Source: Methylocaldum marinum
GTDB taxonomy: Bacteria; Pseudomonadota; Gammaproteobacteria; Methylococcales; Methylococcaceae
Direction of reading: 5' to 3'
NCBI RefSeq assembly: GCF_003584645.1
Contig: NZ_AP017928.1
Span: 3,324,395 to 3,388,394, forward strand
DNA: 64,000 nucleotides
The notes beneath the pieces are model-generated. The model saw only the letters and a list, made by a program, of their open reading frames with translations, was not told the DNA's origin and did not search any database. Shown here piece after piece: positions 1-64,000 of the stretch; position 1 is the stretch's first letter, and the number at the start of each line of letters is the position of its first letter. Both the position numbers and the translations under genes were made by a program.

Positions 1-678
1 CCCGCGGACGATGAAACCACCGGTCGCGCCAAGGGAAGACTGAGGACGAACCCCGCTGACGTTTTCCAGTGCGTCCGTAATCCGCGTGGTTTTCTGATCC
101 TCCATCACCGCTCGCGGTACTACCTGTATCGACACCGGCGTCTCCATGATCGGCGTGTCGGTCTTGGTGGCCGGAAATGTATCGGAAACGGTGTAGGTCT
201 TGTCGTAGGGATCGGTCGGATCGTAATCCGCCTCCGCGTTGTCGACCACAGTGACCTTGTCCAGCGCCAGCATTTCGCCTCCTAGGGCGGAAGAGTCGTC
301 ACGGGCGGTTTTCTCGATCGTATAAGACCCTTGGCCGCTCGGGCGGGCGCTCAGGCCGCTGCCGTCGAGCAGTTTCCGCAGACCTTCCCGGGGCCCATAG
401 GTGCCGGAAAGTCCTTGGGTTTTGAGGCCACGGGTCAAGGCGCTGTCGTAGACGAGCTGCACGCCGCTGGCTTCGGCGAAGCGGTTCAGGGCGGAGGCCA
501 AAGGGCCCGGTGCGATGGCATAGGTTTGTCGAGTGCCGGTGACGGGCGGTTCGGCGGCCAGGCTCGGCGTGCCGCCCTGGAAACACGCCACGGCGGTTGA
601 AAGTATCGCGGCGAATGGTCCACCGCAGCGGTTTAGTCTCCCTTGCTCCGAGCGTTTGTCGGACTGTTTCTGTGTCAT
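1..678 (-). CDS. TonB-dependent siderophore receptor with STN signalling domain (N-terminal part, runs off window)
   Basis: This frame was read directly from the minus strand. It starts at the ATG at 678, preceded by a GGGGGAA ribosome-binding site, and stays open to base 1. The first ~40 residues form a long signal peptide ending near SLAAEPP. An STN (secretin/TonB short N-terminal) domain follows at about residues 48-115, with TYAIAPGPLASALNRFAEAS and VQLVYDSALT as its typical core. The TonB-box region and start of the plug follow (ETPVSIQVVPRAVMEDQ, residues ~180-215), with the usual DALENVSGVRP plug motif. Receptors with an STN domain signal through an inner-membrane anti-sigma factor. 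The fecR and fecI genes immediately upstream on the same strand fit this Fec/Fpv-type cell-surface signalling. The ligand, probably a ferric siderophore, cannot be told from this part. The barrel lies outside the window. Confidence 0.93.
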   Translation of the reverse strand, partial: MTQKQSDKRSEQGRLNRCGGPFAAILSTAVACFQGGTPSLAAEPPVTGTRQTYAIAPGPLASALNRFAEASGVQLVYDSALTRGLKTQGLSGTYGPREGLRKLLDGSGLSARPSGQGSYTIEKTARDDSSALGGEMLALDKVTVVDNAEADYDPTDPYDKTYTVSDTFPATKTDTPIMETPVSIQVVPRAVMEDQKTTRITDALENVSGVRPQSSLGATGGFIVRG

Positions 679-783
679 GGTTCCCCCGAGTTGCGTCTAT
701 CGTTTTGTTTCCGCCGCAGTGGGCGGCTTCCTTTGGTATGACGCGGAGCTCGGGGAAATCCGGAAGTCGAAAATCGACTTTTC

Positions 784-909
784 GTAGCCCGCATGCAGCG
801 TAGCGGAATGCGGGCAATCCGAAACTTCGATCATCCCGGATTCCGCAGGCTTCATCCGGGCTACGTTGGCATGAATCACTCCGGATTTCGTTCACTCCAT
901 CCGGGCTAC
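784..909. repeat. Three copies of a ~30-bp REP-like palindromic repeat
   Basis: Between the receptor and fecR lie three related units. One reads GTAGCCCGCATGCAGCGTAG on the plus strand (from 784). Two read in the opposite orientation and end in CATCCGGGCTAC (about 829-863 and 882-909). Neighbouring units in opposite orientation can pair into long hairpins. They are non-coding and resemble dispersed intergenic palindromes of proteobacterial genomes. They may act as a terminator or mRNA stabiliser between fecR and the receptor gene. Confidence 0.75.
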
Positions 910-921
910 ACTGGCGGACGG

Positions 922-1863
922 TCACGGATGCAGCAAGATCAGGTAATCGGTAAACCGGGTGATTTTAAGCCCCAAGGAATTCTCCAGCGCGGCGATGACG
1001 CCGGCGGGATCATCGGTGCGGAACACGCCGTTCACGGGACGCGCCCTCAAGGCCTTGTCGGTAATGACGATCAGGCCTCGATGGTAACGGCCGAGTTCGG
1101 TGACGATCTCCCCCAGCGGCTTGTTTTCGAAGACCAGCCGACCGCGGCGCCAGGCGGAAACGGCGTCGAGATCGGCCGAGCGGACTTCCGAGGGAGCGGA
1201 GTCGTTGGTATAGGTGGTTTGCTGGCCCGCCGCCAGGACGATTTTTCGATTCGGGGAACCGGGCGACCGGTAATCGACCTCGACCCGGCTTTCGATCACG
1301 GTCACCTGCACCTTTCCGTCCATGTTCTTGACATCGTAGACGGTTCCGAGAGCGGTGGCCGTGCCGTTTCCCGCCCGCACCACGAACGGCCGCGAGGGAT
1401 CGTGCGCGACCTCGAACCAGGCTTCGCCCTCGAGCAGTTCGAGATGCCTCCGGTTCGGGCCGAAGTCGGTGTCGAACGCGCTGCCGCTGCTCAGATGGAC
1501 GATCGAGCCGTCTTCCAGCTTGATGGTGCGGATTTCGCCGATCACGCTCCGGTATTCGGGTCTTGTCGCCAGCAAAGGGACCACGACCAGCGCCAGGAGC
1601 AGGCTTGCGGCCACGGCCCAGCGGGCTCTCGCGGGCTTACGAGGCCCGGCGGTGGCACGATTCGGAACGAAGCGCGGCTTGAGCGCGTCCAATTCGCCCC
1701 AAAACGCGCAAATTTCGGCGAAGGCCGCCCGGTGATCGGCGCTTTGCGCGCGCCAGGCTTCGAAGGCCTCGCGGTCGGCGTCGCCGAGTTCGCCGCTGTC
1801 GAGCTTGACCCACCAATGGCTGGCTTCTTCGCGCAGAGCTTTGGCGAGACGGGGTTGGTTCAT
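922..1863 (-). CDS. fecR: FecR-family anti-sigma factor / transmembrane signal transducer
   Basis: FecR-type inner-membrane regulator that relays the receptor signal from the periplasm to the sigma factor. From the chosen start (MNQPRLAKALREEA) there is an N-terminal DUF4880 domain (residues ~8-55, HWWVKLDSGELGDADREAFE). A single membrane span follows (RWAVAASLLLALVVVPLLA, ~80-100). The FecR domain comes next (~110-210, IRTIKLEDGSIVHLSSGSAF and GEAWFEVAHDPSRPFVVRAG). The C-terminal STN-like segment ends in LGLKITRFTDYLILLHP and would contact the receptor's STN domain. An upstream in-frame ATG at 1917 would add 18 residues unlike the family, so the inner start is preferred. It lies between the sigma gene and the receptor gene on the same strand. 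Confidence 0.93.
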   Translation of the reverse strand: MNQPRLAKALREEASHWWVKLDSGELGDADREAFEAWRAQSADHRAAFAEICAFWGELDALKPRFVPNRATAGPRKPARARWAVAASLLLALVVVPLLATRPEYRSVIGEIRTIKLEDGSIVHLSSGSAFDTDFGPNRRHLELLEGEAWFEVAHDPSRPFVVRAGNGTATALGTVYDVKNMDGKVQVTVIESRVEVDYRSPGSPNRKIVLAAGQQTTYTNDSAPSEVRSADLDAVSAWRRGRLVFENKPLGEIVTELGRYHRGLIVITDKALRARPVNGVFRTDDPAGVIAALENSLGLKITRFTDYLILLHP

Positions 1864-1977
1864 GGGCAATGGATACCTTGAAAGGAACAAAGGCGAACGG
1901 CCGACGATTTCCGCCATTCTATCCCAGTAAGACGCGGCAGACGGCAGAATGAGGAATCGGCGATTGCGGAAAAGGGC

Positions 1978-2490
1978 TCAATCCAGGCTGTCGCGAAGAA
2001 TGGCGAGGGCTTTGCGCAGGTGTTTTTCGACCGAACTGCGGCTTATCTCCAATCGTTCTGAAATCTCGGCCTGGCTCAGATCCTCGAATTTCCTCAGGAT
2101 GAACACTTGCCGGCAGCGGGGCGGAAGATTCCGGACGGCTCGATACAGCCGGTCCAGCCGCTCTTGCGACTCGATGATTCTTTCGGGGTCGGGGGCCGTA
2201 CCCGCGACGTCTTCAAGCTCGGCGTCGTCGGCGAGGTACCGGCTCTCGGTCCTGGCGCGCCGCTCATGATCGGTCGCGAGATTGAAAGCGATGCGATACA
2301 TCAAGGCCCGGGGATTTTCGGCCTGCCGCCAGAGTTCGCCTTGGGCCAGCCGCCGATAGGTTTCCTGGAGGATGTCGGCGACGGTCTCCACGCAACCCAG
2401 GCGGCGGGTCAGCACCCGGCGGATTTCGGAATCGTAATCTTGCACCAGCTTCCCTAGGGAGAGAATAGACAGCGAAAACATGAAAGGCAT
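1978..2490 (-). CDS. fecI: FecI-family ECF RNA polymerase sigma factor
   Basis: Extracytoplasmic-function sigma factor of the iron-uptake (FecI/PvdS) type, about 170 residues. Region 2 is visible as RLGCVETVADILQETYRRLA and ALMYRIAFNLATDHERR. Region 4 carries LPPRCRQVFILRKFEDLSQA followed by the helix-turn-helix ISERLEISRSSVEKHLRKAL. The ATG at 2490 is chosen because AAGGAC lies six bases upstream. A second Met lies at 2481, and a longer in-frame start at 2553 has no family-like sequence. It is first in the fecI-fecR-receptor order and would recruit polymerase to the receptor promoter once FecR is triggered. The regulon and the inducing ligand are not evident. Confidence 0.94.
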   Translation of the reverse strand: MPFMFSLSILSLGKLVQDYDSEIRRVLTRRLGCVETVADILQETYRRLAQGELWRQAENPRALMYRIAFNLATDHERRARTESRYLADDAELEDVAGTAPDPERIIESQERLDRLYRAVRNLPPRCRQVFILRKFEDLSQAEISERLEISRSSVEKHLRKALAILRDSLD

Positions 2491-2807
2491 GGGAGTCCTT
2501 GGCTCACGGAACTGCCCGAATGGCAAGCAACAATCGAGCCCTGCCGATCTCACCCAATGATTTCAATGTTTTGCGTTAAATTGGCCGCGAAGCATCCGCA
2601 AGAGTGAGGCATATCACGCAGTTGGTCCGATAAAGACTGCGTGCGTCAAACGGTGAGGGAGATTGCCGGCAATACATTCCGCAATCTTTATTGGCCGGCC
2701 GCGTCGGGCAGGAGTGAAAATGTGGACGGCGGGGTTCGAGCCTCACCACGACATCGGCTTGCATTCCAGATCTCACCGCGTTCGATCCGGGCTATGGGCG
2801 TCGCCGG
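2491..2807. other. Intergenic region upstream of fecI
   Basis: About 320 bases with no convincing coding sequence on either strand. It must contain the fecI promoter (minus strand), but I see no clear Fur box or sigma-70 hexamers that I would defend. The left part is comparatively AT-rich (TTGCGTTAAATTGG around 2571-2584). Confidence 0.4.
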
Positions 2808-3200
2808 TCAGCCCTGCTTGGGCCGCCTTATCCCCAGCTTGTGCATGCGAAAACGGAGGGTGCCGGGGTTGATCCCAAGAGCGCGGCGGCGCCGGTCTTG
2901 CCTCCGCTGGTCCAGCGGGCCTCTTCCAGGACTTTCGGCAGGTGACCGCGCTCCACGGACTCCAATGGCAGCTCGGAGACTCGGTCCACGCGGCGAAGAT
3001 CTTGAATACGGAGAGATCCGCCGGACTCCCGCTTCATGGGTTCGTCGTCGATCAGGCCCGGGGCCCATTAGCCTCGCCGCCCGATCGACCAGCGGAACGG
3101 CGAGATAACTCTCGGCGCCGATATCGGCCAATTCCCGCCGATGGAGGGGAAAAAGCGCCTGTACGCCTTCAAACAACGGTCGCCGAAGGAATCTCACCAC
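2808..3200 (-). pseudogene. Remnant of an FhlA-type sigma-54-dependent activator (GAF joined to Fis-type HTH, AAA+ domain lost)
   Basis: On the minus strand the frame from 3200 begins with a GAF-domain piece (GVQALFPLHRRELADIGAES, then YLAVPLVD) of the kind found in FhlA-like regulators. A different frame then takes over around 2990-2850 (SVERGHLPKVLEEARWTSGG, KTGAAALLG), matching the linker and first helices of the C-terminal Fis-like DNA-binding domain. The first frame resumes for NPGTLRFRMHKLGIRRPKQG and stop. The order GAF then Fis helix, at least two frameshifts and the absence of any AAA+ sequence show a gene reduced by internal deletion. Its 5' end abuts the stop codon of the SWIM gene. 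It cannot be a working activator. Confidence 0.75.
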
Positions 3201-4027
3201 ACTTTGCCGCGTTTTCTGATCGCTTCATAACATGCTTCCATGGTCTCGACGAAAGAATTCTCGCGCGCCCAGAATTCCGGAAAATCGCCCCCCTTCTTGA
3301 TCAGCAAGGCCGGAACCGCGGGCGGGACGGCGGGTTCGATCCGCTCCGGCAAGCGCTTCCCGAGACGCCAGAACCGTTCCGCCGCCACCGCGCTCGGCAA
3401 GGGCTGCGGACGCGGACGCGTGAAATAGGAGTCGACGGTACTCACCGGTTCCTCCTGCTCGCTCAGGGCATCCGCCAGCACCCGCCCGAGCGGGGTCGCC
3501 CGCAGTTGCTTCATGAGTTCTTCGCGGGACAGGCCGCGCAGCTCGAACAATAGAAAGGGATCCTGGTCGAGTCTCGCCGCCAGGAAGTAATAAAGGCCGG
3601 CGACGTGTTTGCAGGGATTGGCCCAGTCCGGGCAGGAGCAATCGGTCTTCAGGTCCTTGGCGTCACGGGGTAGAAGGCGCAGTCCCAAGGCTTCGAACGG
3701 CTCTTCGATATTGTCCGGCATTTCATTGAGCAGCAGGCGCGAGACGAAAGCGGCGCGGCTGCCAAGGTCAGCGACCACTCGGCTCCAGTCGGAAGCGGCT
3801 ATCGTTTTCAGCTCGACCAGGGTCTGGTAGTACGGCTCCTTGTAAATGCCGAAATAGGGATTGACGTTGCCGCGAACCGTCGCCGAAACCCGGTTCGACC
3901 GGACATTCCAGGACTTGATGCGTTCGCTGCCGGTATAGCCGCGTCCGCGCGCCAGCCGGGCCGGATCGGTGAATGCTTCGAGCGCTTGTATGAATTTGCG
4001 TCCCCACCAGGTACGTACGGTTTTCAT
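3194..4027 (-). CDS. SWIM zinc-finger family protein
   Basis: A 277-residue cytoplasmic protein with a SWIM zinc-finger (CxCx(n)CxH) at CSCPDWANPCKHVAGLYY, near residues 130-147. The N-terminus (TWWGRKFIQALEAFTDPARL, ARGRGYTGSERI) is the conserved start of the bacterial SWIM family. SWIM domains bind zinc and are thought to mediate DNA or protein contacts. The gene sits 16 bases downstream of a large SNF2 helicase gene on the same strand. That pairing is widespread in bacteria and suggests the two products act in one complex, perhaps in DNA repair or remodelling. The exact role is not established. The downstream end touches a regulator remnant. Confidence 0.88.
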   Translation of the reverse strand: MKTVRTWWGRKFIQALEAFTDPARLARGRGYTGSERIKSWNVRSNRVSATVRGNVNPYFGIYKEPYYQTLVELKTIAASDWSRVVADLGSRAAFVSRLLLNEMPDNIEEPFEALGLRLLPRDAKDLKTDCSCPDWANPCKHVAGLYYFLAARLDQDPFLLFELRGLSREELMKQLRATPLGRVLADALSEQEEPVSTVDSYFTRPRPQPLPSAVAAERFWRLGKRLPERIEPAVPPAVPALLIKKGGDFPEFWARENSFVETMEACYEAIRKRGKVW

Positions 4028-4043
4028 GGTTCGCCCCCGTGCT

Positions 4044-7000
4044 TCAATCCAGTACCGCTTGCCGGTTCAGGGCGATGAGTTGCCTGAACGACTCATTGTC
4101 GAGCTTCGCGAGCCAGGATTCGTCGCTGCCGACGATGGTGCCGGCCACCTGCTTCTTGTCCTCTATCATCCGGTCTATGCGTTCTTCCAGGGTGCCGAGG
4201 GTGATGAACTTGTGCACGAACACATTGCGCGTCTGGCCGATGCGGAATGCCCGGTCGGTGGCCTGGTCCTCCACCGCCGGGTTCCACCAGCGGTCGAAAT
4301 GGAACACATGATTGGCGCGGGTCAGGGTGATGCCGACGCCACCGGCCTTGAGCGAGAGGATGAATATCGAGGGCGGGCTCTCCGGATCCTGGAACTGCGC
4401 GATCATCCGTTCGCGGCGGTTGCGCGAGGTACCGCCGTGCAGATAGTAGGTCCGGCATTGCAGCGTGGCCCGGAGCTGGCGCTCCAGCGAGTCGCCGATC
4501 TCGGTGAACTGGGTGAACACCAGGGCGCTCTCGCCTTCGCCGAGCACCTCGCCCAGCATGTCGAGCAGGCGCTCCAGCTTGTGCGAGCGATCCGCCGTGA
4601 ACGGGCTTCCATCCTGCAGGAATTGCGCGGGATGGTTGCAAATCTGCTTGAGCTTCATGAGGGTGGACAGCATCAGTCCCTGGCGCTGGATGCCCTCGCT
4701 CTCTTCCAGCTGGCGCTCCACGTCGCGCACCAGGGACTCGTACAGCGACGCCTGCTCCCGGCTCAGATTGCAGAACTGCCGGTTCTCCACCTTGGCCGGC
4801 AGATCCTTGATGATGGCGGGATCGGTCTTGACCCGGCGGAGGATGAACGGTTCGACCAGTTTCTTCAACAGCGCGGATTTCGCGAGATCGTTGTCCCGCT
4901 GGATCGGCTGTTCGTAGTTCTTGCGGAACTGCGCCTGTTTACCCAGATAGCCGGGGTTGAGGAAATTGAAGATGGACCACAGATCGAGCAGGCGGTTTTC
5001 CACCGGAGTGCCGGTCAGCGCGAGCCGGTAACCGGCGTCGAGCTGCAACACCGCCTTGGTCTGTGCGGCGACCGGGTTCTTGATGTTCTGCGCTTCGTCC
5101 AGGACCACGCGCCGCCAGCGAATCGCGGAAAACAGGCCGGCATCCTTGCGCAGCAGGGTGTAGGAGGTGATGACGACATCGCTGCGCGCGCATTCCTCCC
5201 GGAACGGCTGCTCGTCCTGGGTCCGACCGCTGCCGTGATGGATATGAGTCGCCAGCTGCGGGGCGAAGCGCTCGATTTCCTTCTGCCAATTGCCGATCAC
5301 CGAGGTCGGGACGATCAGCAGGTTCGGCCCCGCGCAGTCCTCTTCTTCTTTCTCGAGAACCAGGCGGGCGATCACCTGTATGGTTTTCCCGAGGCCCATG
5401 TCGTCGGCCAGGCAGCCGCACAGCCCCAGTCGTTCGAGCAGACGCAGCCAGGCGACGCCGCGTTTCTGATATTCGCGCAGGCTGGCGTTCAGCCGCGGCG
5501 GATCGTCGACCGGTTCGAGCTGCCGGTGATCGCGTAGTTTAGCCAGCATGGCGGCGCAGGCGTCTTCCGGCTCCACCTCGAACAGTTCGTTTTCTTCAGC
5601 GCTGCGGCGCAGAAATTCGGGCAGGTTCAGGGTCTCCCCGGTTTCGCCCTGGGCCTTCCAGAAGGCCAGCATTTCCCGCATGCGATCGCGGTCGAGCGCC
5701 ACCCATTGCCCGCGGAACCGCACCAGCGGCGTCTTGGTTTCGACCAACTGTTCCCATTCCTCGGCGCTGACGGTTTCGCCGCCGAGCGTAAGTTCGTAGC
5801 GATACTCGAGCAGCCGGTCCAGGCTCAAGCCGCTCATTGCGGCGACGGCCGCGGGTTTTCGGGCGCTCCCGGAGCCCCGCATGCGCAGCTTGGCGCGGCG
5901 GCGCCCTTGCGGCGTCCACCAGGCGGGAACGATCACCCGAAACCCCGCATCTTCCAGAACCCAGGCGGTTTCGTTGAGAAACTCGAACGCCTGCTCCAGG
6001 CTCAGGTCCAGGACGGTGGGCCGGTCGGATTCCAGGCCTTTCCACAAGTCCGGATAAATGCGTGCCGCTTGCCCCAGCCTCAGCAGCAGATTTTTCTCGA
6101 AATCCCGGCCGAAATTCTTGACCAGCGCCTGGCGCCCGGCCCCGCTCATCGCCCAATAGTCTTCCAGGGCCAGCTGCAGCGAAAAATCCCGGCATGCTGC
6201 CACGCGGAATTCCAGCCGCCAGCGGTCGGGCTCGGTTTCGCCCGCTTCGTGCAGCTGAAGACAGAGTTGAAACCCGGCTTCCCGCCGCTCGCCAGCCAGC
6301 CTGCGCCGCCACTGGCACCACTGGCGGTAGAGCGTCAGATCCCGGGTCGTCTGCCAGGGTTCCCTCGGTTCGCCGCGCAAGCAGGCCTCCATCGGAGAGC
6401 CCTGGATCCGTTTGGCCAGCGCCTGGGTCAGCCTGGCCCCGGTTACGCTGCGCTGGAGCAGCACTTCGGAACAATGCCGCAACAGGCTCTCGGCCTCGTA
6501 GCCGGGACCGGCGCTCGGCGGCATTCGTTCCGCCGCTTCCTGAATCAGGGTCTCGTAAGTGTCCGCGAGGAATTCGCAGCCCGCGTAAAGCTCGTAATCC
6601 CCGCCGGTCCCGGCGTGGAGGCGCAGCGACGGGATGTAGGCGTCCTTGAACAGGATCGCTTTCAGGGATTGAGTGAACCAGTACCAGAATAGAAAATCCG
6701 CGCCGGGCAGCCACTCCCGGGTGCGGAAAATCGACTGGAAGTGAACCTCGTTCAGATGGCCGACAGGATGTTCCGCGAGCCGCCAGCAGGCGATGTTCCA
6801 TTCACCGGGTTCGCCCTGTTCCGGATTGTCGCGTTCGAGATAAGGCGCGAGTTCGGGACAGGCCATGGGCGCGCCGTCGTACCCGGGCAGCGTAAGCGTA
6901 CATTCCACGAAGCGGTCCGCTCCCGCGGCAATGCCTAGCTCCGCGAGCAGTGCGCGCAGCTCCTTGGCGGATAAATGGCGGGGATGCCGGTTACGGGGGG

Positions 7001-7127
7001 GCCGTTCGGACGCCGGCTCGGAGGTCTCCACCCACAGGTGGAAATCCCCGTTTTGAAAAAACCGGGTGCCCGGTTCGGGAAGCCAGAATGCGTGAACGAC
7101 TTTCATGGCTGAATTATCGGTATTCAC
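4044..7127 (-). CDS. SNF2/Rad54-family DEAD/DEAH helicase
   Basis: A 1027-residue superfamily-2 ATPase that translocates on double-stranded DNA. The N-terminal half (to about residue 520) is the SNF2-associated region typical of bacterial homologues. The motor follows: motif I DDMGLGKTIQVIA (~575), motif Ia/Ib LLIVPTSVIGNWQKEIERFA, motif II VVLDEAQNIKN (DEAQ box, ~675) and motif III LALTGTPVENRLLDLWSIFN. The helicase C lobe shows LVFTQFTEIGDSLERQL, LHGGTSRNRRERMIAQFQ, LKAGGVGITLTRANHVFHFD and the arginine-finger motif QATDRAFRIGQTRNVFVHKF (~955). All catalytic motifs are intact. It is followed directly by the SWIM gene, so the two are probably cotranscribed. The substrate in this organism is unknown. 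Confidence 0.95.
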   Translation of the reverse strand: MNTDNSAMKVVHAFWLPEPGTRFFQNGDFHLWVETSEPASERPPRNRHPRHLSAKELRALLAELGIAAGADRFVECTLTLPGYDGAPMACPELAPYLERDNPEQGEPGEWNIACWRLAEHPVGHLNEVHFQSIFRTREWLPGADFLFWYWFTQSLKAILFKDAYIPSLRLHAGTGGDYELYAGCEFLADTYETLIQEAAERMPPSAGPGYEAESLLRHCSEVLLQRSVTGARLTQALAKRIQGSPMEACLRGEPREPWQTTRDLTLYRQWCQWRRRLAGERREAGFQLCLQLHEAGETEPDRWRLEFRVAACRDFSLQLALEDYWAMSGAGRQALVKNFGRDFEKNLLLRLGQAARIYPDLWKGLESDRPTVLDLSLEQAFEFLNETAWVLEDAGFRVIVPAWWTPQGRRRAKLRMRGSGSARKPAAVAAMSGLSLDRLLEYRYELTLGGETVSAEEWEQLVETKTPLVRFRGQWVALDRDRMREMLAFWKAQGETGETLNLPEFLRRSAEENELFEVEPEDACAAMLAKLRDHRQLEPVDDPPRLNASLREYQKRGVAWLRLLERLGLCGCLADDMGLGKTIQVIARLVLEKEEEDCAGPNLLIVPTSVIGNWQKEIERFAPQLATHIHHGSGRTQDEQPFREECARSDVVITSYTLLRKDAGLFSAIRWRRVVLDEAQNIKNPVAAQTKAVLQLDAGYRLALTGTPVENRLLDLWSIFNFLNPGYLGKQAQFRKNYEQPIQRDNDLAKSALLKKLVEPFILRRVKTDPAIIKDLPAKVENRQFCNLSREQASLYESLVRDVERQLEESEGIQRQGLMLSTLMKLKQICNHPAQFLQDGSPFTADRSHKLERLLDMLGEVLGEGESALVFTQFTEIGDSLERQLRATLQCRTYYLHGGTSRNRRERMIAQFQDPESPPSIFILSLKAGGVGITLTRANHVFHFDRWWNPAVEDQATDRAFRIGQTRNVFVHKFITLGTLEERIDRMIEDKKQVAGTIVGSDESWLAKLDNESFRQLIALNRQAVLD

Positions 7128-7179
7128 GCGCGTGAATGGTATACCGATCGTGCGGTTTTTCCATGGCCCGCCGTCCTTT

Positions 7180-8019
7180 TCACTCTTTCAGTCCGCTGGT
7201 GGCGATACCTTGCACGAAAAGCCGCTGAAACACCAGGAATATGATCAGGGTCGGAAGAGCGAAGAGCACGGCGCCCGCCATCAGCAGGGTCCATTCGACC
7301 CTGAACTCGTAGCGGAACATGGCGAGGCCGACCGGGAGGGTGAAGCGGTCGCTGCTGGTGGTCGCGACCAGCGGCCACAGGAATTCGTTCCAATTGCCCT
7401 GGAAGGTATAGATGGCGAGGGCCGCCAGCGCGGGCCTGGAAGCCGGCAGCACCACTCGCCAGAACACCTGGAACCGATTGCAGCCGTCGATACGGGCCGC
7501 TTCTTCCAATTGCCCGGGGATGGATTCGAAAAACTGCTTCATCAGAAAGATGCCGACCACCTGAACCGTGGCCGGCGCAATCAATGCGGTATAGGTATTC
7601 ACCAGGTCCAGGGCATTCAGGAGCATGAACTTGGGCACCAGGGTCACGTGAGCGGGCACCATGAGGGTTGCCAGTAACAGGACGAAGAGCAGATTGCGCC
7701 CCGGGAAGCGTAAACGCGCGAAGGCATAACCGGCGAGCGCGTCGAAAAAGAGATTCGCCAGCGTCACCGCCACGGCCACCGCCGCGCTGTTGAGCAGCCA
7801 TCGGCCGAACGGAATTTCGGTCCATAGCCGCCGGTAATTATCCAGGGTGAAGGGGGCCGGAATGAACTCGATCGGCCAGCCGAACACGTCCCCCGGCAGC
7901 TGAAACGAGATCGACAGCGACCACAGGAAGGGCAAGGCGAAGACTGCGGTCGCCGCGAGCAAGAGCGCGAGGACCGCGAATCGCCGGATGAGGCTTCGGA
8001 CAGCGCCGCCCCTCGTCAT
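7180..8019 (-). CDS. Carbohydrate ABC transporter permease (MalG-type)
   Basis: Inner-membrane subunit of a CUT1-type sugar importer, 279 residues with about six membrane spans (first at LAVLALLLAATAVFALPFLW). The cytoplasmic EAA loop that docks on the ATPase is clear: EAARIDGCNRFQVFWRVVLP (about residues 180-200). The ending (LFVQGIATSGLKE) is characteristic of MalG/UgpE relatives. The start codon overlaps the end of the partner permease gene by four bases (ATGA type), so the two are translationally coupled. No ABC ATPase gene is adjacent. A shared MsmK/MalK-like ATPase elsewhere would be needed. The sugar cannot be predicted. Confidence 0.95.
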   Translation of the reverse strand: MTRGGAVRSLIRRFAVLALLLAATAVFALPFLWSLSISFQLPGDVFGWPIEFIPAPFTLDNYRRLWTEIPFGRWLLNSAAVAVAVTLANLFFDALAGYAFARLRFPGRNLLFVLLLATLMVPAHVTLVPKFMLLNALDLVNTYTALIAPATVQVVGIFLMKQFFESIPGQLEEAARIDGCNRFQVFWRVVLPASRPALAALAIYTFQGNWNEFLWPLVATTSSDRFTLPVGLAMFRYEFRVEWTLLMAGAVLFALPTLIIFLVFQRLFVQGIATSGLKE

Positions 8020-8945
8020 GGCGCTTCCGGGCGAACGATCTTCCGCTGTATCCCGGTGACCAGCAGGATGATCGCGAACAGCACTACCGCCGCGGCGGCG
8101 GCATAGCCGAACCGAAAATAGCGGAAGGCGCTGTTATAGATGAAATAGCTGAGCGTGGTGGTGGCGTTGACCGGTCCGCCCGCGCTCATCATGTAGATTT
8201 GATCGAACACCTGGAAGCAGCCGATGATCCCCAGGGTGACCACGAAGAACAGCGTCGGCCCGAGGCCCGGCAGCGTCACGTGCCGGAACCGCGCCCACGG
8301 TCCGGCGCCGTCGAGCCGGGCGGCTTCGTAAAGCGATGCCGGGATGTTCTGGAGCCCGGCCAGCAGCGCCACCATGAAGTAACCCGAGGTCGACCACACG
8401 TTGAGCGCCATGATCGCGCCGAGCGCATAGCGGGGCGATCCGATCCAGTCGGGACCGGCGATTCCGAACCGGGACAGGATGTAATTGAGCAGGCCCGGCT
8501 TCGAGTAAATCCACAAAAAGATGATGGACGTCACCACCGACGAGGTGATCGCCGGAATGTAAAATGCCGCCCGAAAAAATCCCCGGGCGGGAATGTTCCG
8601 GTTGACGGCGAGCGCCAGAACCAGGGCCAGAAGGGTCTGGGCCGGCACCACGCCGAGCACGTAGGCCGTCGTGTTGCGCAGGGACGTGAAAAACAACTCG
8701 TCGCCGGCCAATTCGACGAAATTCTCGACACCCAGGAAGTGCTGTTCGGGCCGGAAAAGATTCCAGTCGAAAAAGGCGACGACGAAAATGAAGACCAGCG
8801 GACCGAATACGAAAAGCGTCAGAACCGCCAGGGCCGGAAACAGGAAAAAATAAGCCGCCCGCGCCTCGCGGCGGCGCTCGGACCGGCCTGCGAGTCGGGC
8901 TCTTGAATGGGTTAACTCGGACATCGGCATAATTCCATTCGGCAT
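8016..8945 (-). CDS. Carbohydrate ABC transporter permease (MalF/UgpA-type)
   Basis: Partner permease of the CUT1-type importer, about 300 residues. The first span is YFFLFPALAVLTLFVFGPLV. The periplasmic loop and helices AFYIPAITSSVVTSIIFLW and GYFMVALLAGLQNIPASLY lead to the EAA loop EAARLDGAGPWARFRHVTLP. The ending VTGIQRKIVR is typical. Three in-frame starts exist (8945, 8930, 8924); the longest is given, but none has a strong ribosome-binding site. The solute-binding gene lies upstream on the same strand, separated by about 450 bases of repeats, so this gene may have its own promoter or depend on read-through. Confidence 0.94.
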   Translation of the reverse strand: MPNGIMPMSELTHSRARLAGRSERRREARAAYFFLFPALAVLTLFVFGPLVFIFVVAFFDWNLFRPEQHFLGVENFVELAGDELFFTSLRNTTAYVLGVVPAQTLLALVLALAVNRNIPARGFFRAAFYIPAITSSVVTSIIFLWIYSKPGLLNYILSRFGIAGPDWIGSPRYALGAIMALNVWSTSGYFMVALLAGLQNIPASLYEAARLDGAGPWARFRHVTLPGLGPTLFFVVTLGIIGCFQVFDQIYMMSAGGPVNATTTLSYFIYNSAFRYFRFGYAAAAAVVLFAIILLVTGIQRKIVRPEAP

Positions 8946-9014
8946 TCGAGCGAATATCCTAAAAACCGCAGTTGACTACCGAAATGACCGCAATGCCCCA
9001 TCAGCCGCCGCATT

Positions 9015-9136
9015 CCCTCACCCCCAACCCCTCTCCCAGAGGGAGAGGGGCTAAACTCCCTTCTCCCGAACCTCAAAACTCCCTCTCCCTTTGGGAGAGG
9101 GGCGGGTGAGGCTCTTGGAGAAGGGCTGGGGATGAG
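9015..9136. repeat. Inverted-repeat element (CCCTCTCCC/GGGAGAGGG family)
   Basis: Two arrays of CCCTCTCCC...GGGAGAGGGG hairpins lie side by side (CCTCTCCCAGAGGGAGAGG, then CCCTCTCCCTTTGGGAGAGG), bounded by TCACCCCCAACCCC and GGGGATGAGGG. Related sequence recurs at 47498-47614. It is non-coding and sits inside the gap between the solute-binding and permease genes. Confidence 0.7.
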
Positions 9137-9188
9137 GGCCTGGCGCTTTTCAGGTTGTATCCAACTGCCGGATTTAGAAATATTCATT

Positions 9189-9264
9189 GGATGGGTAGAG
9201 CGAAGCGAAACCCATCGATTCGAGGTCGCTCGGTGGGTTACTGCCTCCGGCCCAACCCACCCCA
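9189..9264. repeat. Palindromic intergenic repeat (GGATGGGT...AACCCACCCC)
   Basis: The segment carries GATGGGTAGAGCGAAGCGAA followed by ACCCATC, then GGTGGGTTACTGCCTCCGG and CCCAACCCACC, so several arms can pair. It resembles the GGGTTAGG/CCTAACCC elements at 20115 and 59144. It adds to the repeat load between the ABC genes. The remaining bases to 9396 show no gene. Confidence 0.6.
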
Positions 9265-9396
9265 CAAAAAATTCAATGACTTATTGAAAGCGGTTTGGAA
9301 TAACTCAGCCCTTCCGCGTTGATGCCAGTATTTCTTCGTCCTGTTGATCCACGCTTACCGTGCCGCGGAGACGGCGCTTGGGAGCCGGCGATTATC

Positions 9397-10650
9397 CTAT
9401 TCACGGCGCCGGGCATCGGTGTACAAGCGCCCGCCCCTTTCCAGACGGCGTTTTAAGTCTTTCAGCGTCGGCCGAACCTCTGCGCCGGTCAGGAATACGG
9501 CCTGCAGCGCGCTCTGGGTTTCGTCGAGGACGCGCTGGTTAACCCGGAATCGCCAGATCCGCGCATGGGCCAGGCTTTGCATGAAAACCCGCTTCAAGGG
9601 ATCGCGCTCGATCGCCGCCTCACGCGCGACCGAACGCCGCGCCGGCAGGCCGACGTCGGATTCGGCCCAGATGCGCCCGCCCTCCGGGCCGGTGAGATAG
9701 CGCAGCAACTGCCAGGCCTTGTCCGGGTCCGCGGTCCTTTTCGGGATGGCGTAGCCGACCGCGAACGCGACCGAGGCCGCCTGCTTTCCGACCGGCAGCG
9801 GAGCGGCCCGATACGGGGTGTGGGCATAGGTCTCGTTCATGAAATTCGCGGACCAGAGACCCGAAATCGCCATGGCGACGCGCCGCCGGCCGAACGCATC
9901 CATGTTCCAGGCGGCGCCGACATCCGAAGGCATGACGGCAATGCCGCCGCGCTTCATTCGCTGGAGAAATTCGAGCGCCTCGGCGAAGGCGGGCTGGTCG
10001 AAAACGGCGCGGCCTTGCGCATCGATATACTCGCCCCGGTTCTGCCAGACGAAAGGCAGCAAGTATTCGAGATCCTCGGCGTGGCAGTAACCGTACTGAT
10101 CGATGCTGCCGTCGCCGGTGCGGGTGAGCCGCCGGGCATGTTCGGCGAACTCGCGCCAGCTCCGCGGGGCTTCCCCGAGTCCGGCAGCGGCGAACATCGC
10201 CGGGTTGAAATAAAGCGCGAGCGTCGAATAATCCTTGGGCAAGCCGTATAGCGCACCGCCGAAGCGAAAGGCATCGAGCAGCACCGGCTCGAAATCATCC
10301 GGAAAAAAGCCCGGGTCTTGGGCGAGGAAGCGATCCAGCGGCAGCAAGACGTCGTAATCGACCAGCAGCGGAATCCAGAAAGCCTCGATCATCACCACCT
10401 CGGGCGCGGTCCCGGTGGCCAGCATAAGCAGCAGCTTGTCCATGTAATTGGCCGTGATCGGCTCGTACCGAACCGGTAGATCGGGATGGCCCTGTTCGAA
10501 GGTGTCGATGAACCTGCGGGTGAGGGTCTCCTCGACCGGCGAGGCGATCCAGCCGGTGAGACGGACCGAATCCGAATCCTGCCGGCCACATCCGGACAGA
10601 AAGCATGCAAGAACCAGAACAATCCACCCGAAAGGCGCGATACGGCTCAT
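9397..10650 (-). CDS. Extracellular solute-binding lipoprotein (family 1, sugar ABC transporter)
   Basis: A 417-residue periplasmic binding protein. The signal peptide ends in a lipobox (ACFLSGCG) with the lipidated Cys at residue 21. The family-1 fold is recognisable from TRRFIDTFEQGHPDLPVRYE, LLLMLATGTAPEVVMI, PLDRFLAQDP, GLPKDYSTLALYFNPAMFAA and RVAMAISGLWSANF. The late PDKAWQLLRYLTGPEGGRIW segment is typical of sugar-binding proteins. It is encoded upstream of the two CUT1 permeases on the same strand and should deliver the substrate to them. The ligand is unknown. The ATP-binding subunit is missing from the locus. Confidence 0.93.
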   Translation of the reverse strand: MSRIAPFGWIVLVLACFLSGCGRQDSDSVRLTGWIASPVEETLTRRFIDTFEQGHPDLPVRYEPITANYMDKLLLMLATGTAPEVVMIEAFWIPLLVDYDVLLPLDRFLAQDPGFFPDDFEPVLLDAFRFGGALYGLPKDYSTLALYFNPAMFAAAGLGEAPRSWREFAEHARRLTRTGDGSIDQYGYCHAEDLEYLLPFVWQNRGEYIDAQGRAVFDQPAFAEALEFLQRMKRGGIAVMPSDVGAAWNMDAFGRRRVAMAISGLWSANFMNETYAHTPYRAAPLPVGKQAASVAFAVGYAIPKRTADPDKAWQLLRYLTGPEGGRIWAESDVGLPARRSVAREAAIERDPLKRVFMQSLAHARIWRFRVNQRVLDETQSALQAVFLTGAEVRPTLKDLKRRLERGGRLYTDARRRE

Positions 10651-10760
10651 CGATACATTCCACGTCCTTAGAATCTCAAATCTGCCCGGCGTTTCCGGCT
10701 ACTGAATCCCGGACACCGATAAATCTGAGACCAGCGCGCAAATCCGAAGTTTGAAGCGGA

Positions 10761-12293
10761 CTAGGACGGCGCACTCTGAACCCGGCGGCCGACATCCATG
10801 CCCGCCTTGCATGCCGGCAGGCATACGATGAACTCGCTGCCTTTGCCGAGCCCTTCGCTTTTGGCCTCAACCCAGCCGCCATGCAGTTCGACGATCTTTT
10901 GCACGATCGTCAGCCCCAGCCCCAGCCCCCCTTGCGCCCGGTCCAGGGTGCGCTCGGCCTGGGTGAAAAGATTGAAGAGCTTGGGCAGCAGATTTTTCGG
11001 GATGCCTTCCCCGGTATCGCGGACCGAAATCATCGCATCGCCATCCCGGCACACGGCGCTCAGCCAGATGGTCCCGCCTTCCGGCGTGTACTTGGCGGCA
11101 TTGTTGAGCAGATTTCCCACGACCTGCGCCAGGCGCATGGTATCGCCGTTCAGCCATAACGGTCCTTCCGGCAGGGAGAGGTTGAGTTCGTGATGGCGCG
11201 CCTCGATCATTGGCCGGCTGGTTTCGAGCGCCAGGTCGATCACCTTGTCCATCTCGACCTCGGTCTTATGCAAGGTGATCTTGCCCTGGACGATGCGCGT
11301 GACATCGAGCAGATCGTCCACCAGGTTCGCCAGCTGATTGACTTGCCGGTCGATCACGTCGCCCGCCCAGGACAGCTTGGGATGGGGCAGACCGATCTTC
11401 TTCATCACTTTTACCGCATTCCGGATCGGCGCCAGGGGATTCCTGAGTTCGTGCCCCAGCATCGCCAGGAATTCGTCCTTGCGGCGGTCCGACTCGCGCA
11501 GTGCCTGTTCGGCCTGCTTGCGCTCCGTGATGTCCAGAAACGCCCCGATACATTGGCGGACACCGCCATCCGGATCCCGCGAAAAAACCGAATCGCGCGA
11601 TAAACACCAGATCCAGCGGCCGTCCGCCGTCTTGAAGCGGTACTCGATCTCCTCGACCTCGCCATCCGCGATGCGCGCCAGATTTTCCATGTGGGCGGCG
11701 ATGCGCTCCTGATCGTCCGGGTGAAACAGGGCAAAAAACGCCCGCCCGCGTATGGCATTGAGATCGTCCAGCGTGTAACCGGTGAGCCGGGTGTACTGGG
11801 CGTTTATGAAAATGTCGGTGCCGGTCCTGATGTCATAGATGTAAAGGCCGTTCAGGGAAGACATCAAAACCTTATGAGCGAAGATTTCCTCGTCCCTGAG
11901 CTTTTGCTCGGTCTCCCAATGCTCGATGATTTCCGTCTTCAGTTCTCTGTCGCGATCGAGCGCCGCTTTCGCCGCCTGGGCCTCCGCCTTTTTCAAGCGA
12001 TCGATCACCAGGCTGAGCAGCATTCCGACGCTGAAAAGAAGCAGCAATCGCAGCCGCTCGGCGGCCACGGCCACGTCCAGCGAGAACTCCGGCTCCACCA
12101 GGAAATACGCGCCGACGAAGGTGCTCAATGCGGTGGCAAAAAACCCCGCAGCCAAGCCGCCGTTCCAGGCTGCGGGCATCACCGCCGTCAAGAACAGGAG
12201 GAGCGGCGGCGATCCCTCGAAAACCGGACCGAGAAACGTCAGAATCAGTGACACGGCCGATGTGCCGAGCACCGCCAGGACGTAGCTGTTCAA
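10761..12293 (-). CDS. Membrane-bound PAS sensor histidine kinase with DUF4118 domain
   Basis: A 510-residue hybrid of membrane sensor and kinase. The first ~95 residues form the DUF4118 membrane domain (as in KdpD), with about four spans including LLLFLTAVMPAAWNGGLAAG and LRLLLLFSVGMLLSLVIDRL. A short coiled segment leads to one PAS/PAC domain (~residues 135-260, LNGLYIYDIRTGTDIFINAQ and CIGAFLDITERKQAEQ). HisKA follows with the phospho-acceptor in FLAMLGHELRNPLAPIR (~275). The HATPase domain shows N box LAQVVGNLLNNAAKYTPEGG and G boxes ISVRDTGEGIP and GGLGLGLTIV. No receiver or adjacent response regulator is present, so the partner is encoded elsewhere. Its kinase core closely resembles that of the kai-operon kinase at 23816-25597. 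Confidence 0.94.
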   Translation of the reverse strand: MNSYVLAVLGTSAVSLILTFLGPVFEGSPPLLLFLTAVMPAAWNGGLAAGFFATALSTFVGAYFLVEPEFSLDVAVAAERLRLLLLFSVGMLLSLVIDRLKKAEAQAAKAALDRDRELKTEIIEHWETEQKLRDEEIFAHKVLMSSLNGLYIYDIRTGTDIFINAQYTRLTGYTLDDLNAIRGRAFFALFHPDDQERIAAHMENLARIADGEVEEIEYRFKTADGRWIWCLSRDSVFSRDPDGGVRQCIGAFLDITERKQAEQALRESDRRKDEFLAMLGHELRNPLAPIRNAVKVMKKIGLPHPKLSWAGDVIDRQVNQLANLVDDLLDVTRIVQGKITLHKTEVEMDKVIDLALETSRPMIEARHHELNLSLPEGPLWLNGDTMRLAQVVGNLLNNAAKYTPEGGTIWLSAVCRDGDAMISVRDTGEGIPKNLLPKLFNLFTQAERTLDRAQGGLGLGLTIVQKIVELHGGWVEAKSEGLGKGSEFIVCLPACKAGMDVGRRVQSAPS

Positions 12294-12519
12294 AAAAAGC
12301 CGTTTGATGTGAGTGCGCTCCGTATTGAAAGCACTCCGTGCCGGTAGGTAGAGTTACTTAAATCGACGAACCTCGTTAAGACTGTCACGATCAACCGGAA
12401 GTTTCCTCGCTCGGGGCGTTTTACCCGCTGGATAGTCCCGCAGTCCCTTGCCGGCGACCGATCCGAACCATCCCGAAGATCCCGGCGCAGCGCTCGACCA
12501 TGCGCCGCTCTTCAAGCGA

Positions 12520-12885
12520 CTACTCGCCGCGTATGATCTGCCTGATCATGTAGTGAACCGCGTCTTGCACGGTTTCGTCGCTCAGATCGGAATGGGCGCC
12601 TTTTTCCGGCATGCCCAAGAACCCCTTCGTCGCATGGTCCGTCAACAGCGAAGGAAAACCCAAGGTCCGTGCTTCCCAAGCCTCGCGATCGTCCAGCATG
12701 GGAGCCTCGTCCCGGCCGGAATCGTGGCATTCCGAACAGAAGGCATTGTAGGCGTACCTGCCGCGGGTGTAATCCGGCGGACGGGATGTCGCCTGCAAGG
12801 ACGTTTTCGTCTCGGGTTCGGCGCAGCCGGCCAACATCAGGGTACAGTAAACGGCAATGATCGATCGGTTCAAAAACTTATACAT
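12520..12885 (-). CDS. Small c-type cytochrome lipoprotein
   Basis: From the ATG at 12885 the product is about 121 residues. A lipoprotein signal (MYKFLNRSIIAVYCTLMLAG, then C) is followed by a class I cytochrome c fold with one haem-binding motif CSECH (in NAFCSECHDSGRDEAPML). The probable axial Met is in KGFLGMPEKGAHSDLSDETV, and the final helix is VQDAVHYMIRQI. It probably carries electrons at the periplasmic face of the inner membrane. A longer in-frame start at 12924 gives no better signal peptide, and neither start has a clear ribosome-binding site. It lies alone between two signalling genes, so its redox partner is unknown. Confidence 0.85.
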   Translation of the reverse strand: MYKFLNRSIIAVYCTLMLAGCAEPETKTSLQATSRPPDYTRGRYAYNAFCSECHDSGRDEAPMLDDREAWEARTLGFPSLLTDHATKGFLGMPEKGAHSDLSDETVQDAVHYMIRQIIRGE

Positions 12886-12969
12886 AAGCAAATCGGCTAC
12901 GATGAAAGCGAGTTTGGACAGCATGACACGAACCGGGCGCTTATGATAAGCGCATCGTAATTCAGCCGC

Positions 12970-15651
12970 TCAGCGAACCTGCAAACCCACCAGAGTGATA
13001 TCGTCCGCGAACTCGCTCTTGCCGCAGAAGGTTCGCAGTTCGTTCATCAGTTTTCGAATGGTGGTTTCCGGCGCATCCGAGCGGTCGAGGGTGAACAAAT
13101 GGCACAGTCTGGAAATGCCGAAAAATTCGCCCTGTTCGTTCTGCGCCTCGATGACGCCGTCGGTGTAGAGCAACAAACGGTCGCCCGGCTCCAGGACCAG
13201 GCTTTTTTCCTCGAACAACACGTCCCGCTTGACGCCCAGGATCAGCCCTTCAGCATCCAGCTCCCGGCAGGTCCAATCACCCCGCCTCAATAACAAGGCG
13301 CGATTGTGTCCGGCATTGGCATAACGCAGCCGGCGTTTTCGGAAATCGTATTTCAGGTAGAACATGGTGATGAAAAGCTCGGCCGCACTCAAGTCCTCGT
13401 ACAAAAGATGATTGAGCGCCCGCAGCACCTCGGCGGCGCTCTGCGGCGCCGGGTTGTCCGGTGTCTTGCGGGTCTCGGCTTTCAGAGTGCTGCGCATCTC
13501 GGTCATGATGAGCGCTGCGCCCACGCTGTGGCCCGATACATCCGCAACGACGATATCCGCGTTTTCGTCGTAATGGAAATAATCGAAGTAATCGCCGCCG
13601 ACGTGGGTCGCCGGGACGCAGATTCCGGCAACCTCGAACATCGGGAGCCGCAAGGGTTTTTTCGGCAACAGCGAGAGTTGAATGTGCTTGGCGATCTCGA
13701 GCTCGTGCCGCTCTTCTTCGGCTCGCCGGCGCTCGGTGACATCGGTCTGAATGCCGATGTAATGCGTGACGACGCCCTGTTCGTCCCGAACCGGTGACAG
13801 CAGCAGCTCATTCCAGAAGGGTGTCCCGTCCTTCCGATAATTCCGCAGCACCACTTCGCAACCGGTTCCCCGCTTTAAGTCCTCGCGGATCTTGTTCTTG
13901 GCGTCTTCTTCGGTTTCCGGGCCCTGTAGTATTCGAAGACTCCGTCCGAGCAATTCCTCGCGCGAATAACCCGTAATCCGGGACAGGGCCGGATTGACGT
14001 ACAGGTTCGGGTAATGCGGCTGGCGGGCATCGGCGATGACGATGCCGACGCTCGCCGCTTCGATGGCGCGCTCGCGCAGCCGCAGGGCGTCCTCGGCCCG
14101 CTTGCGGGCGGTGATATCCAGATCCATGCCGCGCCACTTGATGACCCGCCCCTGATCGTCGAGTATCGGCGCGCCGGTGGATTCGGTGAAAACCTCGTGT
14201 CCGTCCCGATGTCGGTAGTGATTGATCAGCTTGTAAAAAGACTCGTGAACACGACCGGGCGGCGGAAGCGTTTCGGTCCACCGCTGCCGATCCTCGGGCG
14301 TCAGCAGATCCAGATAGCGCTTGCCGATGATTTCCTCGGGCTTCAAGCCGAGAATGGCATGCACCGACCCGCTGCTGTAGACGTAACGTCCTTCCGGATC
14401 CTGCTCCCACAACCACTCCCCGACCATTTCCGCGACCTGGCGGAAACGCTCTTCGCTCTCCTCGAGCGCCTCCTTGTCGCGCTTTTGCTCGGTAATGTCC
14501 CGCTGGGTCGCGAGATAACGGGTGACTTTTCCGGACCCGTCGCGGATCGGCGTAATCGTTTCCAGCGCCCAATACAGCTCGCCCGATTTTTTCCGGTCCT
14601 GAATTTCCCCTTGCCACTCGTTTCCGGCCTGGATCGTTTCCCACAGTCGCCGATAGATGCCCGGCGGCATCACGCCCGACTGCAATAGGCGCGGATTCCG
14701 ACCGATCACTTCGTCGATGGTGTAGCCCGTGAGGAGGCTGAAGGCGCGGTTCACGAAAGTAATCCGTCCTTCCAGATCGGCGATCATGATCGCGTTCGGA
14801 CTTTGTTCCACCGCCCCGGACAGAATCGTCAAATATTCCTCATTCTGTTTTCGGCGGGTCAAATCGTGGGTAATCCCGACGAATAACCGGCGATTTCCCT
14901 GCCGAAGCTCGCCGATCGAGAGATACATCGGGAACACGCTGCCGTCCTTGCGCCGCCCGGAGACTTCCCGGCCGGTACCAATGATTTTTTTGATGCCGGT
15001 CCTGCGGTAGTTGGCGAGATATCCATCGTGCTCTTCGCGATACGGCGAAGGCATGAGCCGGTGGACATTCTCTCCGATCAATTCTTCCCGTCGATAGCCG
15101 AAAAGCCGTTCGGCGGCGGGATTGAGCAGCTGGATGATTCCCGTGTCGTTAATGACGATGACGCCGTCGGTAATGGTGTCGAGTATCGCCCTGAGGTTGG
15201 ATTCCGTATCGAACGCGCCGCCCCGGTCCGCACACGGTCCGATGCAGCTCAGGTGAAGAAGATTCAGACGGACGCCGGCCTCCTTCAAGGGCGTCAGCCG
15301 ATAGCGGGCTCCGAATACCGTTCCGTCCCTGCGGCGGAACCGCGCCTCGTTGGTGCCGAAGAACCGTTCCTGGGCGATCGATGCAGGTTTGCGTTCCCGG
15401 CGCAACGGTGTCGGTTCCGACGACACCTCCAGTTCCGAAAACACGGCTCGGCCACGAAACTCTTCTTCGGAATATCCGAACAACTCCTCCGACGCCCGGT
15501 TCATAAAGACGAGACGGCCGGCCTCGTCAAGCATGCACACCGCATCGTCGATGCCGTCCAGCAGGGCACGGGCAAAGCGATCGACCGAAATGAATTCGGA
15601 CATCCCGTTCAAGAACTTCGATGCTGGATCGCTCATTTTTTCCTGTGGCAT
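12970..15651 (-). CDS. Multi-PAS sensor PP2C/SpoIIE-type serine phosphatase
   Basis: An 893-residue cytoplasmic sensor with five PAS domains in series (roughly residues 20-130, 150-275, 275-395, 400-520, 520-640). A short helix then leads to a C-terminal SpoIIE/RsbU-type phosphatase (~650-893). Phosphatase signatures are KHIQLSLLPKKPLRLPMFEV, THVGGDYFDYF, IVVADVSGHSVGAALIMTEM, RLLLYTDGVIEAQNEQGEFF and FADDITLVGLQVR, with the metal-binding Asp residues in place. The second PAS contains a FixL-like ITDGVIVINDTGIIQLLNPA segment. The fifth PAS resembles a LOV domain (GRSLRILQGPETEEDAKNKI) but has Leu where LOV photosensors carry the flavin-reactive Cys. RsbU-like enzymes act on anti-anti-sigma factors in partner switching; no such partner is nearby. 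Confidence 0.93.
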   Translation of the reverse strand: MPQEKMSDPASKFLNGMSEFISVDRFARALLDGIDDAVCMLDEAGRLVFMNRASEELFGYSEEEFRGRAVFSELEVSSEPTPLRRERKPASIAQERFFGTNEARFRRRDGTVFGARYRLTPLKEAGVRLNLLHLSCIGPCADRGGAFDTESNLRAILDTITDGVIVINDTGIIQLLNPAAERLFGYRREELIGENVHRLMPSPYREEHDGYLANYRRTGIKKIIGTGREVSGRRKDGSVFPMYLSIGELRQGNRRLFVGITHDLTRRKQNEEYLTILSGAVEQSPNAIMIADLEGRITFVNRAFSLLTGYTIDEVIGRNPRLLQSGVMPPGIYRRLWETIQAGNEWQGEIQDRKKSGELYWALETITPIRDGSGKVTRYLATQRDITEQKRDKEALEESEERFRQVAEMVGEWLWEQDPEGRYVYSSGSVHAILGLKPEEIIGKRYLDLLTPEDRQRWTETLPPPGRVHESFYKLINHYRHRDGHEVFTESTGAPILDDQGRVIKWRGMDLDITARKRAEDALRLRERAIEAASVGIVIADARQPHYPNLYVNPALSRITGYSREELLGRSLRILQGPETEEDAKNKIREDLKRGTGCEVVLRNYRKDGTPFWNELLLSPVRDEQGVVTHYIGIQTDVTERRRAEEERHELEIAKHIQLSLLPKKPLRLPMFEVAGICVPATHVGGDYFDYFHYDENADIVVADVSGHSVGAALIMTEMRSTLKAETRKTPDNPAPQSAAEVLRALNHLLYEDLSAAELFITMFYLKYDFRKRRLRYANAGHNRALLLRRGDWTCRELDAEGLILGVKRDVLFEEKSLVLEPGDRLLLYTDGVIEAQNEQGEFFGISRLCHLFTLDRSDAPETTIRKLMNELRTFCGKSEFADDITLVGLQVR

Positions 15652-16069
15652 AGACCGACCTGAATTAACTAAACCGCTCGCCCCTACGGAAAAGTCGGCG
15701 ATCGGCCGGCGCCGATCGGTGGACTTCCGGGTTTCTTGCTTAGGCGGCGGTTTCGATGATTACGAAAACCATTCGAGTTCAAGCTTGATTAGGCCGATTA
15801 GACTGATCGGCGCCGCTGGTACTGCCTTACCTTAGTTGGACTTATTATGACCGGTATGATTTCGGATAGAGAAATATCGATCATGGTGAATAGTGCCAAC
15901 CCGAAGGAACGGTTCAGGAAACCGAGGATCGGCTCGCTCCGCTTGCTCGGACAGGCTCGGCCGAGCCGATTTCATCGGACGCCGGGACAAGCCGGACGAA
16001 GCGAAAGCGACCTTGCTGAAATTTGGCGGGAAAGCGGCGGGCGTTACCAGAGGCCCGCCGCGCTCCGAC
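15652..16069. other. Intergenic region with a terminator-like hairpin
   Basis: No convincing gene in these 418 bases. Near the left end is a GC-rich palindromic stretch (GGCGATCGGCCGGCGCCGATCG around 15700). At 16034-16061 a hairpin with arms GCGGCGGGC and GCCCGCCGC lies nine bases beyond the stop of the TIGR04073 gene, in the right place to end its transcript, although no T-run follows. Confidence 0.5.
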
Positions 16070-16441
16070 TCAATCTTTCGTCTGAAAGACCGGGCCGTAT
16101 TGGGTCTCGACGTCGAAATTTTCCCAGACGAAGCCCGGCTTGGTGATCGGTTGCGTGGGCAGAGGAAAGGTCAGGACGTCGACCACACCGGATGCGATAC
16201 GCCCCAGCGTATGCAAGCCGCCTTTGAGAAATCCGCCGGAGAGCCCGAAAAGCACATTGGTTTCATTCGTGGTATTGATTATGTTCTTGGGGAACTCAAC
16301 CCATCCCAGCGCGAGATTGCTTAGTCCGGAACCCAGCTTCGTGCCTACGTCTTGACCGTAATCGTCCGAAGCCGGTGACGCGGACGACATGACCAACGCC
16401 GCCGTCGCCGAAAGAAAAATGATTCTAGTTGATCTCGACAT
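16070..16441 (-). CDS. Exosortase system-associated protein, TIGR04073 family
   Basis: A short exported protein of about 123 residues from the ATG at 16441, chosen because AAGGGG lies upstream and a signal peptide starts there (MSRSTRIIFLSATAALVMSS, cleavage near SPAS). The mature part shows the family pattern of glycine, asparagine and proline positions: GTKLGSGLSNLALGWVEFPK, then NIINTTNETNVLFGLSGGFL, then KGGLHTLGRIASGVVDVLTF, then PLPTQ. The family is named for its occurrence in genomes with the PEP-CTERM/exosortase system; its biochemical role is not known. A PEP-CTERM protein is encoded at 38887-39756, consistent with such a system in this genome. No exosortase gene is in the window. 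Confidence 0.88.
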   Translation of the reverse strand: MSRSTRIIFLSATAALVMSSASPASDDYGQDVGTKLGSGLSNLALGWVEFPKNIINTTNETNVLFGLSGGFLKGGLHTLGRIASGVVDVLTFPLPTQPITKPGFVWENFDVETQYGPVFQTKD

Positions 16442-16586
16442 GAGTGGCCCCTTGCTGGCAAACAGTTGATTTTCTTGATCATGACGGCGAGAAAATTCCC
16501 TGCGGTAGCGACGCTTCGCTTTTCCCGCCCTATTCAAGGGTAGGCAAAGTTTGCGATTTTTCAAATGAACCGCTTGCCGGCACCAT

Positions 16587-17282
16587 TCACCAGGGCAGTT
16601 CGCGCCCGCGAAAATCCAGAAAATGTCCGGAATCGCGGGGAGAGAAACCGTCGATCACCCGCCGTAGGCCCGCAACGCTTTCCGCCGGCGAAGTCGGCGC
16701 ATTGGTGCCGCCCATGTCGGTTTTGACCCAGCCGGGATGCAGAATCAACACCCCGATGCCCCGACTCCCGAGATCGATCGAAAGACTTTTCATGGCTGCA
16801 TTCAGGGCAGCTTTGCTGGAACGATACATGATCGCGCCGCCGCTCGAGTTGTCGCCCATGCTGCCCATGAGGCTGGTGATCGCCACCACCAGCTTGCGGC
16901 CGCCACGCGCGATATGGGGAAGAAACGCTTCGGTCATCTTGACGGGCGCCAGCGCATTGATTCGCATGACCTGCGTCCAGAGTTCGTAATCGATATCCCC
17001 GGGGACATTCCGGGCGCCGTCGCCGTAGACTCCGGCGTTGTTGATCAGCACGTCGATCGCCTCGGACGCCAAGGCGTGAGCCAATGCATCGATCTGGCCG
17101 AAATTACCGAGTTCCAGCTGATGAATGGATATTGCCGGATAATGAATGGCCAACCCCTCCAAATCCGAGGCTTGCGCGGGACGACGGCAACACGCCAGAA
17201 CTTTCCAGCCCGCTTCGGCGTATTGCCTGCAAAATTCTAGACCGATGCCACGATTGACGCCGGTGACCAGTACGGTAGCCAT
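16587..17282 (-). CDS. SDR-family NAD(P)-dependent oxidoreductase
   Basis: A 231-residue short-chain dehydrogenase/reductase. The cofactor-binding motif is near the N-terminus (MATVLVTGVNRGIGLEF, TGxxxGIG). The NNAG motif is present (DVLINNAGVYG). The catalytic Ser is probably in VVAITSLMGSMGD, with the YxxxK pair in MYRSSKAALNAAMKSL. The C-terminal GVLILHPGWVKTDMGG and SPAESVAGLRRVI segments match the C-factor (CsgA)-like group of small SDRs. The substrate is unknown. It is transcribed divergently from the nor region and has no obvious operon partner. Confidence 0.93.
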   Translation of the reverse strand: MATVLVTGVNRGIGLEFCRQYAEAGWKVLACCRRPAQASDLEGLAIHYPAISIHQLELGNFGQIDALAHALASEAIDVLINNAGVYGDGARNVPGDIDYELWTQVMRINALAPVKMTEAFLPHIARGGRKLVVAITSLMGSMGDNSSGGAIMYRSSKAALNAAMKSLSIDLGSRGIGVLILHPGWVKTDMGGTNAPTSPAESVAGLRRVIDGFSPRDSGHFLDFRGRELPW

Positions 17283-17538
17283 GCTGATTTCTCCTCAAGA
17301 GTCGTTTGTTGAACCCGACGCGAGAATGCGACATTCCTCCCCGAGACATTGTCAAAGACATATACCTCGATTCGGTATCGACCGCCCCCGGCATGTCGAC
17401 AACATCACCATCAACGAATATTACAACACCGCCGAGCCGATTCCCGTTCTCGGCTTCGAACAGGCCGATTTCGGCGAGTCGTTCGACGAATACGACGGCG
17501 ATGACGACGGATCGCTAGACGCGTTAGCATTGCTCAAT
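17283..17538. other. Intergenic region upstream of the nor genes
   Basis: Divergent region between the SDR gene and the nor operon. A small inverted repeat TGTCAAAGACA at 17350-17360 could be an operator. The plus-strand frame at about 17405-17530 translates to an acidic, natural-looking segment (ITINEYYNTAEPIPVLGFEQ, then ADFGESFDEYDGDDDG) but has no start codon or ribosome-binding site. It may be a fragment of a lost gene. Confidence 0.35.
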
Positions 17539-17606
17539 CCGGGGCAGGGATGCCCCGGCGCGGCGACAAGCCGCGTGAGCCCAGGCCGGGCGTGTACCGG
17601 GCCTGA
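17539..17606 (+). promoter_or_regulatory. Structured leader with three hairpins, one with a CsrA/RsmA-like loop
   Basis: Three successive hairpins lie just before the first gene of the nor cluster. The first has 8-bp perfect arms CCGGGGCA (17539-17546) and TGCCCCGG (17551-17558) around GGGA, so the loop region reads CAGGGATG, which matches the A(N)GGA-in-a-loop consensus of CsrA/RsmA sites. The second is CGCGGC-GACAA-GCCGCG (17559-17575). The third pairs CAGGCCGG with CCGGGCCTG. Either an RNA regulatory leader or a cluster of DNA palindromes is possible; the CsrA reading is inference. Confidence 0.4.
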
Positions 17607-17635
17607 TTAATAAATACGTGTAGAGACGTTTTCTA

Positions 17636-17980
17636 ATGCCATTGCCGATGATTGAACCGGTCGAACTCGAAGATTTTTTTCTCAACCTGCTCTCGGCGGC
17701 CATGATCGTCCTCGCCGGTGCCGGCTACGCCGGACTTTATGCCTGGGGCAAGCTCACCCGCCGTCCCGGCTTCGTGATTTCGGCCTATGCTTCGTACGCC
17801 TGTTTGGCCGGCGCGGTGTGGGTTTTGGCGGAAACGTCTCATTTCGAGGATTTCTGGCGCGTCGTCGCGGGGCTCATGCTGATCGGTTACTTCGCGGCAC
17901 CGCTCGCAATCTGGCGGCTCTGCACGGCCACTCACGCCGCCGAACATTCCGAACACGATCGTCCGAACATCACCCCATAA
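17636..17980 (+). CDS. Small membrane protein preceding norCB
   Basis: A 114-residue protein with about three membrane segments (LLSAAMIVLAGAGYAGLYAW, FVISAYASYACLAGAVWVLA and VVAGLMLIGYFAAPLAIWRL) and a His-rich tail (HAAEHSEHDRPNITP). I do not recognise the family. Its stop lies about 20 bases before the norC start, so the three genes probably form one transcript. A role in assembly or maturation of the nitric oxide reductase is suggested only by position. A second Met four residues in (17648) is an alternative start. Confidence 0.75.
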   Translation: MPLPMIEPVELEDFFLNLLSAAMIVLAGAGYAGLYAWGKLTRRPGFVISAYASYACLAGAVWVLAETSHFEDFWRVVAGLMLIGYFAAPLAIWRLCTATHAAEHSEHDRPNITP

Positions 17981-18000
17981 CAAGAGAAGGAGGAACAATC

Positions 18001-18606
18001 GTGAACACCGCGCCGCTATGGGCATCCGAGGCGTTCTGGAAGAAAACCGCGGTCTGGGTAACGGCAGTTTCCTTTGTGCTGCTGATTGCCCTGACCTTCG
18101 ACTCGATGGCCAGGGTGTCGGCCGGCGGCAGCGAACGGGTACCCGCCTATAGCGTCATTAACAAGAAAATCGACTACCGCCTCGATTCCAAGCTAAACCG
18201 CTTCGTACCGGTCATCGAAGGCGACGCGCCTCTATTCGGCAAGACCTTGAACGAAGATGAGGCGGAACGACTCGTCACGCTCGGGAAGAAAACCTTTCAG
18301 GCGAAGAATTGCATCAACTGCCACACCATTCTGGGTAACGGCGCCTACTACGCGCCCGATTTGACCAAGGCCTGGCTGGACCCGAACTGGGTGGATGAAA
18401 CCAACCGCGAGACGCTGATGCTGGCTTTCCTCCAGGACCCGGCCGGCAATGCCAGGTCCTACGGCACCGGACGGCGGATGCCCAACCTCGGCATCACCGA
18501 AGAGGAGGCCAGGGGACTGATCGCTTTTCTGAAATGGACGGCGACCATAGACACCAACGGCTTCCCGCACAACTTCAAGACCCTATACGCACAGGAGAAC
18601 CCATAA
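18001..18606 (+). CDS. norC: Nitric oxide reductase subunit C (membrane-anchored cytochrome c)
   Basis: From a GTG start at 18001, with a strong AAGGAGG ribosome-binding site, the product is 201 residues. One N-terminal membrane anchor (VWVTAVSFVLLIALTF, ~18-34) precedes a periplasmic cytochrome c domain. The haem motif is CINCH (residues 104-108) within NCINCHTILGNGAYYAPDLT, and the axial Met is in TGRRMPNLGITEEEARGL. NorC takes electrons from periplasmic donors and passes them to NorB, which reduces two NO to N2O. The stop TAA overlaps the norB start (TAATG), indicating translational coupling. A longer frame with a start at 17818 overlaps the previous gene and is rejected. Confidence 0.96.
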   Translation: MNTAPLWASEAFWKKTAVWVTAVSFVLLIALTFDSMARVSAGGSERVPAYSVINKKIDYRLDSKLNRFVPVIEGDAPLFGKTLNEDEAERLVTLGKKTFQAKNCINCHTILGNGAYYAPDLTKAWLDPNWVDETNRETLMLAFLQDPAGNARSYGTGRRMPNLGITEEEARGLIAFLKWTATIDTNGFPHNFKTLYAQENP

Positions 18607-20084
18607 TGAGCGTCGGAGTCCTTGACAGTCGAAATCTCAACGGCGGACAAAAGCTCGCGGTGAAATATTTCATCGTCGCGATGGTTCTCTTCGTGGCGCA
18701 AATCCTGTTCGGTCTGCTCGCCGCCGTTCAGTTCCTTGCTCCCGGCTTTCTGTTCGAAACCCTGGATTTCAGCGTGAACCGGATGCTCCATATCAACGCC
18801 ATGATCGTGTGGATGCTGTACGGATTCATCGGGGCCGTCTACTGGTTTCTCGAAGAGGAAAGCGGAGTCGAGATCGTCGGCCTCAAGTGCGGAGAGATCG
18901 CCTTCTGGGTGCTGACGGCCGCGGTCGGCATCGTCGTGCTGGTGTATCTGTTCCTGCAGACCGGCGCCGGCAACGATGCGACCCGCTGGCTGATCAACGA
19001 AGGGCGCGAATACATCGAGGCGCCGCGCTGGGCGGATATCGGCATCGTCGCCGTCATGCTGGTGTTCTTCTACAATGCCGCCGGCACCTTTTCCAAGGGC
19101 CGCTGGTCCGGCGTCTCCGGCGTGCTCACGCTCGATCTGGTCGCCTTGGTCGGCCTCTATCTGACGGGGATGTTCTACACCACCAACGTGACCGTGGATC
19201 ACTATTGGTGGTGGTGGGTGGTCCATCTCTGGGTGGAGGCGACCTGGGAAGTACTGGTCGGGTGCATCATGGCCTGGAGCCTGATGAAGCTCCTGGGCGC
19301 CCGGCGCAGGATCGTCCAGACCTGGCTGTACATCGAGGTGGCGCTGATGTTCGGTTCGGGCATCCTGGGGCTGGGCCATCATTATTTCTGGATCGGCACC
19401 CCGGAGTACTGGTTCCCCATCGGCGGCTTCTTCTCCGCCCTGGAGCCGATTCCGCTGGTCGCCATGGTGGTGCACTCCATTTACGACGCCGGCGTCCACA
19501 AGTTCAGGAGCACCAACCATCCCGCGCTGGGCTGGGTGATCGCGCACACTTTCGGCAACTTCTTCGGCGCCGGCGTCTGGGGCTTCATGCACACCCTGCC
19601 GCAAATCAATCTCTACACCCACGGCACTCAATGGACGGCTTCCCACGGCCATTTGTCGTTTTTCGGGGCTTACGCCACGATCAATATCGCCTTCTTCTAT
19701 CTCGCGGTACAACAGTGGCGCGGCAATGTGTGGATGGGCGCCAATCTCGCCGACAACGGCTGGAAATGGAAATGGTCGATGGCCCTCTTGAATCTCGGCG
19801 TGATCGGCATGACCGTGGCCCTGCTCATCGCCGGCTACGAGCAATCGTTCATCGAGCGCGCTATCGAAGGCTCGACCTGGAGCGGTTATTTCGCCGCGCA
19901 GACCCACCCCTGGTTCACGCAGGCCATGTTTTGGCGGCTGATTTTCGGAATCGTCACCGCCGTCGGCCTGGTTCTGCTGATCTGGGATCTGGCGACCATC
20001 GGCGCTCGCGAAACCCGGCCCGCGCTGGTCATCGAACGGCCCGAAGAGCCGGGCATCAAGGCGGCTGTTGTGGAAACCGCGTAA
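18606..20084 (+). CDS. norB: Nitric oxide reductase subunit B (cytochrome b subunit)
   Basis: A 492-residue haem-copper-oxidase-family membrane protein with about twelve spans. The first ligand helix is FSVNRMLHINAMIVWMLYGF. The active-site helix WWWVVHLWVEATWEVLVG has the His and the Glu typical of NO reductases. LGLGHHYFWIGTPEYWFPIG and LEPIPLVAMVVHSIYDAG follow, with the haem-ligand region THGTQWTASHGHLSFFGAYA. The oxidase cross-linked Tyr motif is absent, as expected for NorB. It is coupled to norC. No norD/norQ or NorR/NsrR gene is adjacent, so activation and regulation depend on genes elsewhere. The likely role is NO detoxification or partial denitrification. Confidence 0.97.
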   Translation: MSVGVLDSRNLNGGQKLAVKYFIVAMVLFVAQILFGLLAAVQFLAPGFLFETLDFSVNRMLHINAMIVWMLYGFIGAVYWFLEEESGVEIVGLKCGEIAFWVLTAAVGIVVLVYLFLQTGAGNDATRWLINEGREYIEAPRWADIGIVAVMLVFFYNAAGTFSKGRWSGVSGVLTLDLVALVGLYLTGMFYTTNVTVDHYWWWWVVHLWVEATWEVLVGCIMAWSLMKLLGARRRIVQTWLYIEVALMFGSGILGLGHHYFWIGTPEYWFPIGGFFSALEPIPLVAMVVHSIYDAGVHKFRSTNHPALGWVIAHTFGNFFGAGVWGFMHTLPQINLYTHGTQWTASHGHLSFFGAYATINIAFFYLAVQQWRGNVWMGANLADNGWKWKWSMALLNLGVIGMTVALLIAGYEQSFIERAIEGSTWSGYFAAQTHPWFTQAMFWRLIFGIVTAVGLVLLIWDLATIGARETRPALVIERPEEPGIKAAVVETA

Positions 20085-20114
20085 TTCCCGCAGGCATTCA
20101 AATGAACGTTCGCT

Positions 20115-20192
20115 GTAGGGCGGGTTAGCCCTTCGACAGGCTCAGGACAGGTTCTTCGGTGGGTTACGGCCTTCCGGCCTAACCCGCCCTAC
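20115..20192. repeat. Palindromic element with 14-bp arms; overlaps a gene's stop codon
   Basis: Outer arms GTAGGGCGGGTTAG (20115-20128) and CTAACCCGCCCTAC (20179-20192) are perfect inverted repeats. The middle holds CCCTTCGACAGGCTCAGGAC and GGTGGGTTACGGCCTTCCGG. The right edge supplies the TAG stop of the minus-strand gene that follows. It belongs to the same GTAGGG-ended class as the elements at 57619 and 59144. Confidence 0.8.
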
Positions 20193-21070
20193 GAGGCCTG
20201 CAAGACTGCCCGCTCGATCAAAGCCGCATCGGCCTCGCCGAACCCGCCGTCGATGAGACGCAGCACCGCTTCCTCGGCGGCCGGCGAAAACATCCAGCAA
20301 CGGCTCAGGATTTGCAGCAATCCCGCTAGCTCGTCCCCGGCTGCGGACGACAGCGTTTCATGCGGCGCCTTCCCTTCCCGGCGCAAAATGCACTCGATCA
20401 GAATCGCGCCCAGGAAGCGCAGGCTGTGGATCACATGAGTGTTCATGTCGCTGATGAGGTAATCGAACTTCTCCCGGAAGACCGGATCGCCCAGATAGGG
20501 ACCGAGTAAACCCTGCCGAACCGTCTCCCGAAGCAACCCGAAAAATTTCCTCTGTCCGTCGTGGACATTGGGGTCGTGGAAGAACTTGAAGGCATGTTCG
20601 AGGTCGTGCACGAAAAAAGCGAAACCGTTCGGCTTCTTGAGAACCGGCCGCAAGAGCCGCGGATAATCGGCCACGACCGTGACCGGCCGCCGGCCCGCCG
20701 CCTGCATCTCAAGGACTTCTCCGGGCGTCGGAATCCGCTCGGTCAGCAGTAGGGGCCATTCGCCGCGCAACCACGCCGAGAGCGCCACCGAAGCATTCGG
20801 GATAAGACCGAAAAAGTGATAACGCTCGATCCGATCGACCAGCACCCGCTCCAATTCGCTTCCGGCCGATCGGTCGAAATCCGCCAGCCAACTTGATGCG
20901 TCCGGCCTCGGATCGCTCTTGACCTTGCGCGACGCGAAACGCGGTCCGTGCATCCCGATCTGCCAGATAAAGAAATACAGCGCCGCATAGGCGGCATCGC
21001 TCAAGCCCCCGGAACGCCAACGTGCGGTCAGTTCGGGAATTCGGACCAATCGGTCGGAGAAATTCTGCAC
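20189..21070 (-). CDS. Conserved-looking hypothetical protein with HDxxH motif; 3' end formed by a repeat
   Basis: A 293-residue soluble protein of unknown family, rich in helices. The most striking segment is FAFFVHDLEHAFKFFHDPNV, an HDLEH pattern that could bind a metal. Another histidine follows in SDMNTHVIHSLRFLGAILIE. No signal peptide or membrane span is seen. Its stop codon TAG is contributed by the inverted repeat at 20115-20192, so the native C-terminus may have been replaced or shortened when the element arrived. It lies between norB (convergent) and a long spacer before kaiC. I cannot assign a function. Confidence 0.75.
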   Translation of the reverse strand: MQNFSDRLVRIPELTARWRSGGLSDAAYAALYFFIWQIGMHGPRFASRKVKSDPRPDASSWLADFDRSAGSELERVLVDRIERYHFFGLIPNASVALSAWLRGEWPLLLTERIPTPGEVLEMQAAGRRPVTVVADYPRLLRPVLKKPNGFAFFVHDLEHAFKFFHDPNVHDGQRKFFGLLRETVRQGLLGPYLGDPVFREKFDYLISDMNTHVIHSLRFLGAILIECILRREGKAPHETLSSAAGDELAGLLQILSRCWMFSPAAEEAVLRLIDGGFGEADAALIERAVLQAS

Positions 21071-21164
21071 TCGATGTCTCGTGCGATGACAATTTGACTC
21101 TATTTTCGCCCAGCGCGCCGGTTCGGCGCCACGGGCATCGTATTTGGTCCGCTCTCCCGGAGTA

Positions 21165-21235
21165 AGAGCCTATCCCAGTAGGCTTAAGAAACCCTTCGAC
21201 AAGCTCAGGGCGAACGACCTACTGGGATAGGCTCT
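21165..21235. repeat. Inverted repeat with 18-bp perfect arms
   Basis: Arms AGAGCCTATCCCAGTAGG (21165-21182) and CCTACTGGGATAGGCTCT (21218-21235) flank a centre containing CCCTTCGACAAGCTCAGGGC, a motif shared with the element at 20115. It is non-coding and lies in the long spacer before kaiC. It could be a small miniature element or a terminator-like structure. Confidence 0.8.
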
Positions 21236-21713
21236 AAGGCGGACGAGCGCTGGGCGAAAAGCGGAAGAGATCGCTGAACGAATTGAAGCCCATCATCGAT
21301 GTGCCTTCTTACTGGCCGCATCTCATCCCGATTGAACTCGCCGGGTTCAAAATCAAACCATTTCCGAGCAAAGCGCAAACGCGCCGTTCATGCCGTTTGT
21401 CACGCGCGGCAGAGGCCCGCAAGACGATTTCCCGAGCGATATACGGGGGTTACCGCACCCTGGCGGCCGGTATCCAAAATCCGGGAAACGCCGGATGTGA
21501 ACGATTTTTTTCTTCGCCGATCAAACAGGCTCGGATCATGCCAAGTAAAAGTCTTACCCCGGCAAAAAGCTTGGCATTCTGAATCTAAGCAGCCATGCGC
21601 GCCCCGCTTAACGCGACAGACCCCATCGGGAAGAGGAGCTTCCTCAGCCTCGAAGTCCAATACGAGGGATAAACGCTGTGCTCATTTAGCGATCTAAAAA
21701 ACTAGGAACTCGA
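21236..21713. other. Spacer upstream of kaiC
   Basis: About 480 bases without a supportable gene. Short open frames here lack ribosome-binding sites and family-like sequence. The stretch should hold the promoter of the kaiC-kaiB-kinase operon. An AGGAA ribosome-binding site lies just before 21714. I see no clear promoter hexamers. Confidence 0.4.
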
Positions 21714-23417
21714 ATGACTTCTTACAGAACTGACCCCCAACCCCTCGAGAAAAGCCGGTCGGGGATCGCCGGGCTCGACGAAATCACCAACGGCGGCTTG
21801 CCGAAAGGCAGGCCCACCCTCATCTGCGGCAGTGCCGGATGCGGCAAAACGCTCTTCGCCATGGAATTTCTCGTCAAGGGAGCTGTGAACTACGGCGAGC
21901 CGGGCGTCTTCATGGCTTTCGAGGAGACCGCGGAAGAACTGACCAAGAACGTCCGCTCGCTCGGTTTCCACCTCGACGAGTTGGCCGAGCAGAACAAGTT
22001 GATCGTGGACTATGTCTACATCGAACGGAGCGAAATCGAGGAAACCGGCGAGTACGACCTCGACGGGCTATTCATCCGGCTAGGTCACGCGATCGATTCC
22101 ATCGGGGCCAAGCGGGTGGTGCTGGACACCCTCGAAACCCTGTTCAGCGGCCTTTCGAATCAGGCCATTCTGCGGGCCGAACTTCGCCGCCTGTTCCGCT
22201 GGCTCAAGGATAAGGGAGTCACGGCGATCATCACCGCCGAGCGGGGAGCGGGAATGCTGACCCGGCACGGCCTCGAAGAGTACGTTTCGGACTGCGTGAT
22301 TTTGCTGGATCATCGAGTGAATGAGCAGATCGCGACTCGCCGCTTGAGAATCGTGAAATACCGGGGCTCCAGCCACGGGTCGAACGAGTACCCGTTCCTG
22401 ATCGACGAAGGAGGCGTGGACGTTTTGCCCATTACCTCCATCGGGTTGAACCATACCGCCAGCCATGAACGGATTTCCAGCGGGCTGGAGCGGCTCGACG
22501 CCATGCTCGGCGGCAAGGGATTCTACCGGGGTAGCAGCGTGCTGGTGTCCGGCACGGCCGGGACGGGCAAGAGCAGTCTCGCCGCCACCTTCGTCGATGC
22601 CGCCGGTAAACGGGGAGAAAAGGCGATTTACTTCGCCTTTGAGGAATCCCCGAGCCAGATCGTCCGCAACATGCGCTCCATCGGCATCGATCTCGAACCG
22701 CACCTTCAGAAAGGATTGCTCCAGTTCCGCCCCGCCCGCCCGACTCTGCAAGGGCTCGAGGCCCATCTGGCGACGATGTACAAGGTCGTCCGCGACCTCA
22801 AGCCGCACGTCGTGGTCGTGGACCCGATCACCAACCTCATGGCGGTCGGCACTCCCGAGGAGCTCAAGTCGATGCTCATGCGGCTGGTGGATTTCCTTAA
22901 GGCCAACCAGATCACCGCGCTATTCATCAGTCTGACCCATGGCGCTACCGTCATCGAACAGACCGATGTGGGCATCTCGTCGCTGATCGACACCTGGCTG
23001 TTGCTGCGGGATACCGAGCTGAGCGGGGAGCGGAACCGGGTGTTATACCTGCTCAAGTCGAGGGGCATGGCCCACTCCAATCAGGTACGGGAATTCCTTA
23101 TCACCGATCGGGGCATCGATCTCGTCGACGTGTACACCGGACCCGAAGGCGTGCTGACCGGCTCGGCCCGGCTCGCCCAGGAAGCCAGGGAGCGGGCGGC
23201 AACCGTATTGCGGGAGCAAGAAATCCAGAGAAAGGAGCGGGAGCTGGAGCGCAAACGTCAGGCGGTGGAGGCACAGATCGCCGCTCTGCGGTCCGGATTG
23301 GCAGCGGAAGAGGAAGAACTTCAGCTCGCGCTGATTCAAGCCCGGCATCGGGAAGCTCAACTGGCGCGGGACCGGGAGGCGATGGCTCGCGGCCGCAAGG
23401 CCGATTCCGATTCTTAA
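21714..23417 (+). CDS. kaiC: KaiC-family double-RecA-domain ATPase
   Basis: A 567-residue KaiC homologue with two RecA-like domains. CI Walker A is CGSAGCGKT (~residues 38-46) with the catalytic Glu pair in MAFEETAEELT. CII Walker A is VSGTAGTGKSSLA (~278-290) with YFAFEESPSQIVRNM. The region matching the cyanobacterial phosphorylation loop reads DVGISSLIDTWLLL, placing Ser422-Ser423 where KaiC has Ser-Thr. KSRGMAHSNQVREFLITDRG follows, as in the family. The last ~80 residues are a charged coiled coil (QEIQRKERELERKRQAVEAQ), longer than the cyanobacterial tail. It is the first gene of an operon with kaiB and a sensor kinase. No kaiA is present, so a hourglass or stress-signalling role rather than a full clock is likely. 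Confidence 0.96.
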   Translation: MTSYRTDPQPLEKSRSGIAGLDEITNGGLPKGRPTLICGSAGCGKTLFAMEFLVKGAVNYGEPGVFMAFEETAEELTKNVRSLGFHLDELAEQNKLIVDYVYIERSEIEETGEYDLDGLFIRLGHAIDSIGAKRVVLDTLETLFSGLSNQAILRAELRRLFRWLKDKGVTAIITAERGAGMLTRHGLEEYVSDCVILLDHRVNEQIATRRLRIVKYRGSSHGSNEYPFLIDEGGVDVLPITSIGLNHTASHERISSGLERLDAMLGGKGFYRGSSVLVSGTAGTGKSSLAATFVDAAGKRGEKAIYFAFEESPSQIVRNMRSIGIDLEPHLQKGLLQFRPARPTLQGLEAHLATMYKVVRDLKPHVVVVDPITNLMAVGTPEELKSMLMRLVDFLKANQITALFISLTHGATVIEQTDVGISSLIDTWLLLRDTELSGERNRVLYLLKSRGMAHSNQVREFLITDRGIDLVDVYTGPEGVLTGSARLAQEARERAATVLREQEIQRKERELERKRQAVEAQIAALRSGLAAEEEELQLALIQARHREAQLARDREAMARGRKADSDS

Positions 23418-23433
23418 GGGGAGATAGAACTGT

Positions 23434-23763
23434 ATGAACGAGAACCCGCAAGCCTCGAAGGGAAACGATCAGTCGCCCGAGACGGGCGAAAAATGGCTGC
23501 TCCGGCTGTACGTCGCGGGACGCACCCCCAAGTGCGTCACCGCCCTGGAAAACCTCAATCGGTTTTGCGCCGAGTACATGGCGGGCCGATACGAAATCGA
23601 AGTCGTGGATCTACTGGAAAATCCCCGCCTCGCCAAGGACGATCAGATCATCGCCATCCCGACGCTCGTGAGAAAATTGCCGGAACCCTTGAAGAAGATC
23701 ATCGGCAATCTCAGCGATACGGAACGCATGCTGGTCGGCCTCGATATGAAACCGAGAACATAG
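23434..23763 (+). CDS. kaiB: KaiB-family protein
   Basis: A 109-residue thioredoxin-like KaiB protein. The core is [20 protein letters not shown] (~residues 22-41), followed by [20 protein letters not shown] and [20 protein letters not shown], all matching KaiB, with the C-terminal [11 protein letters not shown]. KaiB binds the KaiC CI ring and changes fold to do so. It begins 16 bases after the kaiC stop with a GGGGAGA ribosome-binding site and is followed 52 bases later by the kinase gene, giving one operon. The first ~20 residues are a polar extension of no clear function. Confidence 0.95.
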
Positions 23764-23815
23764 CCGCGCCGGTCTTGAACTTCGGCGGCAAGCGCTTCAT
23801 GGAGAGAACAGGACA

Positions 23816-25597
23816 ATGAACTCTGACAGGCTGACGCGCGAGAACGAGTACCTGCGCCGGCAGAATGCCAAGCTCCTTTCGGCAATCAAGGAACTCCGGT
23901 CGAAGGCGACGGAGCCGGAGGAAATCATTCAGGCCATCCGCCAAGGCGAGATCGACGCCCTGGTTGTGGAAGAAAAGGGCCAAGAGCAGATTTACGCCCT
24001 CCAGACATTTGACTCCGTTTACCGGAGCATGATCGAGGAGTGCTTCCCCTACGGCGTGTGGCTCGCCGAACCGAACGGCAAGCTGCTTTACGTCAGCCCC
24101 TCCTTCCTCGACCTTCTCAAGACGGACCTCCTGGAGATGCGGGAAAAGGGGCAATTCCATTTTCTGCCGCCTGAGACCCGTGATTCAGTAGAGCGGCAGT
24201 GGATTGAACAACGGGAGACGGGGACGGCTTTTAACGTTGAGTACACGGTTCGCCTTGACGACGGCTCCGAGCGGACCATCTGGACGCACGGCATCCTCGC
24301 TCCGACGCTTTCCGGTCAAATCCACTGGGTGGGCGCCAACATCGATGTCACCGAGCGCAAGCGGGCCGATGACGCCGTCAAGAAACAAAACAAAAGGTTC
24401 CGGCTTCTGTCCGAAGCGGCCGAGGTGCTGCTCGTTACTCACGACCCAGAGACGATGCTTCGTAGTCTGTTCACCAAGATCAACCCGCATCTTGAATTGG
24501 ATGCGTACATCAACTACATGGTGGACGACACCGACGATGCCCTGCGACTGGTGTCATGCGTCGGCCTCCCCGCCGAGGCGACCCGGCTGATAGAGCGGCT
24601 GGAACTCGGCCAGCCCATGGCGGCCTCCCCTATCAAGCAAGCGAATGATTCGACGGCACAGGCGATCAAGTCACTCGGCCTACGGGCTTACGCCTGCCAT
24701 CCCCTGACAGCCGGCAACACATTGCTTGGGACGCTTTGTTTCGCTAGCCGGTCGAAAGTCCAGTTCGATGCTGAAGAGCTGGAATTTCTGCAAACGATCT
24801 GCCGCTATGTCGCTGTGGCTTATGAGCGGATGGGACTGGTGAATGAGCTGCGCGACGCCGACCGCCGCAAGGACGAGTTTCTGGCCATGCTCGGCCATGA
24901 ACTCCGAAATCCGCTCGCCCCGATCAAAAGCGCCGTGAAGATTATGAAAGCACTGGAGCCGTCCGATCCGAGGCACAAGAGAGCCCAGGATATCGTCGAT
25001 CGGCAAGTCACCCACTTGACGCGATTGGTGGACGATCTCCTGGATGTTTCCCGCATCGTCCAGGGAAAGATCACTCTGAAGAGAACGTCCCTTGATCTTT
25101 CCACCGTCCTGGATCACGCCCTCGAGGCCAGTAAGCCCCTCATCCAGGCACGAAAGCATAAATTGACGGTATCCTTTCCGGATCAGCCCATGCGGTTGGA
25201 AGCAGACGGAACGCGCTTGGCTCAAGTCATCTCGAATCTCCTCAACAATGCTGCCAAATATACCCCGGAAGGGGGAAAGATATGGCTGAGCGTCACCCAT
25301 GAGGACGGTCAAGCCCTGATCCGGATCAGGGACACCGGGGAAGGCATTCCTCAACCCATGCTTGCCCGGATTTTCGGCCTGTTCGTCCAATCCGACAGAA
25401 GCCTGGATCGCGCACAAGGCGGTTTGGGGCTCGGTCTGGCTATCGTCGAGCGCATTGTGGAACTACACGGGGGACGGATCGAAGCCAGAAGCGAAGGAGT
25501 GGGAAAAGGAAGCGAATTTCTCGTGTGGCTGCCGATCTCTACTCTAGAAACCTCTGAACAATTCACCGTTCCAAACAAAATAATGCCGAACGTCTAA
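23816..25597 (+). CDS. PAS-GAF sensor histidine kinase of the kai operon
   Basis: A 593-residue soluble kinase. An N-terminal coiled coil (ENEYLRRQNAKLLSAIKELR) and a short conserved region (EEIIQAIRQGEIDALVVEE) lead to a PAS/PAC domain (~70-185, YGVWLAEPNGKLLYVSPSFL and WVGANIDVTERKR). A GAF domain follows (~200-340, HPLTAGNTLLGTLCFASRSK). HisKA has its phospho-acceptor in FLAMLGHELRNPLAPIK. HATPase shows LAQVISNLLNNAAKYTPEGG, IRIRDTGEGIP and GGLGLGLAIV. Placement third after kaiC-kaiB is a recurring arrangement outside cyanobacteria and suggests this kinase is the output or input partner of KaiC/KaiB. No response regulator follows. The core is very like the kinase at 10761-12293. Confidence 0.95.
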   Translation: MNSDRLTRENEYLRRQNAKLLSAIKELRSKATEPEEIIQAIRQGEIDALVVEEKGQEQIYALQTFDSVYRSMIEECFPYGVWLAEPNGKLLYVSPSFLDLLKTDLLEMREKGQFHFLPPETRDSVERQWIEQRETGTAFNVEYTVRLDDGSERTIWTHGILAPTLSGQIHWVGANIDVTERKRADDAVKKQNKRFRLLSEAAEVLLVTHDPETMLRSLFTKINPHLELDAYINYMVDDTDDALRLVSCVGLPAEATRLIERLELGQPMAASPIKQANDSTAQAIKSLGLRAYACHPLTAGNTLLGTLCFASRSKVQFDAEELEFLQTICRYVAVAYERMGLVNELRDADRRKDEFLAMLGHELRNPLAPIKSAVKIMKALEPSDPRHKRAQDIVDRQVTHLTRLVDDLLDVSRIVQGKITLKRTSLDLSTVLDHALEASKPLIQARKHKLTVSFPDQPMRLEADGTRLAQVISNLLNNAAKYTPEGGKIWLSVTHEDGQALIRIRDTGEGIPQPMLARIFGLFVQSDRSLDRAQGGLGLGLAIVERIVELHGGRIEARSEGVGKGSEFLVWLPISTLETSEQFTVPNKIMPNV

Positions 25598-25729
25598 TTT
25601 GCGACCAGTCGATCTCCGCTAAACCACACGGACTCAACATCCTCCGTATGTGTGAACAGACAGCAGCTTCATGTGCTGTTTGTCTTCGGAAATCCTTTCT
25701 TCCGAGCAAATGAAAGATGACGCCTCCGG

Positions 25730-26923
25730 CTACTGCGATAGCGCCACACTCTCGAAATAATGGCGCTTGATCGCCTGGGCGAGCTGGTGCACGGCCATGG
25801 CGTAGTGAGTGCTGTGGTTGTAACGGGTGATCACGTAGAAGTTTTGATGGCCCAACCAGTATTCGTCGCCGGAATCGGCGCTGAGGCGGAGCAGGCGTAG
25901 CGTCGAATCTCTGCCCAGTGAGGCGACGGGCTGGATACCGTGGCTGGTCAAGGCCGCCAGGGAATAGCGGGTATCGAATCCCGATTCGAGCGTTCTGGCC
26001 ATGCCACTGGCCCTGGCCGCGGTCACCACCGGCTCGCCCGGCTGCCAGCCGTGAGCCGAGAAATAATTGGCGATACTGCCGATGGCGTCCACCGGATTCC
26101 ATAAATCACGGCGGCCATCTCCGTCGAAGTCCACCGCCCATTGCATAAAACTGCTGGGCATGAATTGGCCCAGCCCCATCGCGCCGGCGTAAGAACCCAC
26201 CGGAGCGGACGGATCGATCCCTTCGTCGCGCGTCATCAGCAGAAACTTTTCCAGCTCGGACCTGAAAAAACTCGCGCGCAGCGGATAATCGAACGACAAG
26301 GTGGTCAGCGCGTCAATCACTCTATGATTGCCCACATTGGCTCCGTATACCGTCTCCACCCCCATGATTCCGACGATATATTCGGGTGGTACGCCATACA
26401 ACGCACCGGCGCGTTTCAGTGCCGAGGCATGCCGGCGCCAGAAGGATACGCCGCCGGAGATATGTTGCTCGGTGAGAAACTTCGAACGATAACGTGACCA
26501 GGCGCCCGGGCGCGGCTGTCCGGCAGCGCCGGACTGTTTGCCCAAATAATCGAGCGTCCACTGTTTGCGCTTGGCTTGGGAAAAAACGCCGTTCAGATAC
26601 TCGCGGGAAAATCCATGCCGGCCGGCCATTTGCTCGATGAACCGATCGAGCGCCTCATAAGCGGCATAATCCCCGGTGATGCGGGAGGCGGCATAATGAC
26701 TGCGCACGGGTAAACCGCCCCGTACCGATGAGCCGGAAGGCGCGGACGCGTGCGGCACACCGGCCGAGCGGACGGTGGCTTTGTTCGCCACCCTCGCCGG
26801 AGGGACGAAGTTACTCTTCTTGGCGATCTTTTTCGGCGGCTTGGCGGGCACTCGAGTCGAGCAGCCCGCCACCAGGGCTGCAGCCAATATCAATAGGATT
26901 ACCGGTTTCAATCTTGCGTTCAT
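25730..26923 (-). CDS. mltB: Membrane-bound lytic murein transglycosylase B
   Basis: A 397-residue outer-membrane lipoprotein with signal peptide and lipobox (LLILAAALVAGCST, Cys21). A ~90-residue basic, proline-rich linker is followed by the MltB/SLT catalytic domain. The catalytic Glu is in YIVGIMGVETVYGANVGNHR. Substrate-groove motifs follow: DALTTLSFDYPLRASFFRSE, SYAGAMGLGQFMPSSFMQWA and DFDGDGRRDLWNPVDAIGSI. It cleaves peptidoglycan glycan strands with formation of 1,6-anhydro ends, in wall turnover. It stands alone, convergent with the kai-operon kinase. Confidence 0.95.
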   Translation of the reverse strand: MNARLKPVILLILAAALVAGCSTRVPAKPPKKIAKKSNFVPPARVANKATVRSAGVPHASAPSGSSVRGGLPVRSHYAASRITGDYAAYEALDRFIEQMAGRHGFSREYLNGVFSQAKRKQWTLDYLGKQSGAAGQPRPGAWSRYRSKFLTEQHISGGVSFWRRHASALKRAGALYGVPPEYIVGIMGVETVYGANVGNHRVIDALTTLSFDYPLRASFFRSELEKFLLMTRDEGIDPSAPVGSYAGAMGLGQFMPSSFMQWAVDFDGDGRRDLWNPVDAIGSIANYFSAHGWQPGEPVVTAARASGMARTLESGFDTRYSLAALTSHGIQPVASLGRDSTLRLLRLSADSGDEYWLGHQNFYVITRYNHSTHYAMAVHQLAQAIKRHYFESVALSQ

Positions 26924-27015
26924 GGGCGTTTATGATCGGCGGAGCACGGGGGGAGACTTAATATCACACGCGGAACCACATCATTGTCAACGGCCGGTGT
27001 GTCCCTGAACCAGAA

Positions 27016-27056
27016 AAGGCCGGCCATCTTCCGAAGTTCGGAAGATGGCCGGCCTT
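27016..27056. terminator. Perfect 20-bp-arm hairpin downstream of sodB
   Basis: Arms AAGGCCGGCCATCTTCCGAA (27016-27035) and its exact complement (27037-27056) are separated by one base. On the minus strand the stem is followed by a short T-run, and it lies 27 bases beyond the sodB stop, so it probably ends the sodB transcript. Its perfection also makes it a good mRNA-protecting or insulating structure ahead of mltB. Confidence 0.8.
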
Positions 27057-27082
27057 CAACAGGACCGAGTCGTATCAGTGCA

Positions 27083-27664
27083 TCAAGCGCCGAAATTCTT
27101 TGAAGCGAAATCCCAGTTGACCAGGTTCCAGAAGGCTTCCACGTATTTCGGACGGGCGTTGCGGTAGTCGATGTAATAAGCGTGTTCCCAAACATCGCAG
27201 GTGAGCAGCGGCGTTTGATCGCTGGTCATCGGATTACCGGCGTTGCTGGTGCTGACGATGGCCAGCTTGCCGTCCGCATTCTTCACCAGCCAGGCCCAGC
27301 CCGAACCGAAGGTGCCGATGGCGCACTTGGTGAATTCCTCTTTGAACTTGTCGAACGAGCCGAAGGCCTGATTGATCGCGTCCGCCAATGCGCCGGCCGG
27401 CGCGCCGCCGCCATTGGGTTTCAGGCTGTTCCAATAGAACGTGTGATTCCAGACTTGAGCGGCGTTGTTGAAGATGCCGCCCGAAGATTTTTTGATGATG
27501 TCTTCCAGCGGTAGCTTCTCGAAATCGGTACCGGCGATCAGGTTATTGAGGTTGGTGACATAGGTCTGATGGTGCTTACCGTAATGGTATTCGAGCGTTT
27601 CCGCGGAAATGTGCGGCTCCAAGGCATTCTTGGCGTAGGGTAAAGGGGGAAGTTCATGAGTCAT
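27083..27664 (-). CDS. sodB: Iron superoxide dismutase
   Basis: A 193-residue Fe/Mn-SOD. Metal ligands are His27 ([15 protein letters not shown]), His74 ([14 protein letters not shown]), Asp157 and His161 ([14 protein letters not shown]). The Gln at position 70 (AAQVWNH) and the lack of the later NQD-type Gln point to the iron form. No signal peptide is present, so it is cytoplasmic. It dismutates superoxide to peroxide and oxygen. Length and ending ([14 protein letters not shown]) are normal for SodB. It is a single gene with its own terminator. Confidence 0.97.
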
Positions 27665-27821
27665 CAGATTCTCCTTTTGTCTATTGATTTAACGAACGTG
27701 CCCGATGAAACGGGCGATATTCCAACTGAAATGGTAGGGAATATTAGTCTAACATCCGAAAGGTGACTCAAAAAAGCGTGTGCAGTAGCTACGGACAGAA
27801 TCGTCCTTTTCGTTTGACAAA

Positions 27822-27849
27822 AAAAAGAGCTTCGCATGAAGCTCTTTTT
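27822..27849. terminator. Bidirectional rho-independent terminator
   Basis: Stem AGAGCTTC-GCAT-GAAGCTCT is flanked by A-runs on the left and T-runs on the right, so it can work on both strands. It lies about 87 bases beyond the stop of the minus-strand SnoaL-like gene, which is the transcript it would end. Confidence 0.85.
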
Positions 27850-27935
27850 CGAAACACCCGGTTCACAGGTCGATATCGGACCATCGCTCTTGTTACCTCT
27901 TAAACGGGGGGATTCGGCCGTTCCGACTCCCGGCG

Positions 27936-28397
27936 TCAAATCTTTTGGCTGCCGCTCCACTGCTGGACTTGTGCCTTCCAGCTTCCGTCTGCCTGACGTT
28001 TCAGTACGCTGTAAAGCACGCCGTCGTAGCGATATTTCATCACTTGCGACGGACCTTGCAGCGTTTTGATGTCACTCAGCTTGGTCGTGGCGACGATGGT
28101 ATCATCCTTCTCACTGCGCGCATCGACGACATCCATCGCGTAGACGCCTTTCTGGATCAGCATTTGCCAAAATGCGCGGATTTCACCGACACTCTTGGAT
28201 ACCGAACCGTCCGGCTGCACCAGCATCGCATTGTCGGCATATAAAGACAGGATCTCGTCGACTTTGCCCTTGGCGAAAGCCGCGTTCCACTTTGCAATGC
28301 TGGACTCCGCGATTTGTCTAACGTCTTCGGCTGCCCGGGACGCTCCCGTTCCCAGGGCGGCGAGTAAAGCAATAACCAGTCCTAAGCTACGTTTCAT
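27936..28397 (-). CDS. Exported SnoaL/DUF4440-like protein
   Basis: From the ATG at 28397 (AGAAGGTGG upstream) the product is 153 residues with a signal peptide (MKRSLGLVIALLAALGTGAS, cleavage near SRAAED). The mature part has the NTF2-like/DUF4440 pattern: IAKWNAAFAKGKVDEILSLY, ADNAMLVQPDGSVSKSVGEI and ending YSVLKRQADGSWKAQVQQWS. Such domains form small cone-shaped folds that bind or turn over varied ligands, and the function here is not predictable. The gene is divergent from a LysR regulator, which may control it. Confidence 0.88.
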   Translation of the reverse strand: MKRSLGLVIALLAALGTGASRAAEDVRQIAESSIAKWNAAFAKGKVDEILSLYADNAMLVQPDGSVSKSVGEIRAFWQMLIQKGVYAMDVVDARSEKDDTIVATTKLSDIKTLQGPSQVMKYRYDGVLYSVLKRQADGSWKAQVQQWSGSQKI

Positions 28398-28525
28398 GTA
28401 ACCACCTTCTTGAGTCCAAAACTTTTTGCACACGACTCTAGACTATAGAGAAACAAAAGTGGTTTACAATATCCAATAACATCTACGAATTGTTTCCATA
28501 ATTAAAATTATAGACTCGGATCACC
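28398..28525. promoter_or_regulatory. AT-rich divergent promoter region (SnoaL-like gene / LysR)
   Basis: Between the two divergent genes lies an unusually AT-rich stretch (around 28439-28514, with TTTACAATATCC and AAAATTATAGACT). This is the expected place for both promoters and for a LysR-type operator. No specific T-N11-A box is claimed. Confidence 0.45.
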
Positions 28526-29449
28526 ATGGATAAATTGACTAGCATGTTGGTATTTACCAAGGTCGCGAAGGCCGGCAGCTTCGCCTCGGCCGCCAAAGAA
28601 CTCGGACTATCCAGGGCAATGGCGACCAAGCACGTGATGCAGCTGGAGAATGGCCTCGGAATCAGGCTGTTGAACCGCACGACCCGAAACCTCAGCCTTA
28701 CCGAGGTGGGAATGGTCTATCTGGAGCGGTGCCTTCAGATTCTCGACGAAATGGAAGAAATGGAAATCGCCGTCACCCGGTTACAGACGGAGCCACGCGG
28801 AACCCTCAAAGTGAATGCGACGCCGTTCTTCGGCGCATACCATTTGGCCCCGGCGATAGCCGCCTACATGGAGGCGTTTCCGGACGTCAACGTGGAACTG
28901 GTGCTGCAGGCGGGCTATATCGATCTGATCGAAGAAGGCTTCGACCTCGCGATTCATCTCGACGAGATGCGCGATTCCAGCCTGATCGCCCGCAAACTGG
29001 GCAGTTCTCAGCGCGTGGTTTGCGGATCGCCCGGCTACTTCAAGAAGCACGGGATACCCAAAACGCCGGACGATCTCCGTAAGCACAACTGCCTGACCAA
29101 CTCCAGTCTGCCGCCCCGCGACCAGTGGCAATTCAGCATACCCGGCGGTGAAACCACGGTGATCAAGGTCACCGGCAACATGGAGGCGAACGTCGCCGAT
29201 GCCTTGCGCATGGCCGCCATCAACGGTCTCGGCCTGATCTTGCTGCCGACCTATATGGTCGGCCAGGACATCCGCAAAGGCCGGCTGAGCCCGGTGCTTA
29301 CCGATTACGTACCCGCCCCCCTGGAGATCCACGCGGTTTACCCGCACCGCAAGCACCTGTCGGCCAAAGTGAGAACCTTCGTCGACTTCCTGAGCGAGCG
29401 CTTTCATCCGAAACCTTATTGGGAAGACTGGGCGGATGCAACGGAATAA
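28526..29449 (+). CDS. LysR-family transcriptional regulator
   Basis: A 307-residue LysR-type regulator. The N-terminal winged helix-turn-helix is clear (MDKLTSMLVFTKVAKAGSFA, SAAKELGLSRAMATKHVMQL, LLNRTTRNLSLTEVG). The linker helix (YLERCLQILDEMEEMEIAVT) and a periplasmic-binding-like effector domain follow (~residues 90-295, LKVNATPFFGAYHLAPAIAA and NVELVLQAGYIDLIEEGFDL). It is of the CrgA/YhjC-like subgroup by overall pattern. Its divergent neighbour, the SnoaL-like exported protein gene, is the likeliest target. The inducer is unknown. Confidence 0.95.
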   Translation: MDKLTSMLVFTKVAKAGSFASAAKELGLSRAMATKHVMQLENGLGIRLLNRTTRNLSLTEVGMVYLERCLQILDEMEEMEIAVTRLQTEPRGTLKVNATPFFGAYHLAPAIAAYMEAFPDVNVELVLQAGYIDLIEEGFDLAIHLDEMRDSSLIARKLGSSQRVVCGSPGYFKKHGIPKTPDDLRKHNCLTNSSLPPRDQWQFSIPGGETTVIKVTGNMEANVADALRMAAINGLGLILLPTYMVGQDIRKGRLSPVLTDYVPAPLEIHAVYPHRKHLSAKVRTFVDFLSERFHPKPYWEDWADATE

Positions 29450-29514
29450 CCCGCGCGGTCGACACGCAATTCCGGGCGAGGTCGGGTTACATTTTTTTAC
29501 GGGAAGCGTGGGCT

Positions 29515-29985
29515 ATGGCTCTAGAAATCGAACGCAAATTCTTGGTTCTCGACGACAGCTGGCGCGAGTCCGTCCGGGACTCCGCCTATTTTCGCCAGGG
29601 CTATCTCAATCATGAAATCGACTGTTCGGTACGGGTGAGAACTTGCGGAGACCGGGCCTGGCTCAACATCAAGAGCGTCACCGTGGGCACGGAGCGGCTG
29701 GAATTCGAATATGAAATTCCGCTAGACGATGCTCACACAATGTTGAACAGTTTGAGCCGCAAACCCCTCATCGAAAAAACCCGTTATTTCGTCGAGGTCG
29801 GACCCCATACCTGGGAAATCGACGTTTTCGAGGGCGACAATGCAGGCCTCGTAGTAGCGGAAATCGAACTGGAAAAGCCGGACGAAATCTTCGAAAAACC
29901 CGGCTGGGCGGGAGAAGAAGTCACGTACGACCCGCGTTATTACAACACGAGTCTGGCGGCCACCCCTTATAATCGCTGGCAATAG
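29515..29985 (+). CDS. CYTH domain-containing protein
   Basis: A 156-residue protein starting at the ATG at 29515, where the diagnostic ExExK motif begins immediately (MALEIERKFLVLDDSW). The rest of the tunnel-fold pattern follows: RQGYLNHEIDCSVRVRTCGD, AWLNIKSVTVGTERLEFEYE, PLIEKTRYFVEVGPHTWEID and VFEGDNAGLVVAEIELEKPD. CYTH enzymes hydrolyse triphosphates such as inorganic tripolyphosphate or ThTP using divalent metal. This short form lacks the CHAD domain and resembles small bacterial triphosphatases. A longer in-frame start at 29419 overlaps the LysR gene and is rejected. Confidence 0.93.
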   Translation: MALEIERKFLVLDDSWRESVRDSAYFRQGYLNHEIDCSVRVRTCGDRAWLNIKSVTVGTERLEFEYEIPLDDAHTMLNSLSRKPLIEKTRYFVEVGPHTWEIDVFEGDNAGLVVAEIELEKPDEIFEKPGWAGEEVTYDPRYYNTSLAATPYNRWQ

Positions 29986-30079
29986 CTGGCAAGATTAAGC
30001 GGTGTGGGGCGACGATTCCCCCACAGGTCTCCCGTGTTTTCAACGGAACTATGGCTTTCCGGCCGCTGGAGTCGGCGAC

Positions 30080-30637
30080 ATGATGACTTTTATCTTCATC
30101 TTGCTCCTATTCGCCGTCTCGATCATGGCAGCGATATTCATCGGCAAAAGATTGCCGAAGACCCATGTGGCAGCCAGCCGCATCCGTCTCGGCGCGCCGT
30201 CCGCACAGGTTTGGGACATCATCAGCGATTTCAAGTCCTATCCGACATGGCGTCCGGGATTGACTCGCGTCGAGCTCGGCCCCGAGATCGACGGCCTGCC
30301 CACTTGGTACGAACTCTGTTCGCCGCATAGCCGAGTGCATTTTCGAGTGGTCGAAAGCAAACCTTGCTCGCGCCTGGTCACGGCTATCGTCGGCGAAGAC
30401 CTTCCCCTGGCCGGTACCTGGATTTACGAGCTCGTGGAAGACGGCGACGGAACCGTATTGACCATCACCGAACGGGAAAACATCCATAGCCCGCTATTTC
30501 GCTTTTTCGACCGCTTCGTGATCAATTACTACGGGGTCATGGATGTCTATCTGATCGCTTTGGCGATAAACCTGGGCGACTCGGCCAGACCGCAACACCT
30601 CAGCCTCAAAATCGACGACTCCAGCCTATCGGCCTGA
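30080..30637 (+). CDS. SRPBCC/polyketide-cyclase-like membrane-anchored protein
   Basis: About 185 residues from the ATG at 30080. One N-terminal membrane anchor (MMTFIFILLLFAVSIMAAIF) precedes an SRPBCC (START-like) ligand-binding domain: GAPSAQVWDIISDFKSYPTW, RPGLTRVELGPEIDGLPTWY, AGTWIYELVEDGDGTVLTIT and ERENIHSPLFRFFDRF. These domains hold hydrophobic ligands in a deep pocket. The ligand and topology are unknown. An upstream in-frame start (30002) gives non-family sequence and is not used. Confidence 0.85.
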   Translation: MMTFIFILLLFAVSIMAAIFIGKRLPKTHVAASRIRLGAPSAQVWDIISDFKSYPTWRPGLTRVELGPEIDGLPTWYELCSPHSRVHFRVVESKPCSRLVTAIVGEDLPLAGTWIYELVEDGDGTVLTITERENIHSPLFRFFDRFVINYYGVMDVYLIALAINLGDSARPQHLSLKIDDSSLSA

Positions 30638-30964
30638 CCGGACCGGCGCGCGACTTGCCGTCATGCTCGGCGGCTCATCGGTCGTCTCCAAAATTATCGA
30701 AATATCCTAGTTGACACGGCTCGCAAGCCGGGCATACAGTATTGACCCGACACGAAAGGCCGCGACCGGGTGTTTCGACAAGTCTTGCCGCGTGCCTAAA
30801 AGTGTCGGCAAGGACCCCGTATTTCGGCTTTCGAAGGGCTTCTCTGTATTCGCACGCAGAAACCGCAGTGACCTTATACCGTTTATCGGCATCTGCGGCA
30901 ACTCTGGCTCCCAACAACCCCTGGCCATTGAAGGCCAGCTTATAACCGGATTAGGGTGACAAAA
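30638..30964. other. Intergenic region ahead of a small membrane protein
   Basis: No gene is supported in these ~330 bases. A candidate sigma-70 promoter lies near the left end (separate entry). The right end has AGGGTGAC before the ATG at 30965. Short frames on both strands show no family-like sequence. Confidence 0.4.
30711..30740 (+). promoter_or_regulatory. Candidate sigma-70 promoter
   Basis: TTGACA (perfect -35, 30711-30716) is followed by TACAGT at 30735-30740 (four of six matches to the -10 consensus, spacing 18) or ATACAG with spacing 17. If real it gives a leader of over 200 bases before the gene at 30965. Confidence 0.4.
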
Positions 30965-31144
30965 ATGAATGTCGAGAACCAAGTCGAGAAGAAAGATTAT
31001 TTCTGGCTTTATGTCGCGCTCGCAACGTTAGCGCTGGTCGGCGCCATCGCCATGGTGAAATTGAGCGAGAACGACAAGTACGACCCGATTCGCCAACAAC
31101 TGTCTGAAGAGGCGGCCAAAATGAATATCCGCGTCTTGAACTGA
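30965..31144 (+). CDS. Small single-span membrane protein
   Basis: A 59-residue protein with an AGGGTGAC ribosome-binding site eight bases upstream. A polar N-terminus (MNVENQVEKKDYF) leads into one membrane helix (WLYVALATLALVGAIAMVKL). A charged tail follows (SENDKYDPIRQQLSEEAAKM). I do not recognise a family. It lies about 40 bases before another small envelope-protein gene on the same strand, so the two may be cotranscribed. Confidence 0.7.
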   Translation: MNVENQVEKKDYFWLYVALATLALVGAIAMVKLSENDKYDPIRQQLSEEAAKMNIRVLN

Positions 31145-31187
31145 CCGTCGCCGCCCATCACGAGACCACCATCAAGAGGTCATCTTC

Positions 31188-31571
31188 ATGAAAACGAGAG
31201 CCTTACGTTCCAGATTGCTTTGCCTGGTGAGCGTCTTATTCTTCTCCTGCAGTACGGCGTTTGCGGCCGAATATATAGAACGAAAACTCATGGGCAACAC
31301 GATCCCGCCGCAAAAGTGTGCCGCCAAAGAGGACGCCTCCCAAAGGGCCTCCGATCCGTATACCATCGACAAGTTCACGAAACGGTTCTGCGAAACCCAA
31401 GGCTATGGCTGGTACGTGTCCGAAGCAAACGACCAGGGCAAGCTGGTCTGCGAGGAATGCAGCGGCGATGCCTCCGGAGCCGGCAAGTACAAATGCCACG
31501 TGGAGGACATCGTGGTAACCTGCAAGCGGCTCAAACCCGGCTCGGTGGGGCTATTTCCCGGAGAAGGTTGA
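31188..31571 (+). CDS. Exported cysteine-rich hypothetical protein
   Basis: A 127-residue protein with a signal peptide (RLLCLVSVLFFSCSTAFAA, cleavage before EYIERK) and AGAGG-like Shine-Dalgarno (AAGAGGTC) upstream. The mature part has six cysteines (PPQKCAAKED, KRFCETQG, LVCEECSGD, KYKCHVED, VTCKRL). CEEC and the spaced Cys-His residues suggest disulphides or a metal site rather than haem, as no CxxCH is present. It follows the 59-residue membrane protein gene. The function is unknown. Confidence 0.78.
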   Translation: MKTRALRSRLLCLVSVLFFSCSTAFAAEYIERKLMGNTIPPQKCAAKEDASQRASDPYTIDKFTKRFCETQGYGWYVSEANDQGKLVCEECSGDASGAGKYKCHVEDIVVTCKRLKPGSVGLFPGEG

Positions 31572-32040
31572 AGCTGTCAGGTCCCCGCTGAGTCGGAAGT
31601 CGAGTCAAATCGGCTCACGGTTCAGCGGATTCCTCCGACAACTCGCGTAAAATATCGTCGCACCGTTCCGCCCGACGTCCTTATTCCGGAGGTCCCCGGA
31701 GAATACCCATGAGCGTTCGGGCAAAGGATTCGCACCGGACTTCCCGCCTCATCGTGCCGTAGCGCTCTATTCACCCGACGAAACAATCGTCATCTCTGAC
31801 AACACCAAGCCGGGAACGACTCCCGGTCTCGCTTTCCGGGTTGCCGGAGGCGCGGCGCTATCCCGCACATCAGCCTTATTCCGCCGATAGACTCGGGATC
31901 TTTCGGCGCACATCTTTTTTCAGCCCGTCAAAAGCTTTAAGCGTATTCGATAGTGTCACCGCGTTTTTTGCGTGATGGCATTTTCCGTTAGAATTACGCG
32001 CCCACAGCTTCACCCGTTTGTCCAAAATAGGCTGCCGCCC
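31572..32040. other. Long intergenic region before the symporter gene
   Basis: About 470 bases with no supportable gene. A tiny frame at 31710 (ATG after a GGAG-like site) stops after 17 codons. The last ~130 bases are more AT-rich (TCTTTTTTCAG, AAAGCTTTAAGCGTATTCGAT) and probably contain the promoter of the SSS symporter. I see no recognisable riboswitch. Confidence 0.4.
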
Positions 32041-33435
32041 ATGAATGTCGTACTATTCGGCATCGTAGCTTACATCCTGCTCCAACTGTTGATCGGCATG
32101 CTGGTATCGAGGCACATAGCCAGCGAAGACGATTATCTTTTGGCGGGCCGCCGTCTGGGAATCAAACTGGGCACCTTCACCGTATTTGCGACCTGGTTCG
32201 GAGCGGAAACCTGCATCGGCGCAGCCGGGTCGATTTACCGATCGGGACTTTCCGGCGGTTCGGCCGACCCTTTCGGCTACGCCGCCTGCCTGCTCCTGAT
32301 GGGCCTGTTCTTCGCCGTTCCTCTTTGGAAAAGAAAACTCACCACTTTGGCCGACCTGTTCCGTATCCGTTATTCCCCCAAGGTCGAGCGCCTGGCGGTA
32401 CTCATGCTCGCGCCGACTTCCATCATGTGGGCGGCCGCGCAGGTTCGTGCATTCGGGCAGGTCATTTCAGCCTCTTCTGATTTCGAGGTGGACGTGGCCA
32501 TTACGATCGCAGCTGCTGTGGTTATCGTTTATACCGTTTATGGCGGCCTGTTCGCCGATGTGATTACCGACCTGATCCAGGGCATCGCGCTACTCATCGG
32601 CCTGGCCGTGCTTTTTTATCTCGTAACCTCTGCCAACGGAGGTCTTGGAGCAAGCTTCAGCATGATCGAGCCGTCACGGCTCAGACTGTTCGGCGATGGC
32701 GAAAAACCGCTGTTGGAGATTATCGAAACCTGGATGATACCGATCTCGGGCTCGTTGTTCGCCCAGGAACTCTGCGCACGCATTCTGGCAAGCCGATCCC
32801 ACCATGTCGCCAGGGCGAGCTGTCTGGCAGGGGGCGGATTGTATCTGCTGGCGGGGTCGGTTCCGGTCTTCATCGGGCTGCTCGGGATTCACCTGCTGCC
32901 CGGTCTCGAAAATCCCGAGCAAATCCTCCCCCGGCTGGCGCAGCAGCACCTCTCCACATTCGCCTACGTGCTGTTCGCCGGAGCCTTGATTTCCGCCATC
33001 CTCTCGACTGTGGACAGCGCCCTTCTCGCCGCATCCGCCCTGGTTTCCCACAATCTGGTAATACCCCTGACGGGAACCGTATCCGAATCGGGCAAGGTAC
33101 GCATCGCCCGCGCGGGCGTATTGATTTTCGGTATTGTGGCCTATGTGCTGGCGCTCCACGCCGAGGGTGTATATGCGCTGGTGGAAGAAGCCTCGGCCTT
33201 TGGCGGCGCGCCGATTTTCGTCGTCGTCCTGCTCGGTTTGTTCACACACATCGGCCACGCCAAAAGCGCGGCGTCGGCGATGATCGTCGGCATGATCGCA
33301 TGGCTGGTGAGCAGTCATGTCCTGGACCTGGCGATTCCCTACCTGGTATCCCTCGCGGCCAGCCTCGTGGCCTATCTTTTGGTGGCCGTTTGGGAGAGTC
33401 GAACCTTGAATGCGGCTGCTGAAGCCTCCACATAG
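32041..33435 (+). CDS. Sodium:solute symporter (SSS family)
   Basis: A 464-residue inner-membrane transporter from the ATG at 32041, chosen because the first helix starts there (MNVVLFGIVAYILLQLLIGM). About thirteen spans are visible. Family features are the unwound first helix region ASEDDYLLAGRRLGIKLGTF, then TVFATWFGAETCIGAAGSIY, the gate region WAAAQVRAFGQVISASSDFE, VYTVYGGLFADVITDLIQGI and the sodium-site helix AGALISAILSTVDSALLAAS. Substrates in this family range from proline to sugars, acetate and iodide, and no specific one is indicated. The CPBP protease gene follows after nine bases. Confidence 0.92.
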   Translation: MNVVLFGIVAYILLQLLIGMLVSRHIASEDDYLLAGRRLGIKLGTFTVFATWFGAETCIGAAGSIYRSGLSGGSADPFGYAACLLLMGLFFAVPLWKRKLTTLADLFRIRYSPKVERLAVLMLAPTSIMWAAAQVRAFGQVISASSDFEVDVAITIAAAVVIVYTVYGGLFADVITDLIQGIALLIGLAVLFYLVTSANGGLGASFSMIEPSRLRLFGDGEKPLLEIIETWMIPISGSLFAQELCARILASRSHHVARASCLAGGGLYLLAGSVPVFIGLLGIHLLPGLENPEQILPRLAQQHLSTFAYVLFAGALISAILSTVDSALLAASALVSHNLVIPLTGTVSESGKVRIARAGVLIFGIVAYVLALHAEGVYALVEEASAFGGAPIFVVVLLGLFTHIGHAKSAASAMIVGMIAWLVSSHVLDLAIPYLVSLAASLVAYLLVAVWESRTLNAAAEAST

Positions 33436-33444
33436 TCTTGAACG

Positions 33445-34050
33445 ATGCTAGACCAACGCCCCCCTACCCGATATAACCAATTCCTCAAGATTGCCACCTA
33501 TTTCGAAGGCGCCCTGATCCTGATCGCCTATGGGATCGGCTGGGCGGTTTCCATCAATCCCCTGGCGCACATCGAATTCAGCGGCATGGCGCTGGTCTGG
33601 GGCATTCTGGGCACATTGCCGCTTTATGCCCTTTTTGCCCTGTCCTATAACCTGCCATGGCAAGGCATGCGTGCCGTCAGAAATTTCCTGGTCGACAAAC
33701 TGGGCCCCTTTCTGAGCCGCTACCGCTGGCAGCAAATGCTGTACCTGGGATTCCTGGCCGGCATTTCGGAAGAAATCCTGTTCCGCGGCCTGCTACAGCC
33801 CTGGTTCGAACAAAACTGGGGATGGGTAGGCGGTCTCGCCTTCAGTAACCTGGTGTTCGCCCTGGTGCATTGGGTCACGCCTCTTTATGCGCTGCTTGCC
33901 GGACTCACCGGCGTTTATCTCGGAGTCGCGCTGGATTTCGGCGGCGAACGAAATCTCGTCGTCCCCATCCTCATTCACGCCATCTACGACTTCCTGGCTT
34001 TCATCGCCGTGGCCCAGACCTATCGCCGACAGCAAAGCCGGTCGTTCTGA
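33445..34050 (+). CDS. CPBP-family intramembrane glutamic endopeptidase
   Basis: A 201-residue membrane protein of the CAAX-protease/bacteriocin-processing (Abi) family with five to six spans. The active-site motif EExxxR is in GISEEILFRGLLQPWFEQ (Glu pair near residue 112). The conserved His residues follow in FSNLVFALVHWVTPLYALLA and VPILIHAIYDFLAFI. The family cleaves substrates within the membrane; its targets are usually unknown. The short gap from the symporter gene suggests cotranscription. Confidence 0.92.
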   Translation: MLDQRPPTRYNQFLKIATYFEGALILIAYGIGWAVSINPLAHIEFSGMALVWGILGTLPLYALFALSYNLPWQGMRAVRNFLVDKLGPFLSRYRWQQMLYLGFLAGISEEILFRGLLQPWFEQNWGWVGGLAFSNLVFALVHWVTPLYALLAGLTGVYLGVALDFGGERNLVVPILIHAIYDFLAFIAVAQTYRRQQSRSF

Positions 34051-34073
34051 ATCTGCCGCGGCCGGAAATAGCA

Positions 34074-35207
34074 CTAAAACACCGGCGGTTCGTGTATCGG
34101 CGCTTCGCGATATTTGAGCGGCGCTCCCGACCGCCCCGACGAGACCGCCAGAATCTCGGCGATGATCGACAAAGCCACCTGGTCCGGCGTCTCCGCACCC
34201 AGGTCCAGCCCGGCCGGGCCGTGCAGCCGGCTCAATCGGGTTTGGTCGAAGCCGAGCCCGTCCCGGTCCAGCTCTTCGAGCATCTTTCGCGTGCGTTCAC
34301 GCGGGCCGAGTACGCCGACGTAAGGCACCGGCGAGGCCAAGAGATGGGCGAGAATAGCCCGGTCGTGGTGATAATGGTGGTTCATCACCACCGCGGCCCC
34401 GGTCTCTTGCAGCGAAATGTCGTTCGGAACGGCTTCGGCGCGGCAGAGGCACACCTCGTCCGCCATGGGAAAACGTTCCCGCGAGACGAAGGCCGGCCGG
34501 CCGTCGACCACGGTAATATGCCAACCGAGCCGCTTGCCGAGATCCGCCAGGGGGATCGCGTCGTGGCCGGCGCCGAAGATGATCAAAGAAGGCGGCGGCC
34601 GGACCGACTCGATGAAAATCTCCAACTCGCCCGCGCCGCTGCCATAGGTTTTCAGCTCCGATCGTCCACTGTTCAAAACTTCTCGCGCATCATCGATGAT
34701 GCACTCGGCGTATGCGCTTCGAGCGAGTTCTCCGCCGATGGCGATATCCGCACCGATCCATAGCCGCTCGCCCGGCCGATGCCCGAGATCGTCCGAACAG
34801 CCGACGACCACGGCCAACGCCATGGCTTGCCGTAAGGCCAGGCTGGTTTGAATGGCCCGCAGATAGGCCGGCGGTTCCCCGCCCGGCAGAGGTTCGATCA
34901 GGACGCGGATAACGCCGTTACAGCCCAGCGCCAAACCGAACACCAGATCCGCATCGGAGCTATGGTCGTAGGTGATGACGGTCGGCCGACCGTCCGCGGT
35001 AATGTCTTCGGAGCGAGCGAGGATGTCGATTTCCAGGCAGCCGCCGCTGAGACCGCCGACCAGAGTTCCGTCATCCAGAATCAGCAAGCGCGCGCCTGCA
35101 CGCCGATAAGTGGAACCTCTCGCCTCGATCACCGTGGCCAGCACACGCGGCTTTCCTGCCTGATCGAGCGCGGCCAGAATGTCCTGCAATTCCTTGCTCT
35201 GCGACAT
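34074..35207 (-). CDS. xdhC: XdhC-family molybdenum-cofactor insertion protein
   Basis: A 377-residue protein from the ATG at 35207 (AAGGTGGAG upstream). The N-terminal XdhC/CoxI domain reads ATVIEARGSTYRRAGARLLI, LVGGLSGGCLEIDIL and GLALGCNGVIRVLIEPL. The C-terminal Rossmann domain reads PSLIIFGAGHDAIPLADLGK, DRAILAHLLASPVPYVGVLG and LSRLHGPAGLDLGAETPDQV. XdhC binds sulphurated molybdenum cofactor and loads it into xanthine-dehydrogenase-family enzymes. It directly follows the hydroxylase large-subunit gene on the same strand (11-base gap), as expected for its chaperone. A longer open frame to 35681 overlaps that gene and is not used. Confidence 0.95.
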   Translation of the reverse strand: MSQSKELQDILAALDQAGKPRVLATVIEARGSTYRRAGARLLILDDGTLVGGLSGGCLEIDILARSEDITADGRPTVITYDHSSDADLVFGLALGCNGVIRVLIEPLPGGEPPAYLRAIQTSLALRQAMALAVVVGCSDDLGHRPGERLWIGADIAIGGELARSAYAECIIDDAREVLNSGRSELKTYGSGAGELEIFIESVRPPPSLIIFGAGHDAIPLADLGKRLGWHITVVDGRPAFVSRERFPMADEVCLCRAEAVPNDISLQETGAAVVMNHHYHHDRAILAHLLASPVPYVGVLGPRERTRKMLEELDRDGLGFDQTRLSRLHGPAGLDLGAETPDQVALSIIAEILAVSSGRSGAPLKYREAPIHEPPVF

Positions 35208-35218
35208 GATGCTCCACC

Positions 35219-37383
35219 TTAAACGGTCTTGAGGTCGTGCCCGGTCAAAGGTAACGAGCGGATGCGTTTGCCGGTCGCGGCGAACACCGCGTTGGTCACG
35301 GCCGGTGCCAATGGCGGCACCCCGGGCTCGCCGACGCCGGACGGCGGTTCCCGGCTGGGTACGATATGCACCTCTACAACGGGCATCTCGTCGATCCGCA
35401 AGATCGGATAGTCGGTGAAATTGCTCTGCTCCACTTCGCCCTTGTTCAGAGTGATTTCCCCGTGGAGCGCCGCGGAAAGCGCCCAGACGATACCGCTTTC
35501 CATTTGCGCCGCGATGGTGTCCGGGTTGACCACTTGGCCGCAATCGATGGCGCAGACCACCCGATGCGCTCTGGCTTGTCCGTCTTCCACCGAAACTTCG
35601 GCGACTTGCGCCACATAGCTGCCGAACGAGGAATGCACGGCGATGCCGCGCCCGCGGCCTTTCGGGAGACTCGAACCCCACCCGGCTTTCTTCGCCGCCA
35701 GTTCGAGAACACCGCGATGGCGGGGATGTTTGGCCAGCAAGTCGCGGCGGAACCGATACGGGTCCTTGCCGGCCGCGTGGGCGACTTCGTCAATGAAGCT
35801 TTCGACCACGAACGCGGTATGCGAATGGCCCACCGAACGCCACCACAGCACCGGGATCTCGAGCCTGGGACTGTGCAGATCGACACGGACGTTCGGAATC
35901 GCATAGGGCAGATCGGCCGCCCCTTCGACGGAAGACACGTCGACCCCGTCGCGGATCATGGCCGATTCGAACGGCGTGCCGATGGCGATGGACTGGCCAA
36001 CGAGGGTATGAGACCAGGCGATCAGCCTGCCTTTCGCATCGAGACCCGCGGTCAACCGATCGTAGAAGGCCGGACGATAGTAGCCGCCCTTGATATCATC
36101 CTCGCGGGTCCAAACCACCTTGACCGGTTTCTTTACCGCTTTGGCGACGTGTACGGCTTCGCTCACGAAATCCGATTGCGGGTTCCCCCGCCGCCCGAAA
36201 CCGCCCCCGAGCAAAGTCGTGTGCAGTTCGACCTGTTCCGGCTTTAGCCCCGCGATGGCCGCGGCGTGGTTGCGGTCGACCGTCTGGAACTGGGTGCCGG
36301 TCCAAATCTCGCAACGGTCCTCGCGGAGATCCACCGTACAGTTCAAAGGCTCCATCGGAGCGTGGGCCAGATAAGGAACTGCGTACTCGGCGCCGAACGG
36401 CTTGGCGATCTTGGCCAGGACGCCGGTCGGATCGCCTTTTTCTTTGGCCGGAACCCCCGACGTCATGGCCAATCGCGCGAACTCCTCGTGCAGCCCGGCG
36501 GAAGACAGATCGGCATTCGTTCCCCTGTCCCACACGACCTCCAAGACATCGCGCCCCTTCTTGGCCGACCAGAAGTCCTTGGCCACCACGGCGATGCCGG
36601 ACGGAATCCGAACCACGTCGACCACGCCGGCAACGGCCCTGGATTTGGCGGGATCGAAGCTTTTGAGCGTGGCCCCGAATACCGGCGGGCGCGCGACAAG
36701 CGCGGTCAACAGCCCCGGCAGCTGCACGTCGATTCCGAACCGGGCCGTGCCGTCGGTCTTGGCCGGCGTATCGAGGCGGCGGGTCGGCTTGCCGATCAGC
36801 TTGAACTGCTTGGGGTCCTTGAGCTTGACCCCGGCCGGCATCGGCAGCTCGGCCGCCCTGGCGCTCAGGACGCCGTAAGACAAACGCCGCTGCGTCGGTT
36901 TGTGGATCACATGGCCGTTCTCCGCATGGCAGGCATCCGGCTTGACTTTCCAGGTCTCGGCGGCAGCCCGGATCAGAAGCGCGCGCCCGGCCGCGCCGAC
37001 CTTGCGCAGCTGTTCCCAGGAACTCGACACGCTGGTGCTGCCGCCCGTGGCCTGTAAGTTCCAGACGGTATGGTTGTAGACCGGCGCAACCGGAGCGGCC
37101 TCGACCCGGACCTTGCTCCAGTCGGCTTCCAGTTCGTCGGCCACCAGCATCGCCAGCGAGGTGTAAACCCCCTGTCCCATTTCCGACTTATTGATCAGGA
37201 TCGTGACGGTTTCATCCTCGCCGATGCGGATAAAGGCATTGGGCGGATAAGTCCTGGCCGGTTCTTCCGCGGCCATGGCGAACTTCACGGTGCGGGGGAG
37301 ATGGAAGGCGATGACCAGACCGCCGCCGAGCAAGGCGGAAGACTTGAGAAATTGTCGACGCCGGGGATCAATGGGTTCCTGCC

Positions 37384-37387
<4 letters not shown>
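35219..37387 (-). CDS. Molybdopterin-binding large subunit, isoquinoline 1-oxidoreductase-like
   Basis: A 722-residue periplasmic molybdenum hydroxylase subunit. A Tat signal ([20 protein letters not shown]) shows folded export. The sequence follows the IorB/xanthine dehydrogenase family: [20 protein letters not shown] near the start, the hammerhead region [20 protein letters not shown], cofactor segments [20 protein letters not shown] and [19 protein letters not shown], and the catalytic Glu in [20 protein letters not shown]. It works with the small 2Fe-2S protein encoded just upstream (four-base ATGA overlap). The substrate, an aromatic heterocycle or aldehyde, cannot be specified. Confidence 0.95.
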
Positions 37388-37851
<464 letters not shown>

Positions 37852-37937
37852 GTGCTCCCTCCTCTCGCTATAATCAAATGCGCACGGATTGTGCGGTTCA
37901 AGACGTTCATTCGGCAACATGCCCGAGGCGCCCGACG

Positions 37938-38564
37938 ATGTCAACCGACCCGAACGAGCCGAAAATCGGCCTGATACTGCTCGCCGCAGGCGGCTCCAGG
38001 CGCCTGGGAACGCCCAAACAACTGCTGACCTGGCGGGGTAAAAGTCTTCTGCGCCGGTCGGCCGAAGCAGCCCTGGCTTCGCGATGCGCTCCGGTGATCG
38101 TCGTTCTGGGCGCCGAGGCCGAGATGCTTGCGGGAGAACTGAGAGGACTGGAGCTACGCGCGATAGTCAATCCCGACTGGGAAGAAGGCATCGGCAGCTC
38201 GATCCGGGCGGGCGTTTCCGTCCTCAAAGACGCGGAGCCGGAACCGGACGCGGCGCTCCTGGCCTTGTGCGATCAGGCGCTGATCGAGCACCGTCATTTG
38301 AACGACCTGGCCGCGGCGTTCAGCGCTTCCCGCCCGTCCGTCGCCGCCTCCCGCTACGGCGATGCCGTCGGCGCACCGGCCGTGTTTCACCGCTCTCTTT
38401 TCGCTGATTTAGCCCGGTTGGCGGGGGATCAAGGCGCGAAGAAAGTCATCCTTCGCCACCTTCAGTCCGCCGTTTTCATCGACCTACCGGAAGGCAATCT
38501 CGACATCGATACCGCGGAAGATTATGCGCGGCTGCTAAATTCGATGCCCAGTCCCAACCCGTAA
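37938..38564 (+). CDS. MocA-like molybdenum cofactor nucleotidyltransferase
   Basis: A 208-residue MobA/MocA-type enzyme. The N-terminal nucleotide-binding loop is [20 protein letters not shown] (GxxxRxGxxK type). [17 protein letters not shown] follows, and the acceptor region is [20 protein letters not shown]. It ends in INxxED-like [11 protein letters not shown]. MocA transfers CMP to molybdopterin to give the dinucleotide used by xanthine-dehydrogenase-family enzymes. Its place, 86 bases from and divergent to the molybdenum hydroxylase operon, supports that role over MobA (GMP). The start is taken at 37938 because family sequence begins there. Confidence 0.9.
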
Positions 38565-38805
38565 GGACGACACAAAGCATTTTTTGGACAAACACTCGCG
38601 AAAGTCCGGCGGCAGAAAAGACGGGTTCCCGTCGGCTCGAACAGGTTCAGTTCGATTGAAGAGTCAGTCGCGGCGCACTTACCAGATCCTTCCGGCAAAA
38701 ACAACCGTCAAGAAATTTTACATCTCTGTTTCGATTTTGTTACACCATCCGGATACTCATCGGATATTCGTCATAAATATTTGTTTAAAAAACACTTAAA
38801 TTAAT
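38565..38805. other. AT-rich upstream region of the PEP-CTERM gene
   Basis: No gene is supported. The right half is strongly AT-rich (CATAAATATTTGTTTAAAAA). Direct repeats resembling ATCCGGATA / ATCGGATAT at about 38750-38770 lie 40-60 bases upstream of the sigma-54 promoter and could be an enhancer-binding site. That is inference. Confidence 0.4.
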
Positions 38806-38821
38806 TGGCAAATACTTTGCT
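38806..38821 (+). promoter_or_regulatory. Sigma-54 (RpoN) promoter for the PEP-CTERM gene
   Basis: TGGCAAATACTTTGCT matches the sigma-54 consensus TGGCACRN4TTGCW at every fixed base except one, with correct GG-to-GC spacing. Transcription would start near 38832, leaving about 55 bases of leader before the ATG at 38887. In bacteria with PEP-CTERM sorting, RpoN and the PrsK/PrsR two-component system are known to control such genes, which fits. Confidence 0.8.
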
Positions 38822-38886
38822 ACTTCAGTTCCCGGTTGGAAAACCGCTCAAAAAAACATCAATAATTTGCTTTGAGGACTATTTGA

Positions 38887-39756
38887 ATGAAAAAAAGCAC
38901 GTTAGCGCTCGCAGTCTTGGGGGCCATCACTTTATCCGGCAATGCTTCGGCATTGACCGTCACAGCCAGCGACGATGCCACTGCACTCGCAACCGCCTTG
39001 GTCGGTGCCGGCATTACGATCAGCAATGCCACCTTAGTCGGTGCCTCCACCCAACAAGGTTTCTTTTCCGACGGCGCCGCATCGGGCATCGGAATCGACA
39101 GCGGCATCATGCTAACCAGCGGCAGTGTGCACAATGCCCCAGGTCCTAACAATGAGGATGGCACCACCACCCAAACCGGAACCGGAAGCGATGCCGAACT
39201 ATCCGCGCTTTCTGGTTTTACCACCCACGACAAAAACATTCTGGAATTCGACTTTGAAACAACCACCGGGGATCTGTTCTTCTCCTATGTGTTCGCTTCA
39301 GAGGAATATAATGAATACGTAAATGCTTCTGTGAATGACGTATTCGCTTTTTTCGTCGACGGCGTGAACATCGCACTCATTCCAGGCACCAGCACGCCGG
39401 TTTCGATCAACACCGTCAATTGCGGCTATTCCGGCGGCGGTGCCCTGCCCGGTTCGGATCCCGAGAACTGTGATCAATTCGTCAACAACGACATTCAAAA
39501 TGGTGGTCCGTTCTTCGACATCCAGTATGACGGGTTCACGAAAGTCTTGTTGGCCAGCGCGCTGGGACTGTCCGCCGGTACCCACCATATCAAACTGGCG
39601 ATTGCCGACGCCGGCGACACAATCTTAGACTCCGCCGTGTTCCTGAAAGCCGGAAGCTTCAGTGCGACCAATCCCAACAATCCGGTGCCGGAACCCGCCA
39701 CTCTCGCCTTGCTTGGCGCCGGCCTGGTGGGGATGCGCCGTTTTCGGCGGGCCTGA
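38887..39756 (+). CDS. PEP-CTERM sorted protein with choice-of-anchor L domain
   Basis: A 289-residue exported protein. The signal peptide is MKKSTLALAVLGAITLSGNA with cleavage near ASA. The body is a choice-of-anchor L domain: ALVGAGITISNATLVGASTQ, SGIGIDSGIMLTSGSVHNAP and FSYVFASEEYNEYVNASVND, with C-terminal ADAGDTILDSAVFLKAGSF. It ends in a PEP-CTERM signal: VPEP motif, hydrophobic ATLALLGAGLVGM and basic RRFRRA. Exosortase would cleave this tail and attach or release the protein at the surface, often in biofilm or floc matrix. A sigma-54 promoter precedes it and a strong terminator follows, so it is a single-gene unit. Confidence 0.95.
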   Translation: MKKSTLALAVLGAITLSGNASALTVTASDDATALATALVGAGITISNATLVGASTQQGFFSDGAASGIGIDSGIMLTSGSVHNAPGPNNEDGTTTQTGTGSDAELSALSGFTTHDKNILEFDFETTTGDLFFSYVFASEEYNEYVNASVNDVFAFFVDGVNIALIPGTSTPVSINTVNCGYSGGGALPGSDPENCDQFVNNDIQNGGPFFDIQYDGFTKVLLASALGLSAGTHHIKLAIADAGDTILDSAVFLKAGSFSATNPNNPVPEPATLALLGAGLVGMRRFRRA

Positions 39757-39786
39757 TCGACAACAACTATAAAATCTTCGTGATCT

Positions 39787-39812
39787 AAAGCGGGCGCACG
39801 CCCGCTTTTTTT
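39787..39812. terminator. Strong rho-independent terminator between PEP-CTERM gene and greB
   Basis: Stem AAAGCGGGCG-CA-CGCCCGCTTT followed by TTTT on the plus strand, 30 bases beyond the PEP-CTERM stop. It faces the convergent greB gene and may also serve it. Confidence 0.9.
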
Positions 39813-39833
39813 CGCTTGCCGCTCGTTCGAACC

Positions 39834-40328
39834 CTACTCGTAACCGATATCCATGATCACGCACCGCATGGGTCCCGTGGGCGTGTTCACGATCACATCG
39901 TCATCGATGGCTTTCTTGAGCAAGGCCCGAGCCATGGGCGAATCGACGCTGATCCAGCCTTTCTGCGGATCGAATTCGTCGGCACCGACGATGCGGTAGG
40001 TCGATTCTTCGCCATCGGCATTTTCCAGGGTCACCCAAGCTCCGAAAAAAACGCGCGCCCGGTCCGGGGGCAATTGAGCGACGACCTTCAATTCCGGCAG
40101 GCGCTTCTGCAAATAGCGGATACGACGATCGACCTCCCTCAGCTCTTTCTTCCGGTAGATATATTCGGCATTCTCCGAACGATCGCCTTCGGCAGCGGCG
40201 GCCGCCAGATGCCTGGTCACGTCGGCGCGGCGCTCCCACAGCCCTTTGAGCTCGGCTCTGAGCTTCTCCGCGCCTTCCGCGGTGATGTAGGGAGAGGATT
40301 TGGAAGATGGAGGCCGCCACCGTGACAT
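39834..40328 (-). CDS. greB: Transcription elongation factor GreB
   Basis: A 164-residue Gre factor. The N-terminal coiled coil has the acidic tip loop [16 protein letters not shown] (~residues 48-63), with the Asp and Glu that help RNA polymerase cleave backtracked transcripts. The C-terminal FKBP-like domain reads [40 protein letters not shown] and [16 protein letters not shown]. The [19 protein letters not shown] arrangement and overall pattern match GreB rather than GreA. It acts in the secondary channel of RNA polymerase. It converges on the PEP-CTERM gene. Confidence 0.95.
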
Positions 40329-40365
40329 TTCGGATTCCGTAACTATTCTTGGGCGGGGAAGTATA

Positions 40366-41457
40366 TCAAGACCGTTCGTCGGTCAACTTCCGGATGAATT
40401 TTTCCCGGGCCTCGACGGTTTCCGCCAAACGGAACTGGACCAGGGCCCGCTCCAGGTTCTGTCCCGGCTGCGCCACCTTGAAATAGCGGTCACCTTCCAG
40501 ATGGTCGGTCAGGAAGCGCAGCCCCAGCTCCAGGGGGAGCAGCCGGACTGCGTCATACAGATAGTGGCGTTCGATCTCGGTCAAAAAATCGCCGGTTTCG
40601 GCGAAATACGCCCGCAAAATGGCACGGCAGATATCGAGATCGAAAGTCACTTTCGAGGCGTCGTCCGCCGCTTCGCCCGATCGGTTGCAGCAGGAGCGAA
40701 GGCAGTCCCCCAGATCGTAATGAACCAAGCCCGGTTTCACCGTGTCGAGGTCGATCAGACTGGCGGCGCGTCCGCTTCCCGCGTCGAACAAGACGTTATT
40801 GAGCTTGGGATCGCCGTGAATGACCCGGCGCGGAAGCTCTGCCTGTTCCAAAACGGCAAAAACCGGGCGCCGCGCTTCGACGAAATCCCGGGCGAAACGA
40901 AGCTCCGCGGTTTCCGGAAACCCTAGGCCGCGGGCCATGACGCGATCGAACCGCGCGAGGTAACCGGGTGCGACGTGAAATCCCGGCAGGGTATCGTGCA
41001 AGGAGCCGGGATCGAGATCGCTGGTCAGCGCATGGAAGCGTCCGAGGGCATAACCCACTTCCTCGGCCTGAGCGGCATCCTGCACGTTATCATGACTGCA
41101 CGTGTCCGCAATGAAGCCGAGAGCGCGCCAGAAATCGCCCTCCGGGTCGGTCCAGAAGTCCAGTCCTTCGCGAGTGACGCGAATTTCCGGAAACTTCAGA
41201 TCGCGCGAGTTTTCGGTCTCGGCTTGAAGCGCCCGGACATGATCCAGCAGAACCCGGAGGTTCTCCATGATCAGACCGGGCTCGGGAAACACCCGCCGGT
41301 TGATGCGCTGAAGCACGAACCGCTCTTCACTCGGCTGTTCCACCGTGACCAGAAAAGTATCGTTGATCAGCCCTTCGCCCAAGGGCCGGATGCAAAGATG
41401 CCCCTCTTCGGCCACGAAGCGGCGGGCGACGCGGTTCGCGGTTTCTTTCAGGTTCAT
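40366..41457 (-). CDS. Phosphotransferase-family kinase, N-acetylhexosamine-kinase-like
   Basis: A 363-residue aminoglycoside-phosphotransferase-fold protein. The N-lobe reads [20 protein letters not shown] followed by [20 protein letters not shown]. The catalytic loop is [20 protein letters not shown] (HGDxxxxN). The metal-binding [20 protein letters not shown] replaces the usual DFD/DFE triad. The pattern FVLQRIN...F..P...M.N and IDLDT.....YDLGD..R is that of NahK-type kinases, which phosphorylate N-acetylhexosamines at C1. The substrate here is unproved. It lies between greB and the Smr gene on the same strand. Confidence 0.85.
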
Positions 41458-41502
41458 GCTCGTCCGATCTCTGCCTTGTTGTTCCTTTCGCGGCTGGCAT
41501 CG

Positions 41503-42099
41503 TCAAGGAACCGGTTTCCCCGAAGACAGCCCCAGCCGTTCGCGCGTCCTTTCCTTCTCTTTCTCGCTCTTGCGGAGCAGCAGATAGACCGCGCCGGTGC
41601 CGCCGTGCCACTTCTGGGCGCTGTGAAACGCCATGATCTCCGGGAACATCGGCAGCCAGCGGGCTACACAGCTCTTCAGCAAAGGCTTCTGCTCCTTGTT
41701 TCCGCGTCCCTTGCCGTGGCTGATCAGAGCCGAACGCACATCGTGGCGCACGCAGTCGCGGATGAATCGAAACACTTCGTGGCGGGCCTGTTCCACGGTC
41801 AGGCCGTGCAGGTCCAACATCGCCTCGACGGCGTAGCCGCCTTGCCGCAGCTTGCGGAACACGCCGTTTTGAATGCCGCCGCGCTTGAAACTGATGACCG
41901 CTTCCGGATGGACGAATTCGACGAAAGCCGTCGGAAGCTGATTCTCGTCGAAGCCGGTCCCGCGCTGGGCCGACTCGCGCCGATAGAGCTGACCGGGCGT
42001 GGGTGCCTCGCGATGGGTAAGAACGGCACGGCCCGAATGATCGATGGGCCGGACATCGGCCATTTCTTGCTGAAATAATTTTAGGTCGTCGTCGGTCAT
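41503..42099 (-). CDS. Smr-domain DNA endonuclease (SmrA-like)
   Basis: A 198-residue protein from the ATG at 42099 (GAGG ribosome-binding site; the longer frame to 42237 is not family-like). The N-terminal region (DDLKLFQQEMADVRPIDHSG, RAVLTHREAPTPGQLYRRES) matches YdaL/SmrA proteins. The C-terminal Smr domain has the LDLHG motif (MLDLHGLTVEQARHEVFRFI), then ALISHGKGRGNKEQKPLLKS and the HGGTGAVYLLLRK end. Smr domains nick or cleave nucleic acids. In proteobacteria the chromosomal role is still debated. It is followed by the kinase-like gene on the same strand. Confidence 0.92.
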   Translation of the reverse strand: MTDDDLKLFQQEMADVRPIDHSGRAVLTHREAPTPGQLYRRESAQRGTGFDENQLPTAFVEFVHPEAVISFKRGGIQNGVFRKLRQGGYAVEAMLDLHGLTVEQARHEVFRFIRDCVRHDVRSALISHGKGRGNKEQKPLLKSCVARWLPMFPEIMAFHSAQKWHGGTGAVYLLLRKSEKEKERTRERLGLSSGKPVP

Positions 42100-42338
42100 A
42101 TTTATAACCTCGATCGCATGTCGAGTCCGTGCGACGGTCTTGACGATCGTTGTCAAGGTTGAATGTGTTTTCGATCCGCACGGCTTCGTCCACCCGGCGA
42201 AAACCCCCGGCGCACCGAGACCGGTGGCAAGGGTCATGACTAGAGCATAACAAACTTTACCGACCGAGACGGAGGGCTGCCCCTATGCCACCCGATAACC
42301 CGAAGTCCTGATCATGCCTTCGGAAAACGGGACGATCC

Positions 42339-43568
42339 ATGAACCCGAGTCGCCGCAAGCTCCTCCAGTGCTTCGGCAGCGCCGGGCTCGGCCTGCTCGC
42401 CGCCGGCGCCCCGTTTCGACAAATCCACGACAAAGAGGTTTCCCCCATGGAACAGGCTCCCCGTAGAATCACACTGTTTTTATGCGGCGACGTCATGACC
42501 GGCCGGGGCATCGACCAGATCTTGCCGAAGCCGAGCGCTCCCCACCTCTACGAGCCCTATGTCCGGAACGCGAAGATTTACATCAAACTGGCGGAACGGC
42601 TCAACGGCCCCATTGCGCAGCCGGCGGATTTTTCCTACATCTGGGGCGAGGCCCTCGCCGAACTCGATCGCACGGGACCCGATGTCCGCATCGTCAATCT
42701 CGAAACGGCGATCACCACGAGCGACGATTACTGGCCGGACAAAGGCATCAACTACCGGATGCATCCCGCCAACAGCCCCTGTCTCACCGCCGCCCGGATC
42801 GATTGCTGCGTACTCGCCAACAATCATGTGATCGACTGGGGTTACAAGGGGCTGGCCGAGACTTTGGAAGTCTTGCAACAAGCCTCGCTGAAAACCGCGG
42901 GCGCCGGCCGAAACAGCCGAGAAGCGGAGGCTCCGGCGGTTATGAACCTGGCCGGCAAGGGACGTGTCCTGGTTTTCGGCTTCGGCTGCGATTCCAGCGG
43001 AATTCCGACCGAATGGGCGGCGGCGGACGACAAGCCCGGCGTCAACCGGCTGCCGGACCTGTCGTCCGAAACCTGTCACCGGCTCCGGAATCGGTTAAGG
43101 CGCATCAAGCAGGCGCGGGATATCGTCGTGGCGTCGATACACTGGGGCGGCAATTGGGGCTATGCGATTCCGGACCAGCAGCGACGCTTTGCCCATGCCT
43201 TGATCGACGAAGCCGGCGTCGACATCGTGCATGGCCATTCCTCCCATCATCCCAAGGCCGCCGAGGTTTACCGCGGCAAACTCATCCTCTACGGCTGCGG
43301 CGATTTCATCAACGATTACGAAGGCATCGAAGGCTACGAATCGTATCGGGGCGATCTGGTGCTGATGTATTTCGCGACTATGAATCCGGCCGACGGGACA
43401 CTGTCTGGCCTCGAAATGATCCCGCTGCACATGCGGCGGTTTCGCTTGGACCGGCCATCCGAGAAGGATTTCCGCTGGATGCGGGAGCGGCTGGAGCGGG
43501 AATCCGGCAAATTCGGCGGGGCCGTCGAAGCGCTCGATGACCGGCGTCTGGTGTTGCGCTGGCGCTAA
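42339..43568 (+). CDS. CapA-family metallophosphatase-like protein
   Basis: A 409-residue protein with a possible Tat-type N-terminus (PSRRKLLQCFGSAGLGLLAA). CapA domain motifs are in order: ITLFLCGDVMTGRGIDQILP (~residues 44-63), VRIVNLETAITTSDDYW, CCVLANNHVIDWGYKGLAET, VVASIHWGGNWGYAIPDQQ and VDIVHGHSSHHPKAAEVYRG, then LILYGCGDFINDYEG. The Asp, Asn and His residues are those of the calcineurin-like metal site. CapA-type proteins take part in poly-gamma-glutamate or capsule-like polymer handling, but this genome segment has no capB/capC, so another exported phosphoesterase role is possible. It converges on the MotB-like gene. Confidence 0.9.
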   Translation: MNPSRRKLLQCFGSAGLGLLAAGAPFRQIHDKEVSPMEQAPRRITLFLCGDVMTGRGIDQILPKPSAPHLYEPYVRNAKIYIKLAERLNGPIAQPADFSYIWGEALAELDRTGPDVRIVNLETAITTSDDYWPDKGINYRMHPANSPCLTAARIDCCVLANNHVIDWGYKGLAETLEVLQQASLKTAGAGRNSREAEAPAVMNLAGKGRVLVFGFGCDSSGIPTEWAAADDKPGVNRLPDLSSETCHRLRNRLRRIKQARDIVVASIHWGGNWGYAIPDQQRRFAHALIDEAGVDIVHGHSSHHPKAAEVYRGKLILYGCGDFINDYEGIEGYESYRGDLVLMYFATMNPADGTLSGLEMIPLHMRRFRLDRPSEKDFRWMRERLERESGKFGGAVEALDDRRLVLRWR

Positions 43569-43578
43569 ATCGCTGCGC

Positions 43579-44550
43579 TCAGGTTCTCAAACCGTTTTCC
43601 CGCGGCAGGAAGATCACGACGGACACGCGCCGGTTCCTTGCCCTGCCCTCAGGCGTATGGTTCGTTTCGCGCGGCTGGGTATCGGCCAGCCCGACCGCGC
43701 GCAAGCGCTCCGGCGCGACACCGTGCGCGATCAGATAACGGGTGACGGTGCTGGCCCGGGCCGTTGACAGCTCCCAGTTGGACCGATACCGGGCAGTAGC
43801 AATGGGACGATCGTCGGTATGCCCTTCGACTGCGATCGTCCCGTCTCGAGCGCCGAGCGCGTCGGCCAGGCGATCGAGCACCTCCGCCCCTTCGGGTTTC
43901 AATTCGGTCCTGGCCGGATCGAACAAAATCGTGTCGTTGATTTCCAGGCGGACTTCTCCGCCGGTCGCCGAGATCTCGACGGAACCGCTCAAATCCGCAT
44001 CCGAGAACGCTTTGCCCAGCAACGCCGCCGCGTTCGCCGCGCTATCCCCGATATCGGCGATCCAACTGTTTTCAGGAACCGCCGGGTGCGGCTCGCCGGA
44101 TCGCTCGGCCTTATCCTCCGTCTCGGAGGAAACGACCCGGGTCTGCATGGGGTAAGCCGGGTAAAGCTTGATCCCGGTCTTCGCCGGCCGGCTCTCGTCC
44201 GTGGACTTTTCGATCGATGAAGCAGCCGAGTCCCGATTTGCCGTGATCGTCTTCGAGACCGCGATGACGGCGGGTGTTACCGTTACCGGCATCGGAGCCG
44301 CGATCGTTTCGGATTTCTCCGCGGTTTCCGCCCGCGCCGTTTTCGACTCCGCCGTCAGCGCTTTCTGGTAAGCGAACAGCACGACGAAAAACGAAAACAG
44401 CAAGGTCATCACGTCGAGATAGCTCAACAGCCAGCCGCTTTGCTCGGACGGCCGTTCGGCCGCCGCCGTACCCCAGGGGTCGGTTGCGGTTTCCCGCCGA
44501 GTGCCCGGACAGCGGGAAGCAGTCGTCGCCGATGCGTCATTCGATGCCAT
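43579..44550 (-). CDS. MotB-like OmpA-domain stator protein
   Basis: A 323-residue protein with an N-terminal single span GWLLSYLDVMTLLFSFFVVL. Asp46 in SYLDVMT corresponds to the proton-carrying Asp of MotB. A long low-complexity periplasmic linker follows (~residues 65-190). The C-terminal OmpA domain binds peptidoglycan: VRLEINDTILFDPARTELKP, GTIAVEGHTDDRPIATARYR, SNWELSTARASTVTRYLIAH and RAVGLADTQPRETNHTPEGR. It is encoded directly after a MotA-like protein and should form an H+-driven stator with it. No flagellar genes are nearby, so the pair may be a second stator set or energise another envelope machine. Confidence 0.92.
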   Translation of the reverse strand: MASNDASATTASRCPGTRRETATDPWGTAAAERPSEQSGWLLSYLDVMTLLFSFFVVLFAYQKALTAESKTARAETAEKSETIAAPMPVTVTPAVIAVSKTITANRDSAASSIEKSTDESRPAKTGIKLYPAYPMQTRVVSSETEDKAERSGEPHPAVPENSWIADIGDSAANAAALLGKAFSDADLSGSVEISATGGEVRLEINDTILFDPARTELKPEGAEVLDRLADALGARDGTIAVEGHTDDRPIATARYRSNWELSTARASTVTRYLIAHGVAPERLRAVGLADTQPRETNHTPEGRARNRRVSVVIFLPRENGLRT

Positions 44551-44571
44551 TGCGAATACTCACCACTAGGA

Positions 44572-45372
44572 CTAGGACTCGGCCACGCCGAGCGGAAGCG
44601 AATCGACCGACTCGCCCGCCCCCGGGCGGTCGAAGAAAGCCTGCCAGTAATTCCGGAACATCGCCGCATGGCACCGGTCATGCAGCATGAGCACCGACTC
44701 CATCTGCACGTAGGCCCAAGCCAGGTTCTCGTTGGCCCGTCGTTCCAGGCGCGTCGCCAAAGGCTTCAACACCAGGTTGGCCAGCACCAGCCCGTAGACC
44801 GTGGTCAGCATGGCGAAGCCCATGGACTCCCCGATCTGTTCCATGCGGTTGGCGTCCAGGCCGTACATCATCCCGATCAGGCCCAGCAGCGTTCCCAGCA
44901 TGCCGAAAGCGGGCGCAAAGGTCCCCATGGTGCGGACGATCTGGATTTCGGCGCGATCGCGCTCGCGCTGCGCCCCGATTTTCCATTGCAGCATGCGGGT
45001 CAGGTCGGCCTGCGGCGTGCGGCCGATCACCAGCTCCGCGCCGGTTCTGAGCACGGATTCCGTGAGCCGCCGGACCGCCAGCTCGGCGCTGCGCACGCTG
45101 CCGCGGCGATGGGCTTCCACCACGCGCAAGAACACCTCCAGATCCTCGCTCTCCATCGAGGCCTTGCTTCCGAGCTTGCTCCGCAGCCGGCGCAACAAAT
45201 CGCTCACGCCGCGAAACGAATGGGCAAGCACGGTGGCGGCGAAGGTTCCGGCCACCACCAGGAAAAGACCCGAGAGATTGAAATACCGGCCCGAGGGATC
45301 GGCCCACAGGAGAAGAATGAACAGGGCGAACAGCCCGAACCCGATCAGTGCTTTTACCATGACGGCCTTCAT
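44572..45372 (-). CDS. MotA-like proton channel / stator protein
   Basis: A 266-residue MotA/TolQ/ExbB-family membrane protein starting at 45372 (GGAAG upstream). Four spans are seen. The first pair is LIGFGLFALFILLLWADPSG and SGLFLVVAGTFAATVLAHSF. The cytoplasmic loop includes LEVFLRVVEAHRRGSVRSAE. The second pair is RTMGTFAPAFGMLGTLLGLI, with the conserved Pro of the torque/proton path, and GFAMLTTVYGLVLANLVLKP. The spacing and loop size fit MotA better than ExbB or TolQ. It precedes the MotB-like gene by 21 bases. It lacks flagellar neighbours. Confidence 0.92.
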   Translation of the reverse strand: MKAVMVKALIGFGLFALFILLLWADPSGRYFNLSGLFLVVAGTFAATVLAHSFRGVSDLLRRLRSKLGSKASMESEDLEVFLRVVEAHRRGSVRSAELAVRRLTESVLRTGAELVIGRTPQADLTRMLQWKIGAQRERDRAEIQIVRTMGTFAPAFGMLGTLLGLIGMMYGLDANRMEQIGESMGFAMLTTVYGLVLANLVLKPLATRLERRANENLAWAYVQMESVLMLHDRCHAAMFRNYWQAFFDRPGAGESVDSLPLGVAES

Positions 45373-45611
45373 GACGCTTCCGCTCGATCTTGCTTGTATC
45401 GGAAGCGGCCATGCAGATTCCATTCCCGCCTTCTCACCTTTCTTAATCAAAGACTTAAAAAAACTCCGCCAAACGTGCGTCGAATATTTGACGCATGCCG
45501 GAAGCAGCGCGCCGGGGTCGCCGACCGTATTTATTCGTAGCCGGAAACCGACGTTTCTTACTGAACGAAGCGCCGGCCGTCAAAGTCGAAATCGTACGAG
45601 GTGGTAAAAAA

Positions 45612-45857
45612 ATGGAAACAGTCGGATCAAGCGCTCAAATCATCCCGTTTCCGGACCCGAAACGGTGGTCGGCGATCGCCAAGATTTATATCGATTACCT
45701 GACGCTGGGCGATCCGCGCGCGGCGTTTTTCTATCTGGAATACCAGTTGACCGCGTTGAACCTTAAGGAAGTGCCGACGGTACTGAAAAGAGAAATCGAA
45801 CGCGAATACCGAAAACGCGGCTTCCGAGGACCCGTGTATTTCGGCAAGCCGTGGTGA
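45612..45857 (+). CDS. Small hypothetical protein
   Basis: An 81-residue soluble protein from the ATG at 45612, preceded by GAGGTGG. A longer in-frame start at 45495 would reach into the divergent promoter and is less likely. The sequence is well formed (IIPFPDPKRWSAIAKIYIDY, GDPRAAFFYLEYQLTALNLK, REIEREYRKRGFRGPVYFGK) and mainly helical. I do not recognise the family. It converges closely on the NYN gene. Confidence 0.7.
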   Translation: METVGSSAQIIPFPDPKRWSAIAKIYIDYLTLGDPRAAFFYLEYQLTALNLKEVPTVLKREIEREYRKRGFRGPVYFGKPW

Positions 45858-45874
45858 AGGCCGGCCGCGGTCTT

Positions 45875-46699
45875 CTAGTCTTCCCGAGCCAAACCCTCGA
45901 TGATGTAACCGCCGGATTTCTCGTCGTATTCCAGTTTCAAGAGCTTGCGCTCCCGAGCCTCCTCCAGCAGTTTCCCGAATGTGCGGAAACCGTGATAGCT
46001 CTCGTTGAAACCGGGCTTGCGCCGCTTCAGCGCCTGCTTGACCATGGACCCCCACACCTTCTCTTCCTCCCCGCGCTCTTCCAGCAGATCCTCGACCGTC
46101 TCCAGCACCCAATCCAGCGCTTGCTGTTTCTTGTCTTCCTCGGCCTTCTTTTCGCCTTCCGCGTCCGCCTGGCGCGCCGCCTTGGCCGGCGCGCGCCTGG
46201 CCTTGGGCCTCGGCTTCGCGGCCTCGCGCACCAGATCGTCGTAAAAAATGAATTCGTCGCAATTGGCGATCAGCAGATCGGAAGTGGACTTTTTCACGCC
46301 GACGCCGATGACGAGCTTGTTGTTCTCCCGCAGTTTGCTGACCAGGGGCGAAAAATCCGAGTCGCCGCTGATGATCACGAAGGTGTCGACGTGCGACTTG
46401 GTGTAGCAAAGGTCGAGCGCATCGACGACCATGCGGATATCGGCGGAATTCTTGCCCGATTGGCGCACGTGCGGAATTTCGATCAGCTCGAAGGCCGCTT
46501 CGTGCATGCCGCCCTTGAACTCCTTGTAGCGGTCCCAGTCGCAATAGGCTTTCTTGACCACGATATTGCCTTTGAGCAGCAGTCGTTCCAGCACTTTCTG
46601 GACATCGAAAGCGGCATATTTGGCATCGCGCACGCCAAGGGCGATGTTCTCGAAATCGCAGAACAAGGCCATGATATGAGTCTTAGGTGTATGGATCAT
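45875..46699 (-). CDS. NYN-domain nuclease-like protein with OST-HTH/LOTUS domain
   Basis: A 274-residue LabA/DUF88-type protein. The NYN (PIN-like) domain spans ~residues 10-165. Its acidic residues are in ALFCDFENIALGV, SGKNSADIRMVVDALDLCY and TFVIISGDSDFSPLVSKLRE, followed by NKLVIGVGVKKSTSDLLIAN. A charged linker (~170-200, Ala/Lys/Glu-rich) leads to a winged OST-HTH/LOTUS-like domain (WGSMVKQALKRRKPGFNESY, HGFRTFGKLLEEARERKLLK). NYN proteins are RNA-processing nucleases, and the LOTUS domain probably binds RNA. An alternative start at 46672 (MALFCDFEN) is possible. It is followed upstream by truC on the same strand. Confidence 0.92.
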   Translation of the reverse strand: MIHTPKTHIMALFCDFENIALGVRDAKYAAFDVQKVLERLLLKGNIVVKKAYCDWDRYKEFKGGMHEAAFELIEIPHVRQSGKNSADIRMVVDALDLCYTKSHVDTFVIISGDSDFSPLVSKLRENNKLVIGVGVKKSTSDLLIANCDEFIFYDDLVREAAKPRPKARRAPAKAARQADAEGEKKAEEDKKQQALDWVLETVEDLLEERGEEEKVWGSMVKQALKRRKPGFNESYHGFRTFGKLLEEARERKLLKLEYDEKSGGYIIEGLARED

Positions 46700-46705
46700 A
46701 GTGGT

Positions 46706-47455
46706 TTATCTGATACCCACGAATTCCGGGACCTTGTTCAAAAGCCCGGCCCAGCCCAAATTGTCGACGATACGCCGAAAAGAATCATCCGGGGTGGCTT
46801 CCAGATGCAGCTTCTCGCCCGTTGCGGGATGGGTGAAGGCGAGATCGGTTGCGCAGAGCAGCAGGCGGAAGCAGGCGAAATGGACCCTGAAAAATTCGTT
46901 GTGGCGCCCGTCGCCATGACTGGTATCGCCCACCACCGGATGAAAAATATGCTTCATGTGGCGCCGGATCTGGTGTTTCCGCCCGGTCTTGGGGAAAACC
47001 CGCAACAGCGAATAGCGAGCGGTCGGATAACGTCCCACCGCGAACGGCAGTTCCGCGGCTCCCAGCCGCCGGTAGCCCGTTACCGCAGGCTGGGCCGGTT
47101 TGTCGCGCAAGGCTTTGGCGTCGGTCATACGGTCGGATTGTTCCGCCAGCGCATAATCGATGGTTCCGGTTTCCGCAGTATAGCCGCGGACCACCGCGAG
47201 ATAGGTCTTCTCGACGGCGCTTTGGGAGAACAGCTCCGTCATCCGCCGCGCGGTGTCCGCATCGAGCGCGAACACCAATACGCCCGAGGTCGGCTTGTCC
47301 AGGCGATGGACCGGATACACCCGGCGCCCAAGCCGGTCGCGAACGATCTGCATGGCATAGCGGGTTTCGTGGCGATCGATCGCGCTGCGGTGGACGAGCA
47401 GGCCGGCAGGCTTGTTCACCGCCACGATGAAGTCGTCTTGATAGAGTAATTCCAT
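46706..47455 (-). CDS. truC: tRNA pseudouridine(65) synthase-like enzyme TruC
   Basis: A 249-residue RluA-family pseudouridine synthase without an S4 domain. The N-terminus IVAVNKPAGLLVHRSAIDRH and the catalytic motif VYPVHRLDKPTSGVLVFALD (Asp in HRLD) are clear. KTYLAVVRGYTAETGTIDYA, PKTGRKHQIRRHMKHIFHPV and GDTSHGDGRHNEFFR follow. The short N-terminus with VHRS.IDRHET is that of TruC, which modifies U65 in some tRNAs. The stop lies six bases before the start of the NYN gene, so the two may be cotranscribed. Confidence 0.92.
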   Translation of the reverse strand: MELLYQDDFIVAVNKPAGLLVHRSAIDRHETRYAMQIVRDRLGRRVYPVHRLDKPTSGVLVFALDADTARRMTELFSQSAVEKTYLAVVRGYTAETGTIDYALAEQSDRMTDAKALRDKPAQPAVTGYRRLGAAELPFAVGRYPTARYSLLRVFPKTGRKHQIRRHMKHIFHPVVGDTSHGDGRHNEFFRVHFACFRLLLCATDLAFTHPATGEKLHLEATPDDSFRRIVDNLGWAGLLNKVPEFVGIR

Positions 47456-47497
47456 GCTTCGGTCGGTTACTAATGGTCAAGAAAGTAAAGCCACAAG

Positions 47498-47614
47498 AGC
47501 TCCCTCTCCCTCTGGGACAAATCGGTAGGACTGCCGATTTGCACGCGTGAGCGCCGCTTGCGGCTCCGCACAGGGAATGTGCGGAGTGATTGGGTTGGGG
47601 TGAGGGTGATTCGA
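47498..47614. repeat. Inverted-repeat element related to 9015-9136
   Basis: GAGCTCCCTCTCCCTCTGGG at the left and TTGGGTTGGGGTGAGGGTGA at the right are the two ends of the same CCCTCTCCC-type element. The centre carries two hairpins: AAATCGG-TAGGACTG-CCGATTT and GCCGCTTGCGGC, then CTCCGCACAGGGAATGTGCG. It is non-coding and separates truC from the mutarotase gene. Confidence 0.6.
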
Positions 47615-47660
47615 ATAGGACTTTACTTTCTTTACGCACAGAAATTCAAAGCCCGAGCGC

Positions 47661-48575
47661 TCAGTCCCACGGTTCTACCGTATAACGCACCCACAGACGG
47701 TGGGTCCCGCCCGGCGCGATCGTCACCCTATCGTCCGCGGCATTGGCGCTCTCCACGCACACCATGCCGAGATAGCCGTCCCGCTCGAAATCGCCCAGCG
47801 CCTCGGCTTTCGCCGCCCACGGATTCCATACCACGGTGGAGCGGCTGCCCCGCTTGGCGATGCGGATGCGCCGCTGCAAACCCGGATCGACGATCACGCA
47901 ATCGGCGGTGGATTCGAGATAAATCCGGTCGGTCTCCCGGTCGAAGATCACCGGTCCCTTCTGCTGTTTGCGTCGGCCGTGATCCATTCGGTCGATATAG
48001 GGACAGCCATCGAAGCCCTGAATCGCGATCCGTCCGATATCGCTGACTTGAAAATAGGCATGCAGGGCTTCCCCCAGGATGACCGGCGCCGGCCCGTCGT
48101 TATGCGTCACCAGCTCCATTTCCAGCGCCGCGCCTATGATCATGTACAGCTCCAGCGGCGTCGAATGCGGCCATAACGCGTAGGTTTCCTCGCTCCGGAT
48201 GAGGCGAAAGCCCAAACGGTTCGAACCGTCCTCCAGCGCCTGCACGTCGATCACTTCCCACGGCTGGGTGCGCGCGAAACCGTGCGCGGGAAAAGAGGCT
48301 TCGCCCGCATGGGGCCCGAACCACGGCCAGCACACCGGTACGCCCCCGCGTATTGCCTTGCCCGGACCGAACTTCGCTTTCGGCGATAACCAAACGACCG
48401 GCTCCTCCCGATGCGGCGCCCAGTTCATCAGATGAGCCCCTTGCAAGGCGATCGCCGCCATGGCCCGGGCATTACTGATCTCCACCACACCCTGCCCGTT
48501 CGGACCTTCCCTGAAGACCACCTCGCCGGCGATGCCGAAGCGCCGGTTTAAGCGGGAAATGTCGTTCGGGTCCAT
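47661..48575 (-). CDS. D-hexose-6-phosphate mutarotase (YeaD-like)
   Basis: A 304-residue aldose-1-epimerase-fold protein from the ATG at 48575, with a GACAGGAGG ribosome-binding site. The family core is visible: MAAIALQGAHLMNWAPHREE, PVVWLSPKAKFGPGKAIRGG, VPVCWPWFGPHAGEASFPAH, GFARTQPWEV, ILGEALHAYFQVSDIGRIAI (catalytic His region) and TVVWNPWAAKAEALGDFERD, then CVESANAADDRVTIAPGGTH. It interconverts alpha and beta anomers of hexose-6-phosphates such as glucose-6-phosphate in the cytoplasm. It stands alone between repeat-bearing spacers. Confidence 0.94.
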   Translation of the reverse strand: MDPNDISRLNRRFGIAGEVVFREGPNGQGVVEISNARAMAAIALQGAHLMNWAPHREEPVVWLSPKAKFGPGKAIRGGVPVCWPWFGPHAGEASFPAHGFARTQPWEVIDVQALEDGSNRLGFRLIRSEETYALWPHSTPLELYMIIGAALEMELVTHNDGPAPVILGEALHAYFQVSDIGRIAIQGFDGCPYIDRMDHGRRKQQKGPVIFDRETDRIYLESTADCVIVDPGLQRRIRIAKRGSRSTVVWNPWAAKAEALGDFERDGYLGMVCVESANAADDRVTIAPGGTHRLWVRYTVEPWD

Positions 48576-48854
48576 AAATCCTCCTGTCAGGGTTGGGGTT
48601 GAAACACGGGCTTTGCTTTTAGACAAGACTCCCTCCCGGCAAATCGGATCGCGGCTGAGACCCGACCGCCCGCATGCCGCGGGCGATAGGGCGGTCGCCA
48701 ACGCTTCGGGCGCCATCACCGAGTTCGGGTTCCCGTCGCCGGAGCGCGGGGGGTCGCACTTTATTGCAAATGCGCATCGTTATTGCAACATAAGTGATAC
48801 GCTCCTCTCCTCCGAAGCGTTCGTTTCCGAACTCACCGGTAAAATGAGAAATGC
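48576..48854. other. Intergenic region upstream of the mutarotase gene
   Basis: No gene is supported. The stretch carries a GC-rich palindrome-like segment (GACCGCCCGCATGCCGCGGG around 48661) and should include the minus-strand promoter of the mutarotase gene. The adjoining 48855-48925 is a repeat. Confidence 0.35.
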
Positions 48855-48925
48855 AGGATGGGCAAAGGCCGACAGACCGTGCCCATCTTTTAAGCTCGAT
48901 GGGCACGCTACGCTTTGCCCATCCT
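48855..48925. repeat. Nested palindromic repeat (AGGATGGGCAAAG / CTTTGCCCATCCT)
   Basis: Outer arms AGGATGGGCAAAG (48855-48867) and CTTTGCCCATCCT (48913-48925) enclose inner arms CGTGCCCATC (48878-48887) and GATGGGCACG (48898-48907). The result is a cruciform-capable, non-coding unit about 70 bases before ycgN. Confidence 0.8.
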
Positions 48926-48994
48926 ACAACGCTCACCGGATGAATTTGCGGCTAAAATGAGCCTTCCGAATTCACCAGCCGTTTCTTCGAACTC

Positions 48995-49426
48995 ATGAAA
49001 ACTCCCTTCTGGCGCGAAAAATCACTGGACCAAATGTCCGAGCAGGAATGGGAGTCTCTGTGCGACGGCTGCGGAAAATGCTGTCTGCACAAGATCGAGG
49101 ACGAAGACACCGGCGAACTGTTCTTCACCAGCGTGGCATGCCGGCTGCTCGATATCGGGGCCTGCCGTTGCACCCATTATAAAGAGCGCACGTCCCGGGT
49201 TCCGGAATGCCTGGACCTGCGCGCCGGTTTCACCCAATACCATTGGCTTCCGTCCACCTGCGCTTACCGTCTGCTGGCGCAAGGCCTGGACCTGCCCGCC
49301 TGGCATCATCTGGTTTGCGGCGATCCCGATGCCGTGCACGATGCCGGCATTTCCGTGCGCCGTTTCGCGATTCCGGAAACCGACGCGGAATACGTGGAAG
49401 ATCACGTGATCGAATGGATGGATTGA
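48995..49426 (+). CDS. YcgN-family cysteine cluster protein
   Basis: A 143-residue UPF0260/YcgN protein. The cysteine cluster is complete: [60 protein letters not shown] and [10 protein letters not shown]. The spacing suggests a metal (iron or zinc) or Fe-S site. The N-terminal [20 protein letters not shown] matches the family. The biochemical function is not established. It precedes the moeA pair by 28 bases and could share a transcript with them. Confidence 0.93.
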
Positions 49427-49454
49427 TCCCGGATTCCTTATCCGCGCGCTACCC

Positions 49455-50666
49455 ATGAAAACCTTCACCCGCTACGAATCGGTCGACGAGGTGCTGAACT
49501 GGCTGGACCGTCGGGTTTCGGCATTGCCTTCGGAACCGGTTGCCGTGTCCGAAGCCTGCGGGCGCGTGCTCGCCGAAACCATCCCGTCGCCCGTCGACCT
49601 GCCGTCTTTCGACCGCGCCGCCGTCGATGGCTATGCCGTACGCGGGGTGGAAACCGTCGGGGCGGGAGCCTATAGTCCGGCCGTGCTACAACGGCTCGAC
49701 GCGGCACCCGCCCTGCCCCCCGGAACCACCACGCGAGTCGCGGCCGGCGCGCCGATTCCGGAAGGCGCGGACACGATGGTTGCGGCCTCGCTGGGCGAGG
49801 AAGCCGGGCGTTTCGTGAATATCGCGACCGCGGTTCCGCCGGGCGAGAACGTCGTCCGGCGCGGCAAGGATCTCGCACGCGGCAGTCCGCTGCTGCCGCA
49901 AGGCCGGCTGTTACGGCCCCAGGATCTGGCCCTGCTGGCCGCCTGCGGCATGGACCGGATTCCCGTCGTCAGACGGCCCCGGATAAGGCTCGTGATCAGC
50001 GGCGACGATTTGGCCATTCCGGGACAGGAACGGCGTGCCCATCAGCATTTCGAGGCCGCTTCGCCGATGCTGAAAGCCCTGGTGGCGCGCGACGGGGGCG
50101 AGGTCGAGGCGTGCCTGCACCTGGCCGACGATGCGATTGCGGAAGCGCTGCGTCCGGAAAACATCGACGCGATGCTGATCGTGGGCAGCAGCGGCGAAGG
50201 CTGGAACGACCGCGCCGCCGAAGCGCTGGAAACCGCAGGAGAGCTGGCCTGGCACGGCATCGCCCTGGAACCGGGCCGCTCGACCGGGATCGGGGCCGTC
50301 GGAAACACCCCGGTCTTTCTCCTGCCGGGCAATCCAGTCGCCTGCCTGTGCGCTTACGATCTCTTGGCGGGCCGGGCCATCCGGCGCATGGGCGGGCGAA
50401 GCACGGCCTGGCCGTATCCGGTACGCCGTGCCGCACTCACGAAAAAAATCAGCTCGGAACTCGGCAGCGTCGATTATTGCCGGGTGCGTCTGACGCCGAA
50501 CGGCGCCGAACCGGTCGCCACCGGCGGCAATACCCGCCTCTCCGCCCTCGCCGCTGCCGACGGATTTCTGCTGGTGCCCGAGGACTCCGAAGGTTACCCC
50601 GCCGGCGCCGAAGTCACCCTATGCCTTTATAACTTCCTGGATTCGGAATCGAACCATGTCCAATAA
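49455..50666 (+). CDS. moeA: Molybdopterin molybdotransferase MoeA (divergent copy)
   Basis: A 403-residue MoeA-family protein. The N-terminal domains show VSEACGRVLAETIPSPVDLP, SFDRAAVDGYAVRG and VAAGAPIPEGADTMVAASLG, then PPGENVVRRGKDLARGSPLL and PQDLALLAACGMDRIPVVRR. The MogA-like domain is unusual: the canonical STGDE motif reads VISGDDLAIPG, and the GGVSxGxYD motif reads VGSSGEGWNDRAAEAL. The PGNPVA motif (VFLLPGNPVACLCAYDLL) is kept. MoeA inserts molybdate into molybdopterin. The divergent motifs suggest this copy may be specialised or weak compared with the next gene, which it overlaps by 11 bases. Confidence 0.9.
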   Translation: MKTFTRYESVDEVLNWLDRRVSALPSEPVAVSEACGRVLAETIPSPVDLPSFDRAAVDGYAVRGVETVGAGAYSPAVLQRLDAAPALPPGTTTRVAAGAPIPEGADTMVAASLGEEAGRFVNIATAVPPGENVVRRGKDLARGSPLLPQGRLLRPQDLALLAACGMDRIPVVRRPRIRLVISGDDLAIPGQERRAHQHFEAASPMLKALVARDGGEVEACLHLADDAIAEALRPENIDAMLIVGSSGEGWNDRAAEALETAGELAWHGIALEPGRSTGIGAVGNTPVFLLPGNPVACLCAYDLLAGRAIRRMGGRSTAWPYPVRRAALTKKISSELGSVDYCRVRLTPNGAEPVATGGNTRLSALAAADGFLLVPEDSEGYPAGAEVTLCLYNFLDSESNHVQ

Positions 50667-52602
50667 CGACGACCTGCGGCGCGCCGCCCGCCAGGAACAA
50701 TTCCTGGACGTCATAGACCGAACCGAAGCGGCGGCCCGGTTTCATGCTCATCTCCGGCTGGAGCCGTCCGGCTGCGAGACCGTTCCGCTCGGCGATGCCC
50801 TGGGCCGAGTGCTGGCACGCACGGTAAAGGCTCCGGTTGACGCGCCGGGTTTCGACCGGGCCAGCGTCGACGGCTTTGCGGTCCAGTCAGGGGATACTTA
50901 CGGCGCCAGCGACGAAACGCCGGCCGTGTTGTCGTTGAATCCGGAAGTGCTCGCGCCCGGTGTCGAACCCGGACTCGCGGTTGCCGCCGGCAGCGCCACC
51001 GCCATCGCCACCGGCGGCATGCTGCCCCGCGGCGCCGATGCGGTCGTGATGATCGAGCACACCGATCTGCTGGAAGACCGCCAGCCGCTCCGCGTCGAAA
51101 TCCGCAAACCCGCCCTGCCCGGCCAGTTCATCGCGTTCGCCGGAACCGACATCGCCAAGGGTGAAACCGTGATGCGCGCGGGGCAATGGCTCACGTCACG
51201 GGAACTCGGGGTGTTGGCTGCCATCGGCCTGGACCGGGTCGAGGTTTACCGCCGTCCGCGCGTCGCCGTCATCTCCACCGGCAACGAAATCGTTCCACCC
51301 GGCGAACCGCTCCGCCCCGGCAAAGTCTACGATTCCAACGGCACCATACTCGCGGCGGCGGTGCGCGAACTGGGCGGCGAACCGGTCGGCCTGGGCGTGG
51401 TGCCGGATGACGAAACCGCGCTGGCCGGCGCATTGGAGCAAGCCCTGGCATGCGACATGGTGCTGCTGTCCGGCGGCACCTCGAAAGGCGCGGGCGATCT
51501 GTCCTACCGCGCCGTCAGCGCCTTGCAGAATCCCGGCGTGGTGGCGCACGGCGTCGCGCTCAAACCCGGCAAACCGATTTGCCTGGCCGTTACCGACGGC
51601 AAGCCGGTGGTGGTTCTGCCCGGTTTTCCCACCTCGGCCATCTTCAATTTTCATGAATTTGTTGCGCCGGTACTGAGGCGCATGGCGGGACTGTCGAGCG
51701 CGCGCACACGAACGGTGGATGCGACGCTGCCGGTACGGGTGGCTTCCGAGCGGGGCCGCACCGAATACCTGCTGGTCAGCCTGATGCCGACCGACGAGGG
51801 ACTCGCGGCCTACCCGATGGGAAAAGGCTCGGGCGCGGTGACCGCCTTCAACTTCGCCGACGGCTTCATCGCCATCGATCAACGCACCGAACAGGTTCCG
51901 GCCGGCAGTGCGGTATCGGTGCAGCTGCTCGGCCAGGCTTTGGAGCCCGCCGAACTGGTGTTTATGGGCAGCCAGTGCGCGGGGCTGGATTATCTGTTGA
52001 CGCTATTGCAGCAGCAGGCCTTGAGCGTCAAAGCCCTTTATGTCGGCAGCATGGGCGGCGCGGCGGCGGTCAAGCGGGGTGAATGCGACATCGCCGGGGT
52101 GCATCTCATGGACCCCGCGACCGGTGAATACAACCGCCATCTGCTGACGCCGGAACTCGAACTGGTCCCCGGCTACCGCCGCATGCAGGGCATCGTGTTC
52201 CGCAAGAACGACGCCCGGTTTGAGGGAAAAACGCTGGAAGCGGCGCTCGCCACGGCGCGCGCGGATGCGGGCTGTCTCATGATCAACCGCAATAGCGGCA
52301 GCGGCACCCGCATTCTGATCGACAGATTGCTGGGAGGCGAGAAACCGCCGGGCTACGCGGTGCAGCCCAAATCCCACAACGCCGTGGCCGCCGCCGTGGC
52401 GCAGGGCCGCGCCGACTGGGGCGTCGCTATCGAAACGGTCGCCGCCCAGTACGGTCTAGGGTTCATCCCCGTCCAGGACGGGCATTACGATTTCCTGGTG
52501 CCGAAAAGCCGCCTGGAAAGGCCCGGCGTACGCCGGTTTCGGGAACTGCTCGCCGATGAAAGGGTACGGCAGGCACTGGGCGATATGGGGTTTCATACAT
52601 AA
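50656..52602 (+). CDS. MoeA fused to a molybdate-binding-type (COG1910) periplasmic-binding-protein domain
   Basis: A 648-residue two-domain protein. Residues ~20-425 are a near-canonical MoeA: FDRASVDGFAVQSGDTYGAS, LPRGADAVVMIEHTDLLEDR, RPRVAVISTGNEIVPPGEPL, VYDSNGTILAAAVRELGGEP, MVLLSGGTSKGAGDLSY and VVVLPGFPTSAIFNFHEFVA. Residues ~430-648 are a substrate-binding-like domain of the COG1910 type: MGSQCAGLDYLLTLLQQQAL, GECDIAGVHLMDPATGEYN, LMINRNSGSGTRILIDRLLG and HNAVAAAVAQGRADWGVAIE. No signal peptide is present, so the binding domain is cytoplasmic and may sense or deliver molybdate/tungstate to the transferase. Such fusions are known in several bacterial groups. The partial HTH-COG1910 gene just downstream is a broken relative. 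Confidence 0.93.
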   Translation: MSNNDDLRRAARQEQFLDVIDRTEAAARFHAHLRLEPSGCETVPLGDALGRVLARTVKAPVDAPGFDRASVDGFAVQSGDTYGASDETPAVLSLNPEVLAPGVEPGLAVAAGSATAIATGGMLPRGADAVVMIEHTDLLEDRQPLRVEIRKPALPGQFIAFAGTDIAKGETVMRAGQWLTSRELGVLAAIGLDRVEVYRRPRVAVISTGNEIVPPGEPLRPGKVYDSNGTILAAAVRELGGEPVGLGVVPDDETALAGALEQALACDMVLLSGGTSKGAGDLSYRAVSALQNPGVVAHGVALKPGKPICLAVTDGKPVVVLPGFPTSAIFNFHEFVAPVLRRMAGLSSARTRTVDATLPVRVASERGRTEYLLVSLMPTDEGLAAYPMGKGSGAVTAFNFADGFIAIDQRTEQVPAGSAVSVQLLGQALEPAELVFMGSQCAGLDYLLTLLQQQALSVKALYVGSMGGAAAVKRGECDIAGVHLMDPATGEYNRHLLTPELELVPGYRRMQGIVFRKNDARFEGKTLEAALATARADAGCLMINRNSGSGTRILIDRLLGGEKPPGYAVQPKSHNAVAAAVAQGRADWGVAIETVAAQYGLGFIPVQDGHYDFLVPKSRLERPGVRRFRELLADERVRQALGDMGFHT

Positions 52603-52724
52603 CCCAATATCTTGGGGTACATTCCACCCCGTTTACGCGTGTATAGCCCTGAATTGCCTTATCTTTCACGTTCAAAAACGTTTTGAGCCCCGATCGTGCC
52701 ATCAGACGATCGGATACGCGGGAA

Positions 52725-52873
52725 ATGATGACGGTTCCCGAAGTGGCTCGTTATCTCCGTCTTAAAGAGCGCAAGATTCACGACCTGCTGGCCCGGAATT
52801 CGCGGAAAAGGCCCGCAGGCCGGGCGGCTACGATATCGGAGTGCTGGGCGAAGTGCTGTACAACAGTCCGTGA
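52725..52873 (+). pseudogene. Remnant of an HTH-COG1910 molybdate-type regulator
   Basis: The frame from ATG 52725/52728 gives an excisionase-like helix-turn-helix (MTVPEVARYLRLKERKIHDL, then LARN), the N-terminal domain of HTH-substrate-binding regulators. At about 52796 coding jumps to another frame, where EFAEKARRPGGYDIGVLGEV and LYNSP end at a TGA (52871-52873). That matches the extreme C-terminus of COG1910 proteins. The whole binding domain in between is missing. This is an internal deletion product, not a gene. It sits where a regulator of the upstream moeA genes could have been. Confidence 0.7.
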
Positions 52874-53090
52874 ACCGGCGGCTATCGCCTTATCCCGCCT
52901 CGCATATTTGCTTGTTTCCCGAGTCGTTCCCCGGTGCGAATCCGGGACTCCGGTGTGCCGACCCCGATCCTCCGGGAACGGCTCGTAAGGTGCGCTGAAC
53001 GAAGTAAACCGCATCAATCGCGACCGATGCGGTTCCCTACGGTCACCACATCCTACGGCTTCGCTCGTACGACAAAAAAATCTAGCGAAT

Positions 53091-53340
53091 GTCGGGAAAG
53101 GATTCCCGACCTACAGGTGCACGGTCGTAGGTCGGCAATCCCTTGCCGACGCATCCGTTGGCCGAGCCGTGACGTCGGGAAAGGATTCCCGACCTACAGG
53201 TGCGCGGTCGTAGGTCGGCAATCCTTTGCCGACGCATCCGTTGGCCGAGCCGTGACGTCGGGAAAGGATTCCCGACCTACAGGGTGCTCAGTCGTAGGTC
53301 GGCAATCCTTTGCCGACGAATCCCTTTGGCCCGGCGGTGG
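53091..53340. repeat. Three tandem 83-bp units, each a pair of inverted REP palindromes
   Basis: Units start at 53091, 53174 and 53257, exactly 83 bases apart. Each holds GTCGGGAAAGGATTCCCGAC followed by CTAC, a ~12-base spacer, then GTAG and GTCGGCAATCCTTTGCCGAC, and a linker ending TTGGCCGAGCCGTGAC. The two palindromes are near-reverse-complements with a compensated C/G swap in the stem. This is a BIME-like array: two REPs facing each other. It is non-coding and the third unit has begun to diverge. Confidence 0.9.
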
Positions 53341-53436
53341 CATCAGCATAGGTTTGCTAACCTACGTGGAGGGACGTACGGTAGATATGAAAATGCTCCA
53401 GCCTGGCAGATGGAATGCTGTTTCCGGCGAACGAGT

Positions 53437-54144
53437 CTAAAGATCCAGCTCAGCGCCATGAGTTCGCAGCCACTCTTTACGGTCACGGTAGTCCGGCAGG
53501 ACTTTATCGACTTCATTCCAGAATGCATCCGAGTGGTCCCGGTGATGCAGGTGGCATAGCTCGTAGACCACGATATAGTCGATAATGGTCAGCGGAGCCA
53601 TCAAGCATTTCCAGTGAAAATGAAGACTGCCATTTTTCAGGCAGGAGGCCCACCGATATCCAAGATCCCTGACCTGGACTGCCCCCGGCGAGACACCGAC
53701 CCTATTCGCGAAATAGGCTACCCGCTTCTCGATGCGAGGAAGGCCTTTTTCCTCGTAAAACACCTGAAAGACCTGTTGCGCGGCCGCTTTGCCCCCAGCC
53801 TCCAAGACTGAGCGCAGCAAGCAGAATCGGCCATCCTTGAGCTTGAGCGGCTCATCCTGTTCGCGCACAAGCTGAAGGCGATAGTTGCTGCCCAGGTATG
53901 GAAAGGATTCGCCATTCACCCACTCCCGGGTGATTCGCGCGGCGTTGAGGTCGCGCCACTCGGCCAGGCTGCGGTAAATCCACAGCCGCTTGCTGAACAC
54001 GGTCTCGTCCACCTGCTCGGGCGTCATGCGGAGTGGCGGACGTACCGTGATCACGCCATTGCGTTCGATCACGATATCGGTGGTCCGCCGTTCCGTGCCC
54101 GGCAGCAGTTGATAATCGATGTCGCGAACCCGGCGGATCCGCAT
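53437..54144 (-). CDS. YgjP-like M48-type metallopeptidase
   Basis: A 235-residue protein of the YgjP/DUF45 (SprT-like) group. The zinc site is IVVYELCHLHHRDHSDAFWN (HxxxHxxxH-like, WLR-type ending KVLPDYRDRKEWLR). Preceding core motifs are IEKRVAYFANRVGVSPGAVQ and VRDLGYRWASCLKNGSLHFH, then WKCLMAPLTII. These proteins are very often encoded with type I restriction enzymes, as here: the ATG follows the hsdR stop without a gap. The role in restriction, possibly processing or turnover of HsdR, is not settled. The gene looks intact. Confidence 0.92.
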   Translation of the reverse strand: MRIRRVRDIDYQLLPGTERRTTDIVIERNGVITVRPPLRMTPEQVDETVFSKRLWIYRSLAEWRDLNAARITREWVNGESFPYLGSNYRLQLVREQDEPLKLKDGRFCLLRSVLEAGGKAAAQQVFQVFYEEKGLPRIEKRVAYFANRVGVSPGAVQVRDLGYRWASCLKNGSLHFHWKCLMAPLTIIDYIVVYELCHLHHRDHSDAFWNEVDKVLPDYRDRKEWLRTHGAELDL

Positions 54145-57100
54145 TTATGCCGCCCCGGCCCGTATCGTGCGAATCAACTCATCATGACGATTCTTCGCCA
54201 ACTTCATGATTTCCACGGTCACGCGCTCGCGATTCTGTTTGAGCTCCTCGATCCCCGACTTGGCAATCTCGTTCTTGATCATCCCCCGAACGCGCTTTTG
54301 CTTATCGGGGTTTTGCCAGAAATCGACGCTGGCGATGGTTTCCTGGAGCACCTCCACGGTCGTCTCCATCAGCACCTTGAATTTGGCTTTCTCCCCATCA
54401 TTTATGGAACCGACGGCGAAGCCAACCTGAAGGATGTGCTCGTAGAAGGTCGTGGCCTCCCGGCTCATACCGTCCGCGCCGGTTCGGCGGCCGGCGATGG
54501 CCTCAGCACGAAGTTCGGCCAGCTTCTCCGCCAGCAAATCCCACTCTTCGTGATGCTTTTCGATCAGGGCATCGACCTTTTCCGACAAGCTCTTGTAGAA
54601 CGCAGGGTCCTCGTCGTGGTGCACCGTGCAATGTTTGCGAATCGCGTGCTCCATCTCGCTGGCCTTGGCCTCGCTATTCTTGCCCGCGTGTAAGGCCAGC
54701 TTTTCCAGGAAATCCTCGGCCAGGAGTTCCGTAGGCTCGATCTTGGGGTTGATGCCCAGGCTGATCAGATACTCGTTGATCAGTGCCTTCACCTTTTCGC
54801 CGGCGCCGCCCAGATCGATGCTCGTGTCCTTGTAGCGTTCCTTCGTGGCTTGCAGGATGTAACCGAAGCGCCGTGCGGACACCCGGTAAGGATGGGCTTC
54901 GGGTTGGGGCAGAATGATGTCCAGGCTCAGCAGGAACTTCTTCAGATAGACCTCGAAGTCAGCCCGCTGCCTTTCATCCTTCAAGGCTTTTACGGCCTCG
55001 TGCACGATCGCGGCATCGGTCTCCGGATCATTCGAGGCGCCGGTCACGAAGGCCTTGATGTCTTTCACCCCCAGCGCCGCAAGATGCTGCAACAGGCGTT
55101 GATAACGCTCCTCCAGCACCGGAAGCTCCGAGGCGATGCTTTGCATCCCGTCATGGAGTTCCTGTAGTTCATCGCTGGCGGCATAGAGGCTCAGGGCATC
55201 CGTCAAATGATTGGACAGCCCGATGTAATCCACGATATAGCCGCGCTGCTTGCCCTTCTTCACCCGGTTGGTTCGGCCGATGGCTTGCAGCAAGGTGTGC
55301 TCGCGCAGCTTCTTGTCGATGTACATCACCTGCTCGATGGGGGCATCGAAGCCGGTGAGCAGCATGTCGCAAACGATCAGGAAGGCAATGCCGGTGTATT
55401 CCCGATCCGGATCATCAAGATCGAAGCCCCGGCAGAAGTCGTCGACAGCGCTCATCCGCGCGGCCTGCTTGCGGACGTGGGTGATATAGGCCGGCTCATT
55501 GGTGCCGTCCGACGACACCACGACCGCAGTCTTCAGGAAACGCAGGCGTTTGATCAGCTCCCCATCGGGCGGTGATTCGGCCTCCTCCAGCTTGATGCGT
55601 TCAGCCAGCGCGGCCTCGATGCCGGCCTGGTAGCGCACGCAGGCCAGCTTGGAATGGCACACCACCTGCGCCTTAAAACCGTTGGGCAGGATATTGTCGA
55701 CGTAGTGGCTAACCAGGTCCTCGGCAATGGCATTGATGCGGTTTTCGGCTTCCAGAACATCGCCGGTGGCGCCGTATTTCCGCTTGATCGCCAGCAATTC
55801 CTCTTCGCTGCGATCACGGAACAGGTCTTCGAAGGCCTGATCGAAGGCGTGCTTTTCGTTCAGCGCGCTGTCCGCGGTTTTCCCCTCGTACAGGATTTGC
55901 AGGGTGGCCCCATCGTTCACCGCGTCCATCAGCCGGTAGGTGTCGATGTACTCGCCGAAGCGCTTGTGGGTTTTCTTCTCGCCGTGGCGTTCGGTAATCA
56001 GCGGCGTGCCGGTAAAGGCCACGCGCGTGGCATTGGGAAAGGCCTCGAACAGGTTGTCGCCCAATTCGGCGCTTTGCGTGCGGTGCGCCTCGTCGATCAT
56101 CAGGATGATCCGCTCCGAGGCGTTCACCACCCCGAAAGTCTTGCCCGAGGGCATCGCCCGATAGGTGCCCAGCGCCTCGGCCACGGTGTTGGTCAGGGTC
56201 TGCTTGTGTTCCTGAAACTTGTGGATCATCACCATGTTGATGTCGGAGCTGTCGGTCGCCAGGTGCCGGCGCAAGGCCTGCCGGGATTCGATCACGTTAA
56301 CCCGGCCGCCGATCAGGGTCGCGGTTTCCCCGAGCTGTTCCTCCAGATCCTGCCGGTCATTCACGAGCACGATCTTGTAATCGGCCAGATCGCGGCTGGC
56401 GCGCAGCATCCGGGCCAGGAACACCATCGTCAGCGATTTGCCCGAGCCTTGGGTGTGCCATACCACGCCGCTGCGCGCCATCGCCGTTCGGCCGGTCCGC
56501 AAACGCTCCGCGATCTTGTTGGCCGCGCGAAACTGCTGGTAGCGGCACACCACCTTCACCCGCGATCCGCCATCGGTATCCATGAATACCGAGCAGGTGC
56601 GCAGGATGTGCAGCAGATTCGGCTTCGCGAACATCCCGGCAATCAACTGCTGCTGGGCGTTCATCCCCTCGCGTGTTGCGTCGTCCCGAGGGTAGAGCGT
56701 CTTCCATGCGAAGAAATGCTCCTCGCCCGAGGTGATGGTCCCGTAGTCGGCCTCGATGCCGCAGGTGCGGATCAAGAGCAGGTTGCTGTGAAACAACCGG
56801 GGCTCCCCTTCCTTCAGGCCCGCCGCTTCGGTCTCCTTGCGTCGGCGCATATAGCGCTGCAACTGGACGAATGCCTCCTGCATCGGGTTCGCGCAGGTTT
56901 CCGAGCCTTTCTTGCATTCCACGACGGCCAGGGGGATACCGTTCACGAACAGCACGATATCCGGAACGATGAAGGTTTTAACGCAGCCCGGCGTATCGAC
57001 GCGGAACTGGTTGATGGCATGGAACCGATTGTTTTCGGGATGGCGGAAATCGATCAGCCGCACCACCGGGTCGGCTTCCCCGGTCAACTCATTGACGTCG

Positions 57101-57408
57101 GCCTGGGCCTTGAATAGCAGTGACTGAATGGCCTCATTGGCCTCCAACAAGGTCCGGTTGGGCTGGCGCAACAACTGACTGCGCAGATCTTCCAATTGCC
57201 GATCCATCAGCCACTCCTGGCCGTCGTCCGTGCGATTGATGGACCGCACCGCGGCGTCGAATACTTCCGGGAGCAACCATTGGCGAAAGTTGGCGCGGAG
57301 GCTCCGGCCGGCCTCCTGGGGCAGCCCGGCGCCCTGGTCGACGACGGTCCAGCCCAGGGCTTCGAGCTGTTGCAGGAAGGGCTGTTCGACTTCGGTGTAT
57401 TCGGACAT
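54145..57408 (-). CDS. hsdR: Type I restriction endonuclease subunit R
   Basis: A 1087-residue motor/nuclease subunit. The N-terminal nuclease domain has the PD-(D/E)xK signature in FIVPDIVLFVNGIPLAVVEC then KKG (~residues 145-170). The SF2 translocase follows: motif I GVVWHTQGSGKSLTMVFLAR (~315-334), motif II RIILMIDEAHRTQSAELGDN, motif III RVAFTGTPLITERHG, and late motifs DMLLTGFDAPIEQVMYIDKK and LLQAIGRTNRVKKGKQRGYI. The C-terminal helical region (IMKLAKNRHDELIRTIRAGA) is complete. HsdR needs HsdM and HsdS to cut; here hsdM is absent and hsdS is truncated. The enzyme appears stranded unless partners exist elsewhere. Confidence 0.96.
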   Translation of the reverse strand: MSEYTEVEQPFLQQLEALGWTVVDQGAGLPQEAGRSLRANFRQWLLPEVFDAAVRSINRTDDGQEWLMDRQLEDLRSQLLRQPNRTLLEANEAIQSLLFKAQADVNELTGEADPVVRLIDFRHPENNRFHAINQFRVDTPGCVKTFIVPDIVLFVNGIPLAVVECKKGSETCANPMQEAFVQLQRYMRRRKETEAAGLKEGEPRLFHSNLLLIRTCGIEADYGTITSGEEHFFAWKTLYPRDDATREGMNAQQQLIAGMFAKPNLLHILRTCSVFMDTDGGSRVKVVCRYQQFRAANKIAERLRTGRTAMARSGVVWHTQGSGKSLTMVFLARMLRASRDLADYKIVLVNDRQDLEEQLGETATLIGGRVNVIESRQALRRHLATDSSDINMVMIHKFQEHKQTLTNTVAEALGTYRAMPSGKTFGVVNASERIILMIDEAHRTQSAELGDNLFEAFPNATRVAFTGTPLITERHGEKKTHKRFGEYIDTYRLMDAVNDGATLQILYEGKTADSALNEKHAFDQAFEDLFRDRSEEELLAIKRKYGATGDVLEAENRINAIAEDLVSHYVDNILPNGFKAQVVCHSKLACVRYQAGIEAALAERIKLEEAESPPDGELIKRLRFLKTAVVVSSDGTNEPAYITHVRKQAARMSAVDDFCRGFDLDDPDREYTGIAFLIVCDMLLTGFDAPIEQVMYIDKKLREHTLLQAIGRTNRVKKGKQRGYIVDYIGLSNHLTDALSLYAASDELQELHDGMQSIASELPVLEERYQRLLQHLAALGVKDIKAFVTGASNDPETDAAIVHEAVKALKDERQRADFEVYLKKFLLSLDIILPQPEAHPYRVSARRFGYILQATKERYKDTSIDLGGAGEKVKALINEYLISLGINPKIEPTELLAEDFLEKLALHAGKNSEAKASEMEHAIRKHCTVHHDEDPAFYKSLSEKVDALIEKHHEEWDLLAEKLAELRAEAIAGRRTGADGMSREATTFYEHILQVGFAVGSINDGEKAKFKVLMETTVEVLQETIASVDFWQNPDKQKRVRGMIKNEIAKSGIEELKQNRERVTVEIMKLAKNRHDELIRTIRAGAA

Positions 57409-57414
57409 TGCGGG

Positions 57415-57588
57415 TCAGGTCGTAGGCTTGGGTGCGTCGTCGCCGATGAACACGGGACGCCCGTCCCGCCAAATGACAGCGTACTGACCGAGCCGCCGCT
57501 TCCGTTCCAGGGTTTTGGCAACGGCTTCCCGCAGGGCCTTGAGTATGGCCTCGGTTTCCGGGGAAGGGACTGTGGACATGAGTTTCAT
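57415..57588 (-). CDS. Small protein upstream of hsdR
   Basis: A 57-residue protein read directly from the sequence: start ATG at 57588 with GGAGA upstream, stop TGA at 57415-57417, six bases before the hsdR ATG. It reads MKLMSTVPSPETEAILKALR, EAVAKTLERKRRLGQYAVIW, then RDGRPVFIGDDAPKPTT. A basic helix followed by a short beta-strand pair (QYAVIWRDGRPVFIG) resembles small conserved proteins seen near restriction and toxin loci, but I cannot name the family. Tight coupling to hsdR suggests a role in its expression or control. Confidence 0.72.
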   Translation of the reverse strand: MKLMSTVPSPETEAILKALREAVAKTLERKRRLGQYAVIWRDGRPVFIGDDAPKPTT

Positions 57589-57618
57589 GGCCTGGTCTCC
57601 GATTCAGCGATAAACCCA

Positions 57619-57652
57619 CGTAGGGCGCAATAGCGTACTCGCGTATTGCGCC
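57619..57652. repeat. Left REP of the RAYT element
   Basis: 34-base repeat containing its own palindrome, GGCGCAATA at one side and TATTGCGCC at the other, around GCGTACTCGCG. It is preceded by CGTA. It is the exact reverse complement of 58309-58342. Confidence 0.9.
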
Positions 57653-57661
57653 GGATGAGTG

Positions 57662-58198
57662 TTAAACCCGCTCGCCCATGGTCCAGTCGCCACCCGGCCC
57701 GTTGGCCCAATTAAGCGGATAAACACCACCTTCGACATAGCGATGAAACGTCGAATGGGGCCACTCCGACACTCGTTGGACATAGCCATGCTTCACTGGG
57801 TTGATATGGCAATAATCCATGTGCGCCGCATAATCCTCTTCATCGCGAATCGCGTGTTCCCAAAACCGACGTTGCCATATTCCACGCTCGCCACGCGCGA
57901 GGCGTATCTTCGAGCGCCGTTCCGTCGGTGACAATCCTTTCGAGAAGCCTTGCTTGATCAACCGCCATCGATTGGTGAAATCGTCATCGTCGGGCGGAAG
58001 CGTCCAGACCACGTGCAGGTGATCCGGCAAGACCACCCAGGCGTCGATATGGAATGGCCGTTTTGTCCGAATCTCCCGTACCACAGTTCAAAGCAGGTGG
58101 ATGTGCCGGACAAGCAAATCGTTCGGGTAACGTTCGAGCAGATTGACAGTGAAGAAATAGGTGCCGCCGGGTACGCGATAACGCCGATAGTCGGGCAT
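57662..58198 (-). pseudogene. REP-associated tyrosine transposase (RAYT) with in-frame TGA
   Basis: Read from the ATG at 58198: MPDYRRYRVPGGTYFFTVNL, LERYPNDLLVRHIHLL, then TGA at 58090-58088. The same frame continues TVVREIRTKRPFHIDAWVVL, PDHLHVVWTLPPDDDDFTNR to the normal end near 57662. The HUH motif (LPDHLHVVWTLP), GIWQRRFWEHAIRDEEDYAA, HMDYCHINPVKHGYVQRV and WPHSTFHRYVEGG are all typical RAYT features. The stop stands where family members usually have Arg, so a single C-to-T change (CGA to TGA) explains it. With the stop read through, the length would be a normal ~178 residues. The gene is recently inactivated rather than decayed. Confidence 0.9.
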
Positions 58199-58308
58199 TG
58201 GAATACCTGTTTCAAGGTGACAAGTGAACAATGATACACCTTGAAAATACAGGCATTGGCGGATCGAGTGGTATGGCCAGCGATAAACGGTCCGATCGTT
58301 GCTCATGC

Positions 58309-58342
58309 GGCGCAATACGCGAGTACGCTATTGCGCCCTACG
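58309..58342. repeat. Right REP of the RAYT element; supplies the darT stop codon
   Basis: GGCGCAATACGCGAGTACGC followed by TATTGCGCCCTACG. On the minus strand its edge reads CGTAGGGCGC, and TAG within it (58340-58338) is the stop codon of the truncated darT frame. Confidence 0.9.
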
Positions 58343-58760
58343 CGAGCTGGCTCATATCACGGTAGTAGTTGGTCCAGTCCGGGTAGGCGTGCGCATTGGT
58401 GAAAATGAACGGCAATCCCAGTTCCTGAATCCGGTATAGGCTGGACACCAAAATCACGATTTCTTCGTTCCGGCGCTGCGGCACACCCCTGCCCGAGTGG
58501 ATATTCTTCATCATCACCGAGAACGGCGTGAAGTAGAACGGAACGTATTCGGCCAGCGTCCCGCCCGGCGCAATCGGCACCACGCGGTGTCGGCGTTTGT
58601 CGATCAGATCGGGGTTGCCAATGTTGACGTAACTGGGCGCCAGCACGGCCGAGTTGGCGCAGTGCAGGCCGTTATCCAGAATCCATGGCAGGTTGTTCCT
58701 GTGGACAATGCGCCAGATCAGCGCCTTCTCGGGATTCAGGCTGGGGTAGTGGTTAGCCAT
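58338..58760 (-). pseudogene. darT: DarT (DUF4433) DNA ADP-ribosyltransferase toxin, C-terminally truncated
   Basis: A 140-residue remainder of a DarT protein, normally over 200 residues. Preserved parts are the NAD-binding start (ALIWRIVHRNNLPWILDNGL), NIGNPDLIDKRRHRVVPIAP, GGTLAEYVPFYFTPFSVMMK, EEIVILVSSLYRIQELGLPF and IFTNAHAYPDWTNYYRDMSQ. It stops at the TAG contributed by the REP edge, before the region that carries the catalytic Glu in known DarT enzymes, so the toxin should be inactive. DarT modifies thymidine in single-stranded DNA. Its partner DarG, a macrodomain antitoxin normally encoded next to it, is absent. The start overlaps the hsdS remnant by eight bases. Confidence 0.85.
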
Positions 58761-59127
58761 TCACAGCCTTCGGGACCGGCTCATCGACCTGCACCGGGAC
58801 TTTGCCGATGAGGAGGTCTTGCATGAGGCCGAGTTTTTGTTTCCTCAGCTTATCAAGCTGGTCAGAATCCTTTCGAGTTCGATCCGTAATTTTCTGGTAT
58901 CGATCAAAGATTAGAGCCTGTTCATCCAAGCCTGGCAGCGGTAGTTGAAGGGTTTTCAACGTGCTGGACTGGATAGCGTCCATAATCCCACCCTGCATTG
59001 CGCGTCTAAACCAAGCGTTTGCCCAAGCAGCGTGATTAAGCTGCCAGCAGATCAATTCGGGAAGAGCTTTCTCTGGATCGAAGGTCATTGTCCAAAGATG
59101 CTTGGACGACAATGCAACCTCTAGCGA
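58753..59127 (-). pseudogene. hsdS: C-terminal remnant of type I restriction specificity subunit HsdS
   Basis: The open frame begins after an in-frame TAA at 59128-59130 and encodes about 124 residues: EVALSSKHLWTMTFDPEKAL, CWQLNHAAWANAWFRRAMQG and SSTLKTLQLPLPGLDEQALI. The conserved coiled coil follows: FDRYQKITDRTRKDSDQLDK, LRKQKLGLMQDLLIGKVPV. This is the second target-recognition domain end plus the C-terminal conserved region of HsdS. The first target-recognition domain and central coil are gone, and a repeat element (59144-59306) lies directly upstream. It cannot give DNA specificity alone. Expression, if any, would need a non-ATG start such as TTG at 59112. Confidence 0.85.
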
Positions 59128-59143
59128 TTAAGGCATTCATTTT

Positions 59144-59306
59144 GTAGGGTGGGTTAGGCGCGCATTGCATTGAGCCGGCAATGTTCCCTGGTGGTGTCGC
59201 CCGCCGTAACCCACCGGACAAGGCCGCGGAACCGGTGGGTTACGGTGCGTTCATAGCCCGGTGACCGCCAGAAAACGGTTTCCGGTACGCGCCTAACCCA
59301 CCCTAC
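59144..59306. repeat. 163-bp nested palindromic (MITE-like) element next to the hsdS break
   Basis: Terminal arms GTAGGGTGGGTTAGGCGCG (59144-59162) and CGCGCCTAACCCACCCTAC (59288-59306) are perfect 19-base inverted repeats. A second perfect pair lies inside: CCGTAACCCACCGG and CCGGTGGGTTACGG (about 59208-59251). It has no coding capacity. The ends resemble those of the 20115-20192 element, suggesting one family moved by a transposase in trans. Confidence 0.85.
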
Positions 59307-59360
59307 GATTAACGTTCACTGGTATGCCGGATGGAATTAGCCGGGTTCTCGCCCGATCGC

Positions 59361-60719
59361 CTAAAGCGACTCGAGAAACCGCAGCAATGCCTGCCGGTCC
59401 GATTTCCCGAGCCCTTTCACCCGATCCCGCACGATGGCGGCTTCGCCGCCATGCCATAACACGGCTTCCAGGATGTTGCGGGCACGACCGTCGTGGAGAA
59501 AGGTGGTGTGTTCGGCGATGCTCGCAGCCAAACCGATACCCCACAAAGGCGCTGTGCGCCATTCACGCGGGCCTGCCTGGAAATCGGGCCGTCCGTCGGC
59601 GAGTTCAGCGCCCATATCGTGGACCAGGAGATCGGTGTAGGGGTGAATCGTCTGGTTCGACAGCTCCGGCAGCGGCGCAAAACGGCCGGTTTGGAGCGTT
59701 TCGACGTGGCACTCGTTGCAGCCGATCTCACGAAAGAGGGATTCGCCGCGCACGACCTCCGGATCATCCGGGTTTCGTCGCGCGGGCACCGCAAGGCTCC
59801 GGACATAGAGCACGACGGCATCGAGCTGTTCCGGCGCGAGTTCCGGACGGCGGGCAGAGGGCGCCATGCGGCAGTCTTTCTGCGTTGCCGTGCAGTTCTC
59901 CTCGGGCAACAAGGACGAGGTGATGCCCATGTCACCCAGGAAGGCGCCGGCGATTTGCTGCGGAAGATTCGGCACATTGGCCTTGTGCCCGAAACGGCCG
60001 ATCGCAACCCGTCCGCTTGCCGCATCCCACACCCGGTTGACGCGGCCCTCGATGCCGTCCCGCTTGGAGCGGCGCTCCAGATCCAGCAAGGTCTCGTCGC
60101 TCGCGGCTTCGAGCAGTCCCAGCCCGTATACCGCAGGCCCCACGCGGGCGGACATGAGCACGTCCCCTTCCAAAGGTCCGTAGCGGAGATCGCTCAAAAC
60201 GATCTTGGGTGTTCGGAGGGAAACCGTTTCGCCGTCGGCCAGCGTGACGGCAAACTCCGCGTACTCGATAGAAACCCTGCCCTCCTCCGCCACGCCGGGG
60301 ATCCCGTGGTTTTGCAGTTGATCGCCGTATACCGGATGCGGTCGCGGCCCGCCGTTTTCGGACCGGCCCGGCACGCTCAACCGGATCAGCAGCCCGCCGG
60401 CGTCGTCGTCCGGACCGTCCGGCGACTTGCCGCGGGCGTTCTTGAGATGGCAGGCGGCGCACGAAATCCGATTGTACAACGGCCCGAGCCCGGCAATCTC
60501 GATGTCCTCGGCCGGGGGAATGACCCAGCTTTGGCGGAACAGACCCCGTCCCTTGAAGAACTCGGGTAATCTTTCCGGCGTCAACGCGGGGCTCGGACGG
60601 GAATACGCCTCCCTGCCGGCATCGGTTACCGTGGAACTGCCGCCGGACAAGGTCTCCGCGGCGCCCGCCGCCGAAGCCGCTCCGAGCGATAGCGCAAGAA
60701 CGAGGGAGAGACGCATCAC
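59361..60719 (-). CDS. Di-haem oxidoreductase-family (DUF1111) cytochrome
   Basis: A 452-residue periplasmic protein with signal peptide (LSLVLALSLGAASAAGAAE). Two haem c motifs are present: CAACH in LYNRISCAACHLKNARGKSP (~residue 92) and CNECH in FREIGCNECHVETLQTG (~345). Family segments include PDGPDDDAGGLLIRLSVPG, KANVPNLPQQIAGAFLGDMG, TPLWGIGLAAS-like APLWGIGLAASIAEHTTFLH and HDGRARNILEAVLWHGGEA. The family is related to di-haem peroxidases, with unknown substrates. It overlaps the end of the solute-binding protein gene by four bases, and both follow a TonB receptor gene on the same strand, suggesting a redox step in metal uptake. Confidence 0.92.
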   Translation of the reverse strand: MMRLSLVLALSLGAASAAGAAETLSGGSSTVTDAGREAYSRPSPALTPERLPEFFKGRGLFRQSWVIPPAEDIEIAGLGPLYNRISCAACHLKNARGKSPDGPDDDAGGLLIRLSVPGRSENGGPRPHPVYGDQLQNHGIPGVAEEGRVSIEYAEFAVTLADGETVSLRTPKIVLSDLRYGPLEGDVLMSARVGPAVYGLGLLEAASDETLLDLERRSKRDGIEGRVNRVWDAASGRVAIGRFGHKANVPNLPQQIAGAFLGDMGITSSLLPEENCTATQKDCRMAPSARRPELAPEQLDAVVLYVRSLAVPARRNPDDPEVVRGESLFREIGCNECHVETLQTGRFAPLPELSNQTIHPYTDLLVHDMGAELADGRPDFQAGPREWRTAPLWGIGLAASIAEHTTFLHDGRARNILEAVLWHGGEAAIVRDRVKGLGKSDRQALLRFLESL

Positions 60720-62290
60720 GCGCCGCCTCCTTGGCCGGCTGCGGCCAGCACCTCGCGCGCCAGGCGTTCCGCTTCAGCGGCGTTGCGCTCGATCGATTCG
60801 CGCCATGCGGACTTTGCCGCGTCGACACGGTGTTGAGCATCGCCCTGTTCGGACCGAGGCTTAAATTGACTTTTCAGCACTTCGGCTTCCGATTCCGAGA
60901 CGGGAACGCTGCCCGCCAATGCTCGCGCCCGCGCCGCTTTCTCCAGCATGTCGACTTTTCCCAACCGTTTCGCCTCCGCTTCGGCCCGGCGCACCAGCGC
61001 CCACAGGGACTTCAACGCTTCGTGCCGGCTGGCGATGGCGGCATCGAAGAGCGTGCTGACCAGGGGCAGGCGGGCGAGATTTCGCGCGGCATCGTAACCG
61101 AAGCCGTTTCCGGGTTGCTCGAACGGGCGGAAATACCCCGCGGGAGCGGATCGGTACACATCCGGCCGAACCGGCAGTTTCCGGATATCCGGATGAAACA
61201 GGATTTTTTGACCCTCTTGGGATAAGAGAAACTCCACGAACGCCTTGGCCGCTTCGGGCTTTCCGGTCGATGCCGCGATAGCGACATGGGCCGGCGAGTA
61301 GCCGACCCGATCAGGATACTCAAAAGCCAGCGGCGCGCCGTTCGCGATCGCCGAGGCGAAGAAAAAGTCCATCGACACGGCAATGCCTTTCTTTTCGCTC
61401 GTCAGAATATCGGTCATGAACGGTCCGCCGGGCGCGAACAATTCGTTGTTGGCAGCGATTTCGCTCAAGAGCGACCAGCCTTTTTCCCAGCCGCAAGCTT
61501 CGAGCACCACGTCCGCCAGCATCGGCGCGAAACCCACCTTGGACGGAATCGGAAAGAGCAGATGGCCCTCGAACTCAGGCCTGGCCAGGTCCTCCCAGGT
61601 TTTCGGAGCCGGCAAAGAATGCCGGCGGAGATACTCGGGATTGAGCCCGAAGCCGTAACCGGCCATCTCGGTCGCGGCGAAATAGCCCTCGGGATCGGCG
61701 ATCGGAGCGTCGCCCACCCGTTCCGGAACAGCAGCCCGATCGGCGGCCAGTTTCCGCCAGGCATGCTCGGACTTCAGAGCCAGAAAGTTGGCATAAGCGG
61801 CGGACCAGTAGACGTCCACACCGCCCTGCCCGGATTGCCGGAGATAAGGCAGGGCGTCGCGCGGCATGCGCCAAATGATCTCAAGATCGATGTCCGGCCG
61901 GGCCTTCTTGAAGGCGGCCTGATAACGGGAAACCACGTCCTCGGGATAGGCGGTCAGCACGACCAGCCGTTCGGCGGCATCGGCCGCAGCCGTGCCGGAA
62001 ATAACCCCCAATGCAAGACGAAGAACGAAGAGGAATAGAGTTCTGATCGTCCTAAAATCGGCAGTTGGACGCGTCCGAGTGTATGGCTGGCAGACCGGAT
62101 GGCAAGGCGCGACGACGCAGTGGGGCCGTCCCCCACAAGGAGGAGCAACGCCGCCAGGTGGTCTGCCAGCTATGCAATCGGGTGCGTAGCGCCTTCGCCC
62201 GTAAGGTGATGCTGATAGTTCAGTGGACAGTCGGGTTTCATGAGGCTTTTCGCTTGACTGGGAGCGGTCAACTGCCGTTTTTAGGATCAT
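60716..62290 (-). CDS. ABC-type (Fe3+-like) extracellular solute-binding protein with extended C-terminus; start uncertain
   Basis: A periplasmic binding protein of the ferric/thiamine/putrescine-type family. Mature sequence begins about AERLVVLTAYPEDVVSRYQA, with VDVYWSAAYANFLALKSEHA, GYGFGLNPEYLRRHSLPAPK, TWEDLARPEFEGHLLFPIPS, SAIANGAPLAFEYPDRVGYS and FVEFLLSQEGQKILFHPDIR. About 100 extra C-terminal residues are a charged helical extension (RRAEAEAKRLGKVDMLEKAA). The hydrophobic signal (TLFLFVLRLALGVISG) has no ATG, GTG or TTG just before it; the nearest in-frame ATG is at 62290, beyond a palindrome (62086-62170). The native 5' end may have been disrupted. It lies between the TonB receptor and di-haem protein genes; no permease or ATPase follows. 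Confidence 0.82.
   Translation of the reverse strand: MILKTAVDRSQSSEKPHETRLSTELSASPYGRRRYAPDCIAGRPPGGVAPPCGGRPHCVVAPCHPVCQPYTRTRPTADFRTIRTLFLFVLRLALGVISGTAAADAAERLVVLTAYPEDVVSRYQAAFKKARPDIDLEIIWRMPRDALPYLRQSGQGGVDVYWSAAYANFLALKSEHAWRKLAADRAAVPERVGDAPIADPEGYFAATEMAGYGFGLNPEYLRRHSLPAPKTWEDLARPEFEGHLLFPIPSKVGFAPMLADVVLEACGWEKGWSLLSEIAANNELFAPGGPFMTDILTSEKKGIAVSMDFFFASAIANGAPLAFEYPDRVGYSPAHVAIAASTGKPEAAKAFVEFLLSQEGQKILFHPDIRKLPVRPDVYRSAPAGYFRPFEQPGNGFGYDAARNLARLPLVSTLFDAAIASRHEALKSLWALVRRAEAEAKRLGKVDMLEKAARARALAGSVPVSESEAEVLKSQFKPRSEQGDAQHRVDAAKSAWRESIERNAAEAERLAREVLAAAGQGGGA
62086..62170. repeat. 85-bp imperfect palindrome in the 5' region of the solute-binding gene
   Basis: Outer arms GCTGGCAGACC (62086-62096) and GGTCTGCCAGC (62160-62170) are perfect. 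Inner arms GTGGGG (62120-62125) and CCCCAC (62131-62136) close the loop, and much of the intervening sequence also pairs (ATGGCAAGGCGCGACGACGC against GCAACGCCGCCAGGT). It looks like an inserted REP/MITE-type unit and may have displaced the original start of the gene. Confidence 0.75.
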
Positions 62291-62305
62291 CGCCGTACCC
62301 CCTGC

Positions 62306-64000
62306 TCAAAACCTGAAATTGGCGTTCATGAAGTAAGTACGGCCCGGTTCCGGGAATCCCTCCTCGTAGGCGTAGTTTTCGTCGGACACATTGTGCACCC
62401 CGAACTCCGCGTCCAGGTCCTTGCGCACCAGCCACACCGCCTTGAGATTTCCGATGAGGAAGGCGTCCGCCTGCCGTCGTCCGTCGGAGCTGCTGAAGCG
62501 GCTGGCGTTGTACTCGGTGCTGGCGATGAAGCGGGTGTACTGCCAGGGCGTGTATTCGAGATACGCAAAAACCTTGTGCTTGGGCGTATCGAGCGGCCGG
62601 ATATTGGGATTCGTCCGGTTGTTGCGATCCAGGAAGGTGTAATTGGCGTGCAGCTTCAAGGTGTCGTCCAGCGTATAGGTCGCGAACGCCTCGTAGCCGA
62701 GATGCTCGGCCTTCCCGATGTTCTGCAGCTGGAAACAGGGCGGACGGCTGCAAGCCGTGGGCGCGATGGTGACGCTTTCGATGGCGTCGGAGATGTCGCT
62801 GTAGAAAAAGCTCGCGCCGAACTCTACCGGTCCTTGCCGGCTGTCGAAGCCCAGCTCGTAGTTGAGGGTGTCTTCCGGTTCCAATTGCGGATTCGGGATG
62901 GCCGAACCGAGCCGGAAGGAATACCGGTCCTTGATGGTCGGAAAGCGGGTTTTCCGCGCCACGAAGGCATGCACCTGCGTATTGTCGGTCACATCGTAGA
63001 ACAACCCGCCCTGCCCGTTGATCGCCGATCGGTTGTACAGCGGGAAACGTTCCGATACGCCGCTGGTGAATGCCCGAGCCTGGAGTTGGTCCTGACTGTC
63101 GTGACTGACGCCCAGGGAAAGTTTCAGACGGTCGGTGAGGGTGATCGTGTCTTCCAGCCCGTAGGAAAAGACCTGGTCGGCGTAGCGTTCGGTCGGCGTT
63201 CCCAGGTTGAGATCGTCGACCTCCCGGTGCACGTCCTGCTTGTAGCTGAAAGAGGCCTTGATCAGATGATCGTCGAGAATCGTGGTGCCGTACTCGAGGC
63301 CGGCGCCAAAGGTGTAGTCGTCATATTTGCTGGCGAAAGCGAACGGCCTGCGCTGCGTGGTGTAGCGGGCGTCGTCGTAGGAGTCGAGCGCATTCTCGAA
63401 GGTGTCGTAATAAAGCCGGGTCTTTACATAGTGATCCTCCAGGAAGGCGGTGCGCGAAACGAAATACACGCTCTCCTTGTTCCAGTAGGGCCAGCGCCAG
63501 AAACGCGGCGACACGGTCGGATCGGTGCCCGCGTACGGCGGCGTGTCCTTGCGCCCGTTCTGGTTGTAATAGCTGATGGCGTACTCGTCGGTGTCGTTGG
63601 GCGTATAGCCGAGTTTGAAGCTGCCCTTGTAATCGGTATTCCCGCTGTTGTCTCTTCTGCCGCCGTCTTCGCTCCGGGTCGGCACGAAATCCTCGGACAA
63701 GCGGAAGAACTGGCGATCCAGGTAGGAGAATCCGCCCTGGGCATACCAGGTTCCCTGGTTCGTGCCCACATTGACGTGGCCTTGATAGAAGTTGTAGTCG
63801 AAATGGCTGTCGAATCCCACGCCCGTTCCGACGTTGCCCTCCAGTCGCCGGGTGGGTCTCCGGCTGACCAGGTTGATGGCGCCGCCCAGGGTATTGGGTC
63901 CGTACAGCACCGACGAAAATCCTTTGCTGACATTGATCTCGCCGATATCGAAAGTGGTGAAGCGGTTCAGGTCCACGTTGCCGTCGTAGGGCACATAAAC
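62306..64000 (-). CDS. TonB-dependent outer-membrane receptor (C-terminal part, runs off window)
   Basis: The frame enters at base 64000 (VYVPYDGNVDLNRFTTFDIG) and ends in the aromatic outer-membrane signature GRTYFMNANFRF, 565 residues in the window. The plug end is typical: EINVSKGFSSVLYGPNTLGG then AINLVSRRPTRR. A long beta-barrel follows with paired strands (GTWYAQGGFSYLDRQFFRLS, GYTPNDTDEYAISYYNQNGR) and the YELGFDSRQGPVEFGASFFY and EDTLNYELGF region. The terminal strands read DAEFGVHNVSDENYAYEEGF. The frame is intact. It shares strand and spacing with the binding-protein and di-haem genes, implying a metal or metal-chelate ligand. It is unrelated to the receptor at the left edge, which carries an STN domain. 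Confidence 0.94.
   Translation of the reverse strand, partial: VYVPYDGNVDLNRFTTFDIGEINVSKGFSSVLYGPNTLGGAINLVSRRPTRRLEGNVGTGVGFDSHFDYNFYQGHVNVGTNQGTWYAQGGFSYLDRQFFRLSEDFVPTRSEDGGRRDNSGNTDYKGSFKLGYTPNDTDEYAISYYNQNGRKDTPPYAGTDPTVSPRFWRWPYWNKESVYFVSRTAFLEDHYVKTRLYYDTFENALDSYDDARYTTQRRPFAFASKYDDYTFGAGLEYGTTILDDHLIKASFSYKQDVHREVDDLNLGTPTERYADQVFSYGLEDTITLTDRLKLSLGVSHDSQDQLQARAFTSGVSERFPLYNRSAINGQGGLFYDVTDNTQVHAFVARKTRFPTIKDRYSFRLGSAIPNPQLEPEDTLNYELGFDSRQGPVEFGASFFYSDISDAIESVTIAPTACSRPPCFQLQNIGKAEHLGYEAFATYTLDDTLKLHANYTFLDRNNRTNPNIRPLDTPKHKVFAYLEYTPWQYTRFIASTEYNASRFSSSDGRRQADAFLIGNLKAVWLVRKDLDAEFGVHNVSDENYAYEEGFPEPGRTYFMNANFRF

Follow-up and report, generated by a model that had tools for sequence, protein, structure and literature searches.

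Three genes lie in tandem on the plus strand of the window, the 64,000-nucleotide stretch of the Methylocaldum marinum genome analysed here, in the order kaiC-kaiB-kinase and with intergenic gaps of 16 and 52 bases. Their parts are as follows.

21714..23417, + strand: kaiC, KaiC2 type, 567 amino acids (Pfam PF06745 in two stretches, 8.7e-114)
21828..21851, + strand: Walker A of CI, GSAGCGKT, KaiC residues 39-46 (sequence motif)
21921..21926, + strand: CI catalytic Glu pair, KaiC residues 70-71 (EE in 86/86 loci)
22551..22574, + strand: Walker A of CII, GTAGTGKS, KaiC residues 280-287 (sequence motif)
22641..22646, + strand: CII catalytic Glu pair, KaiC residues 310-311 (EE in 86/86 loci)
22977..22982, + strand: phospho-pair Ser422-Ser423 of KaiC (aligned with the Ser pair of R. 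sphaeroides KaiC)
23160..23411, + strand: predicted C-terminal helical tail, KaiC residues 483-566 (AlphaFold2 model; 8dba alignment)
23434..23763, + strand: kaiB, 109 amino acids, first (B1) type (Pfam PF07689, 1.1e-25)
23816..25597, + strand: soluble PAS-GAF-HisKA-HATPase histidine kinase, 593 amino acids (Pfam)
23849..24043, + strand: kai-linked N-terminal module, named hkN here, kinase residues 12-76 (alignment A1)
24020..24364, + strand: PAS domain, kinase residues 69-183 (Pfam; structure model)
24443..24820, + strand: GAF domain, kinase residues 210-335 (Pfam)
24869..25063, + strand: HisKA, kinase residues 352-416, with the phospho-acceptor His361 in the H-box (Pfam; motif)
25205..25537, + strand: HATPase_c, kinase residues 464-574 (Pfam)

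The complete, single-contig genome has no match to the KaiA family PF07688, a profile that, among 14 control genomes, matched only in Synechococcus. The preliminary description of a kaiC-kaiB-kinase operon without kaiA is thereby borne out, and the absence of KaiA in this search is a trait of KaiBC hourglass timers. KaiB scored 193 bits with the B1 profile as against 127 bits with B2, and shares 61% identity with its R. sphaeroides counterpart across 83 residues. A scan of 21000-25800 for promoters and terminators returned signals at chance level only.

KaiC and its characterised relatives

As the preliminary description had claimed, KaiC keeps both Walker motifs and both catalytic Glu pairs, and its phosphorylation pair is Ser422-Ser423. 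Lys45 and Thr46 of the CI Walker A are kept in 86/86 loci, as is Lys286 of CII, where residue 287 is Thr in 54/86 and Ser in 32/86; Ser-Ser occupies the phospho-pair in 78/86. The kaiC alignments (A4 and A5) omit L081, which has a stop in the stated range, L108 and L118, and the named loci, taken as the 80 best among 502 relatives that were confirmed, lean toward close KaiC2 relatives. The best PDB match of KaiC was 8dba (E 1.3e-199, over residues 11-562) and the closest structural matches were 8fwj, 8fwi and 8dba; identity to the KaiC of R. sphaeroides strain KD131 is 57% across 549 residues. The long C-terminal tail was also correctly recognised: residues 483-566 are predicted to form one helix, which aligns with the 8dba tail as far as residue 562. 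There are 82 residues beyond position 485, compared with an extension of about 50 expected of the KaiC2 subgroup, and heptad periodicity, checked roughly along this tail, which is modelled as a single chain, was not significant (p 0.26).

With two KaiC/RecA-type domains carrying Walker A motifs and Glu pairs, two serines and a C-terminal extension, this KaiC belongs by sequence to the known KaiC2 subgroup (R. sphaeroides type), which is defined by its serine pair (PMC10076222; PMC5520375). The view that Ser-Ser, a long coiled-coil tail and a kinase in the operon are unusual did not hold, all three being described hallmarks of the KaiC2 group or its operons; we rejected an unusual KaiC because Ser-Ser and the coiled coil both define KaiC2. 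The wording that set Ser-Ser apart from cyanobacterial KaiC needs correction as well, since cyanobacterial KaiC2 homologues are reported to have two serines (PMC5520375). What survives, once these traits are set aside, is the proposal of a KaiA-independent timing or stress module: the class is right, and the nearest characterised relative is the R. sphaeroides KaiBC hourglass.

In that system, from Rhodobacter (Cereibacter) sphaeroides KD131 (8DBA, 8FWI, 8FWJ), the coiled-coil tail of KaiC (PDB 8DBA) is reported to build a dodecamer in a KaiA-less hourglass (PMC10076222). The KaiC tail, the Ser pair, a Trp at the W428 place, the kaiC-kaiB-kinase order, the single kaiB and the kinase N-terminal module are all alike in M. 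marinum, as is the reported lack of KaiA (PMC10076222), whereas the kinase from R. sphaeroides carries an HWE-type annotation and that of M. marinum is a HisKA kinase with PAS-GAF. Operons with kaiC, kaiB and a PAS/kinase gene are described in R. palustris (PMC4794148) and R. sphaeroides, and the present operon is a further example of this kind already described in purple bacteria. As described by Ma et al. (2016, PMC4794148), the Rhodopseudomonas palustris operon shares the TSS phospho-site triplet, a longer C-terminus, the lack of KaiA and a PAS kinase as third gene, the kinases being likened by description; that operon was tested in vivo (PMC4794148), while the M. marinum operon is known from sequence. 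The cyanobacterial KaiABC-SasA system likewise combines a double-domain KaiC, KaiB and a histidine kinase as reader, but its KaiC has a Ser-Thr phospho-pair where M. marinum has Ser-Ser, and KaiA is without a match in this genome. Our search of the literature on KaiC in Methylococcaceae found none.

A kai-linked module at the kinase N-terminus

The kinase has no strongly hydrophobic 19-residue stretch. Ahead of residue 69 it has no Pfam match, and in AlphaFold2 its first 65 residues or so are predicted to form a long helix (residues 2-42) followed by a beta-hairpin running into the PAS domain. The helix, one of three stretches examined for it, shows heptad periodicity (p 0.006); soluble PAS kinases commonly have a helix ahead of PAS. 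A structure search with the N-terminus gave 50 listed matches, all of which are or contain PAS- or LOV-type sensors, and a PDB profile search with the module gave nothing significant (best E 0.028, coiled coils). The module, which matches no Pfam family, has a sequence signature of its own, consisting of the helix, an AIRxGxVDALVV hairpin and PAS; alignment A1 covers 46 of 50 non-redundant modules, omitting L037, L064, L092 (second protein) and L104. The module reads identically in L008 (relative G022) and in L090, from an uncultured Methylococcaceae bacterium.

Two known kinds of kinase were considered, of which a SasA-like one was rejected. SasA has a KaiB-like (thioredoxin) N-terminus, whereas Pfam found no KaiB domain in this kinase, NCBIfam NF006800, a model to which KaiB here matches over the N-terminal portion, covers the kinase only at residues 344-576, and its N-terminus is modelled as helix plus hairpin. 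The Nt_HK (RtaNt) kinases of a kaiB-less kaiC group are alike in having a conserved N-terminal module beside kaiC, proposed to bind KaiC (PMC3164672), but that group is described as lacking kaiB, as having SY, TY or SF sites, and as resembling receiver domains, SasA and KaiB in the kinase N-terminus (PMC3164672). In M. marinum kaiB intervenes between kaiC and kinase, the phospho-site is a Ser-Ser pair, and helix plus hairpin is the structure predicted for the module, which sets it apart by description from that family.

Among the 86 loci, the module lies downstream of kaiB in 82; the remaining 4 are cut off no more than 1003 bases after kaiC. The M. marinum genome itself has one match, this kinase (85.5 bits), with all 64 candidates scored. 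All candidates were likewise scored in 41 relatives, 5 of which have the module, all of them within the 6 having full-length KaiC2, while three same-genus relatives searched have no KaiC2. For the phylum-wide searches scoring was confined to the best 20-25 module candidates of each genome, and across 299 genomes of the phylum the module was present in 9/9 with KaiC2 (one weakly, G069, 37.9 bits), in 0/22 having only other KaiC, and as one weak match without KaiC (G148). Across 247 Bacteroidota genomes the module occurred in 18, all among the 25 with KaiC2; 7/25 were without it. Among 72,556 plasmid records, the 13 with the module were the same 13 with a KaiC2-type kaiC, a result reproduced using the kinase's own 65 module residues as query, and phage records gave no module match. 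The module is also present on the HWE kinase of R. sphaeroides KD131 (53.5 bits). Fisher p values take related genomes as independent and serve here as description only.

Strong module matches in the genome surveys lay beside kaiC2, twice beside kaiB alone and once at a contig end, closeness to kaiC being read from coordinate lists by eye. Each of 31 KaiC2-bearing whole genomes had one strong match, except G340 and G355 with two each; the 33 records of this count were picked for carrying KaiC2 with all candidates scored, and G351 and G356 are centres picked likewise. For the second strong module of G340, no kaiB was detected in the 405 upstream bases present on the contig. At L198 a tail-less KaiC of another type has a weak module next to it (22 bits), and the decayed loci L163 and L165 retain a half-module only, beside kai fragments, so part of the module can be lost. 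Two Bacteroidota loci (L172 and L175) have kaiC2 and kaiB and no module, and in the Bacteroidota KaiC2 loci read without a detected kaiB the module is absent in 5/5; kaiB was searched in fetched regions, which in the Bacteroidota survey covered 3/18 module loci. Taken together, these surveys reveal a near-exclusive linkage, in sequence, between the module and kai loci, and an unnamed kinase N-terminal module found almost only beside KaiBC clock genes is what we newly describe here.

The rest of the protein varies. A Pfam tally of 77 module proteins (this kinase, L117, and 75 complete plus-strand proteins among 84 module ORFs) found PAS in 77/77, HisKA in 49, HWE in 5, HisKA_3 in 4, GGDEF in 7, EAL in 7, a sigma-54 activator domain in 2 and HD in 2, and 1035/2415 protein pairs are alike in the N-terminus but not elsewhere.

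A candidate plug between the KaiBC timer and the cell

The operon probably encodes a KaiA-less, KaiC2-type KaiBC timer with a dedicated output kinase, whose module would dock on KaiB or on KaiB-KaiC, a reading to which we give a probability of roughly 0.55. The sequence shows which genes are present, their motifs, the tail, the homology and the near-exclusive tie of the module to kai loci; we infer the biochemistry of these proteins, as well as the docking and the direction in which it acts. Judging from the homologous R. sphaeroides system, KaiC hexamers would be paired into a dodecamer via the C-terminal coiled coil. By the same analogy, KaiC would autophosphorylate on Ser423 and Ser422 without KaiA at high ATP/ADP and be dephosphorylated as ATP/ADP falls, and binding of KaiB to CI would speed ATP hydrolysis. 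The kinase module, its long helix followed by the beta-hairpin, would dock on KaiB or the KaiB-KaiC complex, the PAS domain next to it would relay the state of the timer to the HisKA core, and the GAF domain may contribute a second signal.

That the kinase N-terminus matters, as the preliminary description held, agrees with its near-exclusive kai linkage, but the partner suggested there, the coiled-coil tail of KaiC, now seems improbable. Such pairing would suit the heptad periodicity of residues 2-42 and the lack of the module in the 22 phylum genomes with only other KaiC, whose matches end at residue 479-521 of 567. Module distances also correlate best with those of the tail (partial correlation 0.29, against 0.21 for the second KaiB, 0.14 for the KaiC core and 0.08 for the first KaiB, in the 73/86 loci with the module and exactly two kaiB copies, which were counted on mechanical ORFs, where overlapping frames may have raised the number). 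These correlations do not favour KaiB as partner, although they carry little weight, since a common operon history ties the parts together. The idea is weakened because L179 and L180 keep kaiB and the module with a tail-less KaiC2, while seven tailed Bacteroidota KaiC2 loci have no module; the module at L198 likewise accompanies a tail-less KaiC, and in the solved R. sphaeroides KaiC the tails are reported to pair with one another (PMC10076222). Retention with a tail-less KaiC2, and at two loci beside kaiB with no kaiC nearby, points to KaiB rather than the tail, as does the absence of the module from the 5 Bacteroidota KaiC2 loci without a detected kaiB. Operon linkage does not by itself establish contact, and the exceptions at L172, L175, L163, L165, L198 and the second copy of G340 count against the proposed docking. 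We give little credence to a plain dimerisation or signal helix inherited along with the operon and making no Kai contact, even though the modelled helix running via a hairpin into PAS is of the kind common in soluble PAS kinases: such a helix should turn up in further PAS kinases of each genome, yet M. marinum has its single match among 64 candidates and the 31 KaiC2 genomes, bar G340 and G355, have one strong match each, and the module is kept while the remainder of the protein is exchanged.

The direction of signalling might also be reversed, with the kinase sensing redox or energy through PAS-GAF and adjusting KaiBC, as the receiver, via its N-terminal module. The histidine kinase of the R. 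sphaeroides kaiBC operon has been suggested to relay a redox signal to KaiBC (PMC5520375; PMC10931921), and PAS is present in every module protein scanned; we nevertheless consider this unlikely, given the fusion of the module to whole output enzymes (GGDEF, EAL, HD and sigma-54 activator proteins), among which the sigma-54 activator at L100 is hard to take as an input device, and the direct ATP/ADP resetting reported for the R. sphaeroides relative (PMC10076222). A more serious contender, if still a tentative one, is that KaiBC here is an energy or stress switch without daily timing. KaiC2 has been linked to the stress response of Legionella and adaptive growth of R. palustris (PMC5520375), and Synechocystis has a KaiC2-KaiB2 system believed to work independently of the clock (PMC11372060). 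KaiC2 is also present in Methanoperedens archaea. Light-following would not be expected in such organisms. Against this, R. sphaeroides KaiBC is reported to act as an hourglass reset by ATP/ADP (PMC10076222), and R. palustris to show a daily KaiC phosphorylation rhythm in light-dark cycles (PMC4794148). Since hourglass and energy switch overlap, this alternative differs from a timer more in physiology than in mechanism.

These findings place a KaiBC timer in a Methylococcaceae bacterium and bear on the signalling from KaiBC timers without KaiA to the cell, a question on which the module may give a hold. As it is found almost only beside clock genes, the module is a candidate plug by which the clock would connect to other cell functions. 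It could be, at close to even odds in our judgement, a dedicated reader of KaiB-bound KaiC2 and a general plug from the KaiA-less clocks of bacteria and archaea to interchangeable outputs, which we propose to include HisKA, HWE/HisKA_2 and HisKA_3 kinases, c-di-GMP enzymes, HD-domain proteins and sigma-54 activators. If so, the module would correspond, beyond the canonical cyanobacterial clock and with another fold, to the KaiB-like domain that SasA carries. Short as it is, and marking presumed readers in several phyla, the module offers a direct handle that can be removed, swapped or used as bait, and its signature could find clock readers even without an adjacent kaiC.

The kai operon and its published relatives

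The operon occupies the forward strand of the window, with gaps of 16 bases between kaiC and kaiB and 52 bases between kaiB and the kinase gene.

21714-23417, forward: kaiC (Pfam: KaiC domain, two stretches)
23434-23763, forward: kaiB (Pfam: one KaiB domain)
23816-25597, forward: histidine kinase (Pfam: PAS, GAF, HisKA, HATPase_c)
20189-21070, minus: gene of 293 amino acids adjoining kaiC (Pfam, NCBIfam: zero matches)
25730-26923, minus: lytic transglycosylase B gene on the other flank (Pfam/NCBIfam scan)

Since the flanks consist of a 293-residue gene without matches and a lytic transglycosylase B gene, the kinase has no response regulator beside it. Its H-box histidine is His361, and a search along its sequence found no strongly hydrophobic stretch. 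The KaiA family (PF07688) had zero matches in the organism's single-contig genome (6,088,916 bases), and in a control run Synechococcus alone was positive among 14 control genomes; three tandem genes without kaiA were thus correctly read in the preliminary description. The motifs it assigned to KaiC were likewise all located: both Walker A motifs (starting at residues 39 and 280), glutamate pairs at 70-71 and 310-311, and the phospho-pair Ser422-Ser423.

Two further features were seen upstream of kaiC. An inverted repeat at 21166-21234, with arms of 17 bases (GAGCCTATCCCAGTAGG), is a dispersed repeat, because the GAGCCTATCCCAGTAGG arm occurs 9 times in the genome, against 0 for its reversed control. 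One gene away from kaiC, cytochrome c and COX1-family genes (Pfam; 18001-20084) look like a nitric oxide reductase norC-norB pair, a name that is our interpretation.

Among solved proteins, R. sphaeroides KaiC is the closest (8dba, with E 1.3e-199); the alignment spans residues 11-562 and so takes in the C-terminal tail. In blastp against strain KD131, KaiC is 57% identical across 549 residues and KaiB 61% across 83. An AlphaFold2 model of KaiC (28 sequences, mean pLDDT 80) has a single helix at 483-566, and its top structural matches were 8fwj, 8fwi and 8dba. We compared 86 kaiC loci, namely the window's own, five from relatives and 80 named loci. Lys45, Lys286, both glutamate pairs and Trp428 are present in 86/86, and the phospho-pair is Ser-Ser in 78/86 (otherwise SA 3, TS 2, AS 1, SM 1, ST 1). 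The tail extends 79-103 residues past position 485 and is the less conserved part of the protein (mean identity to the window 0.42, versus 0.70 for the KaiC core). As a crude heptad test on the window's tail was non-significant (p 0.26), the case for a coiled coil depends on homology and the predicted helix.

Taken together, the operon almost certainly belongs to the class of KaiC2-type KaiBC timers. Passages of Pitsawong et al. 2023 (PMC10076222) describe a KaiC clade whose tail is about 50 residues longer and whose members are mostly kaiC2 with two serine sites; in it a 12-helix coiled coil holds the KaiC dodecamer, phosphorylation is independent of KaiA and ATP/ADP does the resetting. Cyanobacterial KaiC2 with two serines and an R. 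sphaeroides kaiBC operon holding a histidine kinase appear in passages of Schmelling et al. 2017 (PMC5520375), and R. palustris kaiC-B-PAS/HK, with TSS and a longer C-terminus, in passages of Ma et al. 2016 (PMC4794148); the 2011 paper on the Ramlibacter genome (PMC3164672) describes a kaiC group lacking kaiB, in which the adjacent kinase has a conserved N-terminal module, proposed there to bind KaiC. Given these printed descriptions, the operon type, serine pair, tail and neighbouring kinase are already known.

The N-terminal module of the kinase

Ahead of its PAS domain the kinase carries a module of about 65 residues (12-76). Pfam gave zero matches starting ahead of residue 69 of the kinase, and the NCBIfam matches listed (25 of 83) all start at or beyond residue 286. 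On the N-termini of five relatives, NCBIfam matches mostly start in the PAS part (at least residue 44), and the few that enter the module fall far under curated cut-offs. A PDB search with the module reached only E 0.028, to coiled coils, and our search of the open-access literature yielded no paper that we recognised as describing it. Its consensus is LxxExxxLRxRLxEAEETLxAIRxGxVDALVVxGxxGxQVYTLxGADxxYRxLIExM. AlphaFold2 (35 sequences, mean pLDDT 86) predicts a helix at 2-42 and strands at 48-53 and 56-61, followed by PAS; the hairpin detail is less sure, because the blocks around it have mean pLDDT of 72, 82 and 59.

The module is joined to varied outputs. Among 77 module proteins, Pfam detected PAS in 77, HATPase_c in 55, HisKA in 49, Response_reg in 22, GGDEF and EAL in 7 each, HWE and HisKA_2 in 5 each, HisKA_3 in 4, and Sigma54_activat and HD in 2 each; a sigma-54 activator carrying the module (L100) was examined in detail, and a few proteins stop after PAS (e.g. 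L069, L054). In 70 proteins longer than 260 residues, the N-terminal 66 residues match in 2411/2415 pairs and the part beyond residue 175 in 1378/2415, with 1035/2415 matching in the N-terminus only; as these proteins were selected for the module, just the contrast between N-terminus and remainder counts.

Linkage of the module to kai loci

A profile search found the module 3' of kaiC, starting less than 3.5 kb away, in 82/86 loci, on which that profile had been trained; in the other four (L010, L080, L109, L115) the sequence after kaiC is at most 1003 bases. An untrained query, the 66 residues from the window itself, matched 77 ORFs in the 86 loci, its own included. In the window's genome the single match is this kinase (64/64 candidates scored). 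Of 41 relatives, own genome included, 6 have full-length KaiC2; 5 of these carry the module and no other relative does. For the one exception, G005, the sequence read ends right past the second kaiB. G009, with a KaiC fragment only, lacks it.

Wider surveys gave the same association. Among 299 genomes of the phylum, the module occurs in 9/9 with KaiC2 (E <1e-150), weakly in G069 (37.9 bits), and in 0/22 with only other KaiC (34-40% identity); G148, without KaiC at E up to 1e-60, has an extra weak match (32 bits). Here kaiB adjoins the module in 8/8 loci read besides the window. In 247 Bacteroidota genomes the module is found in 18, all inside the 25 with KaiC2 (0/222 others), each about 1 kb or less from kaiC2 by listed coordinates, with kaiB in 3/3 regions read of those 18. 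The other seven KaiC2 genomes showed no module in the sequence read near kaiC; kaiB was undetected there in five loci and detected in two (L172, L175). From their sequences, genes near four such KaiC2 without detected kaiB or module kinase (L173, L176, L177, L178) look like an ABC/MCE transport cluster.

Planctomycetota (294 genomes) were searched for the module, with KaiC read only in fetched regions. This gave 9 matches, one being centre G356, the genome of L078; five of the other eight have KaiC2 and KaiB upstream (L191, L192, L193, L196, L197). At L198 (1275-5167) a weak module (22 bits) lies beside KaiB and a Ser-Ser KaiC that lacks the tail and differs in type (it matches the window's KaiC at E 4e-102); the reach of the module may extend beyond KaiC2.

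All 33 genomes or records picked for carrying KaiC2 have the module, with one strong match apiece except in two genomes: G355 has two, at its kai loci L077 and L079, and G340 has a second near a contig end, where no kaiB was detected in the 405 bases preceding it. The remaining matches are weak, at 28-31 bits. Among 72,556 plasmid records, 16 carry KaiC (E up to 1e-50), 13 at 54-62% identity and 3 at ~37%, and exactly those 13, non-independent because nine are one species, have the module, whether a relative's sequence or the window's own 65 residues served as query. A search of phages gave zero matches.

KaiB, KaiC and the module's possible target

In the regions read, the neighbour that accompanies the module most constantly is KaiB. 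The module adjoins kaiB type B2 in two Planctomycetota loci without nearby kaiC (G676, L206; G873, L207), where kaiC was sought in ~15 kb and ~18 kb upstream, respectively, and none was found. It persists when the KaiC tail is lost, in L179 (3302-4843) and L180 (3174-4640), whose Ser-Ser KaiC ends 28 residues past position 454, lacks the C-terminal coiled coil and is, on its sequence, a natural tail-less KaiC2. It is also missing from the 5 loci in which no kaiB was detected with kaiC2. A tandem pair of distinguishable kaiB types, B1 then B2, follows kaiC in 77/86 loci; since the window and R. sphaeroides have B1 alone, B2 is dispensable. Counting against KaiB as the target, partial rank correlations of module distances over 73 loci were highest for the tail (0.29), then B2 (0.21) and the KaiC core (0.14), and lowest for B1 (0.08). 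Two decayed loci, L163 (G148; 4595-7944, a kaiC-kaiB remnant) and L165 (G357; 3318-4854, a kaiB fragment), are each followed by a kinase with the module's helical half only, which fits a hairpin lost once out of use, although two cases prove little.

On this balance, we give the module an even chance of docking on KaiB or KaiB-KaiC. For the statement as a whole, which combines membership of the KaiC2-type KaiBC timers with a probable reader role for the kinase, we estimate a probability of roughly 0.55; by such docking, the kinase would read a KaiA-less KaiBC timer.
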